DNA of 64,000 bases from Saccharopolyspora phatthalungensis (lineage in GTDB: Bacteria > Actinomycetota > Actinomycetes > Mycobacteriales > Pseudonocardiaceae). Position 1 is the stretch's first letter, and each line of letters opens with the position of its first letter. The stretch is taken from NCBI RefSeq assembly GCF_014203395.1, contig NZ_JACHIW010000001.1:2542001-2606000 (forward strand). Direction: 5' to 3'. The notes under the pieces were generated by a model that was not told the origin of the DNA, ran no database searches, and worked only from the letters and a program-made list of their open reading frames with translations. The position numbers were made by a program, and so were the translations under genes. Shown piece after piece: positions 1 to 64,000 of the stretch.

Positions 1-1
1 G

Positions 2-1714
2 CCGTCCTCGGTATTCGCTGCGGCAGACGGCACGCTGTTCGTCGGGCACGAGGCCGAGCGGCAGGCCGCGGTGGACCCGGCTCGCTTCGAGCCGCACCCG
101 AAGCGCCGCATCGACGAAGGCGAGCTGTTGCTGGGCAGCAGCGTGCTGAAGGTCGGCGACGTGATCCGGGCCGTGCTGCAACGCGCGGTCGGCGAGGCCC
201 GCCGCTTCGCCGGTGGCGCGACCGTCGACCTGCTGGTGCTGACCCACCCGGCGGACTGGGGCACGGTGCGCACCGCCGAACTGCGGCAGGCCGCCACCGG
301 TCTCGGCAAGGAAATCGTCATGGTGCCGGAACCCGTTGCGGCGGCGGTTTTCCACTCGGCCGGTCACGGCCTGCCCGACGGCGGCGCGCTGGCGGTGCTC
401 GACCTCGGCGGCGGCACCGTGGACGCCAGCGTAGTGCGCAAGCAGGGGTCGTCCTTTCAGGTGCTGGCCACCCGCGGCGAACCGAACTTCGGCGGCGCGG
501 ACATCGACCAGGCGCTGCTGGATCACGTCGGCCAACTCGTCTCCGGCAGCGATTCCGAGGCGTGGCGCAGGCTCGTCGAGGGCCGCGACATGGCCGATCG
601 CCGACGCCGCCGGGTGCTGCGGCAGGACATCCGCGGGGCCAAGGAAACCCTCTCCCGGCACACCTACACCGATGTGCCGCTGCCGCCGCCGTTCTCGGAC
701 GCGCACGTCACCCGCGTCGACCTAGAGGCGCTGATCGCCGGGCCGCTGGGCAAGGCCGCCGACCTGGTGCTGACCACCCTGCGCGAGGGCAAGGTACCTC
801 GGCAGCAGCTGGCCGGGGTGTTCTTGGTCGGCGGGTCGAGCCGGATCCCCTTGGTGGCGCGGCTGATTCATGAGCGAAGCGGCGTGGTGCCGACCACTTT
901 GGACCAGCCGGAAACCGTGGTGGCGCGCGGTGCGTTGCGCGCGGTGCGGCTGGATCCGGATCGCAGCGGCGGATTGGCGCCCGCCGGCGCCTGGGCCGGT
1001 GCCTCGACGGTGCGCGCCTACCCGGTCGTCGGCCCGCCTTCGGTTGGCCACCCGGTCGGCCCCGGCGGGACCGTCGGCGATTCGCTCAGCGGAGCCCGCA
1101 CCGTCGTCATCGGCGGCAGCGATCCGACGATGCCGGTCGCGCGCAAGCGCCGTCGCCGCAAGGATCGCAAGCTGCCGTGGCTGATCGGCGCCGGCGCGGG
1201 CGTCGTGGTGGCCGCAGGAGTGGTCGCGACGCTGATCTTCACCAGCGGCGGCGAGCCGCGTGCCGAGCCCGACGATCCGGCCAGGCACGTCGCGCAGTAC
1301 GACTACGAATTCTCCTACCCCGCGGACTGGAAGCAGGTCGGCGGCGACCCGCAGAAGTGGCAGACGCTGATCGGTCCCCAGGACGGCGCCCAGGGCTCGC
1401 TGGTCGCGATCGAGGAGGGCAAGCTCGGCTTCGACACCGACGCCGACCGGACCAGGGCGGTGCAGCAACTGCGCAGCGAGTACGAGAAACGCGTGGCCGC
1501 GGGCGAACAATTCTCGTTGTTCAACGCATCGACCAGTTTCGCCGGCCGGGACGTGGTGTACTACCGGGAACAACTGCCGGATACGACGGTCGAGTGGTAC
1601 GTGCTGCACCAAGGGCAATTCCGGGTCAGCGTGGGCTGCAAGTACGGCGCCGTCGGCAAGGGCGATGTGGTGCGCGCCTGCGAACAGGTCATCGGTTCGG
1701 TCAAGGTTCGCTGA
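2..1714 (+). CDS. Type VII secretion-associated Hsp70-fold membrane protein (5' end outside window)
   Basis: The frame is already open at base 2, so the N-terminus is missing and 570 residues are visible. An actin/Hsp70-like ATPase region carries the phosphate-binding stretch LDLGGGTVDAS and the adenosine-site stretch FLVGGSSRIP. After a basic RKRRRRK segment comes one transmembrane helix (LIGAGAGVVVAAGVVAT), then an extracellular domain of about 140 residues that resembles the C-terminal domain of Rv3446c-type secretion-associated proteins. Rv3446c lies in the mycobacterial ESX-4 locus next to esxU-esxT and rplM, as this gene does here. Whether the Hsp70 part hydrolyses ATP or only binds it cannot be judged from sequence. 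Confidence 0.85.
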   Translation, partial: PSSVFAAADGTLFVGHEAERQAAVDPARFEPHPKRRIDEGELLLGSSVLKVGDVIRAVLQRAVGEARRFAGGATVDLLVLTHPADWGTVRTAELRQAATGLGKEIVMVPEPVAAAVFHSAGHGLPDGGALAVLDLGGGTVDASVVRKQGSSFQVLATRGEPNFGGADIDQALLDHVGQLVSGSDSEAWRRLVEGRDMADRRRRRVLRQDIRGAKETLSRHTYTDVPLPPPFSDAHVTRVDLEALIAGPLGKAADLVLTTLREGKVPRQQLAGVFLVGGSSRIPLVARLIHERSGVVPTTLDQPETVVARGALRAVRLDPDRSGGLAPAGAWAGASTVRAYPVVGPPSVGHPVGPGGTVGDSLSGARTVVIGGSDPTMPVARKRRRRKDRKLPWLIGAGAGVVVAAGVVATLIFTSGGEPRAEPDDPARHVAQYDYEFSYPADWKQVGGDPQKWQTLIGPQDGAQGSLVAIEEGKLGFDTDADRTRAVQQLRSEYEKRVAAGEQFSLFNASTSFAGRDVVYYREQLPDTTVEWYVLHQGQFRVSVGCKYGAVGKGDVVRACEQVIGSVKVR

Positions 1715-1779
1715 ACCGGCGGTGAATTCGCTGCCGCGGAACGGCTTTCGCCCGCGAGGCTAGGACAGGGAGGCATGCC

Positions 1780-2130
1780 ATGGCGGATCCAGCGGATTCC
1801 GTCCGAAGATTCCGGGCCGCGCTCGCCGACGCGGTCAGCCGCAGCGGGCGGGCCCGCGGCGAAGCGCACCAGCGAGCCGAGGATTTCCAAAGGAGCACAA
1901 CGGAACTCGCCAGGAGCAAGTCGCCGGGGTCGGCCGTCGAATCGTCGCAGCGGGCCGCGGCGGCCGCCTACCGCATCCGGATGGGGCTGGAAATCGAGGA
2001 GTTCTCCGAAAACGAACCGAATGTGCGCCCGGCCACTGCTCCAAACGGTGCGGCGGCCGGGAATTCACCGGAGCAAACGCCTTCCGATGGCAGTGATCTC
2101 GACTTTTCGCAAGCGCGAATCATGCGCTGA
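1780..2130 (+). CDS. Small hypothetical protein between the Hsp70-like gene and the WXG100 pair
   Basis: A 116-residue protein of unrecognised family. The first 70 residues are charged and probably helical (an SVRRFRAALADAV-like heptad pattern). The second half is disordered, rich in Pro, Glu and Asn, and ends in DLDFSQARIMR. That ending resembles the ending of the protein at 9533-9940 (DDDFENQSWLR). The gene starts 65 bases after the Hsp70-like gene and precedes the WXG100 genes, so it probably belongs to the same type VII locus. The ATG at 1780 follows the purine-rich stretch AGGGAGG at about 1767. No signal peptide or membrane helix is visible. Confidence 0.6.
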   Translation: MADPADSVRRFRAALADAVSRSGRARGEAHQRAEDFQRSTTELARSKSPGSAVESSQRAAAAAYRIRMGLEIEEFSENEPNVRPATAPNGAAAGNSPEQTPSDGSDLDFSQARIMR

Positions 2131-2270
2131 CCTGCGAGTTTCGCGCCCGGCGTTTACATCAGCAACGGGTTGCACAGAAATCCAGGACAACCTGGAACCG
2201 GACATGGCAATGTTTGCGTCGCAGGTACATCCGAACTTGATGTCACGAGTTTGAAGGGGGTCATCCAGAG

Positions 2271-2582
2271 ATGGCTGGAATTGGTGCGGACACCGAGGCG
2301 ATTCAGCAGGCGTCGGTGGACATCGACGAGGCTCGCAACTCCGTCGAGCAGGCGCTCCAGCAGTTGAGCGGCCAGCTGGAGGGGCCGGTCGCGAACTGGA
2401 AGGGCGCGGCCGCGGACGTGTTCCGCAAGCTGATGGAGCAGTACGAGGAGAGCGGCAAGAAGATCCTGCAGAAGCTCGACGAGCTGGGTCAGAACGTGCA
2501 GAGCTCCGGTCAGGACTACGCGCAGACCCAGGAGGAGCAGGCCCAGGAGATCTCCAAGATCACGAGCATGCTCGAAGGCTGA
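2271..2582 (+). CDS. WXG100 family protein (EsxU-position)
   Basis: A 103-residue helical hairpin protein with the WXG turn as Trp43-Lys-Gly in NWKGAAADVF, the normal size and layout for a WXG100 protein. Such proteins leave the cell as heterodimers through ESX/type VII machinery. The strong ribosome site GAAGGGGG lies just before the ATG. A second WXG100 gene follows after 62 bases, and rplM-rpsI lie beyond, matching the mycobacterial order esxU-esxT-rplM-rpsI. No YxxxD/E export signal is obvious at its C-terminus, so the partner may carry it. Confidence 0.9.
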   Translation: MAGIGADTEAIQQASVDIDEARNSVEQALQQLSGQLEGPVANWKGAAADVFRKLMEQYEESGKKILQKLDELGQNVQSSGQDYAQTQEEQAQEISKITSMLEG

Positions 2583-2644
2583 GCCCGAGCTTCGACGTCG
2601 CACATTCCGAAATCTTGACCATAGGTATTTCGAGGGGATAAGCA

Positions 2645-2935
2645 ATGAGCGAGATTGCAGTCAACTTCGCCGAGCTCCAGCAGGCGTCCGACGACCTGCA
2701 GGCCGCCGCCCAGAAGATCCAGGGTGAGCTGGACGATCTGGAGGGCAAGATCCAGAAGCTCGTCTCCACCTGGGAGGGCGAGGCCGTGGCCGCGTACCAG
2801 GAGGCTCAGAAGACTTGGGACCAGGAAGCGGCTCGCATGCAGGAGACCGCCGCCAAGATGGGTATGGCCGTTGGTGCCGCCAACGAGTCGTTCCAGGCTG
2901 GTGAGAAGAAGAACGCCGGTCGCTTCGGTGGCTGA
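2645..2935 (+). CDS. WXG100 family protein (EsxT-position)
   Basis: A 96-residue WXG100 protein with Trp43-Glu-Gly in TWEGEAVAAYQEA. It begins MSEIAVNFAELQQ and ends in a flexible Gly/Lys tail (KKNAGRFGG). It is the probable dimer partner of the protein encoded at 2271-2582. YQEAQKTWD after the turn contains a YxxxxxxxD spacing rather than the canonical YxxxD/E, so the export signal is not certain. A perfect 12-bp GC hairpin at 2958-2985 closes the transcription unit. Confidence 0.9.
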   Translation: MSEIAVNFAELQQASDDLQAAAQKIQGELDDLEGKIQKLVSTWEGEAVAAYQEAQKTWDQEAARMQETAAKMGMAVGAANESFQAGEKKNAGRFGG

Positions 2936-2957
2936 GCTCACCCGCTGAAAAGCGATC

Positions 2958-2985
2958 CGCGGCCCCGGCGAGCGCCGGGGCCGCG
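2958..2985 (+). terminator. Terminator hairpin after the WXG100 pair
   Basis: Perfect inverted repeat: 12-bp arms of C and G around the loop GAGC, 23 bases after the stop codon of the second WXG100 gene. There is no U-tract, which is usual for actinobacterial terminators. Confidence 0.8.
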
Positions 2986-3306
2986 ATGCTGTCCGGGGCC
3001 GCGCGGGTACCGCGCCCGGCATTAGCTATCCTGAGTCCGGCGATGTGCCAGGTCAGCAACCTCGGAGCAAATACCGAGGACCCGTTTTGACCGGGCCGGA
3101 AGCCACCAAGTACCCTCATTCTTTGTTGTGCGGTGCGCGGCTGCAGTTCGCGCCAGCGGATCGGATCTGCTGAATGTGGATCACGGTCCCGGCGGCGTTC
3201 TGGCGGACGGGCCGGTTCCCAGGGGAGTTCCTGCGGGAACCGACCGGCGTGATCGAGACGGGCTCCGCACTGACGATTCCGACGCGAACGACGACGAGGT
3301 AGATCC
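2986..3306 (+). other. Non-coding leader region of rplM-rpsI
   Basis: No gene fits this 321-base stretch. It contains a small dyad, CCTCGG/CCGAGG, at about 3060-3080. Leaders of rplM operons in other bacteria bind L13 for autoregulation. A comparable role here is only inference, and no conserved leader fold was recognised. Confidence 0.3.
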
Positions 3307-3753
3307 GTGCGCACGTACAGCCCGAAGCCCGGCGAGGTGACTCGCGCCTGGCATGTGATCGACGCCGAGGATGTGGTGCTCGGCCGGTTGGCAACTCAGG
3401 CCGCGACGCTGCTGCGCGGCAAGCACAAGCCGACCTACGCGCCGCACATCGACACCGGTGACTTCGTCGTCATCGTCAACGCCGAGAAGGTGGCCCTCAC
3501 CGGTAACAAGCGCGAACAGGCGTTCCACTACCGGCACAGCGGTTACCCCGGTGGTCTGCGCAAGCAGTCCTTCGGGGAGGTGCTGCAGAAGCACCCCGAG
3601 CGGCTGCTCGAAAAGGCGATCAAGGGCATGTTGCCGAAGAACAAGCTCGGCCGCGCCATGGGCAAGAAGCTCAAGGTCTACGCCGGTCCGGAGCACCCGC
3701 ACCAGGCCCAGAACCCGCAGCCGTTCGAGATCAACGCGAAGGTCGAGAAGTGA
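3307..3753 (+). CDS. rplM: 50S ribosomal protein L13
   Basis: A 148-residue L13 protein of normal length, from [11 protein letters not shown] through the conserved VVLGRLAT and [10 protein letters not shown] segments to the C-terminus. It binds 23S rRNA early in large-subunit assembly. It starts at GTG 3307 after the ribosome site GAGGTAG. The stop codon overlaps the GTG of rpsI by four bases (GTGA), so the two are translationally coupled. Confidence 0.97.
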
Positions 3754-4277
3754 CTGACGAACTTCAGCAGGAAGAGAACGTGACCCCGGCTCCGGAGGAG
3801 ACCGCCGAGGCCGCGGTCGAGGAGACCACCCCCGCTGCGGTCGAGGAGACCGCCGAGGCGGCCGCCCCCGCCCCGCTCCCGGTGCCGACCGGTCGCCCGG
3901 TGCAGACCGTGGGTCGCCGCAAGGAAGCCGTCGTCCGGGTCCGGCTGGTGCCGGGCAGCGGTGGCTTCAAGCTCAACGGGAAGAGCCTGGAGAAGTACTT
4001 CCCGAACAAGGTCCACCAGCAGCTGATCAAGGAGCCGCTGGTCACCGTCGAGCGCGTGGAGAACTTCGACGTGCTGGCCACCCTGCGTGGCGGTGGCCCG
4101 TCCGGCCAGGCCGGTGCGCTGCGCATGGCGATCGCCCGTGCGCTGGTGGCCTACGACGCCGACGACCGCCCGGCGCTGAAGAAGGCCGGCATGCTCACCC
4201 GTGACGCGCGGGAGAAGGAGCGCAAGAAGTACGGCCTCAAGAAGGCACGCAAGGCGCCGCAGTACAGCAAGCGCTGA
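3750..4277 (+). CDS. rpsI: 30S ribosomal protein S9
   Basis: A 175-residue S9 protein. The first 45 residues form an acidic Glu/Ala/Pro-rich extension common in actinobacteria. The conserved core begins at [16 protein letters not shown] and ends with the universally conserved basic tail QYSKR, which reaches the tRNA sites of the small subunit. The GTG start overlaps the rplM stop. A long hairpin at 4287-4346 ends the operon. Confidence 0.97.
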
Positions 4278-4286
4278 CGTCTTTCC

Positions 4287-4346
4287 ATACGATCTGCGGG
4301 AGCAGTCATTCGTCCACTGGGGACGGGGCTGCTCCCGCAGTCGTAT
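4287..4346 (+). terminator. Terminator of the rplM-rpsI operon
   Basis: A long stem: CTGCGGGAGCAG pairs perfectly with CTGCTCCCGCAG and is extended outward by TACGA/TCGTA with one bulged T. An inner CGTCC/GGACG stem sits in the loop. It begins 9 bases after the rpsI stop. Confidence 0.85.
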
Positions 4347-4443
4347 GTGCTGCCAGGTCCCAAGGCATGACAAGAACTCATCGCGGCGCGTTGTCGCGCG
4401 CCCCGCGGAGGTTTCCGCGTCACACGAGGAGGACGTGCTGCTG

Positions 4444-5778
4444 ATGGCTCGGTTGTTCGGTACTGACGGCGTGCGCGGATTGGCCAATGCCGATCTGACC
4501 CCGGAGTTGGCGATGGCAGTGGCCGCCGCGGCGGCGCGGGTGCTCTATGACCGGGACGACTCGCAGCGCCGGGTGGCGCTGGTGGGCCGCGATCCGCGGG
4601 CCAGCGGCGAGATGCTGGCGGCGGCCGTCACCGCGGGCCTGGCCTCGGCCGGTGCCGACGTGCTGCACGTCGGCGTGCTGCCCACCCCGGCGGTAGCGCA
4701 CCTGGTCGCGGAGCTGGGCGCGGATCTCGGCGTGATGATCTCCGCATCGCACAACCCGATGCCGGACAACGGGATCAAGCTGTTCGCGGCCGGTGGGCAC
4801 AAGCTCCCGGACGCCGTCGAGGACGAGATCGAGGCACGCCTGAGCGAGCAGGTCGACCGGCCCACCGGGGCTCACGTCGGCCGGGTCCGGGACGTTCCCG
4901 ACGCGGTGCGGCGTTATGTCGATCACCTGCTGGCTGCGGCCCCGCAGCCGCTCGGCGGGCTGAAGGTCGTCGTGGATTGCGCCCACGGCGCGGCCTCGGC
5001 CGCGGCCCCGGAGGCATACCGCAAGGCGGGTGCCGAGGTGGTCTCGATCAATGCCGAGCCCGACGGCATCAACATCAACGACGGCGTCGGCTCGACCCAC
5101 CTCGACGTGCTGCAAGCCGCGGTGCTGGAACACGGTGCGGATCTGGGCATCGCGCACGACGGCGACGCCGACCGCTGCCTCGCTGTGGACGCCAGCGGGG
5201 CCGTGGTGGACGGCGACCAGATCCTGGCGATCCTCGCGGTGGCCATGCACGAGGCCGGCGAGCTCACCGAGAACACGCTGGTCGCGACCGTGATGAGCAA
5301 CCTCGGCCTGCACTTGGCGATGCGCGAGCACGGCGTGGCGGTGCGCACCACCGCCGTCGGCGACCGGTACGTGCTGGAGGAACTGCGCGCCGGCGGTTTC
5401 GCGCTCGGCGGCGAGCAGTCTGGGCACGTCGTGCTGCCCGGCCACGCCACCACCGGTGATGGCCTGCTCACCGCGCTGCGGCTGATGGGGCGGATGTCGG
5501 CCACCGGCACGCCGCTGTCATCGCTGGCCAAGGTCATGCGACGACTGCCGCAGGTGCTGGTCAACGTGCGGGTGGCGGACAAGGCCGCCGTGGTCGCGGC
5601 GCCGGAGGTGACTTCGGCGGTGGCTGCGGCCGAGGCGGAGCTCGGTGACACCGGCCGTATCCTGCTGCGCCAGTCCGGCACCGAGCAGCTGGTGCGGGTG
5701 ATGGTCGAGGCACCGAGCGAGGAGAGCGCGCAGGCTGTCGCGGAGCAACTGGCTGAGATCGTTGCCGCAATCCGGTGA
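4444..5778 (+). CDS. glmM: Phosphoglucosamine mutase
   Basis: 444 residues. GlmM interconverts glucosamine-6-phosphate and glucosamine-1-phosphate on the way to UDP-GlcNAc for peptidoglycan. It has the phosphoserine loop [14 protein letters not shown] (Ser near residue 101), the magnesium loop DGDADR near 239, the sugar loop GGEQSGH near 322 and the phosphate loop RQSGTE near 410. The ATG at 4444 is chosen because GAGGAGGA lies 10 bases upstream and [12 protein letters not shown] is the usual N-terminus. The open frame continues upstream without family similarity. The gene for the preceding pathway step, glmS, lies downstream. Confidence 0.97.
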
Positions 5779-5794
5779 TGTTGTGACTTTGCTC

Positions 5795-5824
5795 TCTCAC
5801 ATGGTCGAAATTTGTGAGACCATG
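5795..5824. promoter_or_regulatory. Two interleaved dyads upstream of the small membrane genes
   Basis: CATGGTC (5800-5806) pairs with GACCATG (5818-5824), and TCTCAC (5795-5800) pairs with GTGAGA (5814-5819). The two pairings share bases, so in RNA they would exclude each other. This could be an operator or a small switch. Function unknown. Confidence 0.4.
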
Positions 5825-5829
5825 GTCAC

Positions 5830-5988
5830 ATGGGTGCCATCGTTGTCGCCGTGGTAGTAGGGCTCGTCGCTGTCGGGCTCGTCCTCGCTATCGTGATCTT
5901 CTCCGTGCTTGCGCTGGCCGGCATGAAGGCCGTCAATGCCGCACATGAGAGTCGGTCCAGGTTTATCAACCGGCGAGGGCGGAGTTAA
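5830..5988 (+). CDS. Small single-pass membrane protein (52 aa)
   Basis: This ATG-to-TAA frame encodes 52 residues: one long hydrophobic helix, residues 3-30 (AIVVAVVVGLVAVGL and onward), then a basic tail ending NRRGRS. It would sit in the membrane with the basic end inside. It is followed after six bases by another tiny membrane protein gene, which favours both being real. There is no strong ribosome site, and the interleaved dyads at 5795-5824 lie immediately upstream. No family recognised. Confidence 0.45.
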   Translation: MGAIVVAVVVGLVAVGLVLAIVIFSVLALAGMKAVNAAHESRSRFINRRGRS

Positions 5989-5994
5989 CGAGCC

Positions 5995-6123
5995 ATGCGC
6001 GAACGGATCTTCGGTGACCTGCTGATCGTGTTCGTGTTGCCATTGGTGCTCATGATCGTTGGCGCCTTCGTGCTGGCCGTCGTGCTGGCGCAGGGCTGGG
6101 GCCTGCACACGATCTTCGGCTGA
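5995..6123 (+). CDS. Small single-pass membrane protein (42 aa)
   Basis: An ATG-to-TGA frame of 42 residues, starting MRERIFGDLLIV, with a hydrophobic helix over about residues 9-33 and the end GLHTIFG. The weak ribosome-site sequence GGCGGAG lies about 12 bases upstream of the ATG, inside the end of the previous small gene. The two genes are six bases apart and both encode one-helix peptides, so they may act together. The family is not recognised, and translation is not proven. Confidence 0.45.
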   Translation: MRERIFGDLLIVFVLPLVLMIVGAFVLAVVLAQGWGLHTIFG

Positions 6124-6503
6124 TCCCGCTCGCCGGTCCGGCGGCATATGGTGCCGCGATCGGATTCCCGGAGTTCGTCGGCGTTCCCGGTGGTATTCGA
6201 CGGCCGTGTGCTGGTCGCTGGCATTGTCGCGCTCGCGGTGCGTGATTCCGGTACGGCGGCGCCCAACGGCCCGCGCCATATCCGCATCAGTGCTTGGGCC
6301 CGCAGCCGCCTCCGCCGGGCTTCGGCCAGCCGCGCAGGGGCCCTACCCGCCGCAGCGACCCCGGCACCCTTCGCGGATGCAAGCACCTGAAGCGGATCGG
6401 GCGTTTCGGTCTGCGGAACCTGCCAAGATGAGGAACCGGTGAGCCGCATGCGCCGTCACACCCCTGCTGTGGCGTGCGTGACAGGTCCGTTGAAGGGGGC
6501 GCG
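6124..6503. other. Intergenic stretch with a Pro/Gln-rich coding remnant
   Basis: No intact gene seen in these 380 bases. Around 6296-6360 one plus-strand frame reads GPQPPPPGFGQPRRG and a neighbouring frame continues YPPQRPRH. This looks like a frameshifted scrap of a proline-rich linker of the kind found in membrane and type VII-linked proteins. Confidence 0.3.
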
Positions 6504-6809
6504 ATGAGCGGGGCGGAGACCTCGGGCAGTGACATCGAGAAGGCGGCAAACGCGTTCTCCGACGGCGCCGGGTCGATCAAGGAACAGGCCAAGAAGGCCA
6601 CCGAGACCAAGGTGACCGCGGAGAAGGCCGGAAAGAAGTTCCACGAGGCCGGTAAGGCCTACAAAGACGCGCTGGACAAGCTGGGGAAGAACATCGAATC
6701 GTTCGCCGAGCACGGCACGAAGTTGTCCGAAAGCTTCTCGTCATCCGCCAAGGAGTACCGGGCCCGGGACGAGGCCGGTGCCAACGAGGTCGGGAAGGTT
6801 GAGGCCTGA
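6504..6809 (+). CDS. ESX-type secretion-associated helical protein (EspC/WXG100-like size)
   Basis: 101 residues, starting MSGAETSGSDIEKAANAFSDG, highly charged and helical with Lys/Glu/Ala heptads (AKKATETKVTAEKAGKKFHEAGKAYKDAL). Length and helical-hairpin character match small type VII-linked proteins, but there is no WXG turn. The ATG at 6504 follows GAAGGGGG at an ideal distance, whereas the longer upstream frame has no ribosome site. Its stop overlaps the start of the 905-residue gene by one base (TGATG). This suggests coupled production with that large protein, perhaps as chaperone or partner (inference). Confidence 0.65.
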   Translation: MSGAETSGSDIEKAANAFSDGAGSIKEQAKKATETKVTAEKAGKKFHEAGKAYKDALDKLGKNIESFAEHGTKLSESFSSSAKEYRARDEAGANEVGKVEA

Positions 6810-9526
6810 TGGCGAACGACAAGAAGAACGACGACGGCGGCTGGGTCGAGGATGCGGGCGAATTCCTCGGCGGGGTGCAGGGCGCCGTGACCGGTTCCGC
6901 CTTCGGCCCGCTCGGCACGGTGGCCGGCTACAAGGCCGGCTCGGCGATGGGTGAGGCGGTCGGCGGGGCCGTCGAAGACGCCGGCGAATGGATCGGGGAC
7001 AAGGTCTCCGACGCCGGCAGTTGGCTGGTCGACAACGCGGGCAGCATCGCCGATACCGCCATGACCATCGCCAACCCCATCGGCGGCGCCCTTTTCGAAT
7101 CGATCACCGACGGCGGTTTCTCGGCCCTGCAGGAGAAGGCAAAGGCGGCCGAGGAGCGCAAGGGCAAGTTCGACGATGCCAAGCAGAAGCTCGAAGGCAC
7201 CGGCGATGTCAAGACCTCCGACGAACTGCTCGACGACAGCAAGATGGGGCTGGACTTTTTCGAGCAGTTCCTCCCGCTGTACCGGGACTGGGCGGGCAAG
7301 GGACCGGACTTCAAGGGAGAGGTCGTCAAGGAGTACGACCAGCTCCGCGAGATCGACTTCGCCGCGTTCCGCGAAGACGCGGAGCGGCTAGGCGGCGTGC
7401 ACAAGACGCTGCTCGACCAGAACGACTCGATGGGGCAGGCGTTCCGGGGTGCCAAGCAGACCTGGAAAGGGCGGGCCGCGGACGCCGCCGAAGGCAAGGT
7501 CGGCAAGTACAGCTCGGCCGGCACGACGGTCACCAATGAGACCGAGAACATCGCCGGGGCGATCACGCCCGCTATCGATGGCATTCAGCAGACGGTGCGC
7601 GAGTACGCCAAGTTCGTCCTGGACCTGGGCAAGGAGATCAAGTGCGCGGGCAAGGACCCCGACGACACCAAGGACGAGATCCGCAAGGCGCGCGGTGACA
7701 TCAACCTTGAGGATCTCAAGGACATCGGCGTCGACGACATCTTCTCGGGCGCGTGGTCCATCATCAAGGACCAGGCGATCGGCCTCATTCTCGGCGGCCC
7801 GATCGGCGGCCTGATCGGCCAGTTCATCGGCGCCAAGGATGCCTGCGACGAGATCCGCAAGGGCCTGATCGACGACGCCAAGAAATGGCTCAACGAGTCG
7901 TTCAAGCCCGAGATGGAGCAGAAATACAAGGGCTTCCAGGACCAGAGCAAGGCCACCCAGGACGCCGTCAAGGGCGCGTACGACAAGCTGCTGCAGGCCG
8001 CGAAGGTCAGCGATGACCCCTTCAAGGGCCTCGACGAGAGCAAGAAGGGCGGCGGCGACAACAGCGGAGGCGGCGGTAGCGGCGGAGGCGGCGGCGCGGG
8101 CTCCGGTGGCGGCGCGGGTGCCGGTGGCGGCGCGGGTGCCGGTGCCGGTGGTGGCGGCGCGGGTGCCGGTGGCGGCGCGGGTGCCGGTGCCGGTGGTGGC
8201 GGCGCGGGTGCCGGTGGTGGCGCCCCGCAGCAGCCAGAAATGCCGGAGCCGCCGAAGATGCCGGAACCGCCGGGCATGCCCGGCGAGGGCGGTGCCGGTG
8301 CGCCGGGCGAGCAGAACAAGGTAACCCTCGGCGAGGGCAAGGACGCGGTCACCCTCCAGGAGCCCGGCGCGGACGGCAAGATGCAGGTCGAGGTGATGGG
8401 CCCGGATGGGAAACCGAAGACCTACGCGGTCGACTTCGGCCCGCAGGGCGGCACCGGTCAGCCCATGCCCGGTCAGAACCCGGCCCAGGGCGGCGTGCAG
8501 ACGATGCCCGCCCCCGGTCAGATGCCCCCCGGTATGACGGCCGCGCCCGGTGGCGGTCAGCCGCCGATTCCGGTTCAGGCCGGCGAGGACGGCAAGGCGG
8601 TGATCCACGAAGGCGACCGCACGATCACCCTGGAGCGCACGCCGGACGGCCAGGTCAAGGTCACTGCGGACAACGGTGGCGGTCAGCCCCCGCTGAACCA
8701 GACCGTCGACTTCGGCGACGACCGGTCCGCGCCGCCGAAACCCCCGGACCTCGGCCAGCCCATGCCGGCCCCCGCCGAAGGGCCCAGGCCTGGCGAGTTC
8801 GCCGAGTCGTTCCGGGCCGACGCGGGACCGGCCGCGCCGGAAGCCGGCACGATGCCCGCGCCGGGTGCTCCGATGCCTGCGGCGGAAGTCGGCACCATGC
8901 CCGCTTTTGACAGCGGCGCGGGAGCCATGCCCGCGGCGAACGGCGGCACCACGATGCCTGCGTACGCCGGCGGCGTGGGCACCATGCCCGCCTTCGACAC
9001 CGGCGGTGGCGCTCCGGCGGGTACTGAGCCCGCGGCGGCGGGTGCACCGGCTTCCACCACTCCGCAGTCGGCCGGTCTGAGTTCGTTCAGCGGCATGGGC
9101 GAAGGGGTGCAGAACTCGTTCGGCAGCGCCTCCGGTCAGCTGTTCGGCGCCGGCGGCCCGGACCAGCCGGACAACCATGGCGGCGCCAACCAGCCCGGAC
9201 CGGAAGGCCAGCCCGGGCCGGAAGGCTCGGTCGGTCTGTCCTCGTGGGGCGACTCCGCCGCCGGTAGCCCGCAGGGGGCCACCGGCATGTCCTCGCTGGG
9301 TGACCCGAGCGGTGGGTCCGGCCAAGGGTCCAACCAGAGCGCCGCGATGGGCGGCGGGATGATGGGTGGCATGGGCGCGATGGGCGGCCACGGCGGCCAG
9401 CAGGGCGGCGAACAGGAACGCACCAACAGCAGTCCGTGGCGTACCCAGGGCCAGCTCTTCGATGACGGCGTCGATGCGTCGAACGTCCGGTTCCGGTCGG
9501 TCCTGGGCGAAGACCGGGAGAGGTGA
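6809..9526 (+). CDS. Large probable type VII secretion substrate with WXG-like domain and Gly/Ala and Met-Pro-Ala repeats
   Basis: 905 residues. Residues 1-110 are rich in Gly/Ala/Ser amphipathic helices. Residues about 110-280 form a charged helical domain with a WXG turn (TWKGRAADAAEG, Trp near 219), as in WXG100-fold effectors. Residues about 300-400 continue helical. Residues about 420-473 are a Gly/Ala tandem repeat, followed by a Pro/Gly/Met-rich region with two short strand-rich repeats (VTLQEPGADGKMQVEV and ITLERTPDGQVKVT) and several GTMPAF-type repeats. No signal peptide is visible, consistent with ESX export. Biochemical activity unknown. It is flanked tightly by two small genes that form an operon with it. 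Confidence 0.75.
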   Translation: MANDKKNDDGGWVEDAGEFLGGVQGAVTGSAFGPLGTVAGYKAGSAMGEAVGGAVEDAGEWIGDKVSDAGSWLVDNAGSIADTAMTIANPIGGALFESITDGGFSALQEKAKAAEERKGKFDDAKQKLEGTGDVKTSDELLDDSKMGLDFFEQFLPLYRDWAGKGPDFKGEVVKEYDQLREIDFAAFREDAERLGGVHKTLLDQNDSMGQAFRGAKQTWKGRAADAAEGKVGKYSSAGTTVTNETENIAGAITPAIDGIQQTVREYAKFVLDLGKEIKCAGKDPDDTKDEIRKARGDINLEDLKDIGVDDIFSGAWSIIKDQAIGLILGGPIGGLIGQFIGAKDACDEIRKGLIDDAKKWLNESFKPEMEQKYKGFQDQSKATQDAVKGAYDKLLQAAKVSDDPFKGLDESKKGGGDNSGGGGSGGGGGAGSGGGAGAGGGAGAGAGGGGAGAGGGAGAGAGGGGAGAGGGAPQQPEMPEPPKMPEPPGMPGEGGAGAPGEQNKVTLGEGKDAVTLQEPGADGKMQVEVMGPDGKPKTYAVDFGPQGGTGQPMPGQNPAQGGVQTMPAPGQMPPGMTAAPGGGQPPIPVQAGEDGKAVIHEGDRTITLERTPDGQVKVTADNGGGQPPLNQTVDFGDDRSAPPKPPDLGQPMPAPAEGPRPGEFAESFRADAGPAAPEAGTMPAPGAPMPAAEVGTMPAFDSGAGAMPAANGGTTMPAYAGGVGTMPAFDTGGGAPAGTEPAAAGAPASTTPQSAGLSSFSGMGEGVQNSFGSASGQLFGAGGPDQPDNHGGANQPGPEGQPGPEGSVGLSSWGDSAAGSPQGATGMSSLGDPSGGSGQGSNQSAAMGGGMMGGMGAMGGHGGQQGGEQERTNSSPWRTQGQLFDDGVDASNVRFRSVLGEDRER
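8107..8226 (+). repeat. 45-bp in-frame tandem repeat encoding Gly/Ala-rich linker
   Basis: About two and a half copies of a 45-base unit encoding AGAGGGAGAGAGGGG within the large ESX-linked gene. Copies are nearly identical at the DNA level, so length variation between strains is likely. Confidence 0.75.
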
Positions 9527-9532
9527 GGCTTG

Positions 9533-9940
9533 GTGGTCCTGATCAACCAGCGGGTCGCGGACGAGATCGCCACGCTGGTCGCGCGGCACCGCTACGGCGT
9601 CGAGGACAGCATGGACGCGGTCCGCGCGGCGGAATCCGCATCGGCGCAGAAGAACGAGGAAATGAAGGCCGCGGCGGACGCGCGGAAGCAGGAGCTCGTG
9701 GACCGGGCCGCCAATGCCCAGCCGCCGGACGACAAGCCGCGCAACGACTGGGCGGGGAAGCGGAACGCGGACAGCAACGAGATCAGCTTCGGTGCCGCCG
9801 ACGACTACGAGGACGCGCCGCAGCAAACGGCGGCCCGGCCTGTGTCGCCACCACCGCCCGCAGCCCCCAAACCGGCGCCGCGGCGACGGCCCGCCTACGA
9901 CGATGACGACGATTTCGAGAATCAGAGTTGGCTGAGGTGA
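9533..9940 (+). CDS. Small protein with helical N-terminus and acidic-aromatic C-terminal tail, third gene of the ESX-linked operon
   Basis: 135 residues. Residues 1-65 are helical (VADEIATLVARHRYGVEDSM and onward), then a Pro-rich linker (PPPPAAPKPAPRRRP) and the terminal motif DDDDDFENQSWLR. GTG 9533 is preferred over TTG 9530 for spacing to GAGAGGTGAGG. It lies seven bases after the 905-residue gene and is surely cotranscribed. The C-terminal motif resembles the end of the protein at 1780-2130, which also sits beside type VII genes. Family not recognised. Confidence 0.7.
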   Translation: MVLINQRVADEIATLVARHRYGVEDSMDAVRAAESASAQKNEEMKAAADARKQELVDRAANAQPPDDKPRNDWAGKRNADSNEISFGAADDYEDAPQQTAARPVSPPPPAAPKPAPRRRPAYDDDDDFENQSWLR

Positions 9941-9966
9941 GAACAGCCTCCCCCGAGGCGCGAGGT

Positions 9967-9996
9967 GGACCGCGGTTTCAATTGAAGCCGCGGTCC
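9967..9996. terminator. Bidirectional terminator hairpin
   Basis: Thirty bases, palindromic except for one T/C position: GGACCGCGGTTTCAA against TTGAAGCCGCGGTCC. It lies between convergent genes and is a member of the interspersed hairpin family described in the findings. Confidence 0.75.
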
Positions 9997-10021
9997 GCCC
10001 AGCGGATCGCCTAAGCGCGCG

Positions 10022-10858
10022 TCACGCCGCCGCGAGATCGCCGCGGCTGTGCTTGTGATCGATGCTGCTACCGCCGATGTCGGCACTCAGCAGCGCCTCG
10101 CCGCGCCGGTCGCCGACCATTGTGCGCAGGAAGAACGCGGTGAGCAGGGCCTTGGTGACGCGCTGCGTCGCATACTCCGGCTTGCCGTGCAGCAGCAGCT
10201 GAGTCCAGTGCCGCCCCTCGGTGAAGCCGAGGTGACTGGCCTTCTTCACCGTCCGCAGCTGTACCGGGCCACCCCATGCGCTGACGATCGGTTCGGCGTT
10301 GGCGACCGGCGGGGCCACCAGGTCCTTACCCGCCGCAATGTGCAGGCCGGGCACCGTGACCTGGCTCGCCGTAGCGAACGCCGACGGCATGGTCTCGGCG
10401 GGGGCCAGCGTCGCGACCGAACAGATCCGCTTGTCCTCGGCCGCCGCGAGCACGGCGCAGCCGCCGCCCATCGCGTGTCCGGCGACCCCGAGCCGCTTCT
10501 CATCGACGCTGATCTCACCCGCACCGAGCCGGACGCCGACGCAGATGTCCAGCGCGGTCCGCAGATCGGTGGCGAACAGCCGGTGCGACGCGAGCGCGCC
10601 GCGCTGGGTGCCGGGCGCGGCGACCACGATGCCCCACGAGGCGAGATGCCGGAAAAGGCCGAGGTAGCGCTGCGGTGGCTGCAACCAGCCGTGTCCGAAC
10701 GCGATCGCGGGCAGACCGAGCCCGCTGCGCGGCGTGCACACGATGCCGGGCAGGCCGACGAGGGCCAGATCACCGTGCAGCACGTCGTGTGGTCCGCGTC
10801 GGGACAGCTCTTCGAACGCGTTCTTCGCGGAAGGAGCCTTCTTGGCAGTTCGCGCCAT
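10022..10858 (-). CDS. Alpha/beta hydrolase-fold protein with Ala in place of the nucleophilic Ser
   Basis: 278 residues resembling the dienelactone hydrolase/cutinase-type alpha/beta hydrolases. It has an oxyanion-region stretch (AIAFGHGWLQ), the elbow GHAMGGG where the family has GHSMGG, a candidate acid residue in AAGKDLVAPP and a candidate His in KKASHLGF. The elbow codon is GCG (Ala), so ordinary ester hydrolysis is not expected. ATG 10858 (MARTAKKAPS) fits the family start, and the upstream extension overlaps the glmS promoter region. It diverges from glmS. It may be a pseudoenzyme or binding protein. Confidence 0.75.
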   Translation of the reverse strand: MARTAKKAPSAKNAFEELSRRGPHDVLHGDLALVGLPGIVCTPRSGLGLPAIAFGHGWLQPPQRYLGLFRHLASWGIVVAAPGTQRGALASHRLFATDLRTALDICVGVRLGAGEISVDEKRLGVAGHAMGGGCAVLAAAEDKRICSVATLAPAETMPSAFATASQVTVPGLHIAAGKDLVAPPVANAEPIVSAWGGPVQLRTVKKASHLGFTEGRHWTQLLLHGKPEYATQRVTKALLTAFFLRTMVGDRRGEALLSADIGGSSIDHKHSRGDLAAA

Positions 10859-10973
10859 GGTCAGCAACGGTAGCCGACCTGCGCGAGTGCGCGCGGTAGC
10901 CGCTCGGGTGGGAGTTGCCGATCTGGCCGATGCGGACAGGTACAGACCATATGGAGTAGCTACGCTGGTGCGG

Positions 10974-12836
10974 GTGTGCGGCATCGTTGGTTACGTAGGA
11001 CATCGCCAGGCGCTCGAAGTCGTCCTCGGCGGACTCCGGCGGCTTGAGTACCGGGGTTACGACTCGGCCGGGGTTGCGCTGCTCGACGGCGACGGCAGCC
11101 TCGCGGTGGAGCGCGCCGCGGGCGCGCTGTCGAACCTGGAGAAACGGCTCACCGAGGTCGACGGCAGCAGATTCGCCGGCAACAGCGGCATGGGCCACAC
11201 GCGGTGGGCGACCCACGGGCCGCCGACCGACCGCAACGCCCATCCGCATCGCGACGCCAGCGGTCAGGTCGCGGTGGTGCACAACGGCATCATCGAGAAC
11301 TTCGCCGCGCTGCGCGCCGAGCTGGAAGCGGCGGGCATCGAAATGGCCAGCGACACCGATACCGAAACGGCGGCGCACCTGGTCGCCGCCGCTTACACCA
11401 GCGGCCCGACCGCCGGCGACCTGACCGGCAGCGTGTGCGCGGTGGCCCGGCGCCTGGAGGGCGCCTTCACGCTCGTCGTCACGCATGCCGCCGAGCCGGG
11501 CAAGATCGTCGCCGCTCGCCGGTCGTCGCCGCTGGTGGTCGGGGTCGGCGAGGGCGAGCACTTCGTTGCCTCGGACGTGGCCGCGTTCATCGAGCACACC
11601 CGCGACGCCGTGGAGCTCGGCCAGGACCAGGTGGTCACCATCACCCGCGACGGCTACCGGGTGACCGATTTCTCCGCCGCGGACGTCGAGGCCAAGCCGT
11701 TCACCGTCGACTGGGACCTGTCGGCCGCCGAGAAGGGCGGCCACGACTACTTCATGCTCAAGGAGATCGAAGAGCAGCCCGAGGCGCTGACGAACACGCT
11801 GCGCGGGCACTTCGCCGACGGCAGCATCGTGCTCGATGAGCTCCGGCTCACCGAGCAGGACCTGCGGGATGTGGACAAGGTCTTCGTGGTCGCCTGCGGT
11901 ACCGCCTACCATTCCGGGCTGCTCGCCAAGTACGCCATCGAGCATTGGTGCCGGGTGCCGGTCGAGGTCGAGCTGGCCAGCGAGTTCCGCTACCGCGACC
12001 CGGTCCTGGGGCGGGACACGCTGGTGGTGGCGATCTCGCAGTCCGGCGAGACCGCCGACACCCTGGAGGCGGTGCGGCACGCGCGCACCCAGCGGGCGCG
12101 CGTGCTGGCGATCTGCAACACCAACGGCGCGCAGATCCCGCGCGAGTCGGACGCGGTGCTCTACACCCATGCCGGGCCGGAGATCGGGGTCGCGGCGACC
12201 AAGACGTTTTTGGCTCAGGTCGCCGCGAACTACCTGGTCGGGCTGGCCTTGGCGCAGGCGCGCGGCACGAAGTACTCCGACGAGGTGGCGCGGGAATTCG
12301 CGGAACTGTCCGCGATGCCCGAGGCGGTGCGCCGCACGCTGTCCACGGTGGATCAGGTGCGGGAGTTGGGCCGGGAGCTGGCAGACGCGAAGGCGGTGCT
12401 GTTCCTGGGGCGGCATGTCGGGTATCCGGTGGCGCTGGAGGGTGCGCTCAAGCTCAAGGAGCTCGCCTACATGCACGCCGAGGGCTTCGCGGCAGGCGAG
12501 CTCAAGCACGGGCCGATCGCGCTGATCGAGGACAACCTGCCGGTGGTCGTGATCATGCCCTCGCCCAAGGGGCGCGCGCTCCTACACGCCAAGATGGTCT
12601 CCAACATCCGCGAGATCCAGGCGCGCGGCGCCCGCACGATCGTGATTGCCGAGGAGGGCGACGAAGACGTCCGCCCGTTCGCCGACGAGCTGATCACGAT
12701 CCCGTCGGTGCCGACGCTGCTGCAGCCGTTGGTTTCCACGGTCCCGCTGCAGGTCCTGGCGGCGGAGATCGCCCGTGCTCGCGGCTTCGACGTCGACAAG
12801 CCGCGGAATCTCGCGAAGTCCGTCACGGTCGAGTGA
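10974..12836 (+). CDS. glmS: Glutamine--fructose-6-phosphate aminotransferase (isomerizing)
   Basis: 620 residues. GlmS makes glucosamine-6-phosphate from fructose-6-phosphate and glutamine, the entry step to cell-wall amino sugars. GTG 10974 is chosen because the next codon is Cys, which becomes the N-terminal nucleophile in MCGIVGYVG. The glutaminase domain (residues 1-240, with HTRWATHG) is followed by two SIS sugar-binding domains and the conserved end DKPRNLAKSVTVE. A hairpin at 12851-12896 follows. No glmS ribozyme was seen upstream. Confidence 0.97.
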   Translation: MCGIVGYVGHRQALEVVLGGLRRLEYRGYDSAGVALLDGDGSLAVERAAGALSNLEKRLTEVDGSRFAGNSGMGHTRWATHGPPTDRNAHPHRDASGQVAVVHNGIIENFAALRAELEAAGIEMASDTDTETAAHLVAAAYTSGPTAGDLTGSVCAVARRLEGAFTLVVTHAAEPGKIVAARRSSPLVVGVGEGEHFVASDVAAFIEHTRDAVELGQDQVVTITRDGYRVTDFSAADVEAKPFTVDWDLSAAEKGGHDYFMLKEIEEQPEALTNTLRGHFADGSIVLDELRLTEQDLRDVDKVFVVACGTAYHSGLLAKYAIEHWCRVPVEVELASEFRYRDPVLGRDTLVVAISQSGETADTLEAVRHARTQRARVLAICNTNGAQIPRESDAVLYTHAGPEIGVAATKTFLAQVAANYLVGLALAQARGTKYSDEVAREFAELSAMPEAVRRTLSTVDQVRELGRELADAKAVLFLGRHVGYPVALEGALKLKELAYMHAEGFAAGELKHGPIALIEDNLPVVVIMPSPKGRALLHAKMVSNIREIQARGARTIVIAEEGDEDVRPFADELITIPSVPTLLQPLVSTVPLQVLAAEIARARGFDVDKPRNLAKSVTVE

Positions 12837-12850
12837 TCGTTTGTGCCGGG

Positions 12851-12896
12851 GCGATTTCACTGGAGATCAGCGAGTCGGTTTCCATTGAAATCGCCG
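12851..12896. terminator. Hairpin of the GATTTC family after glmS
   Basis: GGCGATTTCACTGGA (12851-12865) pairs with TCCATTGAAATCGCC (12882-12896) with one mismatch and a 16-base loop. It begins 14 bases after the glmS stop. Confidence 0.65.
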
Positions 12897-12931
12897 CCGA
12901 GCGCCGTCGACCGGTGATGAGGGAGAACGCG

Positions 12932-14452
12932 ATGCACGGAGTTTGGACCCCGGAACAGATCCGCGCCGCAGAGCAGCGGCTGTTCACCCGGACCCCCGAA
13001 CCGGCAGTGATGCGCCGCGCCGCCTACGCCGTTTCCGTCCGCACCGCTCGACTGCTCACCGAACTCACCGGCGGCGTCTCCGGCCGCCACGTCACGCTGC
13101 TCGTCGGCGCGGGCAACAACGGCGGCGACGCGCTGTGGGCGGGGGCGTTCCTGCGGCGGCGCGGTGTCGGCGTCACGGCCGTCCTGCTCGCCCCGGAGAA
13201 GGCGCACGCCGCGGGCTTGGCCGCGTTGCGCCGCGCAGGTGGTCGGGCAGTGCCTGCCGAGGGGGCGAGCGCGGACACCGCGGGAATCGGGGCCGAGGCG
13301 GCGGATGCGGTCGAACGTGCCAACGCGGTGATCGACGGAATCGTGGGGTTGTCCGCGCGTGGTCCGCTGCGGCCGACGGCCGCGGAACTGGTGCGCCGGG
13401 TGGACGTGCCGATCATCGCCGTCGACCTGCCCAGCGGCGTCGATCCGGTCACCGGCGTGGTCGACGGCCCGGCAGTGCCGGCAGACGTGACGGTGACCTT
13501 CGGCGGGCTCAAGCCCTGCCACGTGCTGGGTGCCGGGGTGGTGCATTCCGGGGATGTCGAAGTGACCGACATCGGGCTCGCCGACGATCTGGCCGATCCC
13601 GAGCTCTACCTGCTGCAAGCCGCCGAGATCGGGGCGGCCTGGCCGGTGCCAGGGCCGACTGACGACAAGTACAGCCAGGGCGTGGTCGGGGTCGCGGCCG
13701 GCTCGGCGACCTATCCCGGCGCTGCGGTGCTCGCCAGCGGCGCTGCGGTCCAGGCGACCGCGGGCATGGTGCGCTACGCGGGGCCCGCCGCGGATGTGGT
13801 GCGATCGCACTGGCCGGAGGTGGTGGCGACCGGATCGGTCAGCGACGCCGGGCAGGTGCAGGCGTGGGCGGTGGGGCCGGGGATCGGCACTGGGGCCAGC
13901 GGCCGCGAGGTGTTGCTGCACGTGCTGGAATCCGGTCGGCCGGTGTGCGCGGACGCCGACTCGATCACGCTGTTCGCCGAGGACGACACGCTCTGGGACG
14001 CACGCGACCCGGATGTTCCGCTGGTGCTCACGCCGCACGCGGGCGAATTCGCGCGGCTGGCCGGCGCGGAACTTGGGGCGGACCGGGTCGGGGCGGCACG
14101 GGAGGTCGCGGCGCGCTTCGACGCGGTTGTGCTGCTCAAGGGCAACACGACCGTCGTCGCCGCGCCGGAGGGCCGGGTGCTCATCAACGACTCGCGGCAC
14201 GCCTGGCCCGCCACGGCAGGCTCCGGCGACGTGCTCACCGGCATCATCGGCGCGCTCCTGGCCAGCGGCATCGATCCCTGGCTTGCCTGCGGTTACGCCG
14301 CTTACGTCCACGCCCTGGCGGCCGATCTCGCCGCCCACGGCACACCCACCGACCACACGCCTGCCGAGGTCGGCGCCCCGATCGGAGCGTCCGCCCTGCT
14401 CGCGGCGGTACCCACCGCCATCCGGTCGGTTCGCGGATCGGCCCTGTCGTGA
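12932..14452 (+). CDS. nnr: Bifunctional NAD(P)H-hydrate epimerase / ADP-dependent NAD(P)H-hydrate dehydratase
   Basis: 506 residues repairing hydrated NAD(P)H. The N-terminal YjeF/NnrE epimerase domain (about 1-215) has GAGNNGGDALWAG and the AVDLPSGVDP stretch. The C-terminal NnrD dehydratase domain (about 230-500) has LTPHAGEFARL, LKGNTTVVAAPEG and TAGSGDVLTGIIGALLASG, which bind ADP and the catalytic Asp loop. ATG 12932 follows GAGGGAG at proper distance, and ATG 12917 is an alternative. The position between glmS and alr matches mycobacterial Rv3433c. Confidence 0.93.
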   Translation: MHGVWTPEQIRAAEQRLFTRTPEPAVMRRAAYAVSVRTARLLTELTGGVSGRHVTLLVGAGNNGGDALWAGAFLRRRGVGVTAVLLAPEKAHAAGLAALRRAGGRAVPAEGASADTAGIGAEAADAVERANAVIDGIVGLSARGPLRPTAAELVRRVDVPIIAVDLPSGVDPVTGVVDGPAVPADVTVTFGGLKPCHVLGAGVVHSGDVEVTDIGLADDLADPELYLLQAAEIGAAWPVPGPTDDKYSQGVVGVAAGSATYPGAAVLASGAAVQATAGMVRYAGPAADVVRSHWPEVVATGSVSDAGQVQAWAVGPGIGTGASGREVLLHVLESGRPVCADADSITLFAEDDTLWDARDPDVPLVLTPHAGEFARLAGAELGADRVGAAREVAARFDAVVLLKGNTTVVAAPEGRVLINDSRHAWPATAGSGDVLTGIIGALLASGIDPWLACGYAAYVHALAADLAAHGTPTDHTPAEVGAPIGASALLAAVPTAIRSVRGSALS

Positions 14453-14481
14453 GTCCGCAGCTCTGCCGCTGATGGGCTCCG

Positions 14482-14512
14482 GCAGCCGTGCGGGCCCGGG
14501 TCGCACGGCTGC
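14482..14512 (+). terminator. Terminator between nnr and alr
   Basis: Perfect 11-bp stem GCAGCCGTGCG / CGCACGGCTGC with loop GGCCCGGGT, 30 bases after the nnr stop. Confidence 0.7.
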
Positions 14513-14582
14513 GGCCCTGTTGGTCCGGTGACCTGGGCTGGAGCGAGGGGCCGCCGGGGCGGTATGCGACCATGACACTGCC

Positions 14583-15728
14583 ATGAGTGACGAGCCCGCG
14601 TACCGCGCCGACCTGCGCATCGACGTCGGCGCGATCCGCCACAACGTGAGGGTGCTCTCGGCGTGCGCCCGCAGTTCGGGCGCCCGCACGATGGTTATCG
14701 TGAAGGCCGATGGCTACGGTCACGGCGCGTTGACGGTCGCCAGCGCCGCGCTCGAAGCGGGTGCGGACTGTCTCGGTGTCGCATCGATCGACGAAGCCCG
14801 GCAACTACGCGCCGGTGGCATCACCGCGCCGCTGCTGTGCTGGCTCTACGCCGAAGGCGACGACTTCGCCCCGGCGGTCGCCGAGGACATCGAGCTCTCC
14901 GCCTCATCGCAGGCCAGCCTGCACCGCATCGCCGCCGCAGCCGAGCAACGGGGGCGTGTCGCCCGCGTGCACCTCAAGATCGACACCGGGCTGTGCCGCA
15001 ACGGCTGCCCGGCCGAGTTGTGGCCCGCGTTAGTGGAGGACGCGGCGAAGGCGGAGGCCGACGGGCACCTGGAAGTCGTGGCGGTGTGGTCGCACCTGGC
15101 GTGCGCCGACGAGCTCGAACACCCCTCCATCGACCGGCAGGCCGAACGCTTCCACCGGGCCTACGAGCAGGCGCGGGCGGCCGGGCTGAGGCCGATCCGG
15201 CACCTGGCGAACTCGGCGGCCGTGCTGACCCGCCCCGATCTGCATTTCGACCTCGTCCGGCCCGGCATCGCGGTCTACGGCCTGGATCCGGTGCCGCAGC
15301 ACGGAAATCACGAGCTGCGCCCGGCCATGACGTTTCGCTCCTCGGTGGCGTTGACCAAGCGCATCGCGGCAGGCGAGAGCGTCTCGTACGGGCAGACCTG
15401 GACGGCCGACCACCCGGCGAACCTGGCGCTGGTGCCGGTCGGCTACGCCGACGGGGTGCCGCGCACCCTGTCCGGCCGGATGTCGGTGTGGCTGGCCGGG
15501 AAGCGGCGCCCGGTGGTCGGGCGGGTGTGCATGGACCAGCTGGTGGTGGACTGCGGCGACGACGAAGTCCGCGAGGGCGACGAGGTGCTGTTGTTCGGGC
15601 CGGGGGACCGGGGCGAGCCGACGGCCGCGGGGTGGGCCGAGGACATCGGCACGATCCACTACGAGATCGTCACCGGCATGTACCGGCCCCGGGTTACGCG
15701 CACCGTCGTGGATACGGAGGCGCCGTGA
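14583..15728 (+). CDS. alr: Alanine racemase
   Basis: A 381-residue PLP enzyme that makes D-alanine for peptidoglycan. The PLP lysine is at residue 39-40 in VIVKADGYGHG. The second catalytic base, Tyr, is in ESVSYGQTW near residue 268, and the conserved GRVCMDQ substrate stretch is present. The length is typical. The GTG of the next gene overlaps its stop by four bases, giving an alr/hydrolase/tsaE/DedA-like chain of overlapping genes. Confidence 0.96.
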   Translation: MSDEPAYRADLRIDVGAIRHNVRVLSACARSSGARTMVIVKADGYGHGALTVASAALEAGADCLGVASIDEARQLRAGGITAPLLCWLYAEGDDFAPAVAEDIELSASSQASLHRIAAAAEQRGRVARVHLKIDTGLCRNGCPAELWPALVEDAAKAEADGHLEVVAVWSHLACADELEHPSIDRQAERFHRAYEQARAAGLRPIRHLANSAAVLTRPDLHFDLVRPGIAVYGLDPVPQHGNHELRPAMTFRSSVALTKRIAAGESVSYGQTWTADHPANLALVPVGYADGVPRTLSGRMSVWLAGKRRPVVGRVCMDQLVVDCGDDEVREGDEVLLFGPGDRGEPTAAGWAEDIGTIHYEIVTGMYRPRVTRTVVDTEAP

Positions 15729-16819
15729 AGCCGATTTGGCAGGCATTGGCCTGGACGAGCGGTGTCCTCGGTGCCGCGATCACCGGCGCCGCCGTCGGCG
15801 TTGCCGCGCACAGCTCGCGGGTCGCCGCGCAGCGCAAGGCCGAGGATCCCTACGCCGACGAACCGTTTGGCCGGCTCCGCCCGGACCGGCAGTCCACTGT
15901 GGCCGCCGACGACGGGGTTCCGCTGTCGGTGCAGGAGATCCAGCCGGCTGATGGCGGCGAAGCCGAGCTGACCGTGGTGTTCGTGCACGGGTTCGCGCTC
16001 GACTCCCGCTGCTGGCACTTCCAGCGCCGGGATCTGCCGGAGCTCGCCGAGCCTCGGGTTCGGCTGGTGTTGTTCGATCAGCGAAGCCACGGCCGCTCCG
16101 GTCATTCGTCCAAGCGCAACAGCACGATCGACCAGCTCGGCAGGGACCTCGATGCGGTGCTGCGCGCGGCGGCGAGCCGAGGGCCGATCGTGCTGGTCGG
16201 GCATTCGATGGGCGGGATGGCGATCATGGCGCTTGCCGAGCAGCGCCCGAAGCTGTTCCGCGATCGGGTCCGCGCGGTGGCGCTGATCGGCACCTCCGCC
16301 GGCGCGGTCGGCGCGTCCGGGCTGCCCCGGCCGTGGCTGAACCAGTACAACCCGGTGCCGCGCAGCCTCGCGCTGTTGGCGGATTTCCAGCCTGGCCTGG
16401 TGGAACTCACCCGGCGGATCGGCGACAAGCTGACCTGGAACCTGGTGCGCAACCTGTCGTTCGGGGATCGCGACATCTCGCCCAAGATCGTGGATCTGAT
16501 GGCCGAGATGATCGGTGCCACCACCGTCGAGGTGGTCACCGACTTCTTGGAGACGATCAACCTGCATGACCGCAAGACCGCGCTGGCCGCGCTGCGGACC
16601 TGCGAGGTGCTGGTGCTCAGCGGTGACGTCGACCGGGTCACCCCGTTCTCGCCGCATGCCGAGGTGCTCGCCGCGGAGCTGCCGAAGGCGACGCTGGTGC
16701 GGGTCGAGGGCGCCGGGCATCCGGTGATGCTGGAGCGTCCCGAGCTGGTCACGGAGGAGCTGATCGCGTTGGTGCGCAGGGCGGTTGGCGCGAAAAGCGG
16801 GGAGGTGACCGAAGGTTGA
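15725..16819 (+). CDS. Membrane-anchored alpha/beta hydrolase
   Basis: 364 residues. An N-terminal hydrophobic anchor (LAWTSGVLGAAITGAAVGVAA) is followed by an alpha/beta hydrolase domain with HGFALDSRCW (oxyanion), nucleophile elbow GHSMGGM near residue 160, acid in LSGDVDRVTP and His in EGAGHPVM, all intact. Substrate unknown. The GTG start overlaps the alr stop, and its own stop overlaps the TTG of tsaE. A hydrolase in this position between alr and tsaE is common in actinobacteria. Confidence 0.9.
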   Translation: MKPIWQALAWTSGVLGAAITGAAVGVAAHSSRVAAQRKAEDPYADEPFGRLRPDRQSTVAADDGVPLSVQEIQPADGGEAELTVVFVHGFALDSRCWHFQRRDLPELAEPRVRLVLFDQRSHGRSGHSSKRNSTIDQLGRDLDAVLRAAASRGPIVLVGHSMGGMAIMALAEQRPKLFRDRVRAVALIGTSAGAVGASGLPRPWLNQYNPVPRSLALLADFQPGLVELTRRIGDKLTWNLVRNLSFGDRDISPKIVDLMAEMIGATTVEVVTDFLETINLHDRKTALAALRTCEVLVLSGDVDRVTPFSPHAEVLAAELPKATLVRVEGAGHPVMLERPELVTEELIALVRRAVGAKSGEVTEG

Positions 16820-17292
16820 GCTCCGCACTGCAGACCGTGGAGCTGCCCGAGGAGTCCGACACGGTGCAGTTCGGCCGACGGCTGGGGGCAGTTCTGCGCG
16901 CGGGTGATCTCGTGCTGCTGGACGGGCCGCTCGGTGCCGGGAAGACGGCGCTCGCGCGGGGGATCGCGGCGGGCATGGGCGTTACCGGCGTGGTGACATC
17001 ACCGACGTTCGTGATCGCGAGGGTGCACCGGCCAGCATCGGGCGCTCCCCCGGCGCTGGTGCACGTCGACGCCTACCGGCTGGCCGGGTTGGACGAGATC
17101 GACGATCTGGACCTGGACACCGATCTGACTGATGCGGCGGTGGTCGTGGAGTGGGGTGAGGGCCTCGCCGAGCGGCTTGCCGATGCCTATCTGCTGCTGC
17201 GCATCCGCCGCCGGGACGACGACGTCCGCGAGATCACCTTGGAGCCGCACGGCGAAACCTGGGCCCCGCGGCTGGCCGAGCTCCTGTCTTGA
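16816..17292 (+). CDS. tsaE: tRNA N6-threonylcarbamoyladenosine ATPase TsaE
   Basis: 158 residues with Walker A GPLGAGKTALARG near residues 38-50, the SPTFVIARVH switch stretch, HVDAYRL and VVEWGEGL. TsaE works with TsaB and TsaD in forming t6A37 in ANN-decoding tRNAs. TTG 16816 overlaps the preceding stop (TTGA). In related genomes tsaB-rimI-tsaD follow directly. Here they begin about 12.3 kb downstream, with the DedA-like gene and purine genes between. Confidence 0.94.
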   Translation: MSSALQTVELPEESDTVQFGRRLGAVLRAGDLVLLDGPLGAGKTALARGIAAGMGVTGVVTSPTFVIARVHRPASGAPPALVHVDAYRLAGLDEIDDLDLDTDLTDAAVVVEWGEGLAERLADAYLLLRIRRRDDDVREITLEPHGETWAPRLAELLS

Positions 17293-17894
17293 TAACGGAT
17301 TTGCTGGCCGGAATACCCGGCCCGCTCGCGCTCGTCGCGGTCGCGGTGCTGCTGTTCGCCGAATCCGGCCTGCTGATCGGGGTTTTCCTGCCTGGCGCGG
17401 GCACCGTGCTGGCACTCGGGTGGCTTGCCGGGCACGATGTCGTGGAAGTGTGGACGGCTGCGGTCAGCGCCTTCGGCGCGACGGTTGTGGGCTCCCAGCA
17501 CGGGTATTTCCGCGGTCGCCGGGACGGGCTGCTGCGACGTCGGCTCGTCAAACGGCTGGGCGAGCGGCGGTTCGGGCGCGTGGAGTCCGCATTGGACGGA
17601 CGCGCGGAGGCGACCGTAGCGGCGTCGCAGTGCTTCGCGGTGGTGCGGACGCTGGTGCCTCGGCTAGCGGGTCGCGCCAAGATGAGCCACCTGCGGTTCA
17701 CGATCTGCAACGTGCCGGTGGCCGCCGGGTGGGCGACCGCGTTGGTGCTGCTCGGTGCCTGGTCGGGCGCGGCGTACGAGCAAGTCGAGGCCGTCGTGGG
17801 ATTCATGGGTCTGCCGCTGCTCGCCATCGCCGCGCTGATCGCGCTCGCGGTGTGGCGGCTCCGCCGTCGCACGGAGCCCGGCAAGATGTCGTGA
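17289..17894 (+). CDS. DedA-like (VTT/SNARE-associated domain) membrane protein
   Basis: 201 residues with hydrophobic segments near 10-50, 115-160 and 170-190. The DedA-type motif FAESGLLIGVFLPGAG near residue 20 and a re-entrant-like region are present. Family members help move lipid carriers such as undecaprenyl phosphate across the membrane; assignment to that role here is by family only. The expected later motif (RFxPxxR-like) reads VVRTLVPRLAGRAKM, a relaxed version. TTG 17289 overlaps the tsaE stop. Confidence 0.8.
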   Translation: MITDLLAGIPGPLALVAVAVLLFAESGLLIGVFLPGAGTVLALGWLAGHDVVEVWTAAVSAFGATVVGSQHGYFRGRRDGLLRRRLVKRLGERRFGRVESALDGRAEATVAASQCFAVVRTLVPRLAGRAKMSHLRFTICNVPVAAGWATALVLLGAWSGAAYEQVEAVVGFMGLPLLAIAALIALAVWRLRRRTEPGKMS

Positions 17895-17900
17895 GGACCC

Positions 17901-17920
17901 GCGGTTTCCGCCGAAACTGC
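17901..17920. terminator. Hairpin between convergent DedA-like and IclR genes
   Basis: GCGGTTTC pairs with GAAACTGC (one G-U) around loop CGCC. It is a short member of the RTTTC-N4-GAAAY hairpin family. Confidence 0.6.
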
Positions 17921-17939
17921 GTTCCGGCTGTGCGCGGGA

Positions 17940-18719
17940 TCAGGCGGAGTTGCTGACGCTGAGCTCGGCGGACAGGTCGTTGGCCAGGCGCTTCATCAGC
18001 GGGATGACCGCGTCGGTCGAGATGCGGGTCATCCGGCCCTCCGGGCCGCTGATGGAGATCGCCGTGCCCGCCGGTGCGCCCGGGACGGCGACGGCGTAGC
18101 AGCGCACGCCGACCTCCTGCTCGCCGTCGTCCAGCGCGTAACCCTGCTGCCGGATGCGGTCGAGCTCCTCCTGCATCGCCTCGACCGTGGTGATGGTGCG
18201 CTCGGTCTTGGGCTGCATCGTGGTTCGCGAGAGCAACTGCGTCACCGCTTCGGGCGGCATGCCGGCCAGGACGGCCTTGCCGACGGCCGTGGCGTGCGCG
18301 TCGACCCGCCGGCCGACCTCGGTGAACATCCGCATCGAATGCTGCGAGGGGACCTGCGCGACGTAGACGACCTGCTCGCCGTCGAGCACCGCCATGTTGG
18401 AGGTTTCGCCGGTGGCCTCGGTGAGCTCGGCCAGGTAGGGGCGGGCCCAGGAGCCGAGCGCCCGGCTGGCGGTCTCGCCGAGCCGGATCAAGCGGGGGCC
18501 GAGCGCGTAGCGCCGCGATGGCTGCTGGCGGGCGTAGCCGTTACTCACCAGGGTGCGGACGATCCGGTGGATCGTGGGCAGCGGCAAGCCGGACTTCTCG
18601 GCGAGCTCGGACAGGGCGACTTCACCGCCGGCGTCCGCCATCAGTTCCAGGAGTTCGAAGGTGCGCTCGACCGACTGCACACCTCCGCCCTGATTCGCCC
18701 GCTGCGGGCCAGTGGTCAT
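17940..18719 (-). CDS. IclR family regulator, AllR-like
   Basis: 259 residues. An N-terminal winged helix-turn-helix (QSVERTFELLELMADAGGEV ... LPTIHRIVRTLVSNGY) and a C-terminal effector domain with the family stretch DAHATAVGKAVLAGMP and SISGPEGRMT. It diverges from malate synthase with a dyad (18804-18821) between. In Streptomyces an IclR protein, AllR, next to malate synthase and allantoinase genes represses purine catabolism and responds to glyoxylate or allantoin derivatives. The same role is inferred here from position. Confidence 0.9.
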   Translation of the reverse strand: MTTGPQRANQGGGVQSVERTFELLELMADAGGEVALSELAEKSGLPLPTIHRIVRTLVSNGYARQQPSRRYALGPRLIRLGETASRALGSWARPYLAELTEATGETSNMAVLDGEQVVYVAQVPSQHSMRMFTEVGRRVDAHATAVGKAVLAGMPPEAVTQLLSRTTMQPKTERTITTVEAMQEELDRIRQQGYALDDGEQEVGVRCYAVAVPGAPAGTAISISGPEGRMTRISTDAVIPLMKRLANDLSAELSVSNSA

Positions 18720-18803
18720 CGCAGAACTCCCTTTCCGCCGTGCCGGCTGAGCAGAAGTCTAGTCCGTGGTGGGTGCGCCAGCTCATGTTGCCTTGAGCGC
18801 CAT

Positions 18804-18821
18804 GTGGAAACTAACATCCAC
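18804..18821. promoter_or_regulatory. Candidate IclR/AllR operator
   Basis: GTGGA-8-TCCAC dyad (GTGGAAACTAACATCCAC) in the divergent region between the IclR gene and aceB. It resembles the TGGAAA/TTTCCA-type sites bound by IclR proteins, in one of the few AT-rich patches of this area. Binding not proven. Confidence 0.4.
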
Positions 18822-18948
18822 GATGCAGAAAACATTCACAGGCGTACCGCAAGCGGAACGGCCGCCGGGTGCGGGACAGTCCGTCACGCGGCAAGGTGAG
18901 CCATCAGCCACCGTCTGGAATCCGGCAGCAGAAAGAGGTGGACTTCCC

Positions 18949-20541
18949 ATGTCCGAAACGCCAGCAGGAGTGCAGGTGCTCGGCGGTGCCGTCGAGCGCG
19001 GGGGCGAGATCCTCACCACGGAAGCACTCGAATTCCTCGCCGGTCTGCAGCGCGCCTTCGGCGCCCGGCGCGACGAATTGCTCGCCCGCCGCAAGCAGCG
19101 CCGCGCGGAGGCCGCCCGCAAGGGTCGGCTGGACTTCCTCGACGAGACCCGGCACGTCCGCGAATCCGACTGGCAAGTGGCCGCGCCCCCGGCCGACATC
19201 GCCGACCGGCGCGTCGAGATCACCGGCCCGACCGACCGCAAGATGGCGATCAACGCGCTGAACTCCGGCGCGCGCATCTGGCTCGCCGACCTCGAAGACG
19301 CCAACACCCCGCACTGGAGCAACGTGGTCTCCGGGCAGGTCAACCTCTACGACTTGGTGCGCAAGCAGATCGAGTTGACCACGCCCGAGGGCAAGCAGTA
19401 CAAGCTGCGCGACGATGTCAAGCACGCCGTGCCGCTGGTCCGGCCCCGTGGCTGGCACCTCGACGAGAAGCAGATCCTGGTCGACGGCAAGCCGGTGGTG
19501 GGCGCGTTCGTCGACTTCGGCCTGCACTTCTTCCACAACGCCGCCGAGCTGATCAGCCGGGGCAGCGGGCCGTACTTCTACCTGCCGAAGATGGAAAGCC
19601 ACCTTGAGGCGCGGCTGTGGAACGACGTGTTCACGCACGCCCAACAGGCGCTCGGCATCCCGCACGGGACCGTGCGCGCCACGGTGCTGATCGAGACCTT
19701 CCCGGCCGCGTTCGAGATGGAGGAGATCCTCTACGAGCTGCGCGACCACTCCGCGGGACTCAACGCCGGTCGTTGGGACTACCTGTTCAGCGTGATCAAG
19801 ACCTTCCGCGACTCGGACAAATACATCCTCCCGGACCGCAACTCCGTCACCATGACCGCGCCGTTCATGCGTGCCTACACCGAGCTGCTGGTGCGCACCT
19901 GCCACAAGCGCGGCGCGTTCGCGGTCGGCGGCATGGCCGCGTTCATCCCGACCAAGGACCCGGCCACCAACGAGAAGGCGATGGCCAAGGTTCGCGACGA
20001 CAAGAGGCGCGAGGCCAACGACGGCTTCGACGGCTCCTGGGTCGCCCACCCCGGCCTGGTGCCGATCTGCTTCGAGGAGTTCGACGCGGTGCTGGGCGAC
20101 AAGCCCAACCAGATCGACCGCACCCGCGACGACGTCTCGGTGACCGCCGACCAGTTGCTCTCGGTGGCCGAGACTCCCGGCGAGAAGACCATCGAGGGCC
20201 TGCGCGCCGCGGTCGACGTCGGCGTCCGCTACATCGTGTCGTGGCTCGGTGGCAACGGCGCGGCCGCGATCCACAATCTCATGGAGGACGCTGCGACCGC
20301 CGAGATTTCGCGATCGCAGATCTGGCAGTGGTTGCACAATAATGTGGTGCTTGCCGGTGGCGAGCAGGTCACCGCGGATCTCGTCCGCGAGGTGCTGGCC
20401 GACACCGAGAAGCAGCTGCGCGCCGAAGACGGTTTCCCGGTCGACAACCTGGACCGGGCGATCGAGCTGTTCGAGCGGGTGGCGGTGGCCGACGAGTTCG
20501 TCGACTTCCTGACGCTGCCCGCCTACGAGCAGATCGACTGA
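18949..20541 (+). CDS. aceB: Malate synthase A
   Basis: 530 residues. Malate synthase condenses glyoxylate with acetyl-CoA to malate. The single-domain A-type length and motifs are present: DLEDANTPHWSN, RPRGWHLDEKQ, ETFPAAFEMEEILYELRDH, GRWDYLFSVIKTFR and GGMAAFIPTKD. ATG 18949 follows GAAAGAGGTGG; the longer frame upstream overlaps the regulatory region. It probably consumes glyoxylate from allantoin breakdown rather than serving only acetate growth, since uricase and allantoinase genes are nearby and isocitrate lyase is not. Confidence 0.95.
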   Translation: MSETPAGVQVLGGAVERGGEILTTEALEFLAGLQRAFGARRDELLARRKQRRAEAARKGRLDFLDETRHVRESDWQVAAPPADIADRRVEITGPTDRKMAINALNSGARIWLADLEDANTPHWSNVVSGQVNLYDLVRKQIELTTPEGKQYKLRDDVKHAVPLVRPRGWHLDEKQILVDGKPVVGAFVDFGLHFFHNAAELISRGSGPYFYLPKMESHLEARLWNDVFTHAQQALGIPHGTVRATVLIETFPAAFEMEEILYELRDHSAGLNAGRWDYLFSVIKTFRDSDKYILPDRNSVTMTAPFMRAYTELLVRTCHKRGAFAVGGMAAFIPTKDPATNEKAMAKVRDDKRREANDGFDGSWVAHPGLVPICFEEFDAVLGDKPNQIDRTRDDVSVTADQLLSVAETPGEKTIEGLRAAVDVGVRYIVSWLGGNGAAAIHNLMEDAATAEISRSQIWQWLHNNVVLAGGEQVTADLVREVLADTEKQLRAEDGFPVDNLDRAIELFERVAVADEFVDFLTLPAYEQID

Positions 20542-20567
20542 CCCGGGCCCTTTCGAAGGGAGCGAAA

Positions 20568-21821
20568 GTGGCCAGAACCTCGCTGGAATCCGCCGATATC
20601 GCGAAACGGCTCGCCCGCCTGGCCGCCCTGGACGAGCACATCGCGCGCATGTACCCGGGGCCGAGCGGGGCCCGGCAACCGGTGCACACGTGTTACGTGC
20701 CAGCGAATGGCGTCGACGCCGAAACGGTGCGGCGGTGGGGTCAGGAGGCGCTGGCCGCGTTCGACCGGGACGCGGCTCGGCCCGAGGATTTCGTGGCAGT
20801 CCTCGGGCTGGACGCGCAGATCGCCCGGGCCGTGCACCCGCGGGTGCGGGCGAAGCTGCGCAACACCCCGGTGGAGGACCTGCGCATCGACTTCGAGGAC
20901 GGCTACGGCCGTCCCGGCGACGACGTCGAGGACGCCGACGCCGAGCGCACCGCCGGGGTGGTCGCCGAGTGGCTGCGCGACGGCATGGAACCCGCCAATT
21001 TCGGGCTGCGGGTGAAGTCCTTCGACACTCCCGAGCTGCGGGCCCGGTCGGTGCGCACGCTGGACGTCTTCCTCACCGCGCTATTGCAGCAGTGGGGCAG
21101 CCTGCCCGCCGGGTTCGTGCTCACCTTCCCGAAGGTCGTCGACGCCGCGCAGGTCGAGGTATTCGTCGAACTGCTGGAGCTCTTGGAGCACCAGCTGGGC
21201 ATGCCGGAGAAGTCGCTGCGTTTCGAGATCCAGGTGGAGACCCCCCAATCCATCGTGGATTCCTACGGGCGCTTCGCGCTGCCGGTGTTCCTGCGGTCCG
21301 GTGGTGGCCGGGTCACCGGACTGCACTTCGGCACCTACGACTACACCGCCAGCTGCGGGCTGACCGCCGCGCACCAGCACCTCGCGCACCGCGCTTGCGA
21401 CTTCGCGCGGCACGCGATGCAGGTGTCGGCCGCCGGCACCGGGGTGTTCCTGTCCGACGGCTCGACGAACGTGCTGCCGGTCGGCGATCAGGTGCACCTC
21501 GGCTGGCGCACCCACTACGAGCTCACCCGCCGCTCCCTGGAGCACGGCTTCTACCAGGGCTGGGACCTGCACCCGGCGCAGTTGGTGACCCGGTACGCCG
21601 CGGTGTTCGCGGCCTTCCGAGACACGGCACCGGCCGAGGCGGCGCGGCTGTCCGCGTACGTCTCGGCCAGCGGCGGCACAGTGGCCGACGAGCCCGCGAC
21701 GGCGCGTGCGCTGGCGGCGTCGTTCGTGCGTGCGTTGGACAATGGCGGCACCGACGCCGACGAAGTCAAGGCGATGACGGGCCTGGCGGAGGCGGAGATT
21801 CGCCAGCTCGGGCGGCTCTGA
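20568..21821 (+). CDS. HpcH/HpaI-type aldolase / citrate lyase-like protein (DUF6986-like)
   Basis: 417 residues with the CitE/HpcH fold signatures: DFEDGYG (metal/substrate acid, near residue 112), EIQVETPQSI and LHFGTYDYTAS. It starts at GTG 20568, 26 bases after aceB, behind AAGGGAG, so it is cotranscribed with malate synthase. Related genes sit next to malate synthase in many actinobacterial urate/allantoin clusters. It may handle malyl- or ureidoglycolate-type intermediates, but the substrate is not established. Confidence 0.85.
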   Translation: MARTSLESADIAKRLARLAALDEHIARMYPGPSGARQPVHTCYVPANGVDAETVRRWGQEALAAFDRDAARPEDFVAVLGLDAQIARAVHPRVRAKLRNTPVEDLRIDFEDGYGRPGDDVEDADAERTAGVVAEWLRDGMEPANFGLRVKSFDTPELRARSVRTLDVFLTALLQQWGSLPAGFVLTFPKVVDAAQVEVFVELLELLEHQLGMPEKSLRFEIQVETPQSIVDSYGRFALPVFLRSGGGRVTGLHFGTYDYTASCGLTAAHQHLAHRACDFARHAMQVSAAGTGVFLSDGSTNVLPVGDQVHLGWRTHYELTRRSLEHGFYQGWDLHPAQLVTRYAAVFAAFRDTAPAEAARLSAYVSASGGTVADEPATARALAASFVRALDNGGTDADEVKAMTGLAEAEIRQLGRL

Positions 21822-21828
21822 ACGTGCT

Positions 21829-21844
21829 GATTTCCAGTGAAATC
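21829..21844 (+). terminator. GATTTC-N4-GAAATC hairpin after the lyase gene
   Basis: Perfect 6-bp arms around CAGT, eight bases after the stop codon; shortest perfect form of the interspersed hairpin family. Confidence 0.55.
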
Positions 21845-21911
21845 GACGACGCCCCCGTCGTCGGAGCGGCTAACGTCGGGTCAGTCTGACAATGCTGCGA
21901 AGGGGATGATC

Positions 21912-22244
21912 ATGGGAGAGCGAACCGACCACGCCGACATCCTGGAGACGCTGGCCGAACGGTTGGGCGAGCACCAGGTCTTCGGTGACCCGGTGCAGCA
22001 GGGCGACACCACGCTGTTGCCGGTCGCGAGCATCCGTGTCGGTGGCGGCCGTCGTGGTCGCCGCGATGACGACGGCCGCGGCATCGGAGTGATCTCCCGG
22101 CCGGTGGGCGCGTTCTCCATCTCGCCCGACGGCCAGGTCGCCTGGCACCCGGCGGTCAACGTCAACCGAATCGTCTGGGGCGGTCAGCTGGCGCTCGCCG
22201 CCGCCCTCATCGCCTTGGCAATCGCGTTTCGCCGCAAGCGCTGA
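21912..22244 (+). CDS. GerW/YtfJ-family small membrane-tethered protein
   Basis: 110 residues resembling the GerW (YtfJ) sporulation-protein family, which is widespread in non-endospore actinobacteria. A glycine-rich beta region (VGGGRRGRRDDDGRG, ISRPVGAFSISPDGQVAW) is followed by one C-terminal membrane helix (GGQLALAAALIALAIAF) and RRKR. ATG 21912 is preferred because GAAGGGG is then seven bases upstream; ATG 21906 is possible. Function unknown. Convergent with the kinase gene, 21 bases from its end. Confidence 0.75.
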   Translation: MGERTDHADILETLAERLGEHQVFGDPVQQGDTTLLPVASIRVGGGRRGRRDDDGRGIGVISRPVGAFSISPDGQVAWHPAVNVNRIVWGGQLALAAALIALAIAFRRKR

Positions 22245-22265
22245 AAGCGGATCAGGCGACCTGCA

Positions 22266-23177
22266 TCAGGTGCCGCTGGTTTCCGGATCAATGCCGGACC
22301 AGGCGATCAGCCGCGCCGAGACTTCTTCGACGGTCGGGCGGTCCTTCGGATTCGGGGCGAGGCACGCGTCAACGATCCGGGACAGCGCGGCGGGCAGCCT
22401 CCGGTGGGTTCGCAGCGGCGCGGCGGTGGTGTGCCGCTGCGGGTAGTAGCGGGTGCCGTTGCTGCTGCGTTCCCGGTGCGACACGGCCGCCCACGGGGTG
22501 GTGCCGGAAAGCGCCTCGTACAACGTGATGCCGAGGCCCCACGTGTCGGCCTTCGGAGTCATCTCGCCGCCGTTGGCCTGCTCGGGTGAGAGGTAGTCGA
22601 AGGTCCCGGCCGAGCTGTGCTCGCCGATTCGGCAGGCAAGGCTCAGGTCGAGCAGCACCGCCCGGCCGCCGACTTCGACCACATTGGACGGTTTCACGTC
22701 GATGTGCACCCAGCCGCGGCGGTGCAGGTAACCCAGCACCGAGCACAACTGGATGCCCAGCACCGCGGTGTCGATCGGCGGCAGCTGGCCGAGCTCCTCG
22801 ATCAGGAAGCTCAGCGTGTGACCGGACAGCGTTTCGGTGATCACCGCTGGCCGCTCCGGCGGCTCGGTCCGCACGATCTCGTAGCCGCGCACCAGGTGCG
22901 GATGCGTGAACTGAGTCAGCAGCACGCCTTCATTGCGCAGCCAGCCCACCGCGCGCTCGTCCGCGGCGCGCTCCGGCCGGACGGTCTTGGCGATGCAGCG
23001 ACAGGAACGCTGCTCGCTCCACACGTCGTAGACGTCGAGCCGACTGCCGCGGCGCAGATGGCCGATGACCCGGTAACCGGCCGCGAGCGGATCACCCGGC
23101 GACAGCGGCGATCCCGGCGGCCCCCAGCCCTCGTCCGGTTCGCCGTAGTAATAGGAACTCAACGAGTCGATTAGCAC
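22266..23177 (-). CDS. Ser/Thr protein kinase with altered catalytic motifs
   Basis: 303 residues, cytoplasmic. The kinase domain covers most of the protein: Lys in CIAKTVRP, catalytic loop HIDVKPSN (usual HRD), metal site LDLSLAC (usual DFG), then GTFDYLSPEQ and DTWGLGITLYEALSG. Asp and Lys needed for phosphotransfer remain, but HRD is HID and DFG is DLS; the glycine loop LRRGSRLDVY is also weak. The start is GTG 23177 with no clear ribosome site. It lies 23 bases after an SR-like peptide gene and is probably cotranscribed with it. Confidence 0.85.
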   Translation of the reverse strand: MLIDSLSSYYYGEPDEGWGPPGSPLSPGDPLAAGYRVIGHLRRGSRLDVYDVWSEQRSCRCIAKTVRPERAADERAVGWLRNEGVLLTQFTHPHLVRGYEIVRTEPPERPAVITETLSGHTLSFLIEELGQLPPIDTAVLGIQLCSVLGYLHRRGWVHIDVKPSNVVEVGGRAVLLDLSLACRIGEHSSAGTFDYLSPEQANGGEMTPKADTWGLGITLYEALSGTTPWAAVSHRERSSNGTRYYPQRHTTAAPLRTHRRLPAALSRIVDACLAPNPKDRPTVEEVSARLIAWSGIDPETSGT

Positions 23178-23200
23178 CGAACGAAGCCGATTGCGCTCGG

Positions 23201-23368
23201 TCAGCTGTGGCTGCGACGGCGGTAGTGGCCGTGGCTGCTGCTGCGCGAATGGTGCCGACGGTAGCCATGCCCGCTGCTCTCGTACCGACGGCGGTGCCCG
23301 CTGCTGGAGGGCCTATGTGAGTGGTGCTTCGCCGGCGACACCATCTTGAACAGCTTCGAAAGGTCCAT
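23201..23368 (-). CDS. Ser/Arg/His-rich basic peptide (55 aa)
   Basis: From ATG 23368 the peptide has 55 residues with 14 Ser, 10 His, 10 Arg and 3 Tyr. It starts MDLSKLFKMVSPAKHH and continues as RRRYESS / RRHHSRSSSHGHY / RRRSHS repeats. CGGGAG lies about 9 bases upstream. It looks disordered, nucleic-acid binding or a kinase substrate. The kinase gene follows after 23 bases. An upstream extension of 33 residues is possible but has no ribosome site. No family recognised. Confidence 0.5.
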   Translation of the reverse strand: MDLSKLFKMVSPAKHHSHRPSSSGHRRRYESSGHGYRRHHSRSSSHGHYRRRSHS

Positions 23369-23377
23369 CGGCCCACG

Positions 23378-23838
23378 CTCCCGAATCGGTCGGCAATCCG
23401 CGCGGTCGCGCGGTGCACTGATCATTGTTCCCGGATTAGGACGCGCGGTCGAGGAATTTTGCACCATTCGCGTATTCAGCCGAGTTGCGGTATGTGGTGC
23501 GCATTCCGGCTCTCAACCGGGACTGGGGCCTCCGGCGACAGCCGGGTGCCGATTTCCCACCCGTCCAGCGTTCGGCTCCGCGGTGAACAGGCTCGCCACG
23601 GTCAGCAGGGTCATTCCACGGCGGCAGGCCATTGCCTCGCCGACGCGCCCCCGTATCTGGTGGCGAGCCGCAGGCGAACAAGCGGCTTGCGGGCAGCCGG
23701 GTGCACCGCGGTTTCCGTTTCGGGAGCCGCGGTTGCGGCGGACCTTGAAGAGGACCATGAGGGCTCCTGGGCCGCAGGAATCGGTTCAGGTCGATTTCAA
23801 CGCCGGTATTCCTTCTCGTGCTGCCGGAGTCTGTATGG
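23378..23838. other. Stretch without a convincing gene upstream of the SR-like peptide
   Basis: Contains only short frames with poor codon bias. The longest on the minus strand, 23513-23758, begins MVLFKVRRNRG and is basic, but has no ribosome site or family likeness. It probably holds the promoter of the peptide-kinase unit. Confidence 0.35.
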
Positions 23839-23868
23839 TCCACTGTGGATATAAATATCCACAGTGGA
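23839..23868. promoter_or_regulatory. Perfect 30-bp palindrome built from two TCCAC-N-GTGGA sites
   Basis: TCCACTGTGGATAT, AA, then the exact inverted copy. Each arm starts with its own 11-bp dyad (TCCACTGTGGA, TCCACAGTGGA) and the centre is ATATAAATAT, unusually AT-rich here. It lies downstream of uricase and upstream of the kinase unit (both minus strand). It looks like a paired operator over a -10-like centre. Confidence 0.6.
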
Positions 23869-23967
23869 TCATTTGAATCGGTCTCGTGCGCCAGTAGTTC
23901 GAAGGGAGGTCGCTCGCGACCGTCCCGAAAGACCGCGGCGTTGAACGCGATGGACGGCCGGTCCCGA

Positions 23968-24858
23968 TCAGAACTCGGGCAGGCTGTACCAGGCTTGTGG
24001 CGCCTCCTCGACGTCGTCGCGCGTGACGACGCCTTCGATCAGACCGTACGGACGGTCTGCGGCGAAGAACACCTCATTATTGTTCTCCAGCCCGCAGAAT
24101 TCGAGGTCGACCAGGAAGTGGTGCTTGTTCGGCAACGACAACCGCACCTCGGCGATCTCCGGGTGCTTGTCCAGCGCGGCTTTGCCCATCTCGTACAGGC
24201 TCTGCTGGAGGGCCAGGCTGTGCGTGGTGGCGAAGGTCTCCAGCATCGTCGCGCGGATCGACTCGAAGCTCTTGCCCCAGTCCACGTCGGGGTGCCGGTA
24301 GCGCCAGCGGGCGGTCACCGCGGTGGCCAGGATCCGTTCGTTGGTCTCGGCCAGCGTCGTGTACTTGTCCTTGGGGTAGCCCCAGAACTCCGAACCCGTG
24401 GACTTCAGCACCATCAGGTCCTTCAGTCCCGACACCACGTGGGCCCGGTCGCCGTCGATGGTGACGGCGGTGGTGCGTTTCTCGTCGGTGGAGCGGGCGA
24501 AGGAGTGGTCGTGGCCGGTGCCGCCGACCGGAATCCGCCGCCAGCTGTATTCGTCGATGAGAATCCGCGCCCCCGTGATGCCGTCCGCGGTGCCGACGAA
24601 GTGCTTGCCCAGCCGCAGCGCGAAGGACTCGATCTCGCCGATGGGCGCTTCCTTGGCGAAGGCGAAGACCGTGTTCTTCTGGGTGTCGGTCGGCAGGCAG
24701 TGGCTGTTGTCGCCGGTGAGGTGCACGGCGTCGAGGTCACCGCGCAGCGAGGTGCTGACGCTGAGGTCCTTGATGGTGTGCCGCGGGTTGTCCCGGTTCA
24801 CCGCGAAGATGCGGACCTCGGCCTTGCCGTACTGGTTGCGGCCCATGACGATGCCCAT
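23968..24858 (-). CDS. uox: Urate oxidase (uricase)
   Basis: 296 residues of two T-fold domains. Uricase converts urate and oxygen to 5-hydroxyisourate without cofactor. The first domain has the conserved NSHCLPTDTQKNTVFAFAK stretch (catalytic Thr, with Lys near the N-terminus). The second has SGLKDLMVLKSTGSEFWGY and NKHHFLVDLE. It ends the OHCU decarboxylase/HIU hydrolase/uricase operon, starting four bases after the HIU hydrolase stop. Confidence 0.96.
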   Translation of the reverse strand: MGIVMGRNQYGKAEVRIFAVNRDNPRHTIKDLSVSTSLRGDLDAVHLTGDNSHCLPTDTQKNTVFAFAKEAPIGEIESFALRLGKHFVGTADGITGARILIDEYSWRRIPVGGTGHDHSFARSTDEKRTTAVTIDGDRAHVVSGLKDLMVLKSTGSEFWGYPKDKYTTLAETNERILATAVTARWRYRHPDVDWGKSFESIRATMLETFATTHSLALQQSLYEMGKAALDKHPEIAEVRLSLPNKHHFLVDLEFCGLENNNEVFFAADRPYGLIEGVVTRDDVEEAPQAWYSLPEF

Positions 24859-24862
24859 GCGA

Positions 24863-25228
24863 TCAGCTCCCTCGATAAGTGGAGTAGGCGAACGGGCTCA
24901 GCAGTAGCGGGACGTGGTAGTGCTCCTCGGGGTCGGCGATCCGGAAGGTGATCTGTACCCGTGGGTAGAAGGTCGCGACGCCGTGGCGGTCGAAGTACTC
25001 GCCGGTCTCGAAGGTGAGCCGGTAGTCCCCCGCGTCCAGCCGGTCCGGTCCCAGATCCCCGATCCGGCCGTCGTCATCGGTCAGCCCAGCGGCCAGGAGT
25101 GTCCACACTTGGCTGCCCGGTCCCGCAAGCGGGTCTTCGGTGGACTTCGCGGCCTCCAGCCGGATCGAGACCCCGGCCGCGGCAGCTCCCTGCGCGGCGT
25201 CGAGCACGTGTGTGGTGACGGCACTCAT
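24863..25228 (-). CDS. uraH: 5-hydroxyisourate hydrolase
   Basis: 121 residues, transthyretin-like fold, hydrolysing 5-hydroxyisourate to OHCU. The N-terminal THVLDAAQG (His ligand) and the diagnostic C-terminal tetrapeptide YRGS are both present, with the His-containing HYHVPLLLSPF before it. ATG 25228 overlaps the stop of OHCU decarboxylase by four bases; the longer upstream frame is inside that gene. Cytoplasmic, no signal peptide. Confidence 0.95.
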   Translation of the reverse strand: MSAVTTHVLDAAQGAAAAGVSIRLEAAKSTEDPLAGPGSQVWTLLAAGLTDDDGRIGDLGPDRLDAGDYRLTFETGEYFDRHGVATFYPRVQITFRIADPEEHYHVPLLLSPFAYSTYRGS

Positions 25229-25734
25229 CCTTCGATCACCTTTGCCAATCTCAGACCTGCGATCTTGCGGAGCTCGTCGGCGACGATTCGCAGCTCGGTC
25301 TCCGGCTCGTTGTCCAGGCGGGAATGCAGGATCTCCAGCAGCTCCGTGCCGCTGCGGCCGCTGGCGCACACCAGGTACACGTGCCCGAACCGGCGCTCGT
25401 AAGCCTCGTTGCCCTCGCGCAGCGCGCGGGCCAGCTCGGCGTCGCCGCCGTCCACCCCGGACTGCTCGTTGCACGACCACTTCGCCGAGGTGTCCTTGCC
25501 CGTCGCGCATTCGCCGATGCGGGGATGGGCGGAGAGTGCGGCGTGGATCTCCCCGGCGGTCAGTTCCGGCGCGGCGGCGTCGGCCGCCTGGTAGACGGCC
25601 TTGACGTCGGCGAAGGGGCGTCGGTCGGCGACGTCGGCGGCCCAGCGCGGCACGTCCAGGCAGGCGAGCAGCTGCCGGATGAGTTCTGCCCGGGGCAGGT
25701 CGTTGAGCCGGTCCGGGCCGGTGGTTGTTGACAT
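25225..25734 (-). CDS. 2-oxo-4-hydroxy-4-carboxy-5-ureidoimidazoline decarboxylase
   Basis: 169 residues giving S-allantoin from OHCU. Family motifs: AHPRIGE (catalytic His), WSCNEQSG, NEAYERRFGHVYLVCASGRS and the Arg-rich end DELRKIAGLRLAKV. First gene of the three-gene urate operon, with a TTGACA-type promoter and overlapping palindrome 62-101 bases upstream of its ATG. Confidence 0.95.
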   Translation of the reverse strand: MSTTTGPDRLNDLPRAELIRQLLACLDVPRWAADVADRRPFADVKAVYQAADAAAPELTAGEIHAALSAHPRIGECATGKDTSAKWSCNEQSGVDGGDAELARALREGNEAYERRFGHVYLVCASGRSGTELLEILHSRLDNEPETELRIVADELRKIAGLRLAKVIEG

Positions 25735-25795
25735 CGCGAATCCCCAGTGGGTGCTCGGGAGTGGCGGTTGCCGTTACGCGCTTTGGTGTGGCAAA

Positions 25796-25835
25796 AGCTT
25801 GAACCGCGCTCCGCGAGGTGTCAACATTTTGTTGA
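25796..25835 (-). promoter_or_regulatory. Promoter and overlapping operator of the urate operon
   Basis: On the minus strand, a perfect TTGACA (25819-25824) and CAAGCT (25796-25801) are separated by 17 bases. The palindrome TCAACA-TTT-TGTTGA (25821-25835) overlaps the -35 box, the arrangement expected for a repressor site. The regulator is unknown; candidates are the DauR-type protein encoded just upstream and the IclR protein. Confidence 0.55.
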
Positions 25836-25858
25836 AATCCCCTGGTGGTGGGGTCGGC

Positions 25859-26209
25859 CTACTCGCGGTTGAGGTAGTTGTAGACCGTGAAGCGGCTGAC
25901 GCCGAGTGCCTTGGCCACCGTCTCGACCGACTTGCGCAGCGTAAACGCGCCGCGCTCCTCCAGCAGCCGGACGGCGCGCTGCTTGTCCGCGCGCGGCAGG
26001 TCCGGCAGGCGTCCGCCGAGTTCGCCTTCGAGGGTTCGGATCATCCGGTCTAGGGCGCTGGTCAACTCCTCGCCGGGCAGCCGGACGGCAATCGCCGGGG
26101 CGCCCTCCCAGTGCAGGACGATGTCACCGGGCTCGCACTCGTCGGCCGGCACGGCGGTGCCGCCTATGTGCTCCAGCAGCGGTGCGATCGCATGGGCGAG
26201 CGGATGCAC
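25859..26209 (-). CDS. DauR/YheO-type regulator with C-terminal helix-turn-helix
   Basis: 116 residues from GTG 26209. The C-terminal 60 residues match the HTH_22 domain of DauR-like regulators (LLEERGAFTLRKSVETVAKALGVSRFTVYNYLNRE). The N-terminal part is short and lacks the full PAS-like YheO domain of longer relatives. It follows the thiamine-binding protein gene after 10 bases and precedes the urate operon on the same strand, so control of that operon is likely but unproven. Confidence 0.8.
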   Translation of the reverse strand: MHPLAHAIAPLLEHIGGTAVPADECEPGDIVLHWEGAPAIAVRLPGEELTSALDRMIRTLEGELGGRLPDLPRADKQRAVRLLEERGAFTLRKSVETVAKALGVSRFTVYNYLNRE

Positions 26210-26219
26210 GCCGGCCAGC

Positions 26220-26477
26220 CTAAACCTGACCCTCGTCGGCGTTGCCGACGCTTACTTGCAGGGTGATCCGGTGCCCGCCGTTGTCCAGGACGGTGTCCAG
26301 CACGGCCGCCAGCGCGGGCAGCACGGCCTCGCGGTCGCCGGTGATCGAGGTGCCCAGCGGGCCGAATTCGGGCTCCAGTCCGGCGGCGCGGAGACAGTCT
26401 CGGGCGGCTACGGCGTGTGCCGGTGGCTCGCCTTCCCCCTCGAAGGGTTCGGTGGTGAACTCGGCTCGCAAGATCAT
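26220..26477 (-). CDS. Thiamine-binding (MTH1187/YqgV family) protein
   Basis: 85 residues of the UPF0045-like ferredoxin-fold family, whose members bind thiamine or hydroxymethylpyrimidine: MILRAEFTTEPF, PAHAVAARDCLRAAGLEPEFGPLGTSITGD and ITLQVSVG match the family pattern. ATG 26477 overlaps GGGAGGTCACTTC in its leader. No TPP riboswitch was seen. Association with purine catabolism may reflect the former thiamine-diphosphate enzyme glyoxylate carboligase of this pathway (inference). Confidence 0.75.
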   Translation of the reverse strand: MILRAEFTTEPFEGEGEPPAHAVAARDCLRAAGLEPEFGPLGTSITGDREAVLPALAAVLDTVLDNGGHRITLQVSVGNADEGQV

Positions 26478-26550
26478 TGAAGTGACCTCCCAGTTGAACC
26501 GTATCGGCCGAAGCTGCTCGTGGCTCGCGAGGACTTCGCCGCTGACCGAG

Positions 26551-26750
26551 GCGGGGCTGAAGGTGCTCGGCGGCGGGCTCGCCGGCAGCGCGGTGCTCGA
26601 CGCCAAGGGCGAGAAAATGCGCAACCGCGAGTTCGCCCCCGGGATTCCGGATCGAGCCGCACCACAAGGACATGGGGCATCGTGCAGGCGGCCGCCCGCG
26701 AGGCTCGCGTCGACGCCATGAGCGAGCCCGAGCCCGTCCCCAACGCATAA
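26551..26750 (+). pseudogene. Remnant of 2-hydroxy-3-oxopropionate (tartronate semialdehyde) reductase
   Basis: The C-terminal third of the reductase is recognisable in three successive frames: LKVLGGGLAGSAVLDAKG (26557-26610 frame), then FRIEPHHKDMG after an extra base near 26644, then GIVQAAAREARV after another near 26675, ending at the stop 26748-26750. Intact relatives read GGLAGS...VLD...PGFRIDLHHKDLGI in one frame. The N-terminal NADP domain is missing. It sits directly upstream of glycerate kinase, the next enzyme of the pathway. Confidence 0.75.
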
Positions 26751-26852
26751 CGGACCACTGGGCAGGCCCGGCGCCGGGACGCGTGGTGTGTTGGCGGGCG
26801 CACCCCGCACTTCCCCATGACCGAGTCCTCGGGTGGAATACCCGGTGACCCC

Positions 26853-26898
26853 GGTGTCCTCCGCCGGGCACGTGCCGGGCGGCTCGGCGGAGGACACC
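26853..26898 (+). terminator. Strong hairpin just upstream of glycerate kinase
   Basis: GGTGTCCTCCGCC (26853-26865) pairs perfectly with GGCGGAGGACACC (26886-26898); the loop holds the palindrome GGCACGTGCC. It ends 26 bases before the TTG start. It may be the terminator of the decayed upstream gene or an attenuator. Confidence 0.6.
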
Positions 26899-26924
26899 GC
26901 CCCGCGACTTTTCGGGAGTTCGTT

Positions 26925-28046
26925 TTGCCTGGTCCTGTCCTCATCGCACCGGACAAGTTCAAGGGCTCGCTGACTGCGCCGCAGGTCGCCGAGGCGGTCG
27001 CCGCCGGACTGCGCCGGGGCCGCGCCGACGTCGGAGTCCGGCTGGCGCCGGTGGCCGACGGCGGGGACGGCACCGTGCAGGCCGCGCTGGCCAGCGGGTA
27101 CCTGCCGATCCCGGTGCGGGTCGCCGGACCGGTCGGTGAGCCGGTCGACACCGAGATCGCTATCCACGGCGACACCGCCGTCGTCGAGCTCGCCTCGGCC
27201 TCCGGGCTGGCGCTGCTGGAGGACGACGAGCTCGCACCGCTGGCGGCCTCCAGCGAGGGCACCGGCGAGGCGATCCTGGCGGCCCTGGACGCGGGCGCGC
27301 GCACCGTGGTGCTCGGCGTCGGTGGCAGCGCCAGCACCGACGGCGGCGCCGGTTTGCTCACCGTCCTGGGGGCACGGGTTTTGGATGCTGCGGGTAATCC
27401 GTTGCCTCCCGGAGGCGGACCGCTGGCCCGAGTGGCCACAGTGGACCTTTCCGGCCTGGATCCCCGGCTGGCCGACACCGACTTCATCCTGGCCTCGGAC
27501 GTGGACAACCCGCTGCTCGGCGAGCGCGGTGCCGCGCACGTCTACGGCCCGCAGAAAGGCGCCGACCCGCAGCAGGTGCGGCTGCTGGACGAAGCGCTGG
27601 GCAACTGGGCCCGCGCGGTGCTGGCCGCCGGCGGCCGCGACGTGGCCGGCCAGCCCGGCGCCGGCGCGGCCGGCGGAGTCGGCTACGGGGCGCTGGCCGT
27701 GCTCGGCGCGCGGATGCGGCCGGGGGTCGACGTCATCCTGGAACTCATCGACTTCGATCAGCGCCTTGCCGGGGCCGGGCTGGTCATCATCGGCGAAGGC
27801 GCCCTCGACGAACAGACCCTGCACGGCAAGGGCCCGGCCGGCGTCGCCGCCCGCGCCGTCGAAGCGGGCATCCCGGTGGTCGCCATCGCAGGCCGCTGCC
27901 GGCTTTCGGCCGAACGCCTGCACGAGGTCGGCATCCGTGGCGCCTACGCCCTTACCGACATCGAACCCGATCCGCAACGCTGCATGGCGAACGCAGCCAG
28001 CCTCCTGGCCGACCTCGGCGAACGCCTCGCCCACGACTGGCTCTAG
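26925..28046 (+). CDS. glxK: Glycerate kinase (GarK/GlxK type)
   Basis: 373 residues phosphorylating D-glycerate. Family motifs: [16 protein letters not shown] at the start, [39 protein letters not shown] and [23 protein letters not shown] 26925 is preferred: GGGAG lies six bases upstream and the family start begins [12 protein letters not shown] within a few residues, whereas ATG 26817 would translate through the hairpin at 26853-26898. Its reductase partner upstream is a pseudogene. Confidence 0.92.
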
Positions 28047-28102
28047 CCGCGCGGGCGGGCAGCCATCCGGACACGCCCCCGATGGCCCGGAACCATCGTG
28101 GC

Positions 28103-28118
28103 GATTTCAATGGAAGCC
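28103..28118 (+). repeat. Degenerate GATTTC hairpin element upstream of allB
   Basis: GATTTC-AATG-GAAGCC, an imperfect copy of the interspersed element, 30 bases before the allantoinase start. Confidence 0.4.
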
Positions 28119-28147
28119 AGCGCGTCTGCGACGAGGAGGTAACCGCG

Positions 28148-29512
28148 GTGCCCGAAACCGCCACCGGGGCTTTCGACGTCGTATTCCGTGCGCGACGGCT
28201 CATCGGCCCGAACGGGGAGATGGCTGGCAGCGTCGGTGTCCGCGACGGCCGGATCGCCGCCGTCGAGCCGCTGGACGCCCAGCTCGACGCCGTCCGCACC
28301 ATCGAGCTCGCCGGGGACGAGGTCCTGCTGCCGGGTTTGGTCGACACCCACGTGCACGTCAACGACCCGGGCCGCACCGAGTGGGAGGGTTTCGACACGG
28401 CCACCCGCGCCGCGGCAGCCGGCGGCGTCACGACCATCCTCGACATGCCGCTGAACAGCCTGCCGCCCACCATCGACGTCGGCGCACTGGAGATCAAGCG
28501 CAAGACCGCACGCGACAAGGCGCATGTCGACGTCGGGTTCTGGGGCGGCGCGGTGCACGGCAACCGCACCAAGCTGCGCGGGCTGCATGAGGCCGGGGTG
28601 TTCGGCTTCAAGTGTTTCCTGCCGCATTCCGGGGTCGACGAATTCCCACCGCTGAGCCCGACCGAACTCGACGAGGCGCTGCGCGAACTGACCGGCTACG
28701 ACGCGCTGATGATCGTGCACGCCGAGGATTCCGAGGCCATCGAGCACGCGCCCGCGGCCCACGGCCAGGCCTACGGCGACTTCCTGAACTCCCGGCCGCG
28801 CGGCGCCGAGAATCTGGCGATTGCGCAGGTCATCGAGCTGGCGCGGCGCATCGGGGCGCGGGTGCACATCGTGCACCTGTCGTCCTCGGACGCGCTGCCG
28901 ATGATCGCCTCCGCGCGCGCCGACGGCGTCAGGGTCACCGTCGAGACCTGCCCGCACTACCTGAGCTTCAGCGCCGAGGAGATCCCCGACGGCGCCACCC
29001 AGTTCAAGTGCTGCCCGCCGATCCGCGAGGCCCGCAACCGGGAACTGCTGTGGCAGGGGCTGGCCGACGGGATCATCGACTGCGTGGTCAGCGACCACTC
29101 CCCGTGCACCCCGGAGCTCAAGCGTTTCGACATCGGCGATTTCGGGGTGGCCTGGGGCGGGGTGTCCAGCCTCCAGTTGGGGCTTCCGGCGGTGTGGACG
29201 CAGGCGCGGGTGCGCGGCCACGGCCTCGCCGACGTCGTGCGGTGGATGGCCCACAAGCCCGCTGACCTCGCCGGACTGCGCCGGAAGGGAGCCATCGCGG
29301 TCGGCCACGACGCCGACTTCTGCGTGTTCGCCCCCGATGACGCGTTCGTCGTCGATGTGCGCAAGCTGCACCACCGGAATCCGGTCTCGCCCTACCACGG
29401 GCGTCCGCTGTCCGGTGTGGTGCGCGAAACCTGGCTGCGCGGTCGCCGGATCGTTGGGGCCGATGTGGAATCGAGCGGGCCGCGAGGCGAATTGCTCATC
29501 CGGCAGGGCTGA
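28148..29512 (+). CDS. allB: Allantoinase
   Basis: 454 residues, cyclic amidohydrolase opening allantoin to allantoate. Metal ligands are visible as HVHVNDPG, the probable carbamylated Lys in [11 protein letters not shown], His in IVHAEDSE and [11 protein letters not shown], and the Asp in [11 protein letters not shown] 28148 follows GAGGAGGTAA at ideal spacing. Allantoicase and ureidoglycolate-processing genes are not in the window, so the rest of the route must lie elsewhere. Confidence 0.95.
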
Positions 29513-29589
29513 ACAGCACCGCTGGCCGCGCCCGTCGTGGTGTTCCCCACGTAACCCCGGTGAGCAGGGCTGACGTACGCTGAGTAACC

Positions 29590-30246
29590 GTGCTCGTCAT
29601 TGCGCTGGACACCTCGACCCCCGCGGTCACGGCCGGGCTGGTCGCCCTGGACGGCGGTCCGCCACGCGCCCTCGCCGAGCGCGTGACGGTCAACCCGCGC
29701 GCGCACGGCGAACTCCTCATGCCGCAGCTGCTGGACGTCATGACCGAGGCCGGACACGAACTCGCGGATGTCGACGCGATCGTCGTCGGTGCAGGCCCCG
29801 GCCCCTTCACCGGCCTGCGCGTCGGCATGGTCACCGCCGCGGCGCTCGGGCAGACCTGCGGTCGGCCGGTGCACCCGGTGTGCAGCCTCGACGCGATCGC
29901 CGCGCAGGCCCCGGCCGACGGCCCGCTGCTGGTCGCCACCGACGCGCGCCGCAAGGAGGTCTACTGGGCCGCCTACGATGCCGCGCGGAACCGGCTCGAC
30001 GGCCCGCACGTCCAGCGCCCGGCGGAGGTACCGACCCGCGATTTCGCCGCGGCGGCAGGGGAAATGGCCGAGGCGTTGGGAGTCAAGGTCGTCGAGCCGC
30101 GCTATCCGACGCCGGTCGGGCTGGTCGCGGCGGCGGTCGCTGCGCTGCCGGGCGAACCGGCGCCGCTGGTGCCGCTCTACCTGCGGCGGCCGGACGCCGA
30201 GGCCCCGGGCAAGCGGAAGTCCGTGTTGACCAGAGGTGGGAAGTGA
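29590..30246 (+). CDS. tsaB: tRNA threonylcarbamoyladenosine biosynthesis protein TsaB
   Basis: 218 residues of ASKHA fold: LVIALDTSTPAVTAGLV, PRAHGELLMPQL, VVGAGPGPFTGLRVGM and ATDARRKEVYW. It scaffolds TsaD and TsaE in t6A synthesis. GTG start; its stop overlaps the rimI GTG by four bases. It begins a tsaB-rimI-tsaD operon whose usual neighbour tsaE lies 12.3 kb upstream. Confidence 0.95.
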   Translation: MLVIALDTSTPAVTAGLVALDGGPPRALAERVTVNPRAHGELLMPQLLDVMTEAGHELADVDAIVVGAGPGPFTGLRVGMVTAAALGQTCGRPVHPVCSLDAIAAQAPADGPLLVATDARRKEVYWAAYDAARNRLDGPHVQRPAEVPTRDFAAAAGEMAEALGVKVVEPRYPTPVGLVAAAVAALPGEPAPLVPLYLRRPDAEAPGKRKSVLTRGGK

Positions 30247-30764
30247 CCGATTACGCGACCACCGCGCTGCGCGTGCTGAAACTGCGTCGCGGCGATCTGA
30301 AGCGCTGCGCGGAACTGGAGCGGATGCTCTTCCCCGGTGATGACCCGTGGTCGTGGTCCGCCTTCGCCGCCGAGCTCGACCAGGGCCACTACTACGTCGG
30401 CGCCTACACCGATGAGCGGCTGATCGGCTACGCCGGGCTCGCCGTCGTCGGTCGTGCGCCGCACGCCGAGGCCGAGGTACACACCATCGGCGTGGACCCG
30501 GTGCACCAGGGGCGCGGCGTGGGCAAGGCGCTGCTGCGGGACCTGCTGGCCCGGGCCGACGAGCAGCGCGCGACGACGTTCCTGGAAGTGCGCACCGACA
30601 ACGAAACCGCGATCGAGATGTACCGGAAGCACGGTTTCGAGATCGTGGGCCTGCGCAAGCGCTATTACCAGCCGTCCGGGGCGGATGCGCACACCATGCG
30701 GCGCCCCGCATCGGCTGCCCCGACGCAAGCCGCGGAGACGGTGACTACGGAGGCCGGGGGATGA
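30243..30764 (+). CDS. rimI: Ribosomal protein S18-alanine N-acetyltransferase
   Basis: 173 residues, GNAT fold. The acetyl-CoA loop [20 protein letters not shown] lies near residues 79-98, followed by [21 protein letters not shown] and [15 protein letters not shown], which match RimI. Starts at GTG 30243 overlapping tsaB; stops overlapping tsaD (ATGA). The C-terminal 20 residues (Ala/Thr/Glu-rich) are beyond the family core. Confidence 0.94.
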
Positions 30765-31816
30765 CTGCGGACCGAGTGGTGCTGGGCATCGAGAGTTCCT
30801 GCGATGAGACCGGCGTCGGCCTGGTCCGGCTGGCCGCCGACGGCACGGTCGAGCTGCTGGCCGACGCGGTGGCCTCCAGCGTCGACGAGCACGCCCGCTT
30901 CGGCGGTGTGGTGCCGGAGATCGCCAGCCGCGCGCACCTGGCGGCGATGGCCCCGACGATGCGCCGCGCGTTGGACGAGTCCGGCCTCGAACTGTCCGAT
31001 GTGGACGCTATTGCGGTCACGGCGGGGCCGGGGCTGGCCGGGGCGCTGATGGTCGGGGTCGCGGCGGCCAAGGCTTACGCGGCAGCGCTGGGCGTGCCGC
31101 TCTTCGGCGTCAACCACCTCGGCGGGCACGTCGCGGTCGACACCCTGGAGCACGGGCCGCTGCCGTCGCGCTGCCTGGCGCTGCTCGTCTCCGGCGGGCA
31201 CACGCAGCTGCTGCTGGTGGAGGGCATCGGGGAGCAGATCACCGAGATCGGCTCCACCATCGACGACGCCGCCGGCGAGGCGTACGACAAGGTCGCCCGC
31301 ATCCTCGACCTGCCCTACCCCGGCGGTCCGCCGATCGACAAGCAGGCCAAACTGGGCAACCCGAAGGCCATCGCGTTCCCGCGCGGGCTCACCGGGCCCC
31401 GGGACGCCAAATACGACTTCTCCTTCTCCGGGCTGAAGACCGCGGTCGCGCGCTGGGTGGAGACCGAGCAGCGCTCCGGGCGGGAGATCCCGGTGGCCGA
31501 CGTGTGCGCCTCCTTCCAGGAGGCCGTGGCCGACGTGCTGACGGCCAAAGCGGTGCGCGCGGCGCGGGACCTGGACGCGGACACGCTGGTGATCTCCGGC
31601 GGCGTGGCGGCCAACTCGCGGCTGTCGGAACTGGCGGCCCAGCGGTGTGCGGAAGCAGGGATCACCCTGCGGGTGCCGCGCCCGCGCCTGTGCACCGACA
31701 ACGGCGCGATGATCGCCGCCCTCGGGGCCCACGTCCTCGCCGCGGGCGCCAAGCCCTCGCCGCTGGACATGCCCGCCAACCCCGGCCTCCCGGTGCACAC
31801 CATCGTCGTCCAGTAG
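30761..31816 (+). CDS. tsaD: tRNA N6-adenosine threonylcarbamoyltransferase
   Basis: 351 residues. TsaD transfers threonylcarbamoyl to A37 of ANN-decoding tRNAs. It begins [16 protein letters not shown], with metal-binding [11 protein letters not shown] (two His near 112-116), [35 protein letters not shown] and [10 protein letters not shown]. Length and motifs are complete. A perfect 13-bp bidirectional terminator follows at 31851-31886. Confidence 0.96.
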
Positions 31817-31839
31817 CGCGGTTGCGATGGAAACCGCGC
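31816..31839. terminator. Hairpin at the tsaD stop
   Basis: GCGCGGTT / AACCGCGC, eight perfect pairs around GCGATGGA, beginning at the last base of the stop codon. The inner part resembles the RTTTC family. Confidence 0.6.
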
Positions 31840-31850
31840 ACCGGCCGCCG

Positions 31851-31886
31851 GTCTGACCGCGGTCTCAGCTCAAACCGCGGTCAGAC
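31851..31886. terminator. Bidirectional terminator between tsaD and the LGFP gene
   Basis: GTCTGACCGCGGT (31851-31863) pairs perfectly with ACCGCGGTCAGAC (31874-31886) around CTCAGCTCAA. Both flanking genes converge here. Confidence 0.8.
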
Positions 31887-31894
31887 CGGGCGGG

Positions 31895-34711
31895 TCAGTA
31901 CCGCCGGTCGATCGTCGAGTTGTTCGCCGCGGACCACTGGATGTAGCCGCGCTGGAAGTTGTTGCGACGACCGCCCGGGACCGCGAACTCGCCGCTCGTC
32001 GGGTAGCCCAGATACGAGCCTTCCCAGCCGAGTGCCGACCAGCGTTCGCGGATGCGCCCGTACACCTCGTGCGCACCGGTGCCCGGCGTCCAGTAGATCG
32101 AGCCGGCCTTGGTGAAGTGGTTGTAGCGCCCCACTCCGTCCGGGGTGACCCGCTCATCGGTCGTCGGATACCCCAGCGGGCCGAGCTCCCAGCCCAGCTG
32201 CGACCACGTCGCCCGGATCGCGCCCCAGATCGCGTGGGCCCCGGAACCCGGCGTCCAGTAGATCGAACCGGCCTTGGAGAAGTGGGTGTACCGGCCGACG
32301 CCGTCGGGCGTGGTCACCTCGTCGGTCGTCGGGTAGCCGAGCGGGCCCTGCTCCCAGCCGTTGGCCGCCCAGTTCTGCCGGATCGCGCCCCACACCGCGT
32401 GCGATCCGGTGTCCGGGCTCCAGTAGATCGACGCCGTCAGGGTCGTGGGCGTACCGGCGAAGTGGTTGTACCGACCGACACCGTCCGGTGTGGACAGTTC
32501 GTCGGTGGTCGGCGGGCCGAACTTGCCGTGCCCACCGAGTTGCAGGTACTTCGCGAGGTTCCCGCCGTAGACGTAGTGCACGCCCGTCTGCGCGGTCCAG
32601 TAAAGCCGCCCGCGTTCGTAGCCGCGGTAGCGGATGCCGTCCTCGGCGATCTCCGGTCCCGTGGGTTGCCCGAGCAGGCTGCGCAGCTGCGGTTCGGCCG
32701 CGTACCGCTGGTCGATCGGCGTGGAATACCGGGCGGTGAGCGTCTGGTCGCTCGCGCCCATCGTCAGCACCCGCGATCGGTTGCCCACGCCGTCGCCCCA
32801 CCCGTCGAAACTCGCCACGCCGTCGGTGGCCGTCGTCGCCGCGATCACATCGAAGGTGGCCCCCTCGGTGACCATCGCCGAACTCCGCCCGCCCTCCGAG
32901 GGGATCTGCAGCACCGCAGGCACGTTGCTGGTCAACGTCAGCAGGTGCTCGCGCGGCATCGCCGCATAGGTCTGGCTGCTGACTACCCCGGCGCTGTCGG
33001 TCGTGGTCGCGGTGATCTCCATCCGCGAGTCGGGGTGGTCGGTGAACGCGATCTGGAAGGACTCGCCGGTGCCCCCGACCCCGGGATGCCGGTGGCAGGT
33101 CGCCTCTTCCGGGCAGTGCACCTCGGCGCTGGTCCAGGTCACCGGTGTCGTGCCGTCCTCGACATCGGTGGCCTGCGCGGACAGCGACACGGTCTCGCCG
33201 ACGGCGAAGGTGCGTTCTCCCGGCGTCGTCAGCACCACCCGCGGCGAATTGTTCGCCGGTGCGACCACCACATCCGCGCTGTCCGACGCCCCGAGCGGAT
33301 CGGTCACGGTCAGCCGCGCGGTGAAGCGGTCGCCGGTCGGGTAGGTGTGGCTGGTGCGCACGCCGGTGCCCGTGGTGCCGTCGCCGAAGTCCCAGCGGTA
33401 GGTCAGCGCATCACCGTCGAAGTCCTGCGATCCCGATCCGTCGAAGGTGACCGTGCGGGTCGCCGGGTCCGTGGTGATCTCGGCCGCGGCCACCGGCGCG
33501 GAGTTGCCCTGCGGATAGCTGAGCCGGCGCAGCGTGCCCGAGTAGATGTCGGCGAACACGATGTCGCCGTTGGGCGCGGCCGCGAACTTCACCGGGCCGC
33601 CGATGTCACTGGCGAACGGCGGGCTTTCCGGCGCCCGCACCAGCTTTCCCTGCGCGTCGAAGCGCAGCGTCCAGAGCTTCTTGGTGGTGTAGTCGCCGAA
33701 GAAGTACGCGCCCCGGTATGCCTCCGGGTAACTCTCGCCCTGGTAGACGATGCCGCCGGTGACGCTGTTTCCCTGGTCGAGGCCGCCCCCGTGGCGGTAC
33801 TCCCACAGCGGCGGGGTGTTCACCACGGACGCGCACTCGGGCAGGTCGGTGTAGCCCGGGGTCGGGTGGTTGCCTTCCCAGCAGGGCCACTTGTAGTTCT
33901 GGCCGGGGCGGACGAGGTCGACCTCCTCCCAGGTGTTGTAGCCGACGTCGCCGACGATCGGGGTACCGGTGCTGGGGTCCAGCGACAGCCGGAACGGGCT
34001 GCGGAAACCGCTGGCGTACACCCGGCTGCGCCACGACGAAGGGTCCGACGCCTGGTAGTAGGGGTTGCTCGGCACGCCCTGGCCGGTGGCGGTGACGTGC
34101 AGGATCTTCCCGTTGGGCGCGTCGAGGTTCATGGCCTGCAACGCATTCCGGTCGGTGCGGGAAAAGTCGGAGAGGTCGCCGATCGACACCCACAGCGTGC
34201 CGTCGTTGGCCGCCACGACCCCGGTCAACGCGTGGACCGCGTTGGTGCTGGGGAATTCGAAGAGCACCTGTTCGCCGCCGAGGCCGGTCGGTTCGGGGTT
34301 GCCGGTGACCGTCCAGCGCGCGAGTCGCAGCAGGTAGCCGCCGGTGCCGGCGGGGACCGAGCGGATCAGGTAGACGTGCCGCGAGGTCTCGTAGTCGGGT
34401 GCTATCGCGATGCCGGTCAGGCCGAGGTCCTGGCTGGGGTCGACGGGAAGGGTGGCGATGGTGCGGGTCCGGCCGTCGGCCGCCACCCACGTGACGGTGC
34501 CTTTCTTGCCGGTGGTCAGGATGCTGTCGTCGGGCAGGTAGGCGAAGTCGGTCAGATCGAAGGCGGCCTGTCCGCTGGGTTGGTTGCGCAGGACGAAACC
34601 GGAGGGAACCGCCGCCTCCGCGCGGGTAGTCGGTAAGGCCGCTAACAGGCCGATGGACAGCAACGCCACGCAGCAGGCGCTTAACCAGCCGCGGGCTCTT
34701 CGAGCGATCAC
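31895..34711 (-). CDS. Secreted PQQ-dependent sugar dehydrogenase-like protein with PKD domain and LGFP repeats
   Basis: 938 residues. A Sec signal (RRARGWLSACCVALLSIGLLAALP, cleavage near TRAEA-A) precedes a six-bladed sorbosone/glucose dehydrogenase domain, residues about 35-400 (LGLTGIAIAPDY, SGFRSPFRLSLDP, GDVGYNTWEEVDLV, NYKWPCWEGNHP). A PKD domain follows at about 410-485 (DGDALTYRWDFGDGTTG), then a beta domain, and from about 690 at least four LGFP repeats (GPLGYPTTDE, SYLGYPTSGE) with trailing YNHF and SIYWTP strands. LGFP repeats associate with mycolic-acid-type walls and other extracellular enzymes; a surface-bound carbohydrate oxidase is inferred. Confidence 0.88.
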   Translation of the reverse strand: MIARRARGWLSACCVALLSIGLLAALPTTRAEAAVPSGFVLRNQPSGQAAFDLTDFAYLPDDSILTTGKKGTVTWVAADGRTRTIATLPVDPSQDLGLTGIAIAPDYETSRHVYLIRSVPAGTGGYLLRLARWTVTGNPEPTGLGGEQVLFEFPSTNAVHALTGVVAANDGTLWVSIGDLSDFSRTDRNALQAMNLDAPNGKILHVTATGQGVPSNPYYQASDPSSWRSRVYASGFRSPFRLSLDPSTGTPIVGDVGYNTWEEVDLVRPGQNYKWPCWEGNHPTPGYTDLPECASVVNTPPLWEYRHGGGLDQGNSVTGGIVYQGESYPEAYRGAYFFGDYTTKKLWTLRFDAQGKLVRAPESPPFASDIGGPVKFAAAPNGDIVFADIYSGTLRRLSYPQGNSAPVAAAEITTDPATRTVTFDGSGSQDFDGDALTYRWDFGDGTTGTGVRTSHTYPTGDRFTARLTVTDPLGASDSADVVVAPANNSPRVVLTTPGERTFAVGETVSLSAQATDVEDGTTPVTWTSAEVHCPEEATCHRHPGVGGTGESFQIAFTDHPDSRMEITATTTDSAGVVSSQTYAAMPREHLLTLTSNVPAVLQIPSEGGRSSAMVTEGATFDVIAATTATDGVASFDGWGDGVGNRSRVLTMGASDQTLTARYSTPIDQRYAAEPQLRSLLGQPTGPEIAEDGIRYRGYERGRLYWTAQTGVHYVYGGNLAKYLQLGGHGKFGPPTTDELSTPDGVGRYNHFAGTPTTLTASIYWSPDTGSHAVWGAIRQNWAANGWEQGPLGYPTTDEVTTPDGVGRYTHFSKAGSIYWTPGSGAHAIWGAIRATWSQLGWELGPLGYPTTDERVTPDGVGRYNHFTKAGSIYWTPGTGAHEVYGRIRERWSALGWEGSYLGYPTSGEFAVPGGRRNNFQRGYIQWSAANNSTIDRRY

Positions 34712-34860
34712 GATGACACACCCCTATTCACAAAGGACGTGCTGGTATCGCCCGAACTTCCGCGTGGGTTGCCCCATTTTCCCGAGTTTCCGGCAACATT
34801 TCGTTGCGTCACGGGTGGTCGCCTAATGTGATCGAGACCGGTGCGGGAGACCGCCGATGG

Positions 34861-35448
34861 TCAGCGACTCCACCAGAAGGCTTTGGTGGTGGCGAGAAAT
34901 TCGCGGCGGGCACCGCGGGCGGAGACCCGGCGCAAGCCCTCGGCGGCCGCGTCGTGGCCGACGCCGTAGGCGTCGATGCCGGCGCGGCGGCACAACGCCA
35001 CGGCGCGGCGCAGGTGGAACCGGGTGGTCACCACGGTAATCTCGCGCAGGCCGAAAGCCTCGGCCGCGCGGCGGCAGGACGACCAGGTGTCTACACCGGA
35101 CTCGTCGAGCGTCACGGCGGAGGCGGGAACTCCGTGCGAGACGAGGTGCTGGCGCATCACGACCGGCTCGCTGTGCCCGCGTGATTCCGGGCTGCCGCTG
35201 ACGATGATCCGCCGGACCTTGTCCGCTTCGAACAACGCCCGAGCCACGTTCAACCGACCCTGCAGGATCCGGCTCGGCTTGCCATCCCAGCGCACACCCG
35301 CCCCCAACACCAACGCGAACTCGGTGGCGGGCACGTCCGGCACCGCCCGGACGCGGCGAAAGCTGCGCGCCATTACCCACCCCGACGGTAGCGCGGCGAC
35401 CAGCACGAGCCCGGCCAGCGCGGCGAGCCCCATCCACAGTCCACGCAC
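34861..35448 (-). CDS. YdcF/SanA family (DUF218) membrane-anchored protein
   Basis: 195 residues from GTG 35448. An N-terminal membrane helix (MGLAALAGLVLVAALPSGWVMA) is followed by the DUF218 domain: LVLGAGVRWDGKPSRILQGRLNVA, IIVSGSPESRGHSEP and VTTRFHLRRAVALCRRAG. Relatives act in cell-envelope maintenance and vancomycin tolerance at low temperature (SanA), with unknown chemistry. The frame stays open to 35517, but that extension is a translation of the hairpin element at 35484-35525 and is rejected as start. Confidence 0.82.
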   Translation of the reverse strand: MRGLWMGLAALAGLVLVAALPSGWVMARSFRRVRAVPDVPATEFALVLGAGVRWDGKPSRILQGRLNVARALFEADKVRRIIVSGSPESRGHSEPVVMRQHLVSHGVPASAVTLDESGVDTWSSCRRAAEAFGLREITVVTTRFHLRRAVALCRRAGIDAYGVGHDAAAEGLRRVSARGARREFLATTKAFWWSR

Positions 35449-35483
35449 CGGCCAAGTGTCCACCGAGAACCCCGGTCCGATGG

Positions 35484-35525
35484 CGATTTCAATGGAGATC
35501 GGCGCGCCGACGTCCATTGAAATCG
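35484..35525. repeat. Perfect member of the GATTTC hairpin family upstream of the YdcF gene
   Basis: CGATTTCAATGGA (35484-35496) pairs perfectly with TCCATTGAAATCG (35513-35525); the loop contains the palindrome TCGGCGCGCCGA. Very similar to the arms at 12851-12896. Confidence 0.7.
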
Positions 35526-36109
35526 GCGGTGAAACGCCGGTCGCAGCGGTACGCGGAGCTCTACCGCCACCAGCCGGAGCAGCGAGCCCCGCGCGGTGGC
35601 GGCGGCATCACTTCGGACGCCAGCTCGACCGGGTCGGCGGTCCGGGCGGGCCGGGAGGTCGCGCGGGCCGGGGGCGGCGCTCCCAAGGGCGGTTGGCGGG
35701 CTTCGAGAGGGCTGGCATGCCTGGCAACCTAGGGCACCGAACTGCTTTGGCGTAAACCACCTCGTGGCATTGGTGACATTTCCCGCATGCCGATCTACCA
35801 GCGATGATCACGCAGGGCTGATCGTTTGTCACAACTTCGCAGGTGGCAGGGTCGATGGGCGGTCCCGCTACGTTCCGAACCGAATCGAATCCGACGAGTA
35901 GCGGCGGGGGCTGGGCTGATCGAACCGCCGCAATCGGCCGTCGGGGACTCGCGCCGCCGGTTCTTCTGCTTGACTATCGGTCGGCGGGGTCTTTGGCTGC
36001 CAGGGCGGTCGCCGGGTCGCGGGCCGGTTCGCCGCGACCGAGCGGCGGGCTCCGGGCTCGAAATTCCGGGACGGCTGGCGCCCCGACATTCCGACGATGC
36101 GGGTGGTTG
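35526..36109. other. Long intergenic region upstream of groES
   Basis: 584 bases without a supported gene. Several short frames exist with mixed codon bias. One on the minus strand (35608-35832) encodes CGKCHQCHE in its first third, but has a poor third-position pattern and a tail typical of antisense GC-rich DNA. Confidence 0.4.
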
Positions 36110-36143
36110 TTGAGCGTTGGCACTCTCATGGGTAGAGTGCTAG
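36110..36143 (+). promoter_or_regulatory. groES promoter with CIRCE operator
   Basis: TTGGCACTC-N9-GAGTGCTAG (36117-36143) is a CIRCE element, the HrcA binding site. TTGAGC (36110-36115) and TAGAGT (36133-36138), 17 bases apart, form a promoter whose -10 box lies inside the right CIRCE arm, so HrcA would block polymerase directly. Confidence 0.85.
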
Positions 36144-36246
36144 CAGAACGGCGCCGGAGCGCCCCGGCACCCGCGACGGCGGGGAGCCACGGAGCCGTCT
36201 TATCCCAGCCAACGCTTCGAAGGCCCCAGAAGGTGGAGGTCACACC

Positions 36247-36537
36247 GTGGCGAGCATCAAGCCGCTTGAGGACAAGATCGTGGTCCAGGCGAGCGAGGCC
36301 GAGACGACGACTGCGTCCGGCATCGTGATCCCGGACACCGCTAAGGAAAAGCCCCAGGAGGGCAAGGTTCTTGCCGTCGGCCCGGGTCGCGTCGACGACA
36401 AGGGCAACCGCATCCCGGTGGATGTCAAGGAAGGCGACGTCGTTATTTACTCCAAGTACGGCGGCACCGAGGTCAAGTACAACGGTGAGGAGTACCTGAT
36501 CCTCTCCGCCCGCGACGTGCTGGCCGTCGTCAACTGA
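36247..36537 (+). CDS. groES: Co-chaperonin GroES
   Basis: 96 residues, complete Gro[12 protein letters not shown], mobile loop [29 protein letters not shown] and [17 protein letters not shown] start behind AGAAGGTGGAGG. It caps GroEL rings. Heat-inducible through the CIRCE element 100 bases upstream; tsaD-groES-groEL1 order is conserved with mycobacteria apart from the inserted LGFP and YdcF genes. Confidence 0.97.
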
Positions 36538-36558
36538 CGCCACACCACGCGAGCAATG

Positions 36559-36596
36559 CCGCCCCGGCGGTCCCGACCGCGGGACCTCCGGGGCGG
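36559..36596 (+). terminator. Hairpin between groES and groEL1
   Basis: CCGCCCCGG / CCGGGGCGG outer arms with inner GGTCCC / GGGACC. It may trim the transcript or reduce read-through so that groES exceeds groEL1. Confidence 0.6.
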
Positions 36597-36635
36597 TCGC
36601 ATGTCCGGGGCGGAATACCCCAAAGGCATCCATGA

Positions 36636-38273
<1,638 letters not shown>

Positions 38274-38328
38274 GCCGGGCCCGTGAGCGCATAGCCGGGC
38301 CGGAGCCCGGACTCGCACTCGGCACGGA

Positions 38329-38367
38329 GATCGGGGCGGCACCCGCAATTGGGGTGCCGCCCCGATC
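38329..38367 (+). terminator. Terminator after groEL1
   Basis: Perfect 16-bp stem GATCGGGGCGGCACCC / GGGTGCCGCCCCGATC with loop GCAATTG, followed by a T-rich TTC. Confidence 0.85.
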
Positions 38368-38462
38368 TTCGTGCGTCCTGCCCGGAGCCGAATGACGCCC
38401 CTCGTTGCCATTCGACTCCGGCGGTCGGCCGCGGCTCGCACCGCGTCGACCGCGCAAGCTCA

Positions 38463-38768
38463 TCAGCTGGCCGCAACCGCCAGCTGCTGGCGCTTGCGCG
38501 CCTTGATGATCACTTCCCGCTCCGACTCCGACAGCCCGCCCCAGATGCCGTACGGCTCCTGCACTGCAAGCGCATGGGTCCGGCACTGCGCGATCACCGG
38601 GCAGTGCTGGCATACCTCTTTCGCCTTCGACTCGCGCCGGGCTCGCGCCGGCCCCCGCTCGCCATCCGGATGAAAGAAGTACGCGCTGTCCATGCCTCGA
38701 CAGGAGCCCCGTATCTGCCAATCCCAGATATCGGCGTTCGGTCCTGGAAGACGTCGAGTGTCTGCCAT
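38463..38768 (-). CDS. WhiB-family iron-sulfur regulator (WhiD/WhiB3-like)
   Basis: 101 residues. Four cysteines for a 4Fe-4S cluster (GSCRGMD and CQHCPVIAQC), the GIWGG turn (EPYGIWGGLSE) and the basic C-terminal AT-hook-like KARKRQQLA. ATG 38768 has AGGAGGT about 12 bases upstream. Beside groEL1 and the SigD-type sigma gene it matches whiB3 of mycobacteria and whiD of Streptomyces, which bind the principal sigma factor and affect redox response or spore maturation. Confidence 0.92.
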   Translation of the reverse strand: MADTRRLPGPNADIWDWQIRGSCRGMDSAYFFHPDGERGPARARRESKAKEVCQHCPVIAQCRTHALAVQEPYGIWGGLSESEREVIIKARKRQQLAVAAS

Positions 38769-38907
38769 TGCGCAAACCACCTCCTAGCGGTGGGTCCCCT
38801 CCCCGCTGCGGCGGGCGGCCGCAGCCTCGCATGATCCGACCGTAGAACCGCGCCAAAACTTGTTCAACCCTTATCGTGCCAAAAGCTGTTCATCGTTGGA
38901 GTGATCT

Positions 38908-40071
38908 TTGGCCGACGAAGATCGACCCCCCGGCGGCTTGCTCTCCACACGCCAGAACCGGAACATGTCCCGGGTGACGACGCGGCCGGAACCTGTGCCG
39001 GGGCAGGACGCCCCCAACTCGACCGACGATCCGGAACCGGTCGGAAGTTCCGATGGCGCGGCGTCGGACGATCAGCCGCGCCTCAGCGTCGCCGCAGTAG
39101 CCCGACGACTCGGTGTGGCACCTGCCACGCTGCGCACCTGGGATCGTCGGTACGGCCTTGGTCCCAGCGATCACACCAGCGGACGCCATCGCCGGTACGC
39201 CCCGGACGACATCGCCCGCCTGGAACAGATGCAGCGAGCCCTGCTGCGCGGTGCCTCCCCGATGGAGGCCGCTCGCTACGCCCGCACCGTCGCGGCGCCG
39301 CTACCGCAGCGATACCCAGAATCGGCCGAACAACAACAACCGGATTCCGACGGTTCCGGTGATGGCCCGATGATGCTGTCCGGTGTGCTCGACGGCGCGG
39401 GCGACATCAAGTTGGTCGGCGGCTCCAACACCGGCGGGCGCGGGCTCAAACTCGTCGGCGCCGGGCCCCACGCCCGCGGGCTGGGGAGAGCGGCGCTCGC
39501 CCTGGACTCCTGGTCCGTGCAGCGCTTGCTGATCGAGTCGGTGGAGAGTGACGGGGTCGTCGGCACCTGGCGAGGAATGCTGCAGCCGGTGCTGCGCGCG
39601 GTCAGTGAGCGGCGCCAGCGCTCCGGCTCCGGCGTCGAGGTCCTGCAGCTGTTGGTCGACTGCGCCTCCACCGCGCTTCGATCGGTGATCGCCAACGCGC
39701 AGGCCCCGATCAATCCCCGCCCGGTGGTGCTCGCTCCGGTGCCCGGCGAAGCCCAAGAGCTCGAACTCGTGGCGCTCGCCGCGGCGCTGGCGGCCAACCG
39801 GGTCGGCCACCGGCTGTTCGGTGCCGCGCTGCCGAGAGAAGGACTCGCGGCGGCGGTGCGGCGGTCCGCGCCTGCGGCCGTGGTGCTTTGGGCCGATCAG
39901 TCGCACTACGCCTCGCCGCGGGTCTTGGACGACATTCCGATCACCCGGCAGCGGGCGCGAGCGTTCGTCGTGGGGGCTGGCTGGGCGCACCAGGCGCTGC
40001 CGGCTCATGTGGAGTTGCTCGATTCGCTTGAGGCCGCCGTCGCACGTGTCTCGGAGGCCGTCCTCGGCTGA
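38908..40071 (+). CDS. MerR-family regulator with degenerate B12-binding-like domain
   Basis: 387 residues from TTG 38908 (ATG 38965 possible). After a disordered 58-residue lead, the MerR helix-turn-helix is PRLSVAAVARRLGVAPATLRTWDRRYGL with a wing SGRHRRYAPDD. Residues about 170-380 resemble the helical and Rossmann cobalamin-binding part of CarH-type light regulators (VVLAPVPGEAQELELVALAAAL), but no DxHxxG cobalamin motif is present, so B12 sensing is doubtful. Diverges from the WhiB gene; ligand unknown. Confidence 0.85.
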   Translation: MADEDRPPGGLLSTRQNRNMSRVTTRPEPVPGQDAPNSTDDPEPVGSSDGAASDDQPRLSVAAVARRLGVAPATLRTWDRRYGLGPSDHTSGRHRRYAPDDIARLEQMQRALLRGASPMEAARYARTVAAPLPQRYPESAEQQQPDSDGSGDGPMMLSGVLDGAGDIKLVGGSNTGGRGLKLVGAGPHARGLGRAALALDSWSVQRLLIESVESDGVVGTWRGMLQPVLRAVSERRQRSGSGVEVLQLLVDCASTALRSVIANAQAPINPRPVVLAPVPGEAQELELVALAAALAANRVGHRLFGAALPREGLAAAVRRSAPAAVVLWADQSHYASPRVLDDIPITRQRARAFVVGAGWAHQALPAHVELLDSLEAAVARVSEAVLG

Positions 40072-40379
40072 GTTACGCTCTTTGTGTCGTAAATCACAAC
40101 CCAACGTGTGGGTGGGATGACGGTTTTCGTGCGGACGGGCGAAGATCTGGTCACGACAGGGTGCAATCGGGTGAATACTGCAGGTGCGGGGCGTGGTCGG
40201 TGACGTCGTGGGGTAGTCGCCGACCCGGTCTCCGCGACTTGCTCGGTTCCGATGAACCCGGCCCGGATGGGGGCGACGCAAAATTTCTTGACGGATTAAG
40301 CACCGGATCGTGTCAAGGTTTTGGCCCCTGCGTCCGATAGGGGAGTTGGAACGTCACTCGCCTGCAGGAAGGAGTTCCC
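40072..40379. other. Upstream region of the bldM-like gene
   Basis: 308 bases without a gene; AT-richer than its surroundings near 40080-40100. Likely promoter region of the BldM-like regulator; no confident -35/-10 pair was picked. Confidence 0.4.
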
Positions 40380-40976
40380 GTGACGACGGTCCTGATCTGC
40401 GATGACCGACGTAGCGTTCGGGAAGGGCTCACTCGTGTGATGTCTGCTGTCCCCGGAGTGAGTCGAATTGATTGCGTTGCGCACGGTGACGAGCTTTTGG
40501 CCCGCTTCTCGCGTCAGGCCGTGGACGTCGTGCTGGTGGGAACCCAGCGCGCAGTGCCCAATGGCGTCGAGGCCACTCGTCGGCTCGTCTCGGCTCACCC
40601 ACAAGCGAACGTGATCGTGTTCGGTGCGCCGGACGACGCGGCCAGCATCGCCGCGGCGATCGCCGGCGGAGCACGCGGCTATCTCCGCTGGGATGCCTCC
40701 CGGCCGGAGCTGGTGGCGGCGCTGGCGCACACGCTGGCGAGCACCTCGGTGCCCGCGCCCCGGCAGCCGTCGGACCCCGGCGTGCAGCTGACGGAGCGGG
40801 AGCTCCAGGTGCTCCGCGGTATGAGCCAAGGCAAGAGCAATGGGCAAATCGGCCGGGAGCTCTACCTCTCGGAAGACACGGTCAAGACCCACGCGCGTCG
40901 GCTGTTTCGGAAGCTCGGTGTGCGAGACCGTGCGCAAGCTGTGGCGCACGGATTCCGCCGCGGCCTCGTGGCGTGA
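40380..40976 (+). CDS. bldM: BldM-like orphan response regulator lacking the phospho-acceptor Asp
   Basis: 198 residues. The receiver domain starts TTVLICDDRRSVREGL; residue 54, where BldM and other receivers have Asp, is Gly (VVLVGTQRAVPNG). The LuxR-type DNA-binding domain is strongly conserved: LTERELQVLRGMSQGKSNGQIGR and LYLSEDTVKTHARRLFRKLGV. No kinase gene is adjacent. In Streptomyces BldM controls aerial growth as a homodimer and, with WhiI, as a heterodimer, and lies in the same whiD-bldM-sigma-guaB order. Phosphorylation-independent action is expected here. Confidence 0.88.
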   Translation: MTTVLICDDRRSVREGLTRVMSAVPGVSRIDCVAHGDELLARFSRQAVDVVLVGTQRAVPNGVEATRRLVSAHPQANVIVFGAPDDAASIAAAIAGGARGYLRWDASRPELVAALAHTLASTSVPAPRQPSDPGVQLTERELQVLRGMSQGKSNGQIGRELYLSEDTVKTHARRLFRKLGVRDRAQAVAHGFRRGLVA

Positions 40977-41009
40977 TCGACGCGCGCGGCGCAGGCCGCG
41001 CGCGTCGAT
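40976..41009 (+). terminator. Terminator of the bldM-like gene
   Basis: Perfect 15-bp stem ATCGACGCGCGCGGC / GCCGCGCGCGTCGAT around GCAG; the first base is the last base of the stop codon. Confidence 0.8.
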
Positions 41010-41486
41010 AGGTTCGATCCCGAGCTCGCGGCGCTCGGCGCGGGCGTTGGCTTGGCGCGAGCTGACGTTACGAAGGTGTTTATGGCTCGCGTCACTTCGG
41101 CGCGGCCCGAGTATCGGGCCGAGGCAGCCGGTGTGGCGCGAACCATAGTCCGCCCCGATCGGTACTGGCGGGTCGAAACACCTTTTTGCGGCAAACGGCG
41201 TACCTATCCCGGAGGGGCCATGGTCGCGTCGCCGCGCGACCCGTGCGAAGATCATCGCCGATCTTCGCTCATGAGCCTTCTCGATCCCGGTGGCCAGGGC
41301 AAACGCCGCCGGGCCCAGCGTCTGGTATCTGTGAATGTGTGACGACCACGGCCCCCGACTCCGCCTCCCTGTTCAACGATCGTCCCTTGACCGGTACGGT
41401 GAGATCGGCATGACGTGCGGCGCACGAGATGTCCGCCGGGCAAATCCGAATCGCTTGAACGCGTAACACCAGGGCTGCTGTCTGCG
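41010..41486. other. Upstream region of the SigD/ShbA-like sigma gene
   Basis: 477 bases with only weak open frames and no family likeness. It probably holds the promoter region of the sigma/anti-sigma operon. Confidence 0.4.
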
Positions 41487-42059
41487 ATGACCAACGTGGG
41501 GGACGGGCTGGACGCTCTTGTAAGCGCCGCCGTCGACGGCGATCGCCAGTCGATCGAGCGCTTGCTGGCCGAAATCCGTCCTTTGGTGGTGCGGTACTGC
41601 CGCGCCAGAGTCGGACGAAACGAGAGGTCGTTCGCTTCGGCGGACGACGTGGCCCAGGAAGTGTGCCTCGCGGTGCTGACCGCGCTGCCCACCTACAAGG
41701 ACCAGGGTCGTCCGTTCTTGGCGTTCGTGTACGGCATCGCCGCCCACAAGGTGGCTGATGCGCATCGTGCGTTGGCCCGCAATCGCTCCGAACCGGTCGC
41801 GGACGTTCCGGACACCCCGGAATCCGAGGCCGGACCAGAGCAGCGGGCGATGCAGGGTGAGCTTTCGGGCAGGATGGCGCAACTGCTTCGTGTCCTCCCG
41901 GCCAAGCAGCGGGAAATCTTGCTGCTCCGGGTGGTTGTCGGGTTGTCGGCGGAAGAAACCGCCGAAGCGGTCGGTTCGACGCCGGGCGCAGTACGCGTGG
42001 CTCAACACCGCGCGTTGGCCCGGCTGCGAAAGACGCTGTCCGCGGAGGAGGTGGTCTGA
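41487..42059 (+). CDS. ECF sigma factor, SigD/ShbA group
   Basis: 190 residues from ATG 41487. Region 2 has RYCRARVG...SADDVAQEVCLAVLTALPTY and FVYGIAAHKVADAHR; region 4 has LPAKQREILLLRVVVGLSAEETAEAVGSTPGAVRVAQHRALARLR. Synteny and sequence match mycobacterial SigD (Rv3414c) and Streptomyces ShbA, which drives transcription of the principal sigma gene. The anti-sigma gene follows with no gap, so both are produced together. Confidence 0.9.
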   Translation: MTNVGDGLDALVSAAVDGDRQSIERLLAEIRPLVVRYCRARVGRNERSFASADDVAQEVCLAVLTALPTYKDQGRPFLAFVYGIAAHKVADAHRALARNRSEPVADVPDTPESEAGPEQRAMQGELSGRMAQLLRVLPAKQREILLLRVVVGLSAEETAEAVGSTPGAVRVAQHRALARLRKTLSAEEVV

Positions 42060-43175
42060 ATGGCGGAGCGGAAAGGGCCCGAGGGGGAGCAGGCGGGACA
42101 CGACCCTGTCGAGTCCGGCCGGCACGAGGACCGTTCGCACGCGGAAGTTGCGCGGGACTCGGCTCCCGCAGAAGGGTCCGCAGACGAGGGAACGGAACTG
42201 ATCGACAACCATCGGGATTCCGACTCGGCCGAGTCTGAAACCACCGAATCCGACGCCGCGTCCGCCGGGACGGGCGGAGCCGCGGTGCTTGCTTTCCGGC
42301 AGCGTCCGGACGACCGGGACAACGACGAGCTGATCGACTTCGACGACTTCGCCGAAGAACCGATCGACCTGAGCGCGCTGCAGGCCGACGACGCGTTGCT
42401 GGACGCGCTCGGCGGAACCAACCCAGACGTGACCGCATCGGCCGACGGCGGGCGGCCCAGCCTGGAGGCGCTGCTGATCGCGTGGCGGCAGGACATCGAT
42501 GCCGCGCCGATCGGTGATCTCGTCGATGCGGAGACCGCAGCCGCGGCGATCGCGGCGGGCAGTCGCCCGCGCCGTCGGCTCAAGCGGCGGCACCTGGTTC
42601 CGGTGGCCACCGCGGCCGCGGTCCTGATGATCACGTTCACCGGTGTCGGGGTGGCCGCTCGCGACGCGCAGCCCGGCGACATGTTGTGGGGCGTGGCCCA
42701 GGTCCTTTACACCGACCATACCCGCGCGGTCGTGGCGGCGAGCTCGGCTCGGGAGGAGCTGAACACCGCCGAGGGCGCGATCGAGAAGGGCAACCGCACC
42801 GCTGCCGAGGCGGCGCTGCGTTCCGCGCAGGAGCAGATGCGCGGCGTCGACGACGAGCACGGACTCTCGGACCTGCGGGCCGCGCATGCTTCGCTGACCG
42901 CGCGGATGGACCAGGACGAGAACCACCAGACCTCGGAGCGGCCAACGTCCCAGACGCCCCCGACGCCGACCACGTCGCCGTCGCCGTCGCAGCCGTTGCC
43001 CCAACAGCCGCCTCCGACGAACAGCTCGTCGCAGCCGCCGACCTCGTCCACCCGGCCGACGCCGGAGCCCAGCACATCGCCGAGCGAGACCAGCGGTACC
43101 TCCGAACACACCTCCAGCGGCATCGGCTCCGGGCTGTTCCCGCCGCAGCAGCAGCAGAGTTCGAGTAACCCCTGA
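42060..43175 (+). CDS. rsdA: Anti-sigma-D factor, RsdA-like membrane protein
   Basis: 371 residues. A long acidic cytoplasmic part includes a conserved sigma-binding stretch near 95-150 (EEPIDLSALQADDALLDALGG ... LLIAWRQDIDAAPIG), then a basic flank RRRLKRR, a membrane helix near 178-198, a helical extracellular region and a Pro/Thr/Ser-rich tail ending in Gln/Ser. The position after the SigD-type gene matches Rv3413c. Regulated proteolysis in or near the membrane is known for RsdA and plausible here. Confidence 0.88.
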   Translation: MAERKGPEGEQAGHDPVESGRHEDRSHAEVARDSAPAEGSADEGTELIDNHRDSDSAESETTESDAASAGTGGAAVLAFRQRPDDRDNDELIDFDDFAEEPIDLSALQADDALLDALGGTNPDVTASADGGRPSLEALLIAWRQDIDAAPIGDLVDAETAAAAIAAGSRPRRRLKRRHLVPVATAAAVLMITFTGVGVAARDAQPGDMLWGVAQVLYTDHTRAVVAASSAREELNTAEGAIEKGNRTAAEAALRSAQEQMRGVDDEHGLSDLRAAHASLTARMDQDENHQTSERPTSQTPPTPTTSPSPSQPLPQQPPPTNSSSQPPTSSTRPTPEPSTSPSETSGTSEHTSSGIGSGLFPPQQQQSSSNP

Positions 43176-43183
43176 TCAAGACG

Positions 43184-43225
43184 ACAAGCAGAAGAGGGGT
43201 TCCCCACGCCGGGAACCCCTCTTCT
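43184..43225. terminator. Bidirectional terminator between rsdA and the DUF5319 gene
   Basis: Perfect 18-bp stem, AGCAGAAGAGGGGTTCCC with its exact complement, loop CACGCC. Longest perfect stem in the window; serves converging genes. Confidence 0.9.
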
Positions 43226-43248
43226 GCTGTCTGCGCCCAGAACGCGCG

Positions 43249-43641
43249 TCAGTGCGTGCTTTCGCTCTCCGTGACCCCATCGGCGTAGCCGCGGCAGTAC
43301 TCCCACGTGACGTAGTCGCTCGGGTTCGGGTCGAAGGCCGGCTCGTGCGGGCGCATCCGGCCGTCGTGCAGCAGCTGTTCGAGGCTGGAGCGCAGCAACT
43401 CCCAGTCGTGATAGTGGCATTCGCCGCAGTCCGCGCAGTCCACCACGATGCCGCGAATCCCGCGGGGCTCCAGAAGGGCCTGGTAGACGGCGAGGTCGGT
43501 CAGGTCGGCGAGCAGCTCGGCCCGCTCCTCGTCTCCGAGTGGCGGTCCGTCGTCGGCGTCGTCGTCGTGATCACCGAGTGCCATGCTCGGATCTTCCGGA
43601 TCGCCCGCGAACGGGTCTGGTGGCATCGGATCGTGCGGCAC
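43249..43641 (-). CDS. DUF5319 family protein (Rv3412-like)
   Basis: 130 residues. Acidic start (PHDPMPPDPFAGDPEDPS), central helices (LLADLTDLAVYQALLEP), then GIVVDCADCGECHYHDWELLRSSLEQLL and DYVTWEYCRGYADG, with cysteines and histidines that could bind a metal. GTG 43641 is chosen because family members start a few residues before DPLPPDPFADDP. Conserved across actinobacteria between the sigD operon and guaB; function unknown. Confidence 0.85.
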   Translation of the reverse strand: MPHDPMPPDPFAGDPEDPSMALGDHDDDADDGPPLGDEERAELLADLTDLAVYQALLEPRGIRGIVVDCADCGECHYHDWELLRSSLEQLLHDGRMRPHEPAFDPNPSDYVTWEYCRGYADGVTESESTH

Positions 43642-43768
43642 GGCCCGCACGGTACCGGCTGTGTCCACCTCGTGGGGCTGTCGGGGCGGATTTGGCCCCC
43701 TGCGGTGGTGTGGCGCACGCCTGCGCAGACGGGGCAATCGGGCCCTGACCTGTGGTCTCTATCATTGA

Positions 43769-45388
<1,620 letters not shown>

Positions 45389-45534
45389 TCAGCACCGGCC
45401 CGGCGTCGTGGCGGCGATGACCTGGTCGCGGGATCTGAAGGTCACGGCGGGCCAAGGTGCCCCGGCTGCAGGTCACCCGGATGCCGTAGAGACAATGTTT
45501 CGTTGGACATGGGTGCCGCGAGGAGGGACTGACG

Positions 45535-46665
45535 GTGCGGGATCAGGTTGAGATCGGCATGGGCCGGACGGCCATGCGCGGCTACGACTTGGATGACGTG
45601 GAAATCGTGCCGTCCCGGCGGACCCGGTCATCGAAGGATGTGTCACTGTCCTGGCAGATCGATGCCTACCGGTTCGACATCCCGCTGGTTACGCACCCGA
45701 CCGACGCGATCGTCTCACCCGCCACCGCGGTGCGTGTCGGCGAGCTCGGCGGCCTCGGCGTGCTCAACGCCGAAGGACTGTGGGCGAGGCACGAGAACGT
45801 CGAGGAGAAGATCTTCGAGGTGGTTCGCGCCGCCGAGGAGAGCAGCGACCCGGAGGCGGCGATCCGGCTGCTGCAGCAACTGCACGCCGCGCCGATCCGG
45901 AACGACCTGCTGGCCGCCGCGCTGAAGCAGGTCAAGGATTCCGGCGTCACGGTGGCGGCGCGGGTGAGCCCGCAGCACGCCGAGGAACTGACTCCGGACC
46001 TGCTCGCGGCGGGCGTCGAGATGCTGTTCGTGCAGGGCACCATCATTTCCGCCGAGCACGTGGCCCGGGACGGCGAGCCGCTGAACCTCAAGCGGTTCAT
46101 CGCCGAACTCGACGTCCCGGTTGTCGCCGGCGGGGTCGGTGATTACCGCACAGCGATGCACCTGATGCGCACCGGAGCGGCCGGGGTGATCGTCGGCTTC
46201 GGCCAGTCCCGCGCGGCCACCACTACCCAGGTGCTGGGCATCGGGGTGCCGATGGCGACCGCGATCGCGGATGCGGCCGCGGCCCGTCGCGATTACCTGG
46301 ACGAGACCGGCGGTCGCTACGTGCACGTGATCGCCGACGGTGCGCTGTCGTACTCCGGGGACATCGCCAAGGCGATCGCCTGTGGCGCCGATGCCGTGAT
46401 GCTCGGCGAGGCGTTGACCGAGTCGTCCGAGACGCCGGCGCAGGGCTACTACTGGACTTCCGCCGCCGCGCACCCGAATCTGCCGCGCAGCGAGATCGTC
46501 GGTTTCGCCGGTTCCGGGGCAGATTTGGAGCAGTTGCTGTTCGGGCCGAGCAGCGATCCGTACGGCACGCTGAACCTCTTCGGCGGCCTGCGCCGCGCGA
46601 TGGCCAAGACCGGCTACCGGGACCTTAAGGAGTTCCAGCGGGTCGGCCTGATGCTCCGCGGCTGA
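45535..46665 (+). CDS. guaB3: GuaB3-type IMP dehydrogenase-related protein
   Basis: 376 residues with the (beta/alpha)8 fold of IMPDH but no CBS domains. The active-site loop corresponding to GSICTTR reads [14 protein letters not shown], so the catalytic Cys is replaced. GuaB3 proteins occur next to guaB in actinobacteria and cyanobacteria, and a GMP reductase activity has been reported for one; activity in this organism is unproven. GTG start behind GAGGAGGG. Follows guaB by 146 bases. Confidence 0.9.
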
Positions 46666-46783
46666 GCCTCGTTCTCCCTTGCGGGAGAGCCTTCTGAGGT
46701 TAGGGGCAAAATCGGGGATTTCGGGCCCGGTGCTGTCGTGGAGATCTAGCTACTGGCGAGTAGTTCCGTCTAATCTGTCGCGC

Positions 46784-47699
46784 ATGGCTGGACGCGGCGA
46801 AGGCGACACCGATTTCGACGTGGTCGTCATAGGTTCCGGGTTCGGCGGCAGCGTGGCTGCCCTGCGCCTGACCGAGAAGGGCTACCGCGTCGCGGTGCTC
46901 GAAGCGGGTTGTCGATTCGCCGATCATGAACTGCCCGAAACCTCCTGGGACCTGCGGAAGTTCCTCTGGGTGCCGAAGCTCGGGTGCTATGGCATCCAGC
47001 GGATCCACCTGCTGCGCAACTCTGGCGACCAAGGGCGGCGAGGGGCCGCGTTGGAAGCAGTTGTGGCAATACGTGCGGCAGCACCCGTTGCGGGCGTTGC
47101 GCATGCTGTCGGTGCGGAATTGGAGCGAGCGCACGGTGATCCTGCTGGTCACGCAGAGCCTCGACAACTCCCTGACCACCCGGTCGAAGCGGCGTTTCGG
47201 CAAGTCCCTGCTGACTTCGGAGCCGGGCCACGGCGCGCCCAACCCGACCTTCATCCCGGCCGGCGATCGGGCCAACGAGCTCGCGGCGGAGCAGATCGAC
47301 GGGATCGCCGGCGGTACCTGGGGCGAGTTATTCGGCATCCCGCTGACGGCGCATTTCCTCGGCGGCTGCCCGATTGGGGAGAATGCCGAGCGCGGGGTCA
47401 TCGACCCTTACCACCGGGCGTACGGGTATCCGACGATGTCGATCGTGGACGGTTCGGCGGTGTCCGCGAACCTCGGGGTCAACCCGTCGCTGACCATCAC
47501 CGCCCAGGCCGAGCGGGCGTTCTCGATGTGGCCGAACAAGGGCGAGAAGGACACCCGCCCGAGCCAGGACGCCGGCTACCGCCAGGTGAATCCGATCGCC
47601 CCGAAATCCCCTGCGGTTCCGGCCACCGCACCCGCGGCGCTCAAGATCTGCCAGCCCTATGGTCATCGGTCCCGCGCCGGAGCCGCCAGGTCCCGCTAA
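46784..47699 (+). pseudogene. choD-like GMC/cholesterol-oxidase-family flavoprotein with internal deletion and frameshift
   Basis: The first 79 codons encode the FAD-binding start ([24 protein letters not shown]) to IQRIHLLRN; near 47021 the reading frame changes and the C-terminal part continues as [12 protein letters not shown] to [21 protein letters not shown] and [17 protein letters not shown], ending at 47699. Intact relatives have about 570 residues; roughly half, between the two parts, is missing. Position between guaB3 and guaA equals mycobacterial choD (Rv3409c). It cannot make an active enzyme. Confidence 0.85.
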
Positions 47700-47868
47700 C
47701 CCCGCGGCACTGGCCTGCCAACGGCGTTCGAGCGGGTGCTTGCGGGAGGGGTCCGCCGTCCGGTGGTGGCTCGTGTCGCGTTTCCGGGCCGTGCAGGGTC
47801 GGTGCCGCTGTGGCCTCGGTTACCTGGGACAATGGCTGCCACCGCTCTCGCCAGGAGGTTTCGACGAC

Positions 47869-49470
47869 GTGTCCGGTACCGCAAGCAACAGGGGCGCCGA
47901 TCGCCAGGGCAAGGGGCCTGTTCTCGTTGTCGATTACGGCGCCCAGTACGCCCAGCTGATCGCGCGACGGGTGCGGGAGGCGCAGGTCTACTCCGAGGTC
48001 GTCCCGCACGACACCCCGGTCGAGGACATCGCGGGCCGCGACCCGGCCGCCATCGTGCTCTCCGGCGGTCCCGCCAGCGTCTACGCCGACGGCGCGCCGC
48101 AGGTCGATCCGGAGCTGTTCAACGCGGGCATCCCGGTCTTCGGTATCTGCTACGGCTTCCAGGCGATGACCTCCGCGCTCGGCGGCACGGTGGAGCACAC
48201 CGGTACCCGCGAGTACGGCCGCACCGAGCTGGCCATCAGCGGTGACGGCGGCACGCTGCACGCGGAGCTGCCCGGCCACCACCCGGTGTGGATGAGCCAC
48301 GGCGACTCGGTGAGCAAGGCACCCGAGGGCTTCGCCGTCACCGCCGCGACCAACGACACTCCGGTCGCTGCCTTCGAAAACCTCGACCGCCGGCTGGCCG
48401 GTGTGCAGTACCACCCCGAGGTGGTGCACTCGCCGCACGGTCAGGAGGTGCTGCGCCGGTTCCTGCACGAGATCGCCGGTGTCCGTCCGCAGTGGACCAC
48501 CGCGTCCATCGTGGACGAGACGGTGGCCGCGATCCGCGAGCAGATCGGTGACCGGCGGGCGATCTGCGGGCTGTCCGGCGGGGTGGACTCCGCGGTGGCG
48601 GCTGCCCTGGTGCACCGCGCCATCGGCGACCAGCTGACCTGCGTGTTCGTCGACCACGGCCTGCTGCGCTCCGGCGAGCGCACCCAGGTGGAGCGGGATT
48701 TCGTCGCGGCCACCGGAGTCCGGCTGGTCACTATCGACGCGGTGGACCGGTTCCTCGGCGCGCTCAGCGGCATCACCGACCCCGAGGAGAAGCGCAAGAT
48801 CATCGGCCGGGAGTTCATCCGGGTCTTCGAGCAGGCGGCCCGCGACCTGCAGGCCGAGGCGGGCGCGGCCGGCGAGCAGATCGACTTTCTCGTGCAGGGC
48901 ACGCTCTACCCGGACGTGGTGGAGTCCGGCGGCGGTACCGGTGCGGCCAACATCAAGTCCCACCACAACGTCGGCGGGCTGCCCGATGACCTCCAGTTCG
49001 AGCTGGTCGAGCCGCTGCGCGCGCTGTTCAAGGACGAGGTGCGCCGGGTCGGGCTGGAGCTGGGCCTGCCGGAGACGATCGTGCATCGGCAGCCGTTCCC
49101 CGGGCCGGGGCTGGGTATCCGGATCATCGGCGAGGTGACCGCCGCGCGGCTCGCGACGCTGCGCGCGGCCGACTCGATCGCCCGCGAGGAGCTGACCGCG
49201 GCGGGCCTGGACCGCGACATCTGGCAGTGCCCGGTGGTGCTGCTGGCCGACGTCAGGTCGGTCGGCGTCCAGGGCGACGGCCGCACCTACGGGCACCCGG
49301 TGGTGTTGCGCCCGGTGTCCAGCGAGGACGCGATGACCGCGGACTGGACCCGGCTGCCCTACGACGTGCTGGAGCGGATCTCCACCCGCATCACCAACGA
49401 GGTCGCCGACGTCAACCGGGTCACCCTCGACGTCACGTCCAAGCCGCCGGGCACCATCGAGTGGGAGTGA
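47869..49470 (+). CDS. guaA: GMP synthase (glutamine-hydrolysing)
   Basis: 533 residues, aminating XMP to GMP. Class I glutamine amidotransferase domain ([19 protein letters not shown], nucleophile in [22 protein letters not shown]), ATP pyrophosphatase loop [14 protein letters not shown] and the dimer domain ending [15 protein letters not shown] 47869 has AGGAGG ten bases upstream; the longer frame runs into the choD remnant. Confidence 0.96.
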
Positions 49471-49479
49471 TCCCGGGAG

Positions 49480-49509
49480 GGGCGGCGGTTTCGCGCGAAG
49501 TCGCCGCCC
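49480..49509 (+). terminator. Terminator after guaA
   Basis: GGGCGGCG / CGCCGCCC outer pairs extended by GTTTC-GCGC-GAAGT. A second palindrome, TTTCGCGCGAAA at 49531-49542, follows; both belong to the TTTC...GAAA hairpin family. Confidence 0.7.
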
Positions 49510-49554
49510 CCTCCTCGGCGCCGGTGTCGGTTTCGCGCGAAATCTCTAGAGCGC

Positions 49555-50442
49555 TCAGGACCGCGTGACGCGGACCCAGTCGACCAGGTAGCGGACGTTG
49601 CCCGCGGCGATCTTGTCCACTGTGGATTGGGGTAGGCCGAAGTAGGGTTCGTCAACGCCGTTGACGCCGTTCGGGTACTCGCCGCCGAGGGCGAAGTTCA
49701 GGATCAGGAACTGCGGGTCGTCGAACACCCAGGTGAAGCCCTTGGCCTGCATCTCCTTCTTGGTGATGCGGTAGGTCTCGGTGTCGTCGACGAAGAAGGT
49801 GAACCCGTAGGGCGTCCAGTCCACCCGGTACACGTGCCAGTCGGCCGGGTCCTTGCCCTCGAATCGCTGCCTGCCGTCGATCGGGGTGTCGCCGTGATAC
49901 TCCGGGCCGTGCATCGACACGCTGGTCCACGGCTCGCCGACATTTTCCATCACGTCGACCTCGCCGCACTCCGGCCACTGCCCACCCGTGTCGATGTTGG
50001 CACCGAGCGACCACCATGCGGGCCACAGCCCGGCAGCGGTGGCACCCTCGGGGAGCTTGAGCCGCGCCGCGTAGCTGCCATAGGTGAACTCGACCTTGCC
50101 CTGGGTCTTGATCCGGCCGGAGACGAAGTCGTAGGTCTCCCCGTCCGGGGCCTGATGGCCCGGGACGAACCGGGGGTGCAGGGCCAGCGCGCCGTTGCTC
50201 GCCCCGGTCGCCGGGTCATGGTCAAGGTAGATGGTTTCGGGCGAATCTACGTAAGCCTGTTGTTCCTGGTTGACGGTGTCGAAGTTCTCGCCGGTGACCT
50301 CGACCGTCCATTTCGAACGGTCCAGTTCCGTCCCGGTGAAATCGTCGAAGAACACCTCGGTGCGGGGCGCGGCGCAGGCATTGAGGAGTGGGATCGAGGC
50401 CAGTAAGGCAAGTGCGGCGGCGAGCAGTTGTCTGGGGGCCAT
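49555..50442 (-). CDS. Glycoside hydrolase family 16 lipoprotein (beta-glucanase-like)
   Basis: 295 residues. Lipoprotein signal with lipobox LNAC (Cys near 22), then a GH16 domain: WTVEVTGENFDTVNQEQQAY, FTYGSYAARLKLP, AWWSLGAN and the catalytic ECGEVDVMENVGE (nucleophile and acid Glu of E-V-D-V-M-E), WHVYRVDWTPYGFTFFVDD. It probably cleaves beta-1,3(-1,4)-glucans outside the cell. Isolated gene; no adjacent transporter. Confidence 0.92.
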   Translation of the reverse strand: MAPRQLLAAALALLASIPLLNACAAPRTEVFFDDFTGTELDRSKWTVEVTGENFDTVNQEQQAYVDSPETIYLDHDPATGASNGALALHPRFVPGHQAPDGETYDFVSGRIKTQGKVEFTYGSYAARLKLPEGATAAGLWPAWWSLGANIDTGGQWPECGEVDVMENVGEPWTSVSMHGPEYHGDTPIDGRQRFEGKDPADWHVYRVDWTPYGFTFFVDDTETYRITKKEMQAKGFTWVFDDPQFLILNFALGGEYPNGVNGVDEPYFGLPQSTVDKIAAGNVRYLVDWVRVTRS

Positions 50443-50615
50443 GACAGTTCCTTCGGGGGGTGGGAGCGCTCGCCCCACTCTTGCGCGCCCAGCGAGTGCA
50501 GCGGATTGATCAAGTATGCACAAAGTCCCGCGCTTGGCGGATTTTGGGACTCCGTGATTTCGCCGGACTTTCGCGGTTCTCCCGAAGACGGCCGGTGAAC
50601 AGTCCCGATCGACGG

Positions 50616-50819
50616 TCAGTTGTCCCGGCGGCTGCGGAACGAGGCGATCAGCATGGTGATCCCGATCCCGACCGCGGCGACCGCGAGCAGCCACTGTAGA
50701 TGGCCGCCGAAGCCGGCCAGCACCCCGCCGGCGACGGCGACCGAGAGCAGACCGGCTACCAGCGTGACCATGTCCGGGCCGTCCCGGTCCGGGCGCCGGG
50801 TGATCTCGTTCTCAGCCAC
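50616..50819 (-). CDS. Small two-helix membrane protein
   Basis: 67 residues: an acidic/basic start (MAENEITRRPDRDGPD), two membrane helices (VTLVAGLLSVAVAGGVLAGF and LLAVAAVGIGITMLIASF) and a basic end. It overlaps the end of the PspC gene by eight bases and is cotranscribed. Possibly an accessory of the PspC stress-response membrane protein; no family assigned. Confidence 0.75.
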   Translation of the reverse strand: MAENEITRRPDRDGPDMVTLVAGLLSVAVAGGVLAGFGGHLQWLLAVAAVGIGITMLIASFRSRRDN

Positions 50820-52038
50820 GGATGACCTCCACGTTTCCGGCGCCCACCGTCAGGTCGAGCACGAGGTTCCCGCCGCCAGGGCCGTCGTCGCCCTGGTCGA
50901 CGACGGAGCGTTCCGCCCGCCGACCGTCCGCCGAGTCGCGCAAGCACTGCACGCCGCCGATCTCGGCGGCGCACCGCGCGGTCACGTCGACTTTGGGTGG
51001 AACGCGGACGAGGATGTCACCGAACCCGACCTTGGCGCCGGTGCGCAGTTCCTGACCGTCGGCGATTCGCAAGTCTTGCATGTTGAGCACCAAGGAACCG
51101 GCCGAGCGCTGATAGTGCGGCTGGACCTGCTCGATCGAGCTGGGCGTGATCTCCTCGTTGCCCAGCCCGCCGGTGATGCCGTCGGGTGGCACCACGGCCA
51201 GCAGCATGGCCAGCGCGCCGACCGGGATCGCTGCCCCGATCAACCCGCGGCCGCCGCGCAGGAACGCGCCGGCGATCATGCCCAGCCCCAGCACGCCGAG
51301 CGCGATGGCCAGCGCGATGTCCGGCCGAGCGCCGAGCGTGGCGGCAAGACCGCCGAAGAACGCCGCCAAACCCAGGGTCGCGAAGCTGATCCAGCGCCGT
51401 CGCGGGCGTTGCGGCTCGGGTTCCTCGGGTTCGTTCGGTTCCGGCAGGTCCCAGGCGAACGGCGCGGCGCCGAGCGGATCCCAAGCCGGTGGTGTCTGCT
51501 GCGGCGTTTCGTTTGGCGGTGCCGTAACCGCTGCGCTTCCTGGGTAGACCCAGGTGTTGTCGGTAACCGGAACCGTAGGCTGCGGAGCGTCGGCGGGCGT
51601 CGGCGCGGCCGGTGCGACGCCGCGGTCGCCATAGTTGCGATGCACCAGGTAGAGCGCGCCGAGGCCGAGCGCCAGGCCGATGATCGAAGGCGAACTCGTC
51701 AGCCAGAACACGACGGGAACCAACAGCACTACCAACACCACGGCCAGCGCGGTGGACGTCGGTTGCCGGGTCGGCTCGGCCGACCCGGGTGCCGGGTCGC
51801 CTTCCTTCGGGAACAGCAGCCATCCCAGCAGGTAGAGCACCAGACCGGCACCGCCGTAGAGGGCGGCCAGGACGAAGGCGACGCGAACCAGGATCGGATC
51901 GATGCCGTACCGCACACCGATGGCCGCGGCCACGCCGCCCACCTTGCCCCCGGCGAGCGGTCGCACCGGGCGGGTCTCCCAGAAATTCCGCAAGGTGTCC
52001 TCGACACCGCCGAGGCCGGTTCGCTTCGTGCTGTTCAT
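50812..52038 (-). CDS. PspC-domain membrane protein with C-terminal adhesin-like domain
   Basis: 408 residues. PspC domain near 25-85 (RPLAGGKVGGVAAAIGVRYGIDPILVRVAFVLAAL), several membrane helices, a Pro-rich loop, further helices and a C-terminal beta-rich region (GSLVLNMQDLRIADGQELRTGAKVGFGDILVRVP). It diverges from a histidine kinase that also begins with PspC, with two identical-type operators in between (52075-52121); it is probably the main target of that two-component system, as in envelope-stress LiaRS/PspC systems. Confidence 0.88.
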   Translation of the reverse strand: MNSTKRTGLGGVEDTLRNFWETRPVRPLAGGKVGGVAAAIGVRYGIDPILVRVAFVLAALYGGAGLVLYLLGWLLFPKEGDPAPGSAEPTRQPTSTALAVVLVVLLVPVVFWLTSSPSIIGLALGLGALYLVHRNYGDRGVAPAAPTPADAPQPTVPVTDNTWVYPGSAAVTAPPNETPQQTPPAWDPLGAAPFAWDLPEPNEPEEPEPQRPRRRWISFATLGLAAFFGGLAATLGARPDIALAIALGVLGLGMIAGAFLRGGRGLIGAAIPVGALAMLLAVVPPDGITGGLGNEEITPSSIEQVQPHYQRSAGSLVLNMQDLRIADGQELRTGAKVGFGDILVRVPPKVDVTARCAAEIGGVQCLRDSADGRRAERSVVDQGDDGPGGGNLVLDLTVGAGNVEVIRG

Positions 52039-52074
52039 GGCTATCACTATCCGAGCCCGGTGCCATCGGAAGCA

Positions 52075-52121
52075 TCAGGGAGGCCCCTGAGACTGCCCGG
52101 AAAGTCAGGGACGGCCCCTGA
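52075..52121. promoter_or_regulatory. Two TCAGGG-N4/5-CCCTGA operators in the divergent PspC region
   Basis: Site 1 is TCAGGGAGGCCCCTGA (52075-52090), site 2 TCAGGGACGGCCCCTGA (52105-52121); centres lie about 30 bp, three helical turns, apart. They sit between the PspC gene and the PspC-kinase/regulator pair; likely binding sites of the LuxR-type regulator at 53519-54205. Confidence 0.65.
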
Positions 52122-52216
52122 TGCCCATGCGCGCGCGGTCTGTGACTATCGACGCTGTGAACGCCCGGAAACCTACTCGTGCGGCGGAAACGGCCGACGC
52201 AACCCAGGAGATCGCG

Positions 52217-53473
52217 ATGCCTAGCGCGACGGAGCGCCGACCGCAGGCTCCGGCGTTCGCGCAGCTGCGCCGGCGGCGCACCGGACGGTTGGTCGCCGGG
52301 GTCGCCGGTGGGGTGGCCGAGCACCTGGACCTGCCGGTGCTCTGGGTGCGCGGCGCCTTCGCGGTGCTCGCCGGGTGCGGCGGCGCGGGAATTCTGGCGT
52401 ACGCGCTGCTCTGGGTGTTCGTGCCGCAAGGCACCACAGCGGAGCGACCGATTTCGGTCAGGGAGCGCCAGCAGGGCCTCGGGCTGATCCTGCTCGGCAT
52501 CGGGGCGATGGTCGCGGTCGGCTCGCTGATCGCGTTGCCGACGTGGGTTGTGGCTCTGCTGGTGGTGGAGCTGGTCGGGGCCGCTGTCGTCTGGCGGGAG
52601 GCCGACGAATCGCAGCGCCGCCGTTGGCGGCAGGGCGCCCGGTCCGGGGTGGCCGATGCGCTGTTCGGCGGCGGCGGGCGATCGGCACTGGTGCGCATCC
52701 TGGCCGGGGCGTCGCTGGTGGTCGTGGGCATCGTGGTCTTCCTGGTCGGCACGTCTTCGATCGACGACGTCCGCTTCGGGCTGCTGGCCGTGGCCGCCAC
52801 GCTGATCGGCGTCGCCGTGCTGACCGTGCCGTGGTGGGTGCGCCTGGTGCGGGATCTCAACGTCGAGCGCGCCAGCCGGATCCGCTCGCAGGAGCGCGCC
52901 GAGATCGCCGCGCACCTGCACGACTCCGTGTTGCAGACCCTCGCGCTGATCCAGAAGCAGGCCGACTCCGAGCGCGAGGTGCGCCGCCTGGCGCGGGGTC
53001 AGGAACGCGAGCTGCGGAACTGGCTCTACGGTCCGGACGGCTACGGCTCCGATCGCCGTGCACCGGTGGAGGACGCGCCGGCCACGGCCTTCGCCGCCGA
53101 ACTGGGCCGGATCTGCGGCGAGGTGGAAGACGTCTTCGCGGTCAAGATCCAGCAGGTGGTGGTCGGCGACTGCGACCTGGACGAGCGGTTGACCGCGCAG
53201 CTCGCCGCGGCTCGCGAGGCGGTCGTCAACGCCGCCAAGCACGCGGGCGTCGCCGAGGTCAGCGTCTACGCGGAGGTGGAGTCCGCACAGGTTTCGGTGT
53301 ACGTCCGGGACCGCGGTGCCGGGTTCGACCCGGACAACGTCCCGGAGGACCGGCACGGCCTGGCCGACTCGATCCGTGGCCGCATGCAGCGGCACGGTGG
53401 CCGGGTCAAGGTGCGTACCTCGCCCGGCGCGGGGACCGAGGTGCAGATGGAAATGCCCAGGGCAGCGGCGTGA
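52217..53473 (+). CDS. Histidine kinase with N-terminal PspC domain
   Basis: 418 residues. PspC domain (LVAGVAGGVAEHLDLPVLWVRGAFAVLAG), four or five membrane helices to about 215, then a HisKA_3 dimerisation stretch with phospho-His in AAHLHDSVLQTLALIQKQA and an ATPase domain (AREAVVNAAKHAGVAEVSVYAEV, VRDRGAGFDPDNVPEDRHGLADSIRGRM). ATG 52217 has AGGAG at good distance; earlier in-frame codons would overlap the operators. Cotranscribed with the response regulator 45 bases downstream. Confidence 0.9.
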   Translation: MPSATERRPQAPAFAQLRRRRTGRLVAGVAGGVAEHLDLPVLWVRGAFAVLAGCGGAGILAYALLWVFVPQGTTAERPISVRERQQGLGLILLGIGAMVAVGSLIALPTWVVALLVVELVGAAVVWREADESQRRRWRQGARSGVADALFGGGGRSALVRILAGASLVVVGIVVFLVGTSSIDDVRFGLLAVAATLIGVAVLTVPWWVRLVRDLNVERASRIRSQERAEIAAHLHDSVLQTLALIQKQADSEREVRRLARGQERELRNWLYGPDGYGSDRRAPVEDAPATAFAAELGRICGEVEDVFAVKIQQVVVGDCDLDERLTAQLAAAREAVVNAAKHAGVAEVSVYAEVESAQVSVYVRDRGAGFDPDNVPEDRHGLADSIRGRMQRHGGRVKVRTSPGAGTEVQMEMPRAAA

Positions 53474-53518
53474 ACTCGGGTACGCTGCCGGCGAGCCCAG
53501 CGATGGAGGATGTTGATC

Positions 53519-54205
53519 GTGACCGGTGAAGCGACAGCCGAGGTCGGCGAATCCCGGCCGGTCCGGGTTTTCCTGGTCGACGACCACGCCTTGTTCCGCG
53601 CCGGGGTGCGCGCCGAACTCGCTGCGGCGGCCGAGCAGGTCGAGGTGGTCGGCGAGGCCGGATCGGTGGCCGAGGCGGTCGCCGGCATCGGTCACTACCA
53701 GCCCGAGGTGGTGCTGCTCGACGTGCACATGCCCGACGGCGGCGGTGCCGAGGTGCTGCGGCAGGTGCGCAGCAAGAACGCCGAAGTGGTGTTCTTGGCG
53801 CTGTCGGTGTCGGACGCGGCCGAGGACGTCATCGCGGTGATCCGGGGCGGCGCGCGGGGTTACGTCACCAAGACCATCTCCGGGCGGGAGCTCGCGGACG
53901 CGATCGAGCGGGTCCGGGCCGGTGACGCGGTGTTCTCGCCGCGGCTGGCGGGTTTCGTGCTGGACGCCTTCTCGGAGGGGCCGAATTCGGCGCCGGTCGG
54001 CGACCCGGAGCTCGACCTGCTCACGCCGCGGGAGCGCGAGGTGCTGCGGCTGCTGGCGCGCGGCTACGCCTACAAGGAGATCGCCTCGGAGCTGTTCATC
54101 TCGGTGAAGACGGTGGAAACGCACGTGTCGAGCGTCCTGCGCAAGACGCAGCTGTCGAACCGCTACGAGCTCTCCCGCTGGGCCTCCGACCGCCGCCTGG
54201 TCTGA
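53519..54205 (+). CDS. LuxR-type (NarL/LiaR) response regulator
   Basis: 228 residues. Receiver with VFLVDDHALFRAGV, phospho-Asp in VVLLDVHMPDGGG, Thr/Lys switch (YVTKTISG), and a LuxR helix-turn-helix LTPREREVLRLLARGYAYKEIASELFISVKTVETHVSSVLRK. GTG 53519 is chosen because GGAGG then lies nine bases upstream; ATG 53510 abuts it. Partner of the PspC kinase; expected to bind the two palindromes at 52075-52121. Confidence 0.92.
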   Translation: MTGEATAEVGESRPVRVFLVDDHALFRAGVRAELAAAAEQVEVVGEAGSVAEAVAGIGHYQPEVVLLDVHMPDGGGAEVLRQVRSKNAEVVFLALSVSDAAEDVIAVIRGGARGYVTKTISGRELADAIERVRAGDAVFSPRLAGFVLDAFSEGPNSAPVGDPELDLLTPREREVLRLLARGYAYKEIASELFISVKTVETHVSSVLRKTQLSNRYELSRWASDRRLV

Positions 54206-54238
54206 ACGCCCGGGCGGGATGGGCCCGTCTGGTTCCGC

Positions 54239-54515
54239 TCACTTCATGGGGTGGTTGGTGGCCAGGTCGGCGTAGAGCTGGGAACCCCGCATCAGCCCGA
54301 GGCGGAACCGGGTCCAGGCGCGAGGGTGCTCCGATGCGTTGTCCTGCTCCTTACCCGATGCGGGAAAACCGGCGGGGACAACGGGTTTCGGCGCAGGAGA
54401 GCGGCGGGTCAGCGCGACGCCGAGCAGGACGATCGCCATGCCCAGCAGGCTCGCAGGCCCAGTTCCTCGCCGAGCAGCAACCAGCCGAGCAACACCGACA
54501 CGATCGGCATCAGCC
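54239..54515 (-). pseudogene. C-terminal remnant of an EamA/DMT-type transporter
   Basis: Minus-strand reading gives PIVSVLLGWLLLGEELG, typical of the last-but-one repeat of EamA exporters, then after a frame change LLGMAIVLLGVALTRRSP to the end at 54239. The rest of the gene is missing at the junction with the LysR remnant. Such transporters usually diverge from a LysR regulator gene. Confidence 0.65.
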
Positions 54516-55326
54516 GCCGTCCGCGATCAGCCAACAGCTGTCCACGCTGGAGAAGGAGGCGGGCACTCCGCTGCTCGAAAAGGTCGGGCGCGGGCTCAAA
54601 CCGACCCCGGCGGGCACTCTGCTCGCCGAGCGCGCCGGGAAGATCGCCGACCTGCTCAGCAGCACCGAGGTGGAACTGGCCGACATCCGTGCCGGACGCA
54701 CCGGGCTGCTGCGGGTGCGGTTCTTCCACACCGCCAGCGTCGGGCTGATCCCGCCCGCGGTCGCCAAGTTCCGCGCCGAACATCCCGAGGTGCAACTCGA
54801 CCTGCGGATGCAGGAGGCGGGGCTGCTCGACGAGGTGGTCCTCGGTGAGGCCGATCGCGCGATCACCGTGGTGGGGCGGGCGGCACCCGAGCGACGCGGA
54901 GTGCGGTTCGTGCACCTCGCCGACGACCCGTACCGCCTCGTGCTGCCGAAATCGCACCCGATGGCCGCGCAGGACTGCGTCGATCTCGCTCAGCTGGCCC
55001 GCGATTCCTGGGTGAACAGCGCCTTGACCGGCGACGAAATCTGTGCACAGCTGCTCCAGGACGCCTACGCCAGTGCCGGGTTCACGCCCAAGGTGGTGCT
55101 GGAGACCGACGGCAGCTACTCCGCACAGGGCTTTGTGGCCGCCGAACTCGGCGTCGCGCTGGTCCCACGGCTGGGCCTCGACGTTGTGCATCCCGGCGTG
55201 GTGGTGCGGCCGGCGCGCCGCCCGGAGCCGGTGCGCCGACTCTACGTCGCGGTGCGCGAAACGGTAGCCGACCGCCCGGCCACCCAGTCGCTGCTCGACA
55301 CCCTGCTGGAGATCGCCCGTGCCTGA
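54516..55326 (+). pseudogene. LysR-family regulator lacking the first half of its helix-turn-helix
   Basis: From about 54516 the plus strand reads PPSAISQQLSTLEKEAGTPLLEK, the recognition helix and linker of a LysR protein, followed by a complete effector domain (LRVRFFHTASVGLIPPAVAKF to LLDTLLEIARA). The roughly 30 residues with the first helices and start are absent, replaced by transporter sequence from the other strand. The frame is open upstream, but that sequence is unrelated. DNA binding should be lost. Confidence 0.7.
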
Positions 55327-55372
55327 CCTCGAAATGCCGTGCGGGAAGGGCCCCGACCAGGCGTGACACGGG

Positions 55373-56914
55373 TCAGCCCCGGTGGTCGGTGTTGATCAAC
55401 GGCTGGCCGTCCGGGCCCGTGACCATGCCGAGCACGTGCCGCTCGGTGATCTTGTTGCCGCCCTTGGCGAACTGCACTGTGACGACCACGTTCGAACCCA
55501 CCTGCACCGGGTCACCGATGATCACGACGTTGTCGATCGAGTGCCAGAAGCGCTCGTAGCGGTCCTTGCCCTGCGCCTGCAGGCTCGGGCCCAGCATGTT
55601 CCAAGCCTGGTCCAGCCTCTGCGGCACCAGCGAGTAGTACGTGCGCACCGCACCCACGCTGTCGTTCTGCGACGGCTGCGGCGGGGCGGCGGGCGGCGAG
55701 CTGATCTCGGTCGGTGTCGAAGTCACCGCCGCCGAGGTCACCGCAGCCGAAGTCGCCGTCGTCGGTGACGCCGATTTGGTCGGCTTGCCGCTGGCTGCCG
55801 GAGCCGGCTCCGCCGGAGCGGACGGACTGGGCTGCCCCTGCGGCGAGTCGTTGCCGAAGGCATTCGCGGCGAGCACTCCGACCAGCACCGCTACCAGGAT
55901 CGCTACCAGCCACAACACCACCTGGCGGTAGTTGCGCCGCGGTGCCTCCGCCGCCTGCGCCGCACCGCCGACCCGAGTGGGTGGGTTGGCCGTCGTTGGC
56001 GGCGGAGCCACCTGGGTGCCCGCCGGCGGGGTGCGCGGCGCTGCTGGCGCAGGCCGCTGCCAGCTGCCGTTCGGCGAGGTGTTCGGGATCGGCCGTCTGT
56101 CGACCACCGCCTGCAGCAGTTCGCGGGCCTGCGCCATCGTCGGCCGGTCGACCGGGTCCGGGCGCAGCAACTGCATCAGCGCCGGGGTCATCGGCCCGGC
56201 CTGCCGCGGCGGCTCGATCTGCCCGCGCGCCACCCGGTGCAGCAGGCTGATCGCGTTCTCGTCCACCCCGAACGGCGGCTCGCCCTCGATCGCCGCGTAC
56301 AGCGTCGAGCCCAGCGAGAACACGTCGGACGCGGGTGCCGGGTCCCGGCCCAGCGCCACCTCCGGCGCCAGATAGGCCGGGGTGCCGGCGAGAATGCCGC
56401 TCTTGGTCACCGCGACGTCCCCGATGGCTCGGGAGATGCCGAAGTCGGTGATCTTGGCGATGTTGTTGTCGCCGAGCAGGATGTTGCCCGGTTTGAGATC
56501 TCGGTGCACGATGCCGGCCATGTGCGCCGCGGCGAGTGCCCCGGCCACCTGCACGCCGATCCGGGCCACCTGCAGCGGTGGCAGTACGCCCTGCTCGTCG
56601 ATGACCGAAGCGAGGCTTTGCGACGGCAGGTACTCCATGACCAGGACCGGATGGCCCTCGTCTTCGGCGACGTCGAACACGACGATCGCGTTCTGATGCT
56701 GCAATCGGGCGGCGATGCGGCCTTCGCGCATCGACCGCTGACGGGCTTCCTCGGTCTCCTCGGGGGTGTAGCCGGGTTGCAGCAGCAGCTGCTTCACTGC
56801 GACCGTGCGGTGCAGGCGCTCGTCTACGGCCTGCCACACCACGCCCATGGCGCCGCTGCCGATCTGCTGCTGCAAGCGGTACCGGCCCGCGATCAAACGA
56901 CCTTCGGCGCTCAC
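55373..56914 (-). CDS. Receptor Ser/Thr kinase with extracellular NTF2-like domain
   Basis: 513 residues. Kinase domain 10-275 intact: IGSGAMGVVW, VAVKQL, IVHRDLKPGNILL, ITDFGISRA, GTPAYLAPEV. Pro-rich juxtamembrane region, one membrane helix near 330-353 (VVLWLVAILVAVLVGVLAANAFG), a Ser/Thr/Ala linker, then an extracellular domain of about 95 residues (VRTYYSLVPQRLDQAWNMLG, YERFWHSIDNVVI) resembling the NTF2/SnoaL-like sensors of actinobacterial kinases. Paralogue of the next kinase. Ligand unknown. Confidence 0.92.
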   Translation of the reverse strand: MSAEGRLIAGRYRLQQQIGSGAMGVVWQAVDERLHRTVAVKQLLLQPGYTPEETEEARQRSMREGRIAARLQHQNAIVVFDVAEDEGHPVLVMEYLPSQSLASVIDEQGVLPPLQVARIGVQVAGALAAAHMAGIVHRDLKPGNILLGDNNIAKITDFGISRAIGDVAVTKSGILAGTPAYLAPEVALGRDPAPASDVFSLGSTLYAAIEGEPPFGVDENAISLLHRVARGQIEPPRQAGPMTPALMQLLRPDPVDRPTMAQARELLQAVVDRRPIPNTSPNGSWQRPAPAAPRTPPAGTQVAPPPTTANPPTRVGGAAQAAEAPRRNYRQVVLWLVAILVAVLVGVLAANAFGNDSPQGQPSPSAPAEPAPAASGKPTKSASPTTATSAAVTSAAVTSTPTEISSPPAAPPQPSQNDSVGAVRTYYSLVPQRLDQAWNMLGPSLQAQGKDRYERFWHSIDNVVIIGDPVQVGSNVVVTVQFAKGGNKITERHVLGMVTGPDGQPLINTDHRG

Positions 56915-57116
56915 CGGTGTCTCCTGGTACTGGCTGTGCCTAGTTGGACAGTACTGACCGGACCCCCGTGGCCAGCTTTCACCCGACGGTGTGCAACGTT
57001 ACTGGGCGTCTCGCCCCCGTCCACACCCCGGGGCCACCCGTGCCCGAAAACGCCTGGGACCGGGGCGCCCGCGCCTTGGCGAACGCCCCGGCCAGCGCGT
57101 GTTCGAGCCTGATCCC

Positions 57117-58559
57117 CTAGTTCCCGCCGGAGCCGCCGCCTGCGCCACTGCCGGAGCCGCCGGTCGGCTGAGTCGTCGGCTCCGACGGGTCGTTGGTGTC
57201 CGTGGGGGGCGTCGTCTTCGTGGCCGTTGGCTGCTTCGACGTCGTCGGAGCCTCCTGCTCCTGCGTCGTGGTCGGCTGCTTCGCCGTCGTGGTCGGCTGC
57301 CGCGCCGTCGTCTGTTGATGCCTCGCCGTCGTGGTGGGCGCGTCCTCGGTCGTCGTCTCCTGCGGAGGCGCCGGCGCCTGAGGCTGCTGCGAGGTCTGCT
57401 GATTGCTCGTGTTCCCCGGCGGAGTCGGGGTCTTCATCAGCGCCGAGGTCACTAGGACCGCGATCACCGCCACGGCCACCAGTGCGATGCCCGAGATCAC
57501 GACCGGCCGCTTGTTCTTGCGCGGCTTCTCGTAGATCGCCGCGTCGCCGCGGGTGTCGGAACCCATGTACGAGGTGGCGTCGGCGTAGGCCGGCTCCGAG
57601 TAAGGCTCGTCCTCGAAGTAGGCGACGGCGGTGCCCTCCGAACCGACCACGCTGGTCGGGGCCAGGTCCGGCTGGCTGGACTCCGGAGCCAGCGCGGGCG
57701 GGATCGGCGCCGCCATGGTCGGGATCGAGGTCACCGAGCCGCCGTCGGCAACCGACTGCAGCATCTCGCGGACCTGTGCCATGTCCGGCCGGTCCTCGAC
57801 CCGCGCGGCCATCATGGCCATCAGCGGCTGTGCCATCGGGCCGGCCTGCTGCGGCGGTTCGATCTTCCCGGCGGCCACCGCGTGCAGCAGCGCGAGGGTG
57901 TTCTCGTTGAGCCCGAACGGCGGACGGCCCTCGATCGCCGCGTACAGCGTGGCGCCGAGAGAGAACACGTCGGAGGCGGGCGTCGGCTCCTGACCCATCG
58001 CCACGTCGGGCGAGAGATAGGCGGGCGTTCCGGCGAGCATCCCGGTCTTGGTGACCTGCACGTCGCCCTGCGCCCGCGAGATGCCGAAGTCGGTGATCTT
58101 CACCTGGCCGTTGTCGCCCAGCAGGATGTTGCCGGGCTTGATGTCGCGGTGCACGACACCGGCGGCGTGCGCCGCACCGAGCGCCGAGGCCACCTGCGCA
58201 CCGATCCGCGCTACCTCGCGCGGCGGGAGCGGTCCGTGGTCGGACATCATCCCGGCCAGGCTGGTGGACGGCAGGTACTCCATGACCAGGACCGGCTGAC
58301 CCTCGTCCTCGGCCACGTCGTAGACCGAGATGGCGTTCGGGTGCTGGAGCCGGGCCGCGATCCGGCCCTCCCGCATTGCCCGTTGCCGCGCTTCCTCGGC
58401 CTCACCCGGATCCAATCCGGGCTGCAGCAACAACTGCTTGACCGCGACCGTGCGGTGCAGGCGCTCGTCGACACACTCCCACACCACGCCCATCGCGCCA
58501 CTGCCGATGCGTCGCTGCACTCGGTAGCGTCCGGCGACCAGGCGACCTTCGTCGCTCAC
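57117..58559 (-). CDS. Receptor Ser/Thr kinase with Thr-rich extracellular tail
   Basis: 480 residues. Kinase domain closely similar to that of the downstream paralogue (IGSGAMGVVWECVDERLHR, VVHRDIKPGNILL, ITDFGISRA, GTPAYLSPDV). Membrane helix near 352-374, then no folded sensor but about 100 residues of Thr/Gln/Pro/Lys repeats ending GGSGSGAGGGSGGN, which could span the wall or be glycosylated. Tandem duplication followed by loss or gain of the sensor domain is likely. Confidence 0.92.
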   Translation of the reverse strand: MSDEGRLVAGRYRVQRRIGSGAMGVVWECVDERLHRTVAVKQLLLQPGLDPGEAEEARQRAMREGRIAARLQHPNAISVYDVAEDEGQPVLVMEYLPSTSLAGMMSDHGPLPPREVARIGAQVASALGAAHAAGVVHRDIKPGNILLGDNGQVKITDFGISRAQGDVQVTKTGMLAGTPAYLSPDVAMGQEPTPASDVFSLGATLYAAIEGRPPFGLNENTLALLHAVAAGKIEPPQQAGPMAQPLMAMMAARVEDRPDMAQVREMLQSVADGGSVTSIPTMAAPIPPALAPESSQPDLAPTSVVGSEGTAVAYFEDEPYSEPAYADATSYMGSDTRGDAAIYEKPRKNKRPVVISGIALVAVAVIAVLVTSALMKTPTPPGNTSNQQTSQQPQAPAPPQETTTEDAPTTTARHQQTTARQPTTTAKQPTTTQEQEAPTTSKQPTATKTTPPTDTNDPSEPTTQPTGGSGSGAGGGSGGN

Positions 58560-59039
58560 CGACGTCTCCCCGTACTGCTATCGATGCCCAACAGGCACCG
58601 CGAGATCCCAGGCGGTTGGTTCCCGGGCGCGGCCCCACCGAACATCGGCGGATTAGGCGGACCGGGCTCCGGTCCCCCGACATGTACACATTCTCGACGC
58701 GGCTCGAGTTGGCCGGATGGCTCGATCCAAACCGCGATACCGGAGCCTAGCCGACGGCGTATCGGCGTAGGCCCGAAGTCGAAAAGATCCGTGCGACCTG
58801 ATTCGACGGTACGCGACAAGCCCGGCGCGGTCGGTCGAACCGGGTGCTCCACACAGTCGTTTTCGCTGGTGATGTTGGTTCTATCGGGCGGTCGGGGGCG
58901 CCCGGTGGGGCGGCGCACCGGTTGCGTGGCGCAACGATATCGGCTCTGTCTGGTTCATCCCGGTACGGCATGGAGCGTTTCAGTGGACTCGGGTCGTTGT
59001 CGCATTGTTGTGAGAACCCGCCGAGGCGCGTGAAGGTGC
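58560..59039. other. Intergenic region upstream of the kinase pair
   Basis: 480 bases with no convincing gene on either strand; it probably contains the promoter of the kinases (minus strand). Confidence 0.4.
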
Positions 59040-59786
59040 TCAACGGGGTGCCAGGTGCCGTGCGCTGAGCAAATCCGCATTGACGATCTTCGGGCAGGCG
59101 CCGGATTCGACGGTCAGCAATTGCCGCAGCACCACCCGGTCGCCGTCCGGATAGGTCGCCTCGACCTCCGCCAGCACCACCCCGTCCGGCCTGGCCCGCA
59201 CCCGCGGCCGCACCGATGTGACCGCGTCCCACGCCTGGGCCAATTCAGCCTGATGCCCGGCGAGCAGGCCAGGGGCCACCAGCTTGACCGCCGTGCTCGG
59301 GTCGCGCTCCAGGCGCCGGTAGAACTCGGTGGCCACCTTGAGCGCTGAGTCGTCGCTGCCTGCGGCGGGGTTCGCGGTGCTCTGCTCGGCCACCAGCGGC
59401 TCCTCGATGGCGCTGCCCGAACCGGCCGCCTCGGCGAAGCCGCCGTTGGCGGAGAACGGCCAGCGGGCCTGCCGAACCAAATCCGGTCGCAGCGCCAGCA
59501 CGCCATCGATGCGGGCGGCCGAGGTGGCCGGACGTGGCGCGGCGGCAGGCTGCGTGATGATCGCCGTAATGGCGGCGGTGGCGCCCATCAGCAGCACGAC
59601 ACCCAGCGTGCCGAAGGCGATCCGGGTGAGCCGCGGCGGTGCGGCGGCCGCCGGATCGGGCGCTCTGAGGAGTTCATCGGCGAGCCTTTCGTGCTCGGCA
59701 GAGACCGGATCCCGCTTGATCAACTCGGTTACCGTGACCGACTCGCCGTGGGCTCGCCGCCTGCTGCTCGAAGGATGCTGCTCCAC
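59040..59786 (-). CDS. Single-pass membrane protein with extracellular NTF2-like domain
   Basis: 248 residues from GTG 59786. A cytoplasmic 50-residue start, one helix (IAFGTLGVVLLMGATAAITAIIT), then an extracellular region with helix ALKVATEFYRRLERDPSTAVKLV and strands VRPRVRARPDGVVLAEVEATYPDGDRVVLRQLLTVE. The pattern of a leading helix with paired acidic/aromatic residues and four strands resembles the sensor of the kinase at 55373-56914. The longer upstream frame lacks a ribosome site. Function unknown. Confidence 0.75.
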   Translation of the reverse strand: MEQHPSSSRRRAHGESVTVTELIKRDPVSAEHERLADELLRAPDPAAAAPPRLTRIAFGTLGVVLLMGATAAITAIITQPAAAPRPATSAARIDGVLALRPDLVRQARWPFSANGGFAEAAGSGSAIEEPLVAEQSTANPAAGSDDSALKVATEFYRRLERDPSTAVKLVAPGLLAGHQAELAQAWDAVTSVRPRVRARPDGVVLAEVEATYPDGDRVVLRQLLTVESGACPKIVNADLLSARHLAPR

Positions 59787-59919
59787 GCTGCCCGTCCTCG
59801 TCAGTTGGCTCCGCCGAACTCGTACCGCGCCGACGCCCCGGTGGGAAGACCTACCGCCGAGTTCACTGGAAGGGGTGCGCCGGACGGGCCCCAACGGAGT
59901 ACTTGATCACGATCCGTGA

Positions 59920-60828
59920 TCAGGTGATCCGCTTGTCGGAGATGATCAGCGGCTCGTCGGCGAGCGTGTACCGCAGCTCGTGCCGCTCGGTCTGCACCTT
60001 GCCGTCCGCCTTGGTCAGCCGCAGGGTGTGCACCGTGCTGTCCGGAGTCACGTGCACGTCGACGACCTCGACCGACCTGGCGTGCGAGTACCGGGCGGCG
60101 AACGCCTCGTAGCCCTCGGCCCGCAGCGGACCGGTGGTCAACGAGTAAGCGCTTCGCAGGTCGCCGCGGCCGATCGCGGCGTAGTACTCGTCCCCGCACC
60201 TCTTGATCGCATTGGTGTCGGCGAACAACAGCAGCTGCTGGTCCTCGAAGGCTGGCGTCGGTGTGGTCGACGTCGGCGCGGAGCTGGCGGTCGGCGAGCC
60301 GGGCACGTCGGGGTCCACGCCGCCGACCGCGAATGTGCTCGGCGGGCTCGGTTCGCCGTTCAGCACGGTCGGCAACATCTGCACCGAACCGGTCATGCGC
60401 ACCGCCTCCGGCCGGGTCGGCTCGCCGGTCAGGTAGTACGGGTCCGACGCCGGCACCGATGGGTACAACCGGCCGCGCGGCATGCCCGGTAGATCCAGCC
60501 CCTCGATCGGCGAGGAGCCGTCGGCCAACCACGTGGTGGCGAACATCAGCCCGCCCAGCGCGGCGGCCGACGAAGCGATCGCGAACCAGGCCGCTTGCCG
60601 CCAGGTTCGCGGCGGCGTGACCGAAGCCGGGACCATGCCCAGGTTGAACTTGTGCAGCCCGCCGACCGGAATGGTGTCGACCAGCGGATCGATCACCGGT
60701 TGTGCGGCAAGTTCGCGCGACGACGTCGGGCGGGTGTGGGCCGCCAGCGTCCGCCCGTGCGCGGGCTGTTCCGGGGCGGGCGGCCAGTCGAGCCGGCCGC
60801 TCCAGCCGAGGGTTCTGCCGCTGTCCAT
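59920..60828 (-). CDS. Single-pass membrane protein with extracellular NTF2-like domain
   Basis: 302 residues: an 85-residue cytoplasmic part (VIDPLVDTIPVGGLHKFNLG), a helix (AAWFAIASSAAALGGLMFATTW), a Pro/Ser/Thr linker, and an extracellular domain (IKRCGDEYYAAIGRGDLRSAYSLTTGPLRAEGYEAFAARYSHARSVEVVDVHV) similar in layout to the neighbour at 59040. First gene of the pair; 133 bases separate them. Possibly a cofactor or ligand-presenting partner of the kinases (inference). Confidence 0.75.
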   Translation of the reverse strand: MDSGRTLGWSGRLDWPPAPEQPAHGRTLAAHTRPTSSRELAAQPVIDPLVDTIPVGGLHKFNLGMVPASVTPPRTWRQAAWFAIASSAAALGGLMFATTWLADGSSPIEGLDLPGMPRGRLYPSVPASDPYYLTGEPTRPEAVRMTGSVQMLPTVLNGEPSPPSTFAVGGVDPDVPGSPTASSAPTSTTPTPAFEDQQLLLFADTNAIKRCGDEYYAAIGRGDLRSAYSLTTGPLRAEGYEAFAARYSHARSVEVVDVHVTPDSTVHTLRLTKADGKVQTERHELRYTLADEPLIISDKRIT

Positions 60829-60862
60829 CGGAGGTCTCGACTTTCTGCGACTCGCGGGGAGT

Positions 60863-61597
60863 TCAGGACGTGTCGACTACGTGGAATGCCTCGGCGAGTC
60901 GACCGGCCATGCCGTGCCGCTCGGCCGTTCGTGCCAGATGTCGCCGGATCATTGACCGGAGATCGTCGAGATGCGCGGTTTGCGACCGGTGCGCCGACAA
61001 CGCCGCGAGCTTCGCGTCGAAGTAATCGGTGATGTCGACCGCTCGGTTGATCCGCTCGTCGGGTGATTCCGACATCCACAGCTCGGCGACCGTCCATGGC
61101 TGCAGCCCCTCCTGCAGCAATTCGGGGTGGGCGAATCCGTTGCGCGCGTCCGGGTAGATCGCGGCCAGCGTGGCCTCGCCGACCGCGCGGTGGTCCGGGT
61201 GCGAGGTCGGGAGGTGGGCCCAGTTGATCTCCGGTGAATGGCTGATGACCCGGTGCGGGCGGACCGTGCGGATCATCTTGGTGATATCCCGCCGCAGCTG
61301 CAGGTTCGCGGTGACCTGGCCATCCCGGTAGCCGAGGAAGTGCACGTCGGTGACGCCCACGGCAGCCGCGGCGGCTCGCTGCTCGTCCTGCCGGAGGCGC
61401 GGCATGTCTTCGCGCGGGGTGTCGTCGAAGCCCCCAGCATCGCCAGCGGTGCACACGCAGTAGGTGACCTGCACGCCTGCGGCGACCCAGGAGGCGATGG
61501 TGCCCGCGGATCCGAAATCGACGTCGTCGGGGTGCGCGGTGACGACGAGGACGCGCCGGATTTCTGGGGATGGTTCCGGCGAAGTGGTCATGGTCAC
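60863..61597 (-). CDS. PIG-L family N-acetylglucosamine deacetylase
   Basis: 244 residues of the LmbE/MshB fold: zinc and catalytic motif VTAHPDDVDFGSAGTIASW, the third zinc ligand in THPDHRAVGEA-like TSHPDHRAVGEATL, and WMSESPDERIN. Members deacetylate GlcNAc-linked substrates such as GlcNAc-inositol (MshB) or mycothiol conjugates (Mca); this one is shorter than MshB, so the substrate is open. ATG 61597 or 61591. Confidence 0.88.
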   Translation of the reverse strand: MTMTTSPEPSPEIRRVLVVTAHPDDVDFGSAGTIASWVAAGVQVTYCVCTAGDAGGFDDTPREDMPRLRQDEQRAAAAAVGVTDVHFLGYRDGQVTANLQLRRDITKMIRTVRPHRVISHSPEINWAHLPTSHPDHRAVGEATLAAIYPDARNGFAHPELLQEGLQPWTVAELWMSESPDERINRAVDITDYFDAKLAALSAHRSQTAHLDDLRSMIRRHLARTAERHGMAGRLAEAFHVVDTS

Positions 61598-61704
61598 AGC
61601 CTATGCGGCAACCCTAGTAACTCCGCTGCGGGGTCGAGTAAGCACCCACTGTGATCAAGTGGGTCATTCGGCGCCCTCGAATGCGCCGAAGGGACTAATG
61701 CTGA

Positions 61705-62019
61705 TCAGAAGTCTCCCCTGCGGAACTTGCTCTGCGTAGACTGCAACGCCTTGACCGAGGCGATGCCACCGCCCCCACCGAGCAGGATCGCGAAGATATC
61801 CGCGCCCGCCGTGTCGCCGGTGCCGATCAGGAATGCCAGCAAGGTCACGCCCAGGCCGACCCCGGCGATCGGAAACCGCTTCCGGGCGAAATCGACGGCG
61901 GGCTGACCGCCGGGGCGCTTCTTCGCCGCGGACGTCAGCATCGCGAGATAGCCCGCGTGACCGGCGGCGGCGAGAACCGCGGCTAGCGTCACAAGGAAGG
62001 CCACTACACCGAGAACCAT
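61705..62019 (-). CDS. Small three-helix membrane protein
   Basis: 104 residues with hydrophobic segments near 3-24 (LGVVAFLVTLAAVLAAAGHAGYLA), 50-68 (IAGVGLGVTLLAFLIGTG) and 72-90, ending KFRRGDF. No family assigned; resembles small uncharacterised actinobacterial membrane proteins. Isolated, with an AT-rich patch upstream at 62030-62080. Confidence 0.65.
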   Translation of the reverse strand: MVLGVVAFLVTLAAVLAAAGHAGYLAMLTSAAKKRPGGQPAVDFARKRFPIAGVGLGVTLLAFLIGTGDTAGADIFAILLGGGGGIASVKALQSTQSKFRRGDF

Positions 62020-62166
62020 GACTTCAGTCTGCCTTGTCTCGGCGTTGCCCGGTATGGGTGATATCCCGGATATCTTCCGGATGACCCCGAGGTCGACGCG
62101 GCGACCGGGAAAGGTTGTGCTCTGGCCCCTGGATTGAGACCGGACTCACGCCTAGGTTCTCAGGCT

Positions 62167-62973
62167 ATGAGTGGTGATCGGTCGGCCGAGTCGGTTGGTA
62201 CGAACTCCGCAGCATCCCGCGCCGGCTGCCCGGGCCTGGCGGGCAAGCGCGCGCTCGTCACCGGAGCGGCCAGCGGGATCGGGGCCGCCGTGGCCCGTCG
62301 ACTAGCCGGGGCCGGGGCCGAGGTGATCGCGGTGGACCGGGCGGCGGATGCGGTCAAGGCGGTCGCCGCCGAGATCGGCGCCGAGGCCCGGGTCGTCGAT
62401 CTGGCCGACCTCGATGCCGCCGCGGATCTCGGCGATCGGGCGGACGTCGTGGTCAACAACGCCGGCTTCCAGCACATCGCACCGATCCACCAGTTCCCGA
62501 CCGACACCTTCAGCGCGATGCTGCGGGTGATGGTGGAGGCGCCGTTCCGGATCGTGCGCGCCGCGCTGCCGGGCATGTACGACCGGGGCTGGGGCCGGAT
62601 CGTCAACATCTCGTCCGTGCATGGCCTGCGCGCCTCGCCGTTCAAGAGTGCATACGTGACCGCCAAGCACGCGATCGAAGGGTTGTCCAAGACGATCGCG
62701 GTAGAAGGCGCGCCGCATGGGGTGACGTCGAACTGCCTCTGCCCGGGCTTCGCGCGCACCCCGCTGGTGGAGCGCCAGGTCGCCGAGCAAGCGAAACTGC
62801 TCCGGGTGCCCGAGGACCAGGTCGTCGAGGACGTGCTGCTGGCCCGCACACCGATCAAGCGCCTCGTGGAGCCGGACGAGGTCGCCGAGTTCGCGATGTG
62901 GCTGTGCGGTCCGGGCACCACCTCGATCACCGGCGCCTCGTTCCCGATCGACGGCGGCTGGACAGCGCACTGA
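62167..62973 (+). CDS. Short-chain dehydrogenase, 3-hydroxybutyrate dehydrogenase-like
   Basis: 268 residues. NAD-binding TGAASGIGAAVARRLA, NNAGFQH, catalytic Ser in NISSVHG and Tyr-Lys in SAYVTAKH, and the hydroxybutyrate-dehydrogenase-type stretch NCLCPGFARTPLVERQVAEQA. Acts on D-3-hydroxybutyrate or a related hydroxyacid; no ketone-body genes are adjacent. ATG 62167 is preferred over upstream 62134 because the family begins shortly before the Rossmann fold. Confidence 0.88.
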   Translation: MSGDRSAESVGTNSAASRAGCPGLAGKRALVTGAASGIGAAVARRLAGAGAEVIAVDRAADAVKAVAAEIGAEARVVDLADLDAAADLGDRADVVVNNAGFQHIAPIHQFPTDTFSAMLRVMVEAPFRIVRAALPGMYDRGWGRIVNISSVHGLRASPFKSAYVTAKHAIEGLSKTIAVEGAPHGVTSNCLCPGFARTPLVERQVAEQAKLLRVPEDQVVEDVLLARTPIKRLVEPDEVAEFAMWLCGPGTTSITGASFPIDGGWTAH

Positions 62974-63054
62974 ACTTTCCGTTGTCCCGCAACCTGATCG
63001 CCACGGCTGCGGTTTCGGTGCGCCAAAGGCCGAAATCCCCGGTGGGGAGCGCTT

Positions 63055-63117
63055 GGTCAAGGCCCGTGGGATACGTCGGATGGGTAGCGCAACCCGATGT
63101 ACTCACGGGCCTTGACC
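63055..63117. terminator. Extended 63-base hairpin between convergent genes
   Basis: GGTCAAGGCCCGTG (63055-63068) pairs perfectly with CACGGGCCTTGACC (63104-63117). Inside, ACGTCGG pairs with CCGATGT (one G-U) and GGGT with ACCC. Likely a bidirectional terminator; a small structured RNA is possible. Confidence 0.65.
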
Positions 63118-63199
63118 TTGGCGACACCTGGGTTCGGACTTGAGTTCCCGGTTGGCCGTGTCCCGGGCGCACCTTCGCTCGGCGGTGCGCCGTGTCGGC

Positions 63200-63505
63200 T
63201 CAGTGGCCGAGGCGGCCGCGCCCCAGGCGCAGCAGGATCATCGCGAGTTCACGACCTTCCGGGCCGAGTTCCCGGTAGCGCGCGAGCACGTCCATCTCGC
63301 GGTTGTAGACGATGCGTGGTCCGCCGGCGGCCATCCGGGCCTGGCCGACCTGTTGGGAGACCTCGGCGCGCCGCTTGACCAGGCGCAGGATCTCGGCGTC
63401 CAGGTGGTCGATCTCCTCGCGGAAGTTGCTGATGGCCTCCGCGGCGGCCAGCTTGGCCGAGGCGGGCTCGGACTGCGGCTGGTCACCGTCCACAGTGGCG
63501 TTCAT
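63200..63505 (-). CDS. Chorismate mutase (AroQ-delta type)
   Basis: 101 residues, all-helical: REEIDHLDAEILRLVKRRAEVSQQVGQARMAAGG, YNREMDVLARYRELGPEG and the end LLRLGRGRLGH. The C-terminal RLGRGRLGH is the part that in the mycobacterial enzyme contacts DAHP synthase, which activates it. Converts chorismate to prephenate for Phe and Tyr. Preceded by an aromatic leader peptide (63601-63663). Divergent from the gene at 63939, as Rv0948c is from uvrD1. Confidence 0.93.
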   Translation of the reverse strand: MNATVDGDQPQSEPASAKLAAAEAISNFREEIDHLDAEILRLVKRRAEVSQQVGQARMAAGGPRIVYNREMDVLARYRELGPEGRELAMILLRLGRGRLGH

Positions 63506-63555
63506 CGGGCGTTGTCCTCCGGCTTCGGTCCCTGCCCCGGCCCCGGAACGCGCGA

Positions 63556-63584
63556 ACGCCCCGAGTCCGAGGACTCCAGGGCGT
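63556..63584 (-). terminator. Attenuator-type hairpin in the chorismate mutase leader
   Basis: On the minus strand ACGCCCTGGAGTC pairs with GACTCGGGGCGT (one bulged G, one G-U), between the leader peptide stop and the chorismate mutase start. There is no U-tract. Confidence 0.6.
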
Positions 63585-63600
63585 CGTAGTGGTTTTTAGC

Positions 63601-63663
63601 TCACGCAGCTACGGGCACCGAAGTCCGGGGCCCGTAGTAAAACTCGTAGGTCAGCGTTCGCAC
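63601..63663 (-). CDS. Aromatic leader peptide of chorismate mutase
   Basis: A 20-codon frame from GTG 63663 to TGA 63601 encoding MRTLTYEFYYGPRTSVPVAA. Four of five consecutive residues are Tyr or Phe (YEFYY). A competing stem, CTACGGGC (63609-63616) with GCCCGTAG (63630-63637), covers the Tyr-Tyr codons, and the terminator-like hairpin lies just downstream. Ribosome stalling for lack of tyrosyl- or phenylalanyl-tRNA would free the downstream gene (classical attenuation). There is no ribosome site, so it may be leaderless. Confidence 0.6.
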   Translation of the reverse strand: MRTLTYEFYYGPRTSVPVAA

Positions 63664-63938
63664 GGGTTCAGTTTGCCACACCGACGTGGGGCCTGGCGAC
63701 GAGGTGGTGCACCAATCCCAACCAGTGGACCCGAACGTATCTGTATCCCGTCGCTCGATCACCAGTTCGAGTTATTTTGAACCACCACCGCCGCGGCGAT
63801 CCGCACCGCGGCCCACGGCGCGAGCCGGGCCCCCCACCGTCATGCCCGGCGCCGCACGGCCGCACGGGCGCGAGCGCCGCGTCGCTGGGGTACCGGGATT
63901 CGGGTTTTGTCCGGGCTCGCCGGTAACGTGGAACAACG

Positions 63939-64000
63939 ATGAGCACCCCACTCGATCTCCAGTGGCAGGGCGATCTCGCGCAGCATGGATCGCCGCAATC
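63939..64000 (+). CDS. Start of a gene leaving the window, possibly UvrD/PcrA helicase
   Basis: Twenty codons from ATG 63939, beginning MSTPLDLQWQGDLAQ. Too short to identify by itself. In mycobacteria the gene divergent from chorismate mutase is uvrD1 (pcrA), whose actinobacterial relatives also start with a short MS-x-LFDLP-like lead. The assignment rests on this synteny. Confidence 0.4.
   Translation, partial: MSTPLDLQWQGDLAQHGSPQ

Follow-up and report, generated by a model that had tools for sequence, protein, structure and literature searches.

A probable ribosome-mediated attenuator with phenylalanine and tyrosine codons in the leader of the actinobacterial chorismate mutase gene aroQ

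Background

Chorismate mutase commits carbon to phenylalanine and tyrosine, and the AroQ-delta form of the enzyme is an allosteric partner of DAHP synthase. E. coli offers a classical case of a chorismate mutase activity controlled by Phe attenuation: going by the available text of a review (PMC11802643), pheL there precedes pheA, the gene for the chorismate mutase-prephenate dehydratase. The leader described here shares with the E. coli pheA, pheST (PheL) and trp (TrpL) attenuators a leader peptide rich in codons for the product, and a set of protector, antiterminator and terminator helices. Unlike the E. coli systems, it stands before a monofunctional AroQ-delta gene in Actinobacteria and joins Phe with Tyr codons; furthermore, its ORF is probably leaderless, its terminator is poor in U-tract and it matches no Rfam family.

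Closer in phylogeny are the trpL and aroR leaders of C. glutamicum covered in the same review. The aroR leader precedes aroF and carries Phe-Tyr-Phe, with stalling under Phe limitation (Neshat 2014, as relayed in the available text of PMC11802643 and PMC4046766). It resembles the aroQ leader in being an actinobacterial aromatic-codon leader with ribosome stalling, which we propose for aroQ, but it controls DAHP synthase and not chorismate mutase, and the likeness is one of description. The available text of a Streptomyces lividans transcriptome study (PMC8079986) describes trpL, leuL, ilvL and related leaders which are likewise characterized by a leaderless start, product codons, hairpins and, often, no U-rich tail; in several Streptomyces leaders the first base of the RNA lies at the start codon, and none of the 8 leaders given there belongs to Phe/Tyr or chorismate mutase. 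Seliverstov 2005 (PMC1262725), in the part available, reports that the Phe and Tyr operons of Actinobacteria are not preceded by conserved RNA structures, and the word chorismate is absent from the available text of that paper as well as of PMC4046766, PMC8079986, PMC13236596, PMC4833913, PMC2965389, PMC4633059 and PMC4128351. Given the classical precedent of E. coli pheA, attenuation of aroQ counts as a known kind of mechanism, seen also in trp and in C. glutamicum aroR; for this gene and these organisms we found no earlier report of an attenuator in the open-access literature, supplements aside.

Results and discussion

Anatomy of the aroQ leader

We analysed a 64-kb stretch of Saccharopolyspora phatthalungensis DNA (hereafter the window), for which the original prediction had proposed a leader peptide and attenuator ahead of a chorismate mutase gene. 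A 20-codon frame containing YEFYY is present just upstream of aroQ exactly as described, and the downstream gene was correctly recognized as encoding a monofunctional chorismate mutase: a domain search assigns the product to the type II chorismate mutases (PF01817, E 3.3e-12), and its nearest PDB chains, 6ygt and 2qbv (= Rv0948c), are both intracellular chorismate mutases. On the minus strand the sequence of the window presents, in 5' to 3' order, a -10-like box, the leader ORF, a spacer, a hairpin, GGAGG and aroQ (Table 1). Both hairpins fold where they had been placed: the helix of hairpin 1 pairs segment 1 (63637-63630) with the end of segment 2 (63616-63609) and starts inside the Tyr codons, and the terminator-like hairpin before aroQ ends at 63556, as originally given. 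To these we add a third pairing, in which the inner arm of hairpin 1 is complementary to the 5' arm of the terminator and would form the antiterminator.

Table 1. Features of the aroQ leader region, in coordinates of the window
Feature	Position	Strand	Basis or remark
Extended -10-like box, TGTGG-CAAACT	63670..63680	-	sequence; 6 nt ahead of the leader GTG; promoter function inferred
Leader ORF, GTG 63663 to TGA 63601, 20 codons, MRTLTYEFYYGPRTSVPVAA	63601..63663	-	probably leaderless
Control codons UUU UAC UAC (Phe8 Tyr9 Tyr10)	63634..63642	-	alignment of 118 leaders
Hairpin 1 (segments 1+2), CUACGGGC ... GCCCGUAG	63609..63637	-	fold, covariation
Segment 2 core GGACUUCGG, antiterminator 5' strand	63618..63626	-	pairs 9/9 (2 G-U) with 63571-63579
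Segment 3 core CUGGAGUCC, antiterminator 3' strand and part of terminator 5' arm	63571..63579	-	
Terminator-like hairpin (segments 3+4), nearly without U-tract	63556..63584	-	fold, covariation, tail count
GGAGG, Shine-Dalgarno sequence of aroQ	63516..63520	-	sequence
aroQ, monofunctional chorismate mutase (AroQ-delta type), 101 aa, ATG at 63505	63200..63505	-	PF01817, nearest PDB

The peptide stands out within the window, being the sole case with 4 F/Y in 5 residues among 628 short ORF ends; simulation of 30 first-order Markov windows yielded none. By itself, the 171-nt window leader has an unremarkable fold energy (z -1.5; 16 of 200 shuffles were equally good), and in the terminator tail 2 of the 10 nt following the G-run are T. 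Given this poor U-tract and unremarkable whole-leader fold energy, the case for the element rests on comparison.

Two further features of the neighbourhood may be recorded. An imperfect inverted repeat (63055-63120) lies where an SDR-like gene and aroQ converge, between their ends, and has two more copies in the genome with 77-78% identity (C1:5656677 and C1:5657194); it may belong to a small family of repeats or act as a bidirectional terminator. On the plus strand, a divergent ORF begins at 63939-64000 (MSTPLDLQWQG...), which, judged by eye from the same place in locus L057, perhaps encodes a UvrD/PcrA-type helicase.

Phyletic distribution of the element

Scanning named genomes gave 167 confirmed places, of which the best 80, mostly from Pseudonocardiales, were used. 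The leader motif is found in 79 of these best 80, the exception being L057, in which the T-run is one T shorter and the frame is lost. We built a covariance model, R1, on 69 distinct leaders from the window and the named loci, and a second, R2, on 83 leaders, some of them from the genomes being searched. R1 matched 175 of the 249 genomes of the order (E<=1e-3) and R2 matched 203, with the R2 match missing in the other 46. At E<=0.01, R2 also matched 100 of 394 genomes of the class, not all of these matches being true. The genome of the window itself has one convincing R1 match, and three more at E 1.9-3.4, one of which is antisense to the leader. With 79 of 80 named loci carrying it, and 175 (R1) or 203 (R2) genomes of the order out of 249 matched, the element is not a product of chance.

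In all 19 genomes for which the position of aroQ and that of the match were both listed, comparison by hand puts the match immediately ahead of aroQ, on the strand of the gene. We fetched 100 loci, in sets of 60 and 40, which are part of the matches listed. In the first set, tblastn found aroQ downstream of 47 of 50 matches (L144-L192 and L203; L151 carries the leader motif); as for the remaining three, L144 is at a contig edge, aroQ was found by a separate search in L163, and L166 is without assignment. The rest of that set consists of eight terminators belonging to other genes (L193, L194, L196-L199, L201 and L202) and two DAHP synthase leaders (L195 and L200). The second set comprised 11 loci before aroQ, 17 before DAHP synthase and 11 unrelated ones, together with L212, which is antisense to a DAHP synthase start. 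In all 7 fetched loci with an inferred Streptomyces-like label, of 16 such matches in the class, the element is at aroQ. In group f8, which appears Mycobacterium-like, some leaders look decayed, reading FIY (L225), FPY (L242) and FSY (L243); L203 of this group has a poor terminator and its leader too seems decayed.

Leader peptide and control codons

The leader is typified by aromatic residues at the edge of hairpin 1: among 118 leaders found by motif or model, 117 have at least 2 of the 3 aromatic residues there, and all three are aromatic in 108. FFY is the predominant form (96/118), followed by FYY (10/118); an 'LFL' row in this count corresponds to the shifted frame of L058. The first control codon (63640-63642 in the window) is UUU in 109 of the 118, a codon that is rare elsewhere, accounting for 13 of 273 Phe codons in 27 long ORFs of the window and for 11 of 247 in DAHP synthase genes. 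A Trp codon near the hairpin was seen in only 1 of the 118 aroQ leaders. These features bear on the proposal that the leader is constitutive, with hairpins that insulate or stabilise the mRNA and a translated short ORF that senses no amino acids. Such a leader would sit comfortably with a terminator poor in U-tract and with the loss or decay of the element in some genomes, but it would not require aromatic codons at one fixed place, the conservation of a rare UUU or the addition of Trp codons where the gene is DAHP synthase (see below), and we regard it as quite improbable.

In four loci (L050, L058, L060 and L086) a 1-nt deletion after the aromatic codons alters the tail of the peptide and spares the RNA helices, indicating that the tail of the leader is conserved as RNA and not as peptide. 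The conserved UUU gives a run of about 5 U at the control codons, which could sharpen stalling or pause RNA polymerase. A named NCBIfam leader family was considered for seven leader peptides, and no such assignment was found.

Putative promoter and probable leaderless start

Of the 116 leaders with an in-frame start, 91 have a hexamer of the form [TC]A...T, a pattern defined once the sequences had been inspected, whose end lies 6 nt (63 leaders) or 7 nt (28) ahead of the start. The hexamer is rare at other spacings, with a background of 1.9% per position, and is missing at that spacing in 25 of the 116. Because this -10 box lies 6-7 nt upstream, the first base of the RNA is probably at the start codon, making the leader leaderless. 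A sigma-70 consensus scan found no promoter, since the -10 box of the leader misses the rule of the scan. The original prediction had taken a transcription start downstream of 63601 as evidence against itself; the predicted start, 63663, is upstream of that position.

The run of aromatic codons shares its frame with a start placed at promoter distance, which also argues against a ligand-binding riboswitch or a T-box in place of a translated leader. A structured and conserved leader ahead of an amino-acid gene could suggest either; we consider this reading extremely improbable. Rfam families (Phe_leader, Trp_leader, T-box and others) were compared with window positions 62500-64000 and 14 relatives, and none reached its gathering score; the nearest match was suhB in L149, with 29.8 bits against a gathering score of 41.

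Conservation and covariation of the helices

In a MAFFT alignment of 69 leaders, 97.3% of the cells of hairpin 1 and the terminator (RNAalifold structure) are paired, compared to 26-66% in controls slid along the alignment, and we counted 51 double changes against 15.8 in shuffles. In 83 leaders aligned with R1, which biases the alignment toward these two helices, 92.9% are paired (slid controls 35-57%), with 106 double changes against 31.4. The lack of conserved codons or stems in relatives, which the original prediction had named as counting against it, was not seen: the aromatic codons and both stems are conserved, and the stems covary. T-runs of at least 4 follow the terminator in 25 of the 83 leaders (3 of 34 Pseudonocardiaceae and 22 of 49 others).

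The pairs of the antiterminator lie outside R1, the aligning model. In the 83 leaders 88.7% of them are paired, as against 17-71% in slid controls, over which the helix is favoured by having been drawn from one alignment row. They show 33 double changes against 12.0 in shuffles (0 of 500 as good); the number of pairs showing a double change is 4 against 3.5, 258 of 500 shuffles being as good, and is hence no excess. In the closer set the antiterminator is near-invariant (99.2% paired; 49 of 500 shuffles equally good), and is too uniform to judge. Between clades the partners differ together, as in GGACUCCGG:CCGGAGUCC (L054), GGAGUCCGG:CCGGGCUCC (L153) and GGAUUUCGG:CCGAGGUCC (L145), and the own segment 2:3 duplexes are better than swapped ones in 10 of 12 groups, f10 and f12 being the two where they are not. 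Together with the folds of the growing transcript (below), these data point to mutually exclusive protector, antiterminator and terminator helices, with weaker support for the antiterminator.

Folding of the growing transcript

We modelled the fold of the growing transcript with ribosome footprint sizes assumed from general knowledge. In the window leader, hairpin 1 has a probability of 0.96 with no ribosome, and the antiterminator has 0.97 with the ribosome at F8 or Y9, 0.63 at Y10 and 0.00 at the stop. Once segment 4 is made, the terminator of the window is the favoured equilibrium structure whatever the state of the ribosome (0.94), and the antiterminator must therefore hold kinetically. 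Across the 83 leaders, the expected number of segment 2:3 pairs is 4.7 without a ribosome, 10.2 with a stalled one and 2.7 with one at the stop; stalled leaders with a shuffled segment 3 have 6.4. At least 5 such pairs are formed in 35, 82 and 10 of the 83 leaders in the three respective states, and in 69 of the 83 in the stalled state with segment 3 shuffled. Going by this shuffled control and by the 35 leaders that pair without a ribosome, the model has the G+C-rich segments 2 and 3 pairing easily.

Proposed mechanism

The anatomy, conservation, covariation, codon choice and promoter spacing of the aroQ leader fit an attenuator. We believe that it is very probably a ribosome-mediated, three-helix transcription attenuator keyed to charged tRNA-Phe and tRNA-Tyr, which would bear out the leader peptide and attenuator of the original prediction as far as comparative data can. 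As might be expected of a trp/phe-type attenuator, a short, presumably translated ORF with codons for the products of the pathway lies beside the first hairpin, and the downstream gene, be it aroQ or DAHP synthase, is within the pathway of those codons. Stalling, termination in the cell and the direction of the response would, on the model, be as follows. RNA polymerase would initiate at the leader GTG and a ribosome would load on the leaderless start. When Phe or Tyr is scarce, the ribosome would stall on UUU UAC UAC and cover segment 1, and segment 2 would be free to pair with the emerging segment 3 as the antiterminator, blocking the terminator and allowing aroQ to be transcribed. When both amino acids are plentiful, the ribosome would reach the stop codon and mask segment 2, and with no ribosome hairpin 1 would sequester it; in either event segments 3 and 4 would pair and transcription would stop about 45 nt before aroQ.

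The original prediction had spoken of a translational layer of control. A leader of that type, in which the position of the ribosome makes the leader RNA hide or expose the Shine-Dalgarno sequence of aroQ, is suggested by the window, where segment 2 forms a good duplex with ACCGAAGCCGGAGG ahead of aroQ (z -2.9), a pairing present in the minimum-energy fold. This complementarity is not conserved over 71 loci (mean z -0.14, 13% of them below -1.5), and the strong pairing in the window is thus best seen as an accident of the genus. Moreover, masking of segment 1 would free the anti-Shine-Dalgarno strand under starvation, which is the wrong direction, and the second hairpin, conserved and covarying, would be left without a role. 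We accordingly hold translation attenuation to be improbable; the attenuation part of the original claim is supported, and control is most likely transcriptional, by translation-coupled termination, given that leader:Shine-Dalgarno complementarity is not conserved.

If the transcription attenuator is real, the chorismate mutase-DAHP synthase pair, known for its allosteric cross-talk, would gain a control of dose on the mutase side. Such control would also be of relevance to attempts to engineer the supply of aromatic precursors in Saccharopolyspora, Amycolatopsis, Streptomyces and similar antibiotic producers.

Related leaders before DAHP synthase

Similar leaders precede DAHP synthase in 19 fetched loci (the 17 above along with L195 and L200, the downstream gene of the latter encoding PF00793 and a ferredoxin-like domain). 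In 15 of these, all from the G563 family, Trp codons are present along with Phe/Tyr codons, e.g. MQRNFWRFYGYRP and MRTAWSFWYGDGP, suggesting that such Phe+Trp+Tyr leaders may possibly sense all three aromatic amino acids. The other 4, from three other families, have Phe/Tyr codons only. The leader of L204 and L205 reads MRQHTTFVFTYG... In the fold model the DAHP synthase leaders switch poorly, with 7.6 expected pairs when stalled, 8.6 without a ribosome and 3.2 at the stop, and 5.7 when stalled with segment 3 shuffled.

With the AroQ of the window as query, a match was obtained in 1 of 21 genomes of the G563 family, a query which a more distant mutase could escape. A type II DAHP synthase turned up in every one of 21 relatives of the window, and in 21 of the 22 loci from these 21 genomes it is preceded by no aromatic leader; a short FAYPW frame before type II DAHP synthase in L264 was taken as chance. 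We tentatively entertain, while leaning somewhat against it, the wider reading that one aromatic attenuator family is a main shikimate RNA sensor across much of the class Actinomycetes, sited at whichever gene is the control point. It would be at aroQ, with Phe/Tyr codons, where the DAHP synthase in use is of type II and has no leader of this kind; genomes that lack this aroQ and use a type I enzyme would have it at DAHP synthase, with Phe+Trp+Tyr codons. As the mutase doubles as the allosteric partner of DAHP synthase, its attenuation would then tune the pathway at its entry as well as at the branch.

The Trp-type leaders (L211, L214-L221, L223, L224, L226, L227, L229 and L200) lie at about position 280-400 of the gene-oriented loci, and the motifs FWRFY, WSFWY, WSFFY and FLFWY among them stand before type I DAHP synthase.
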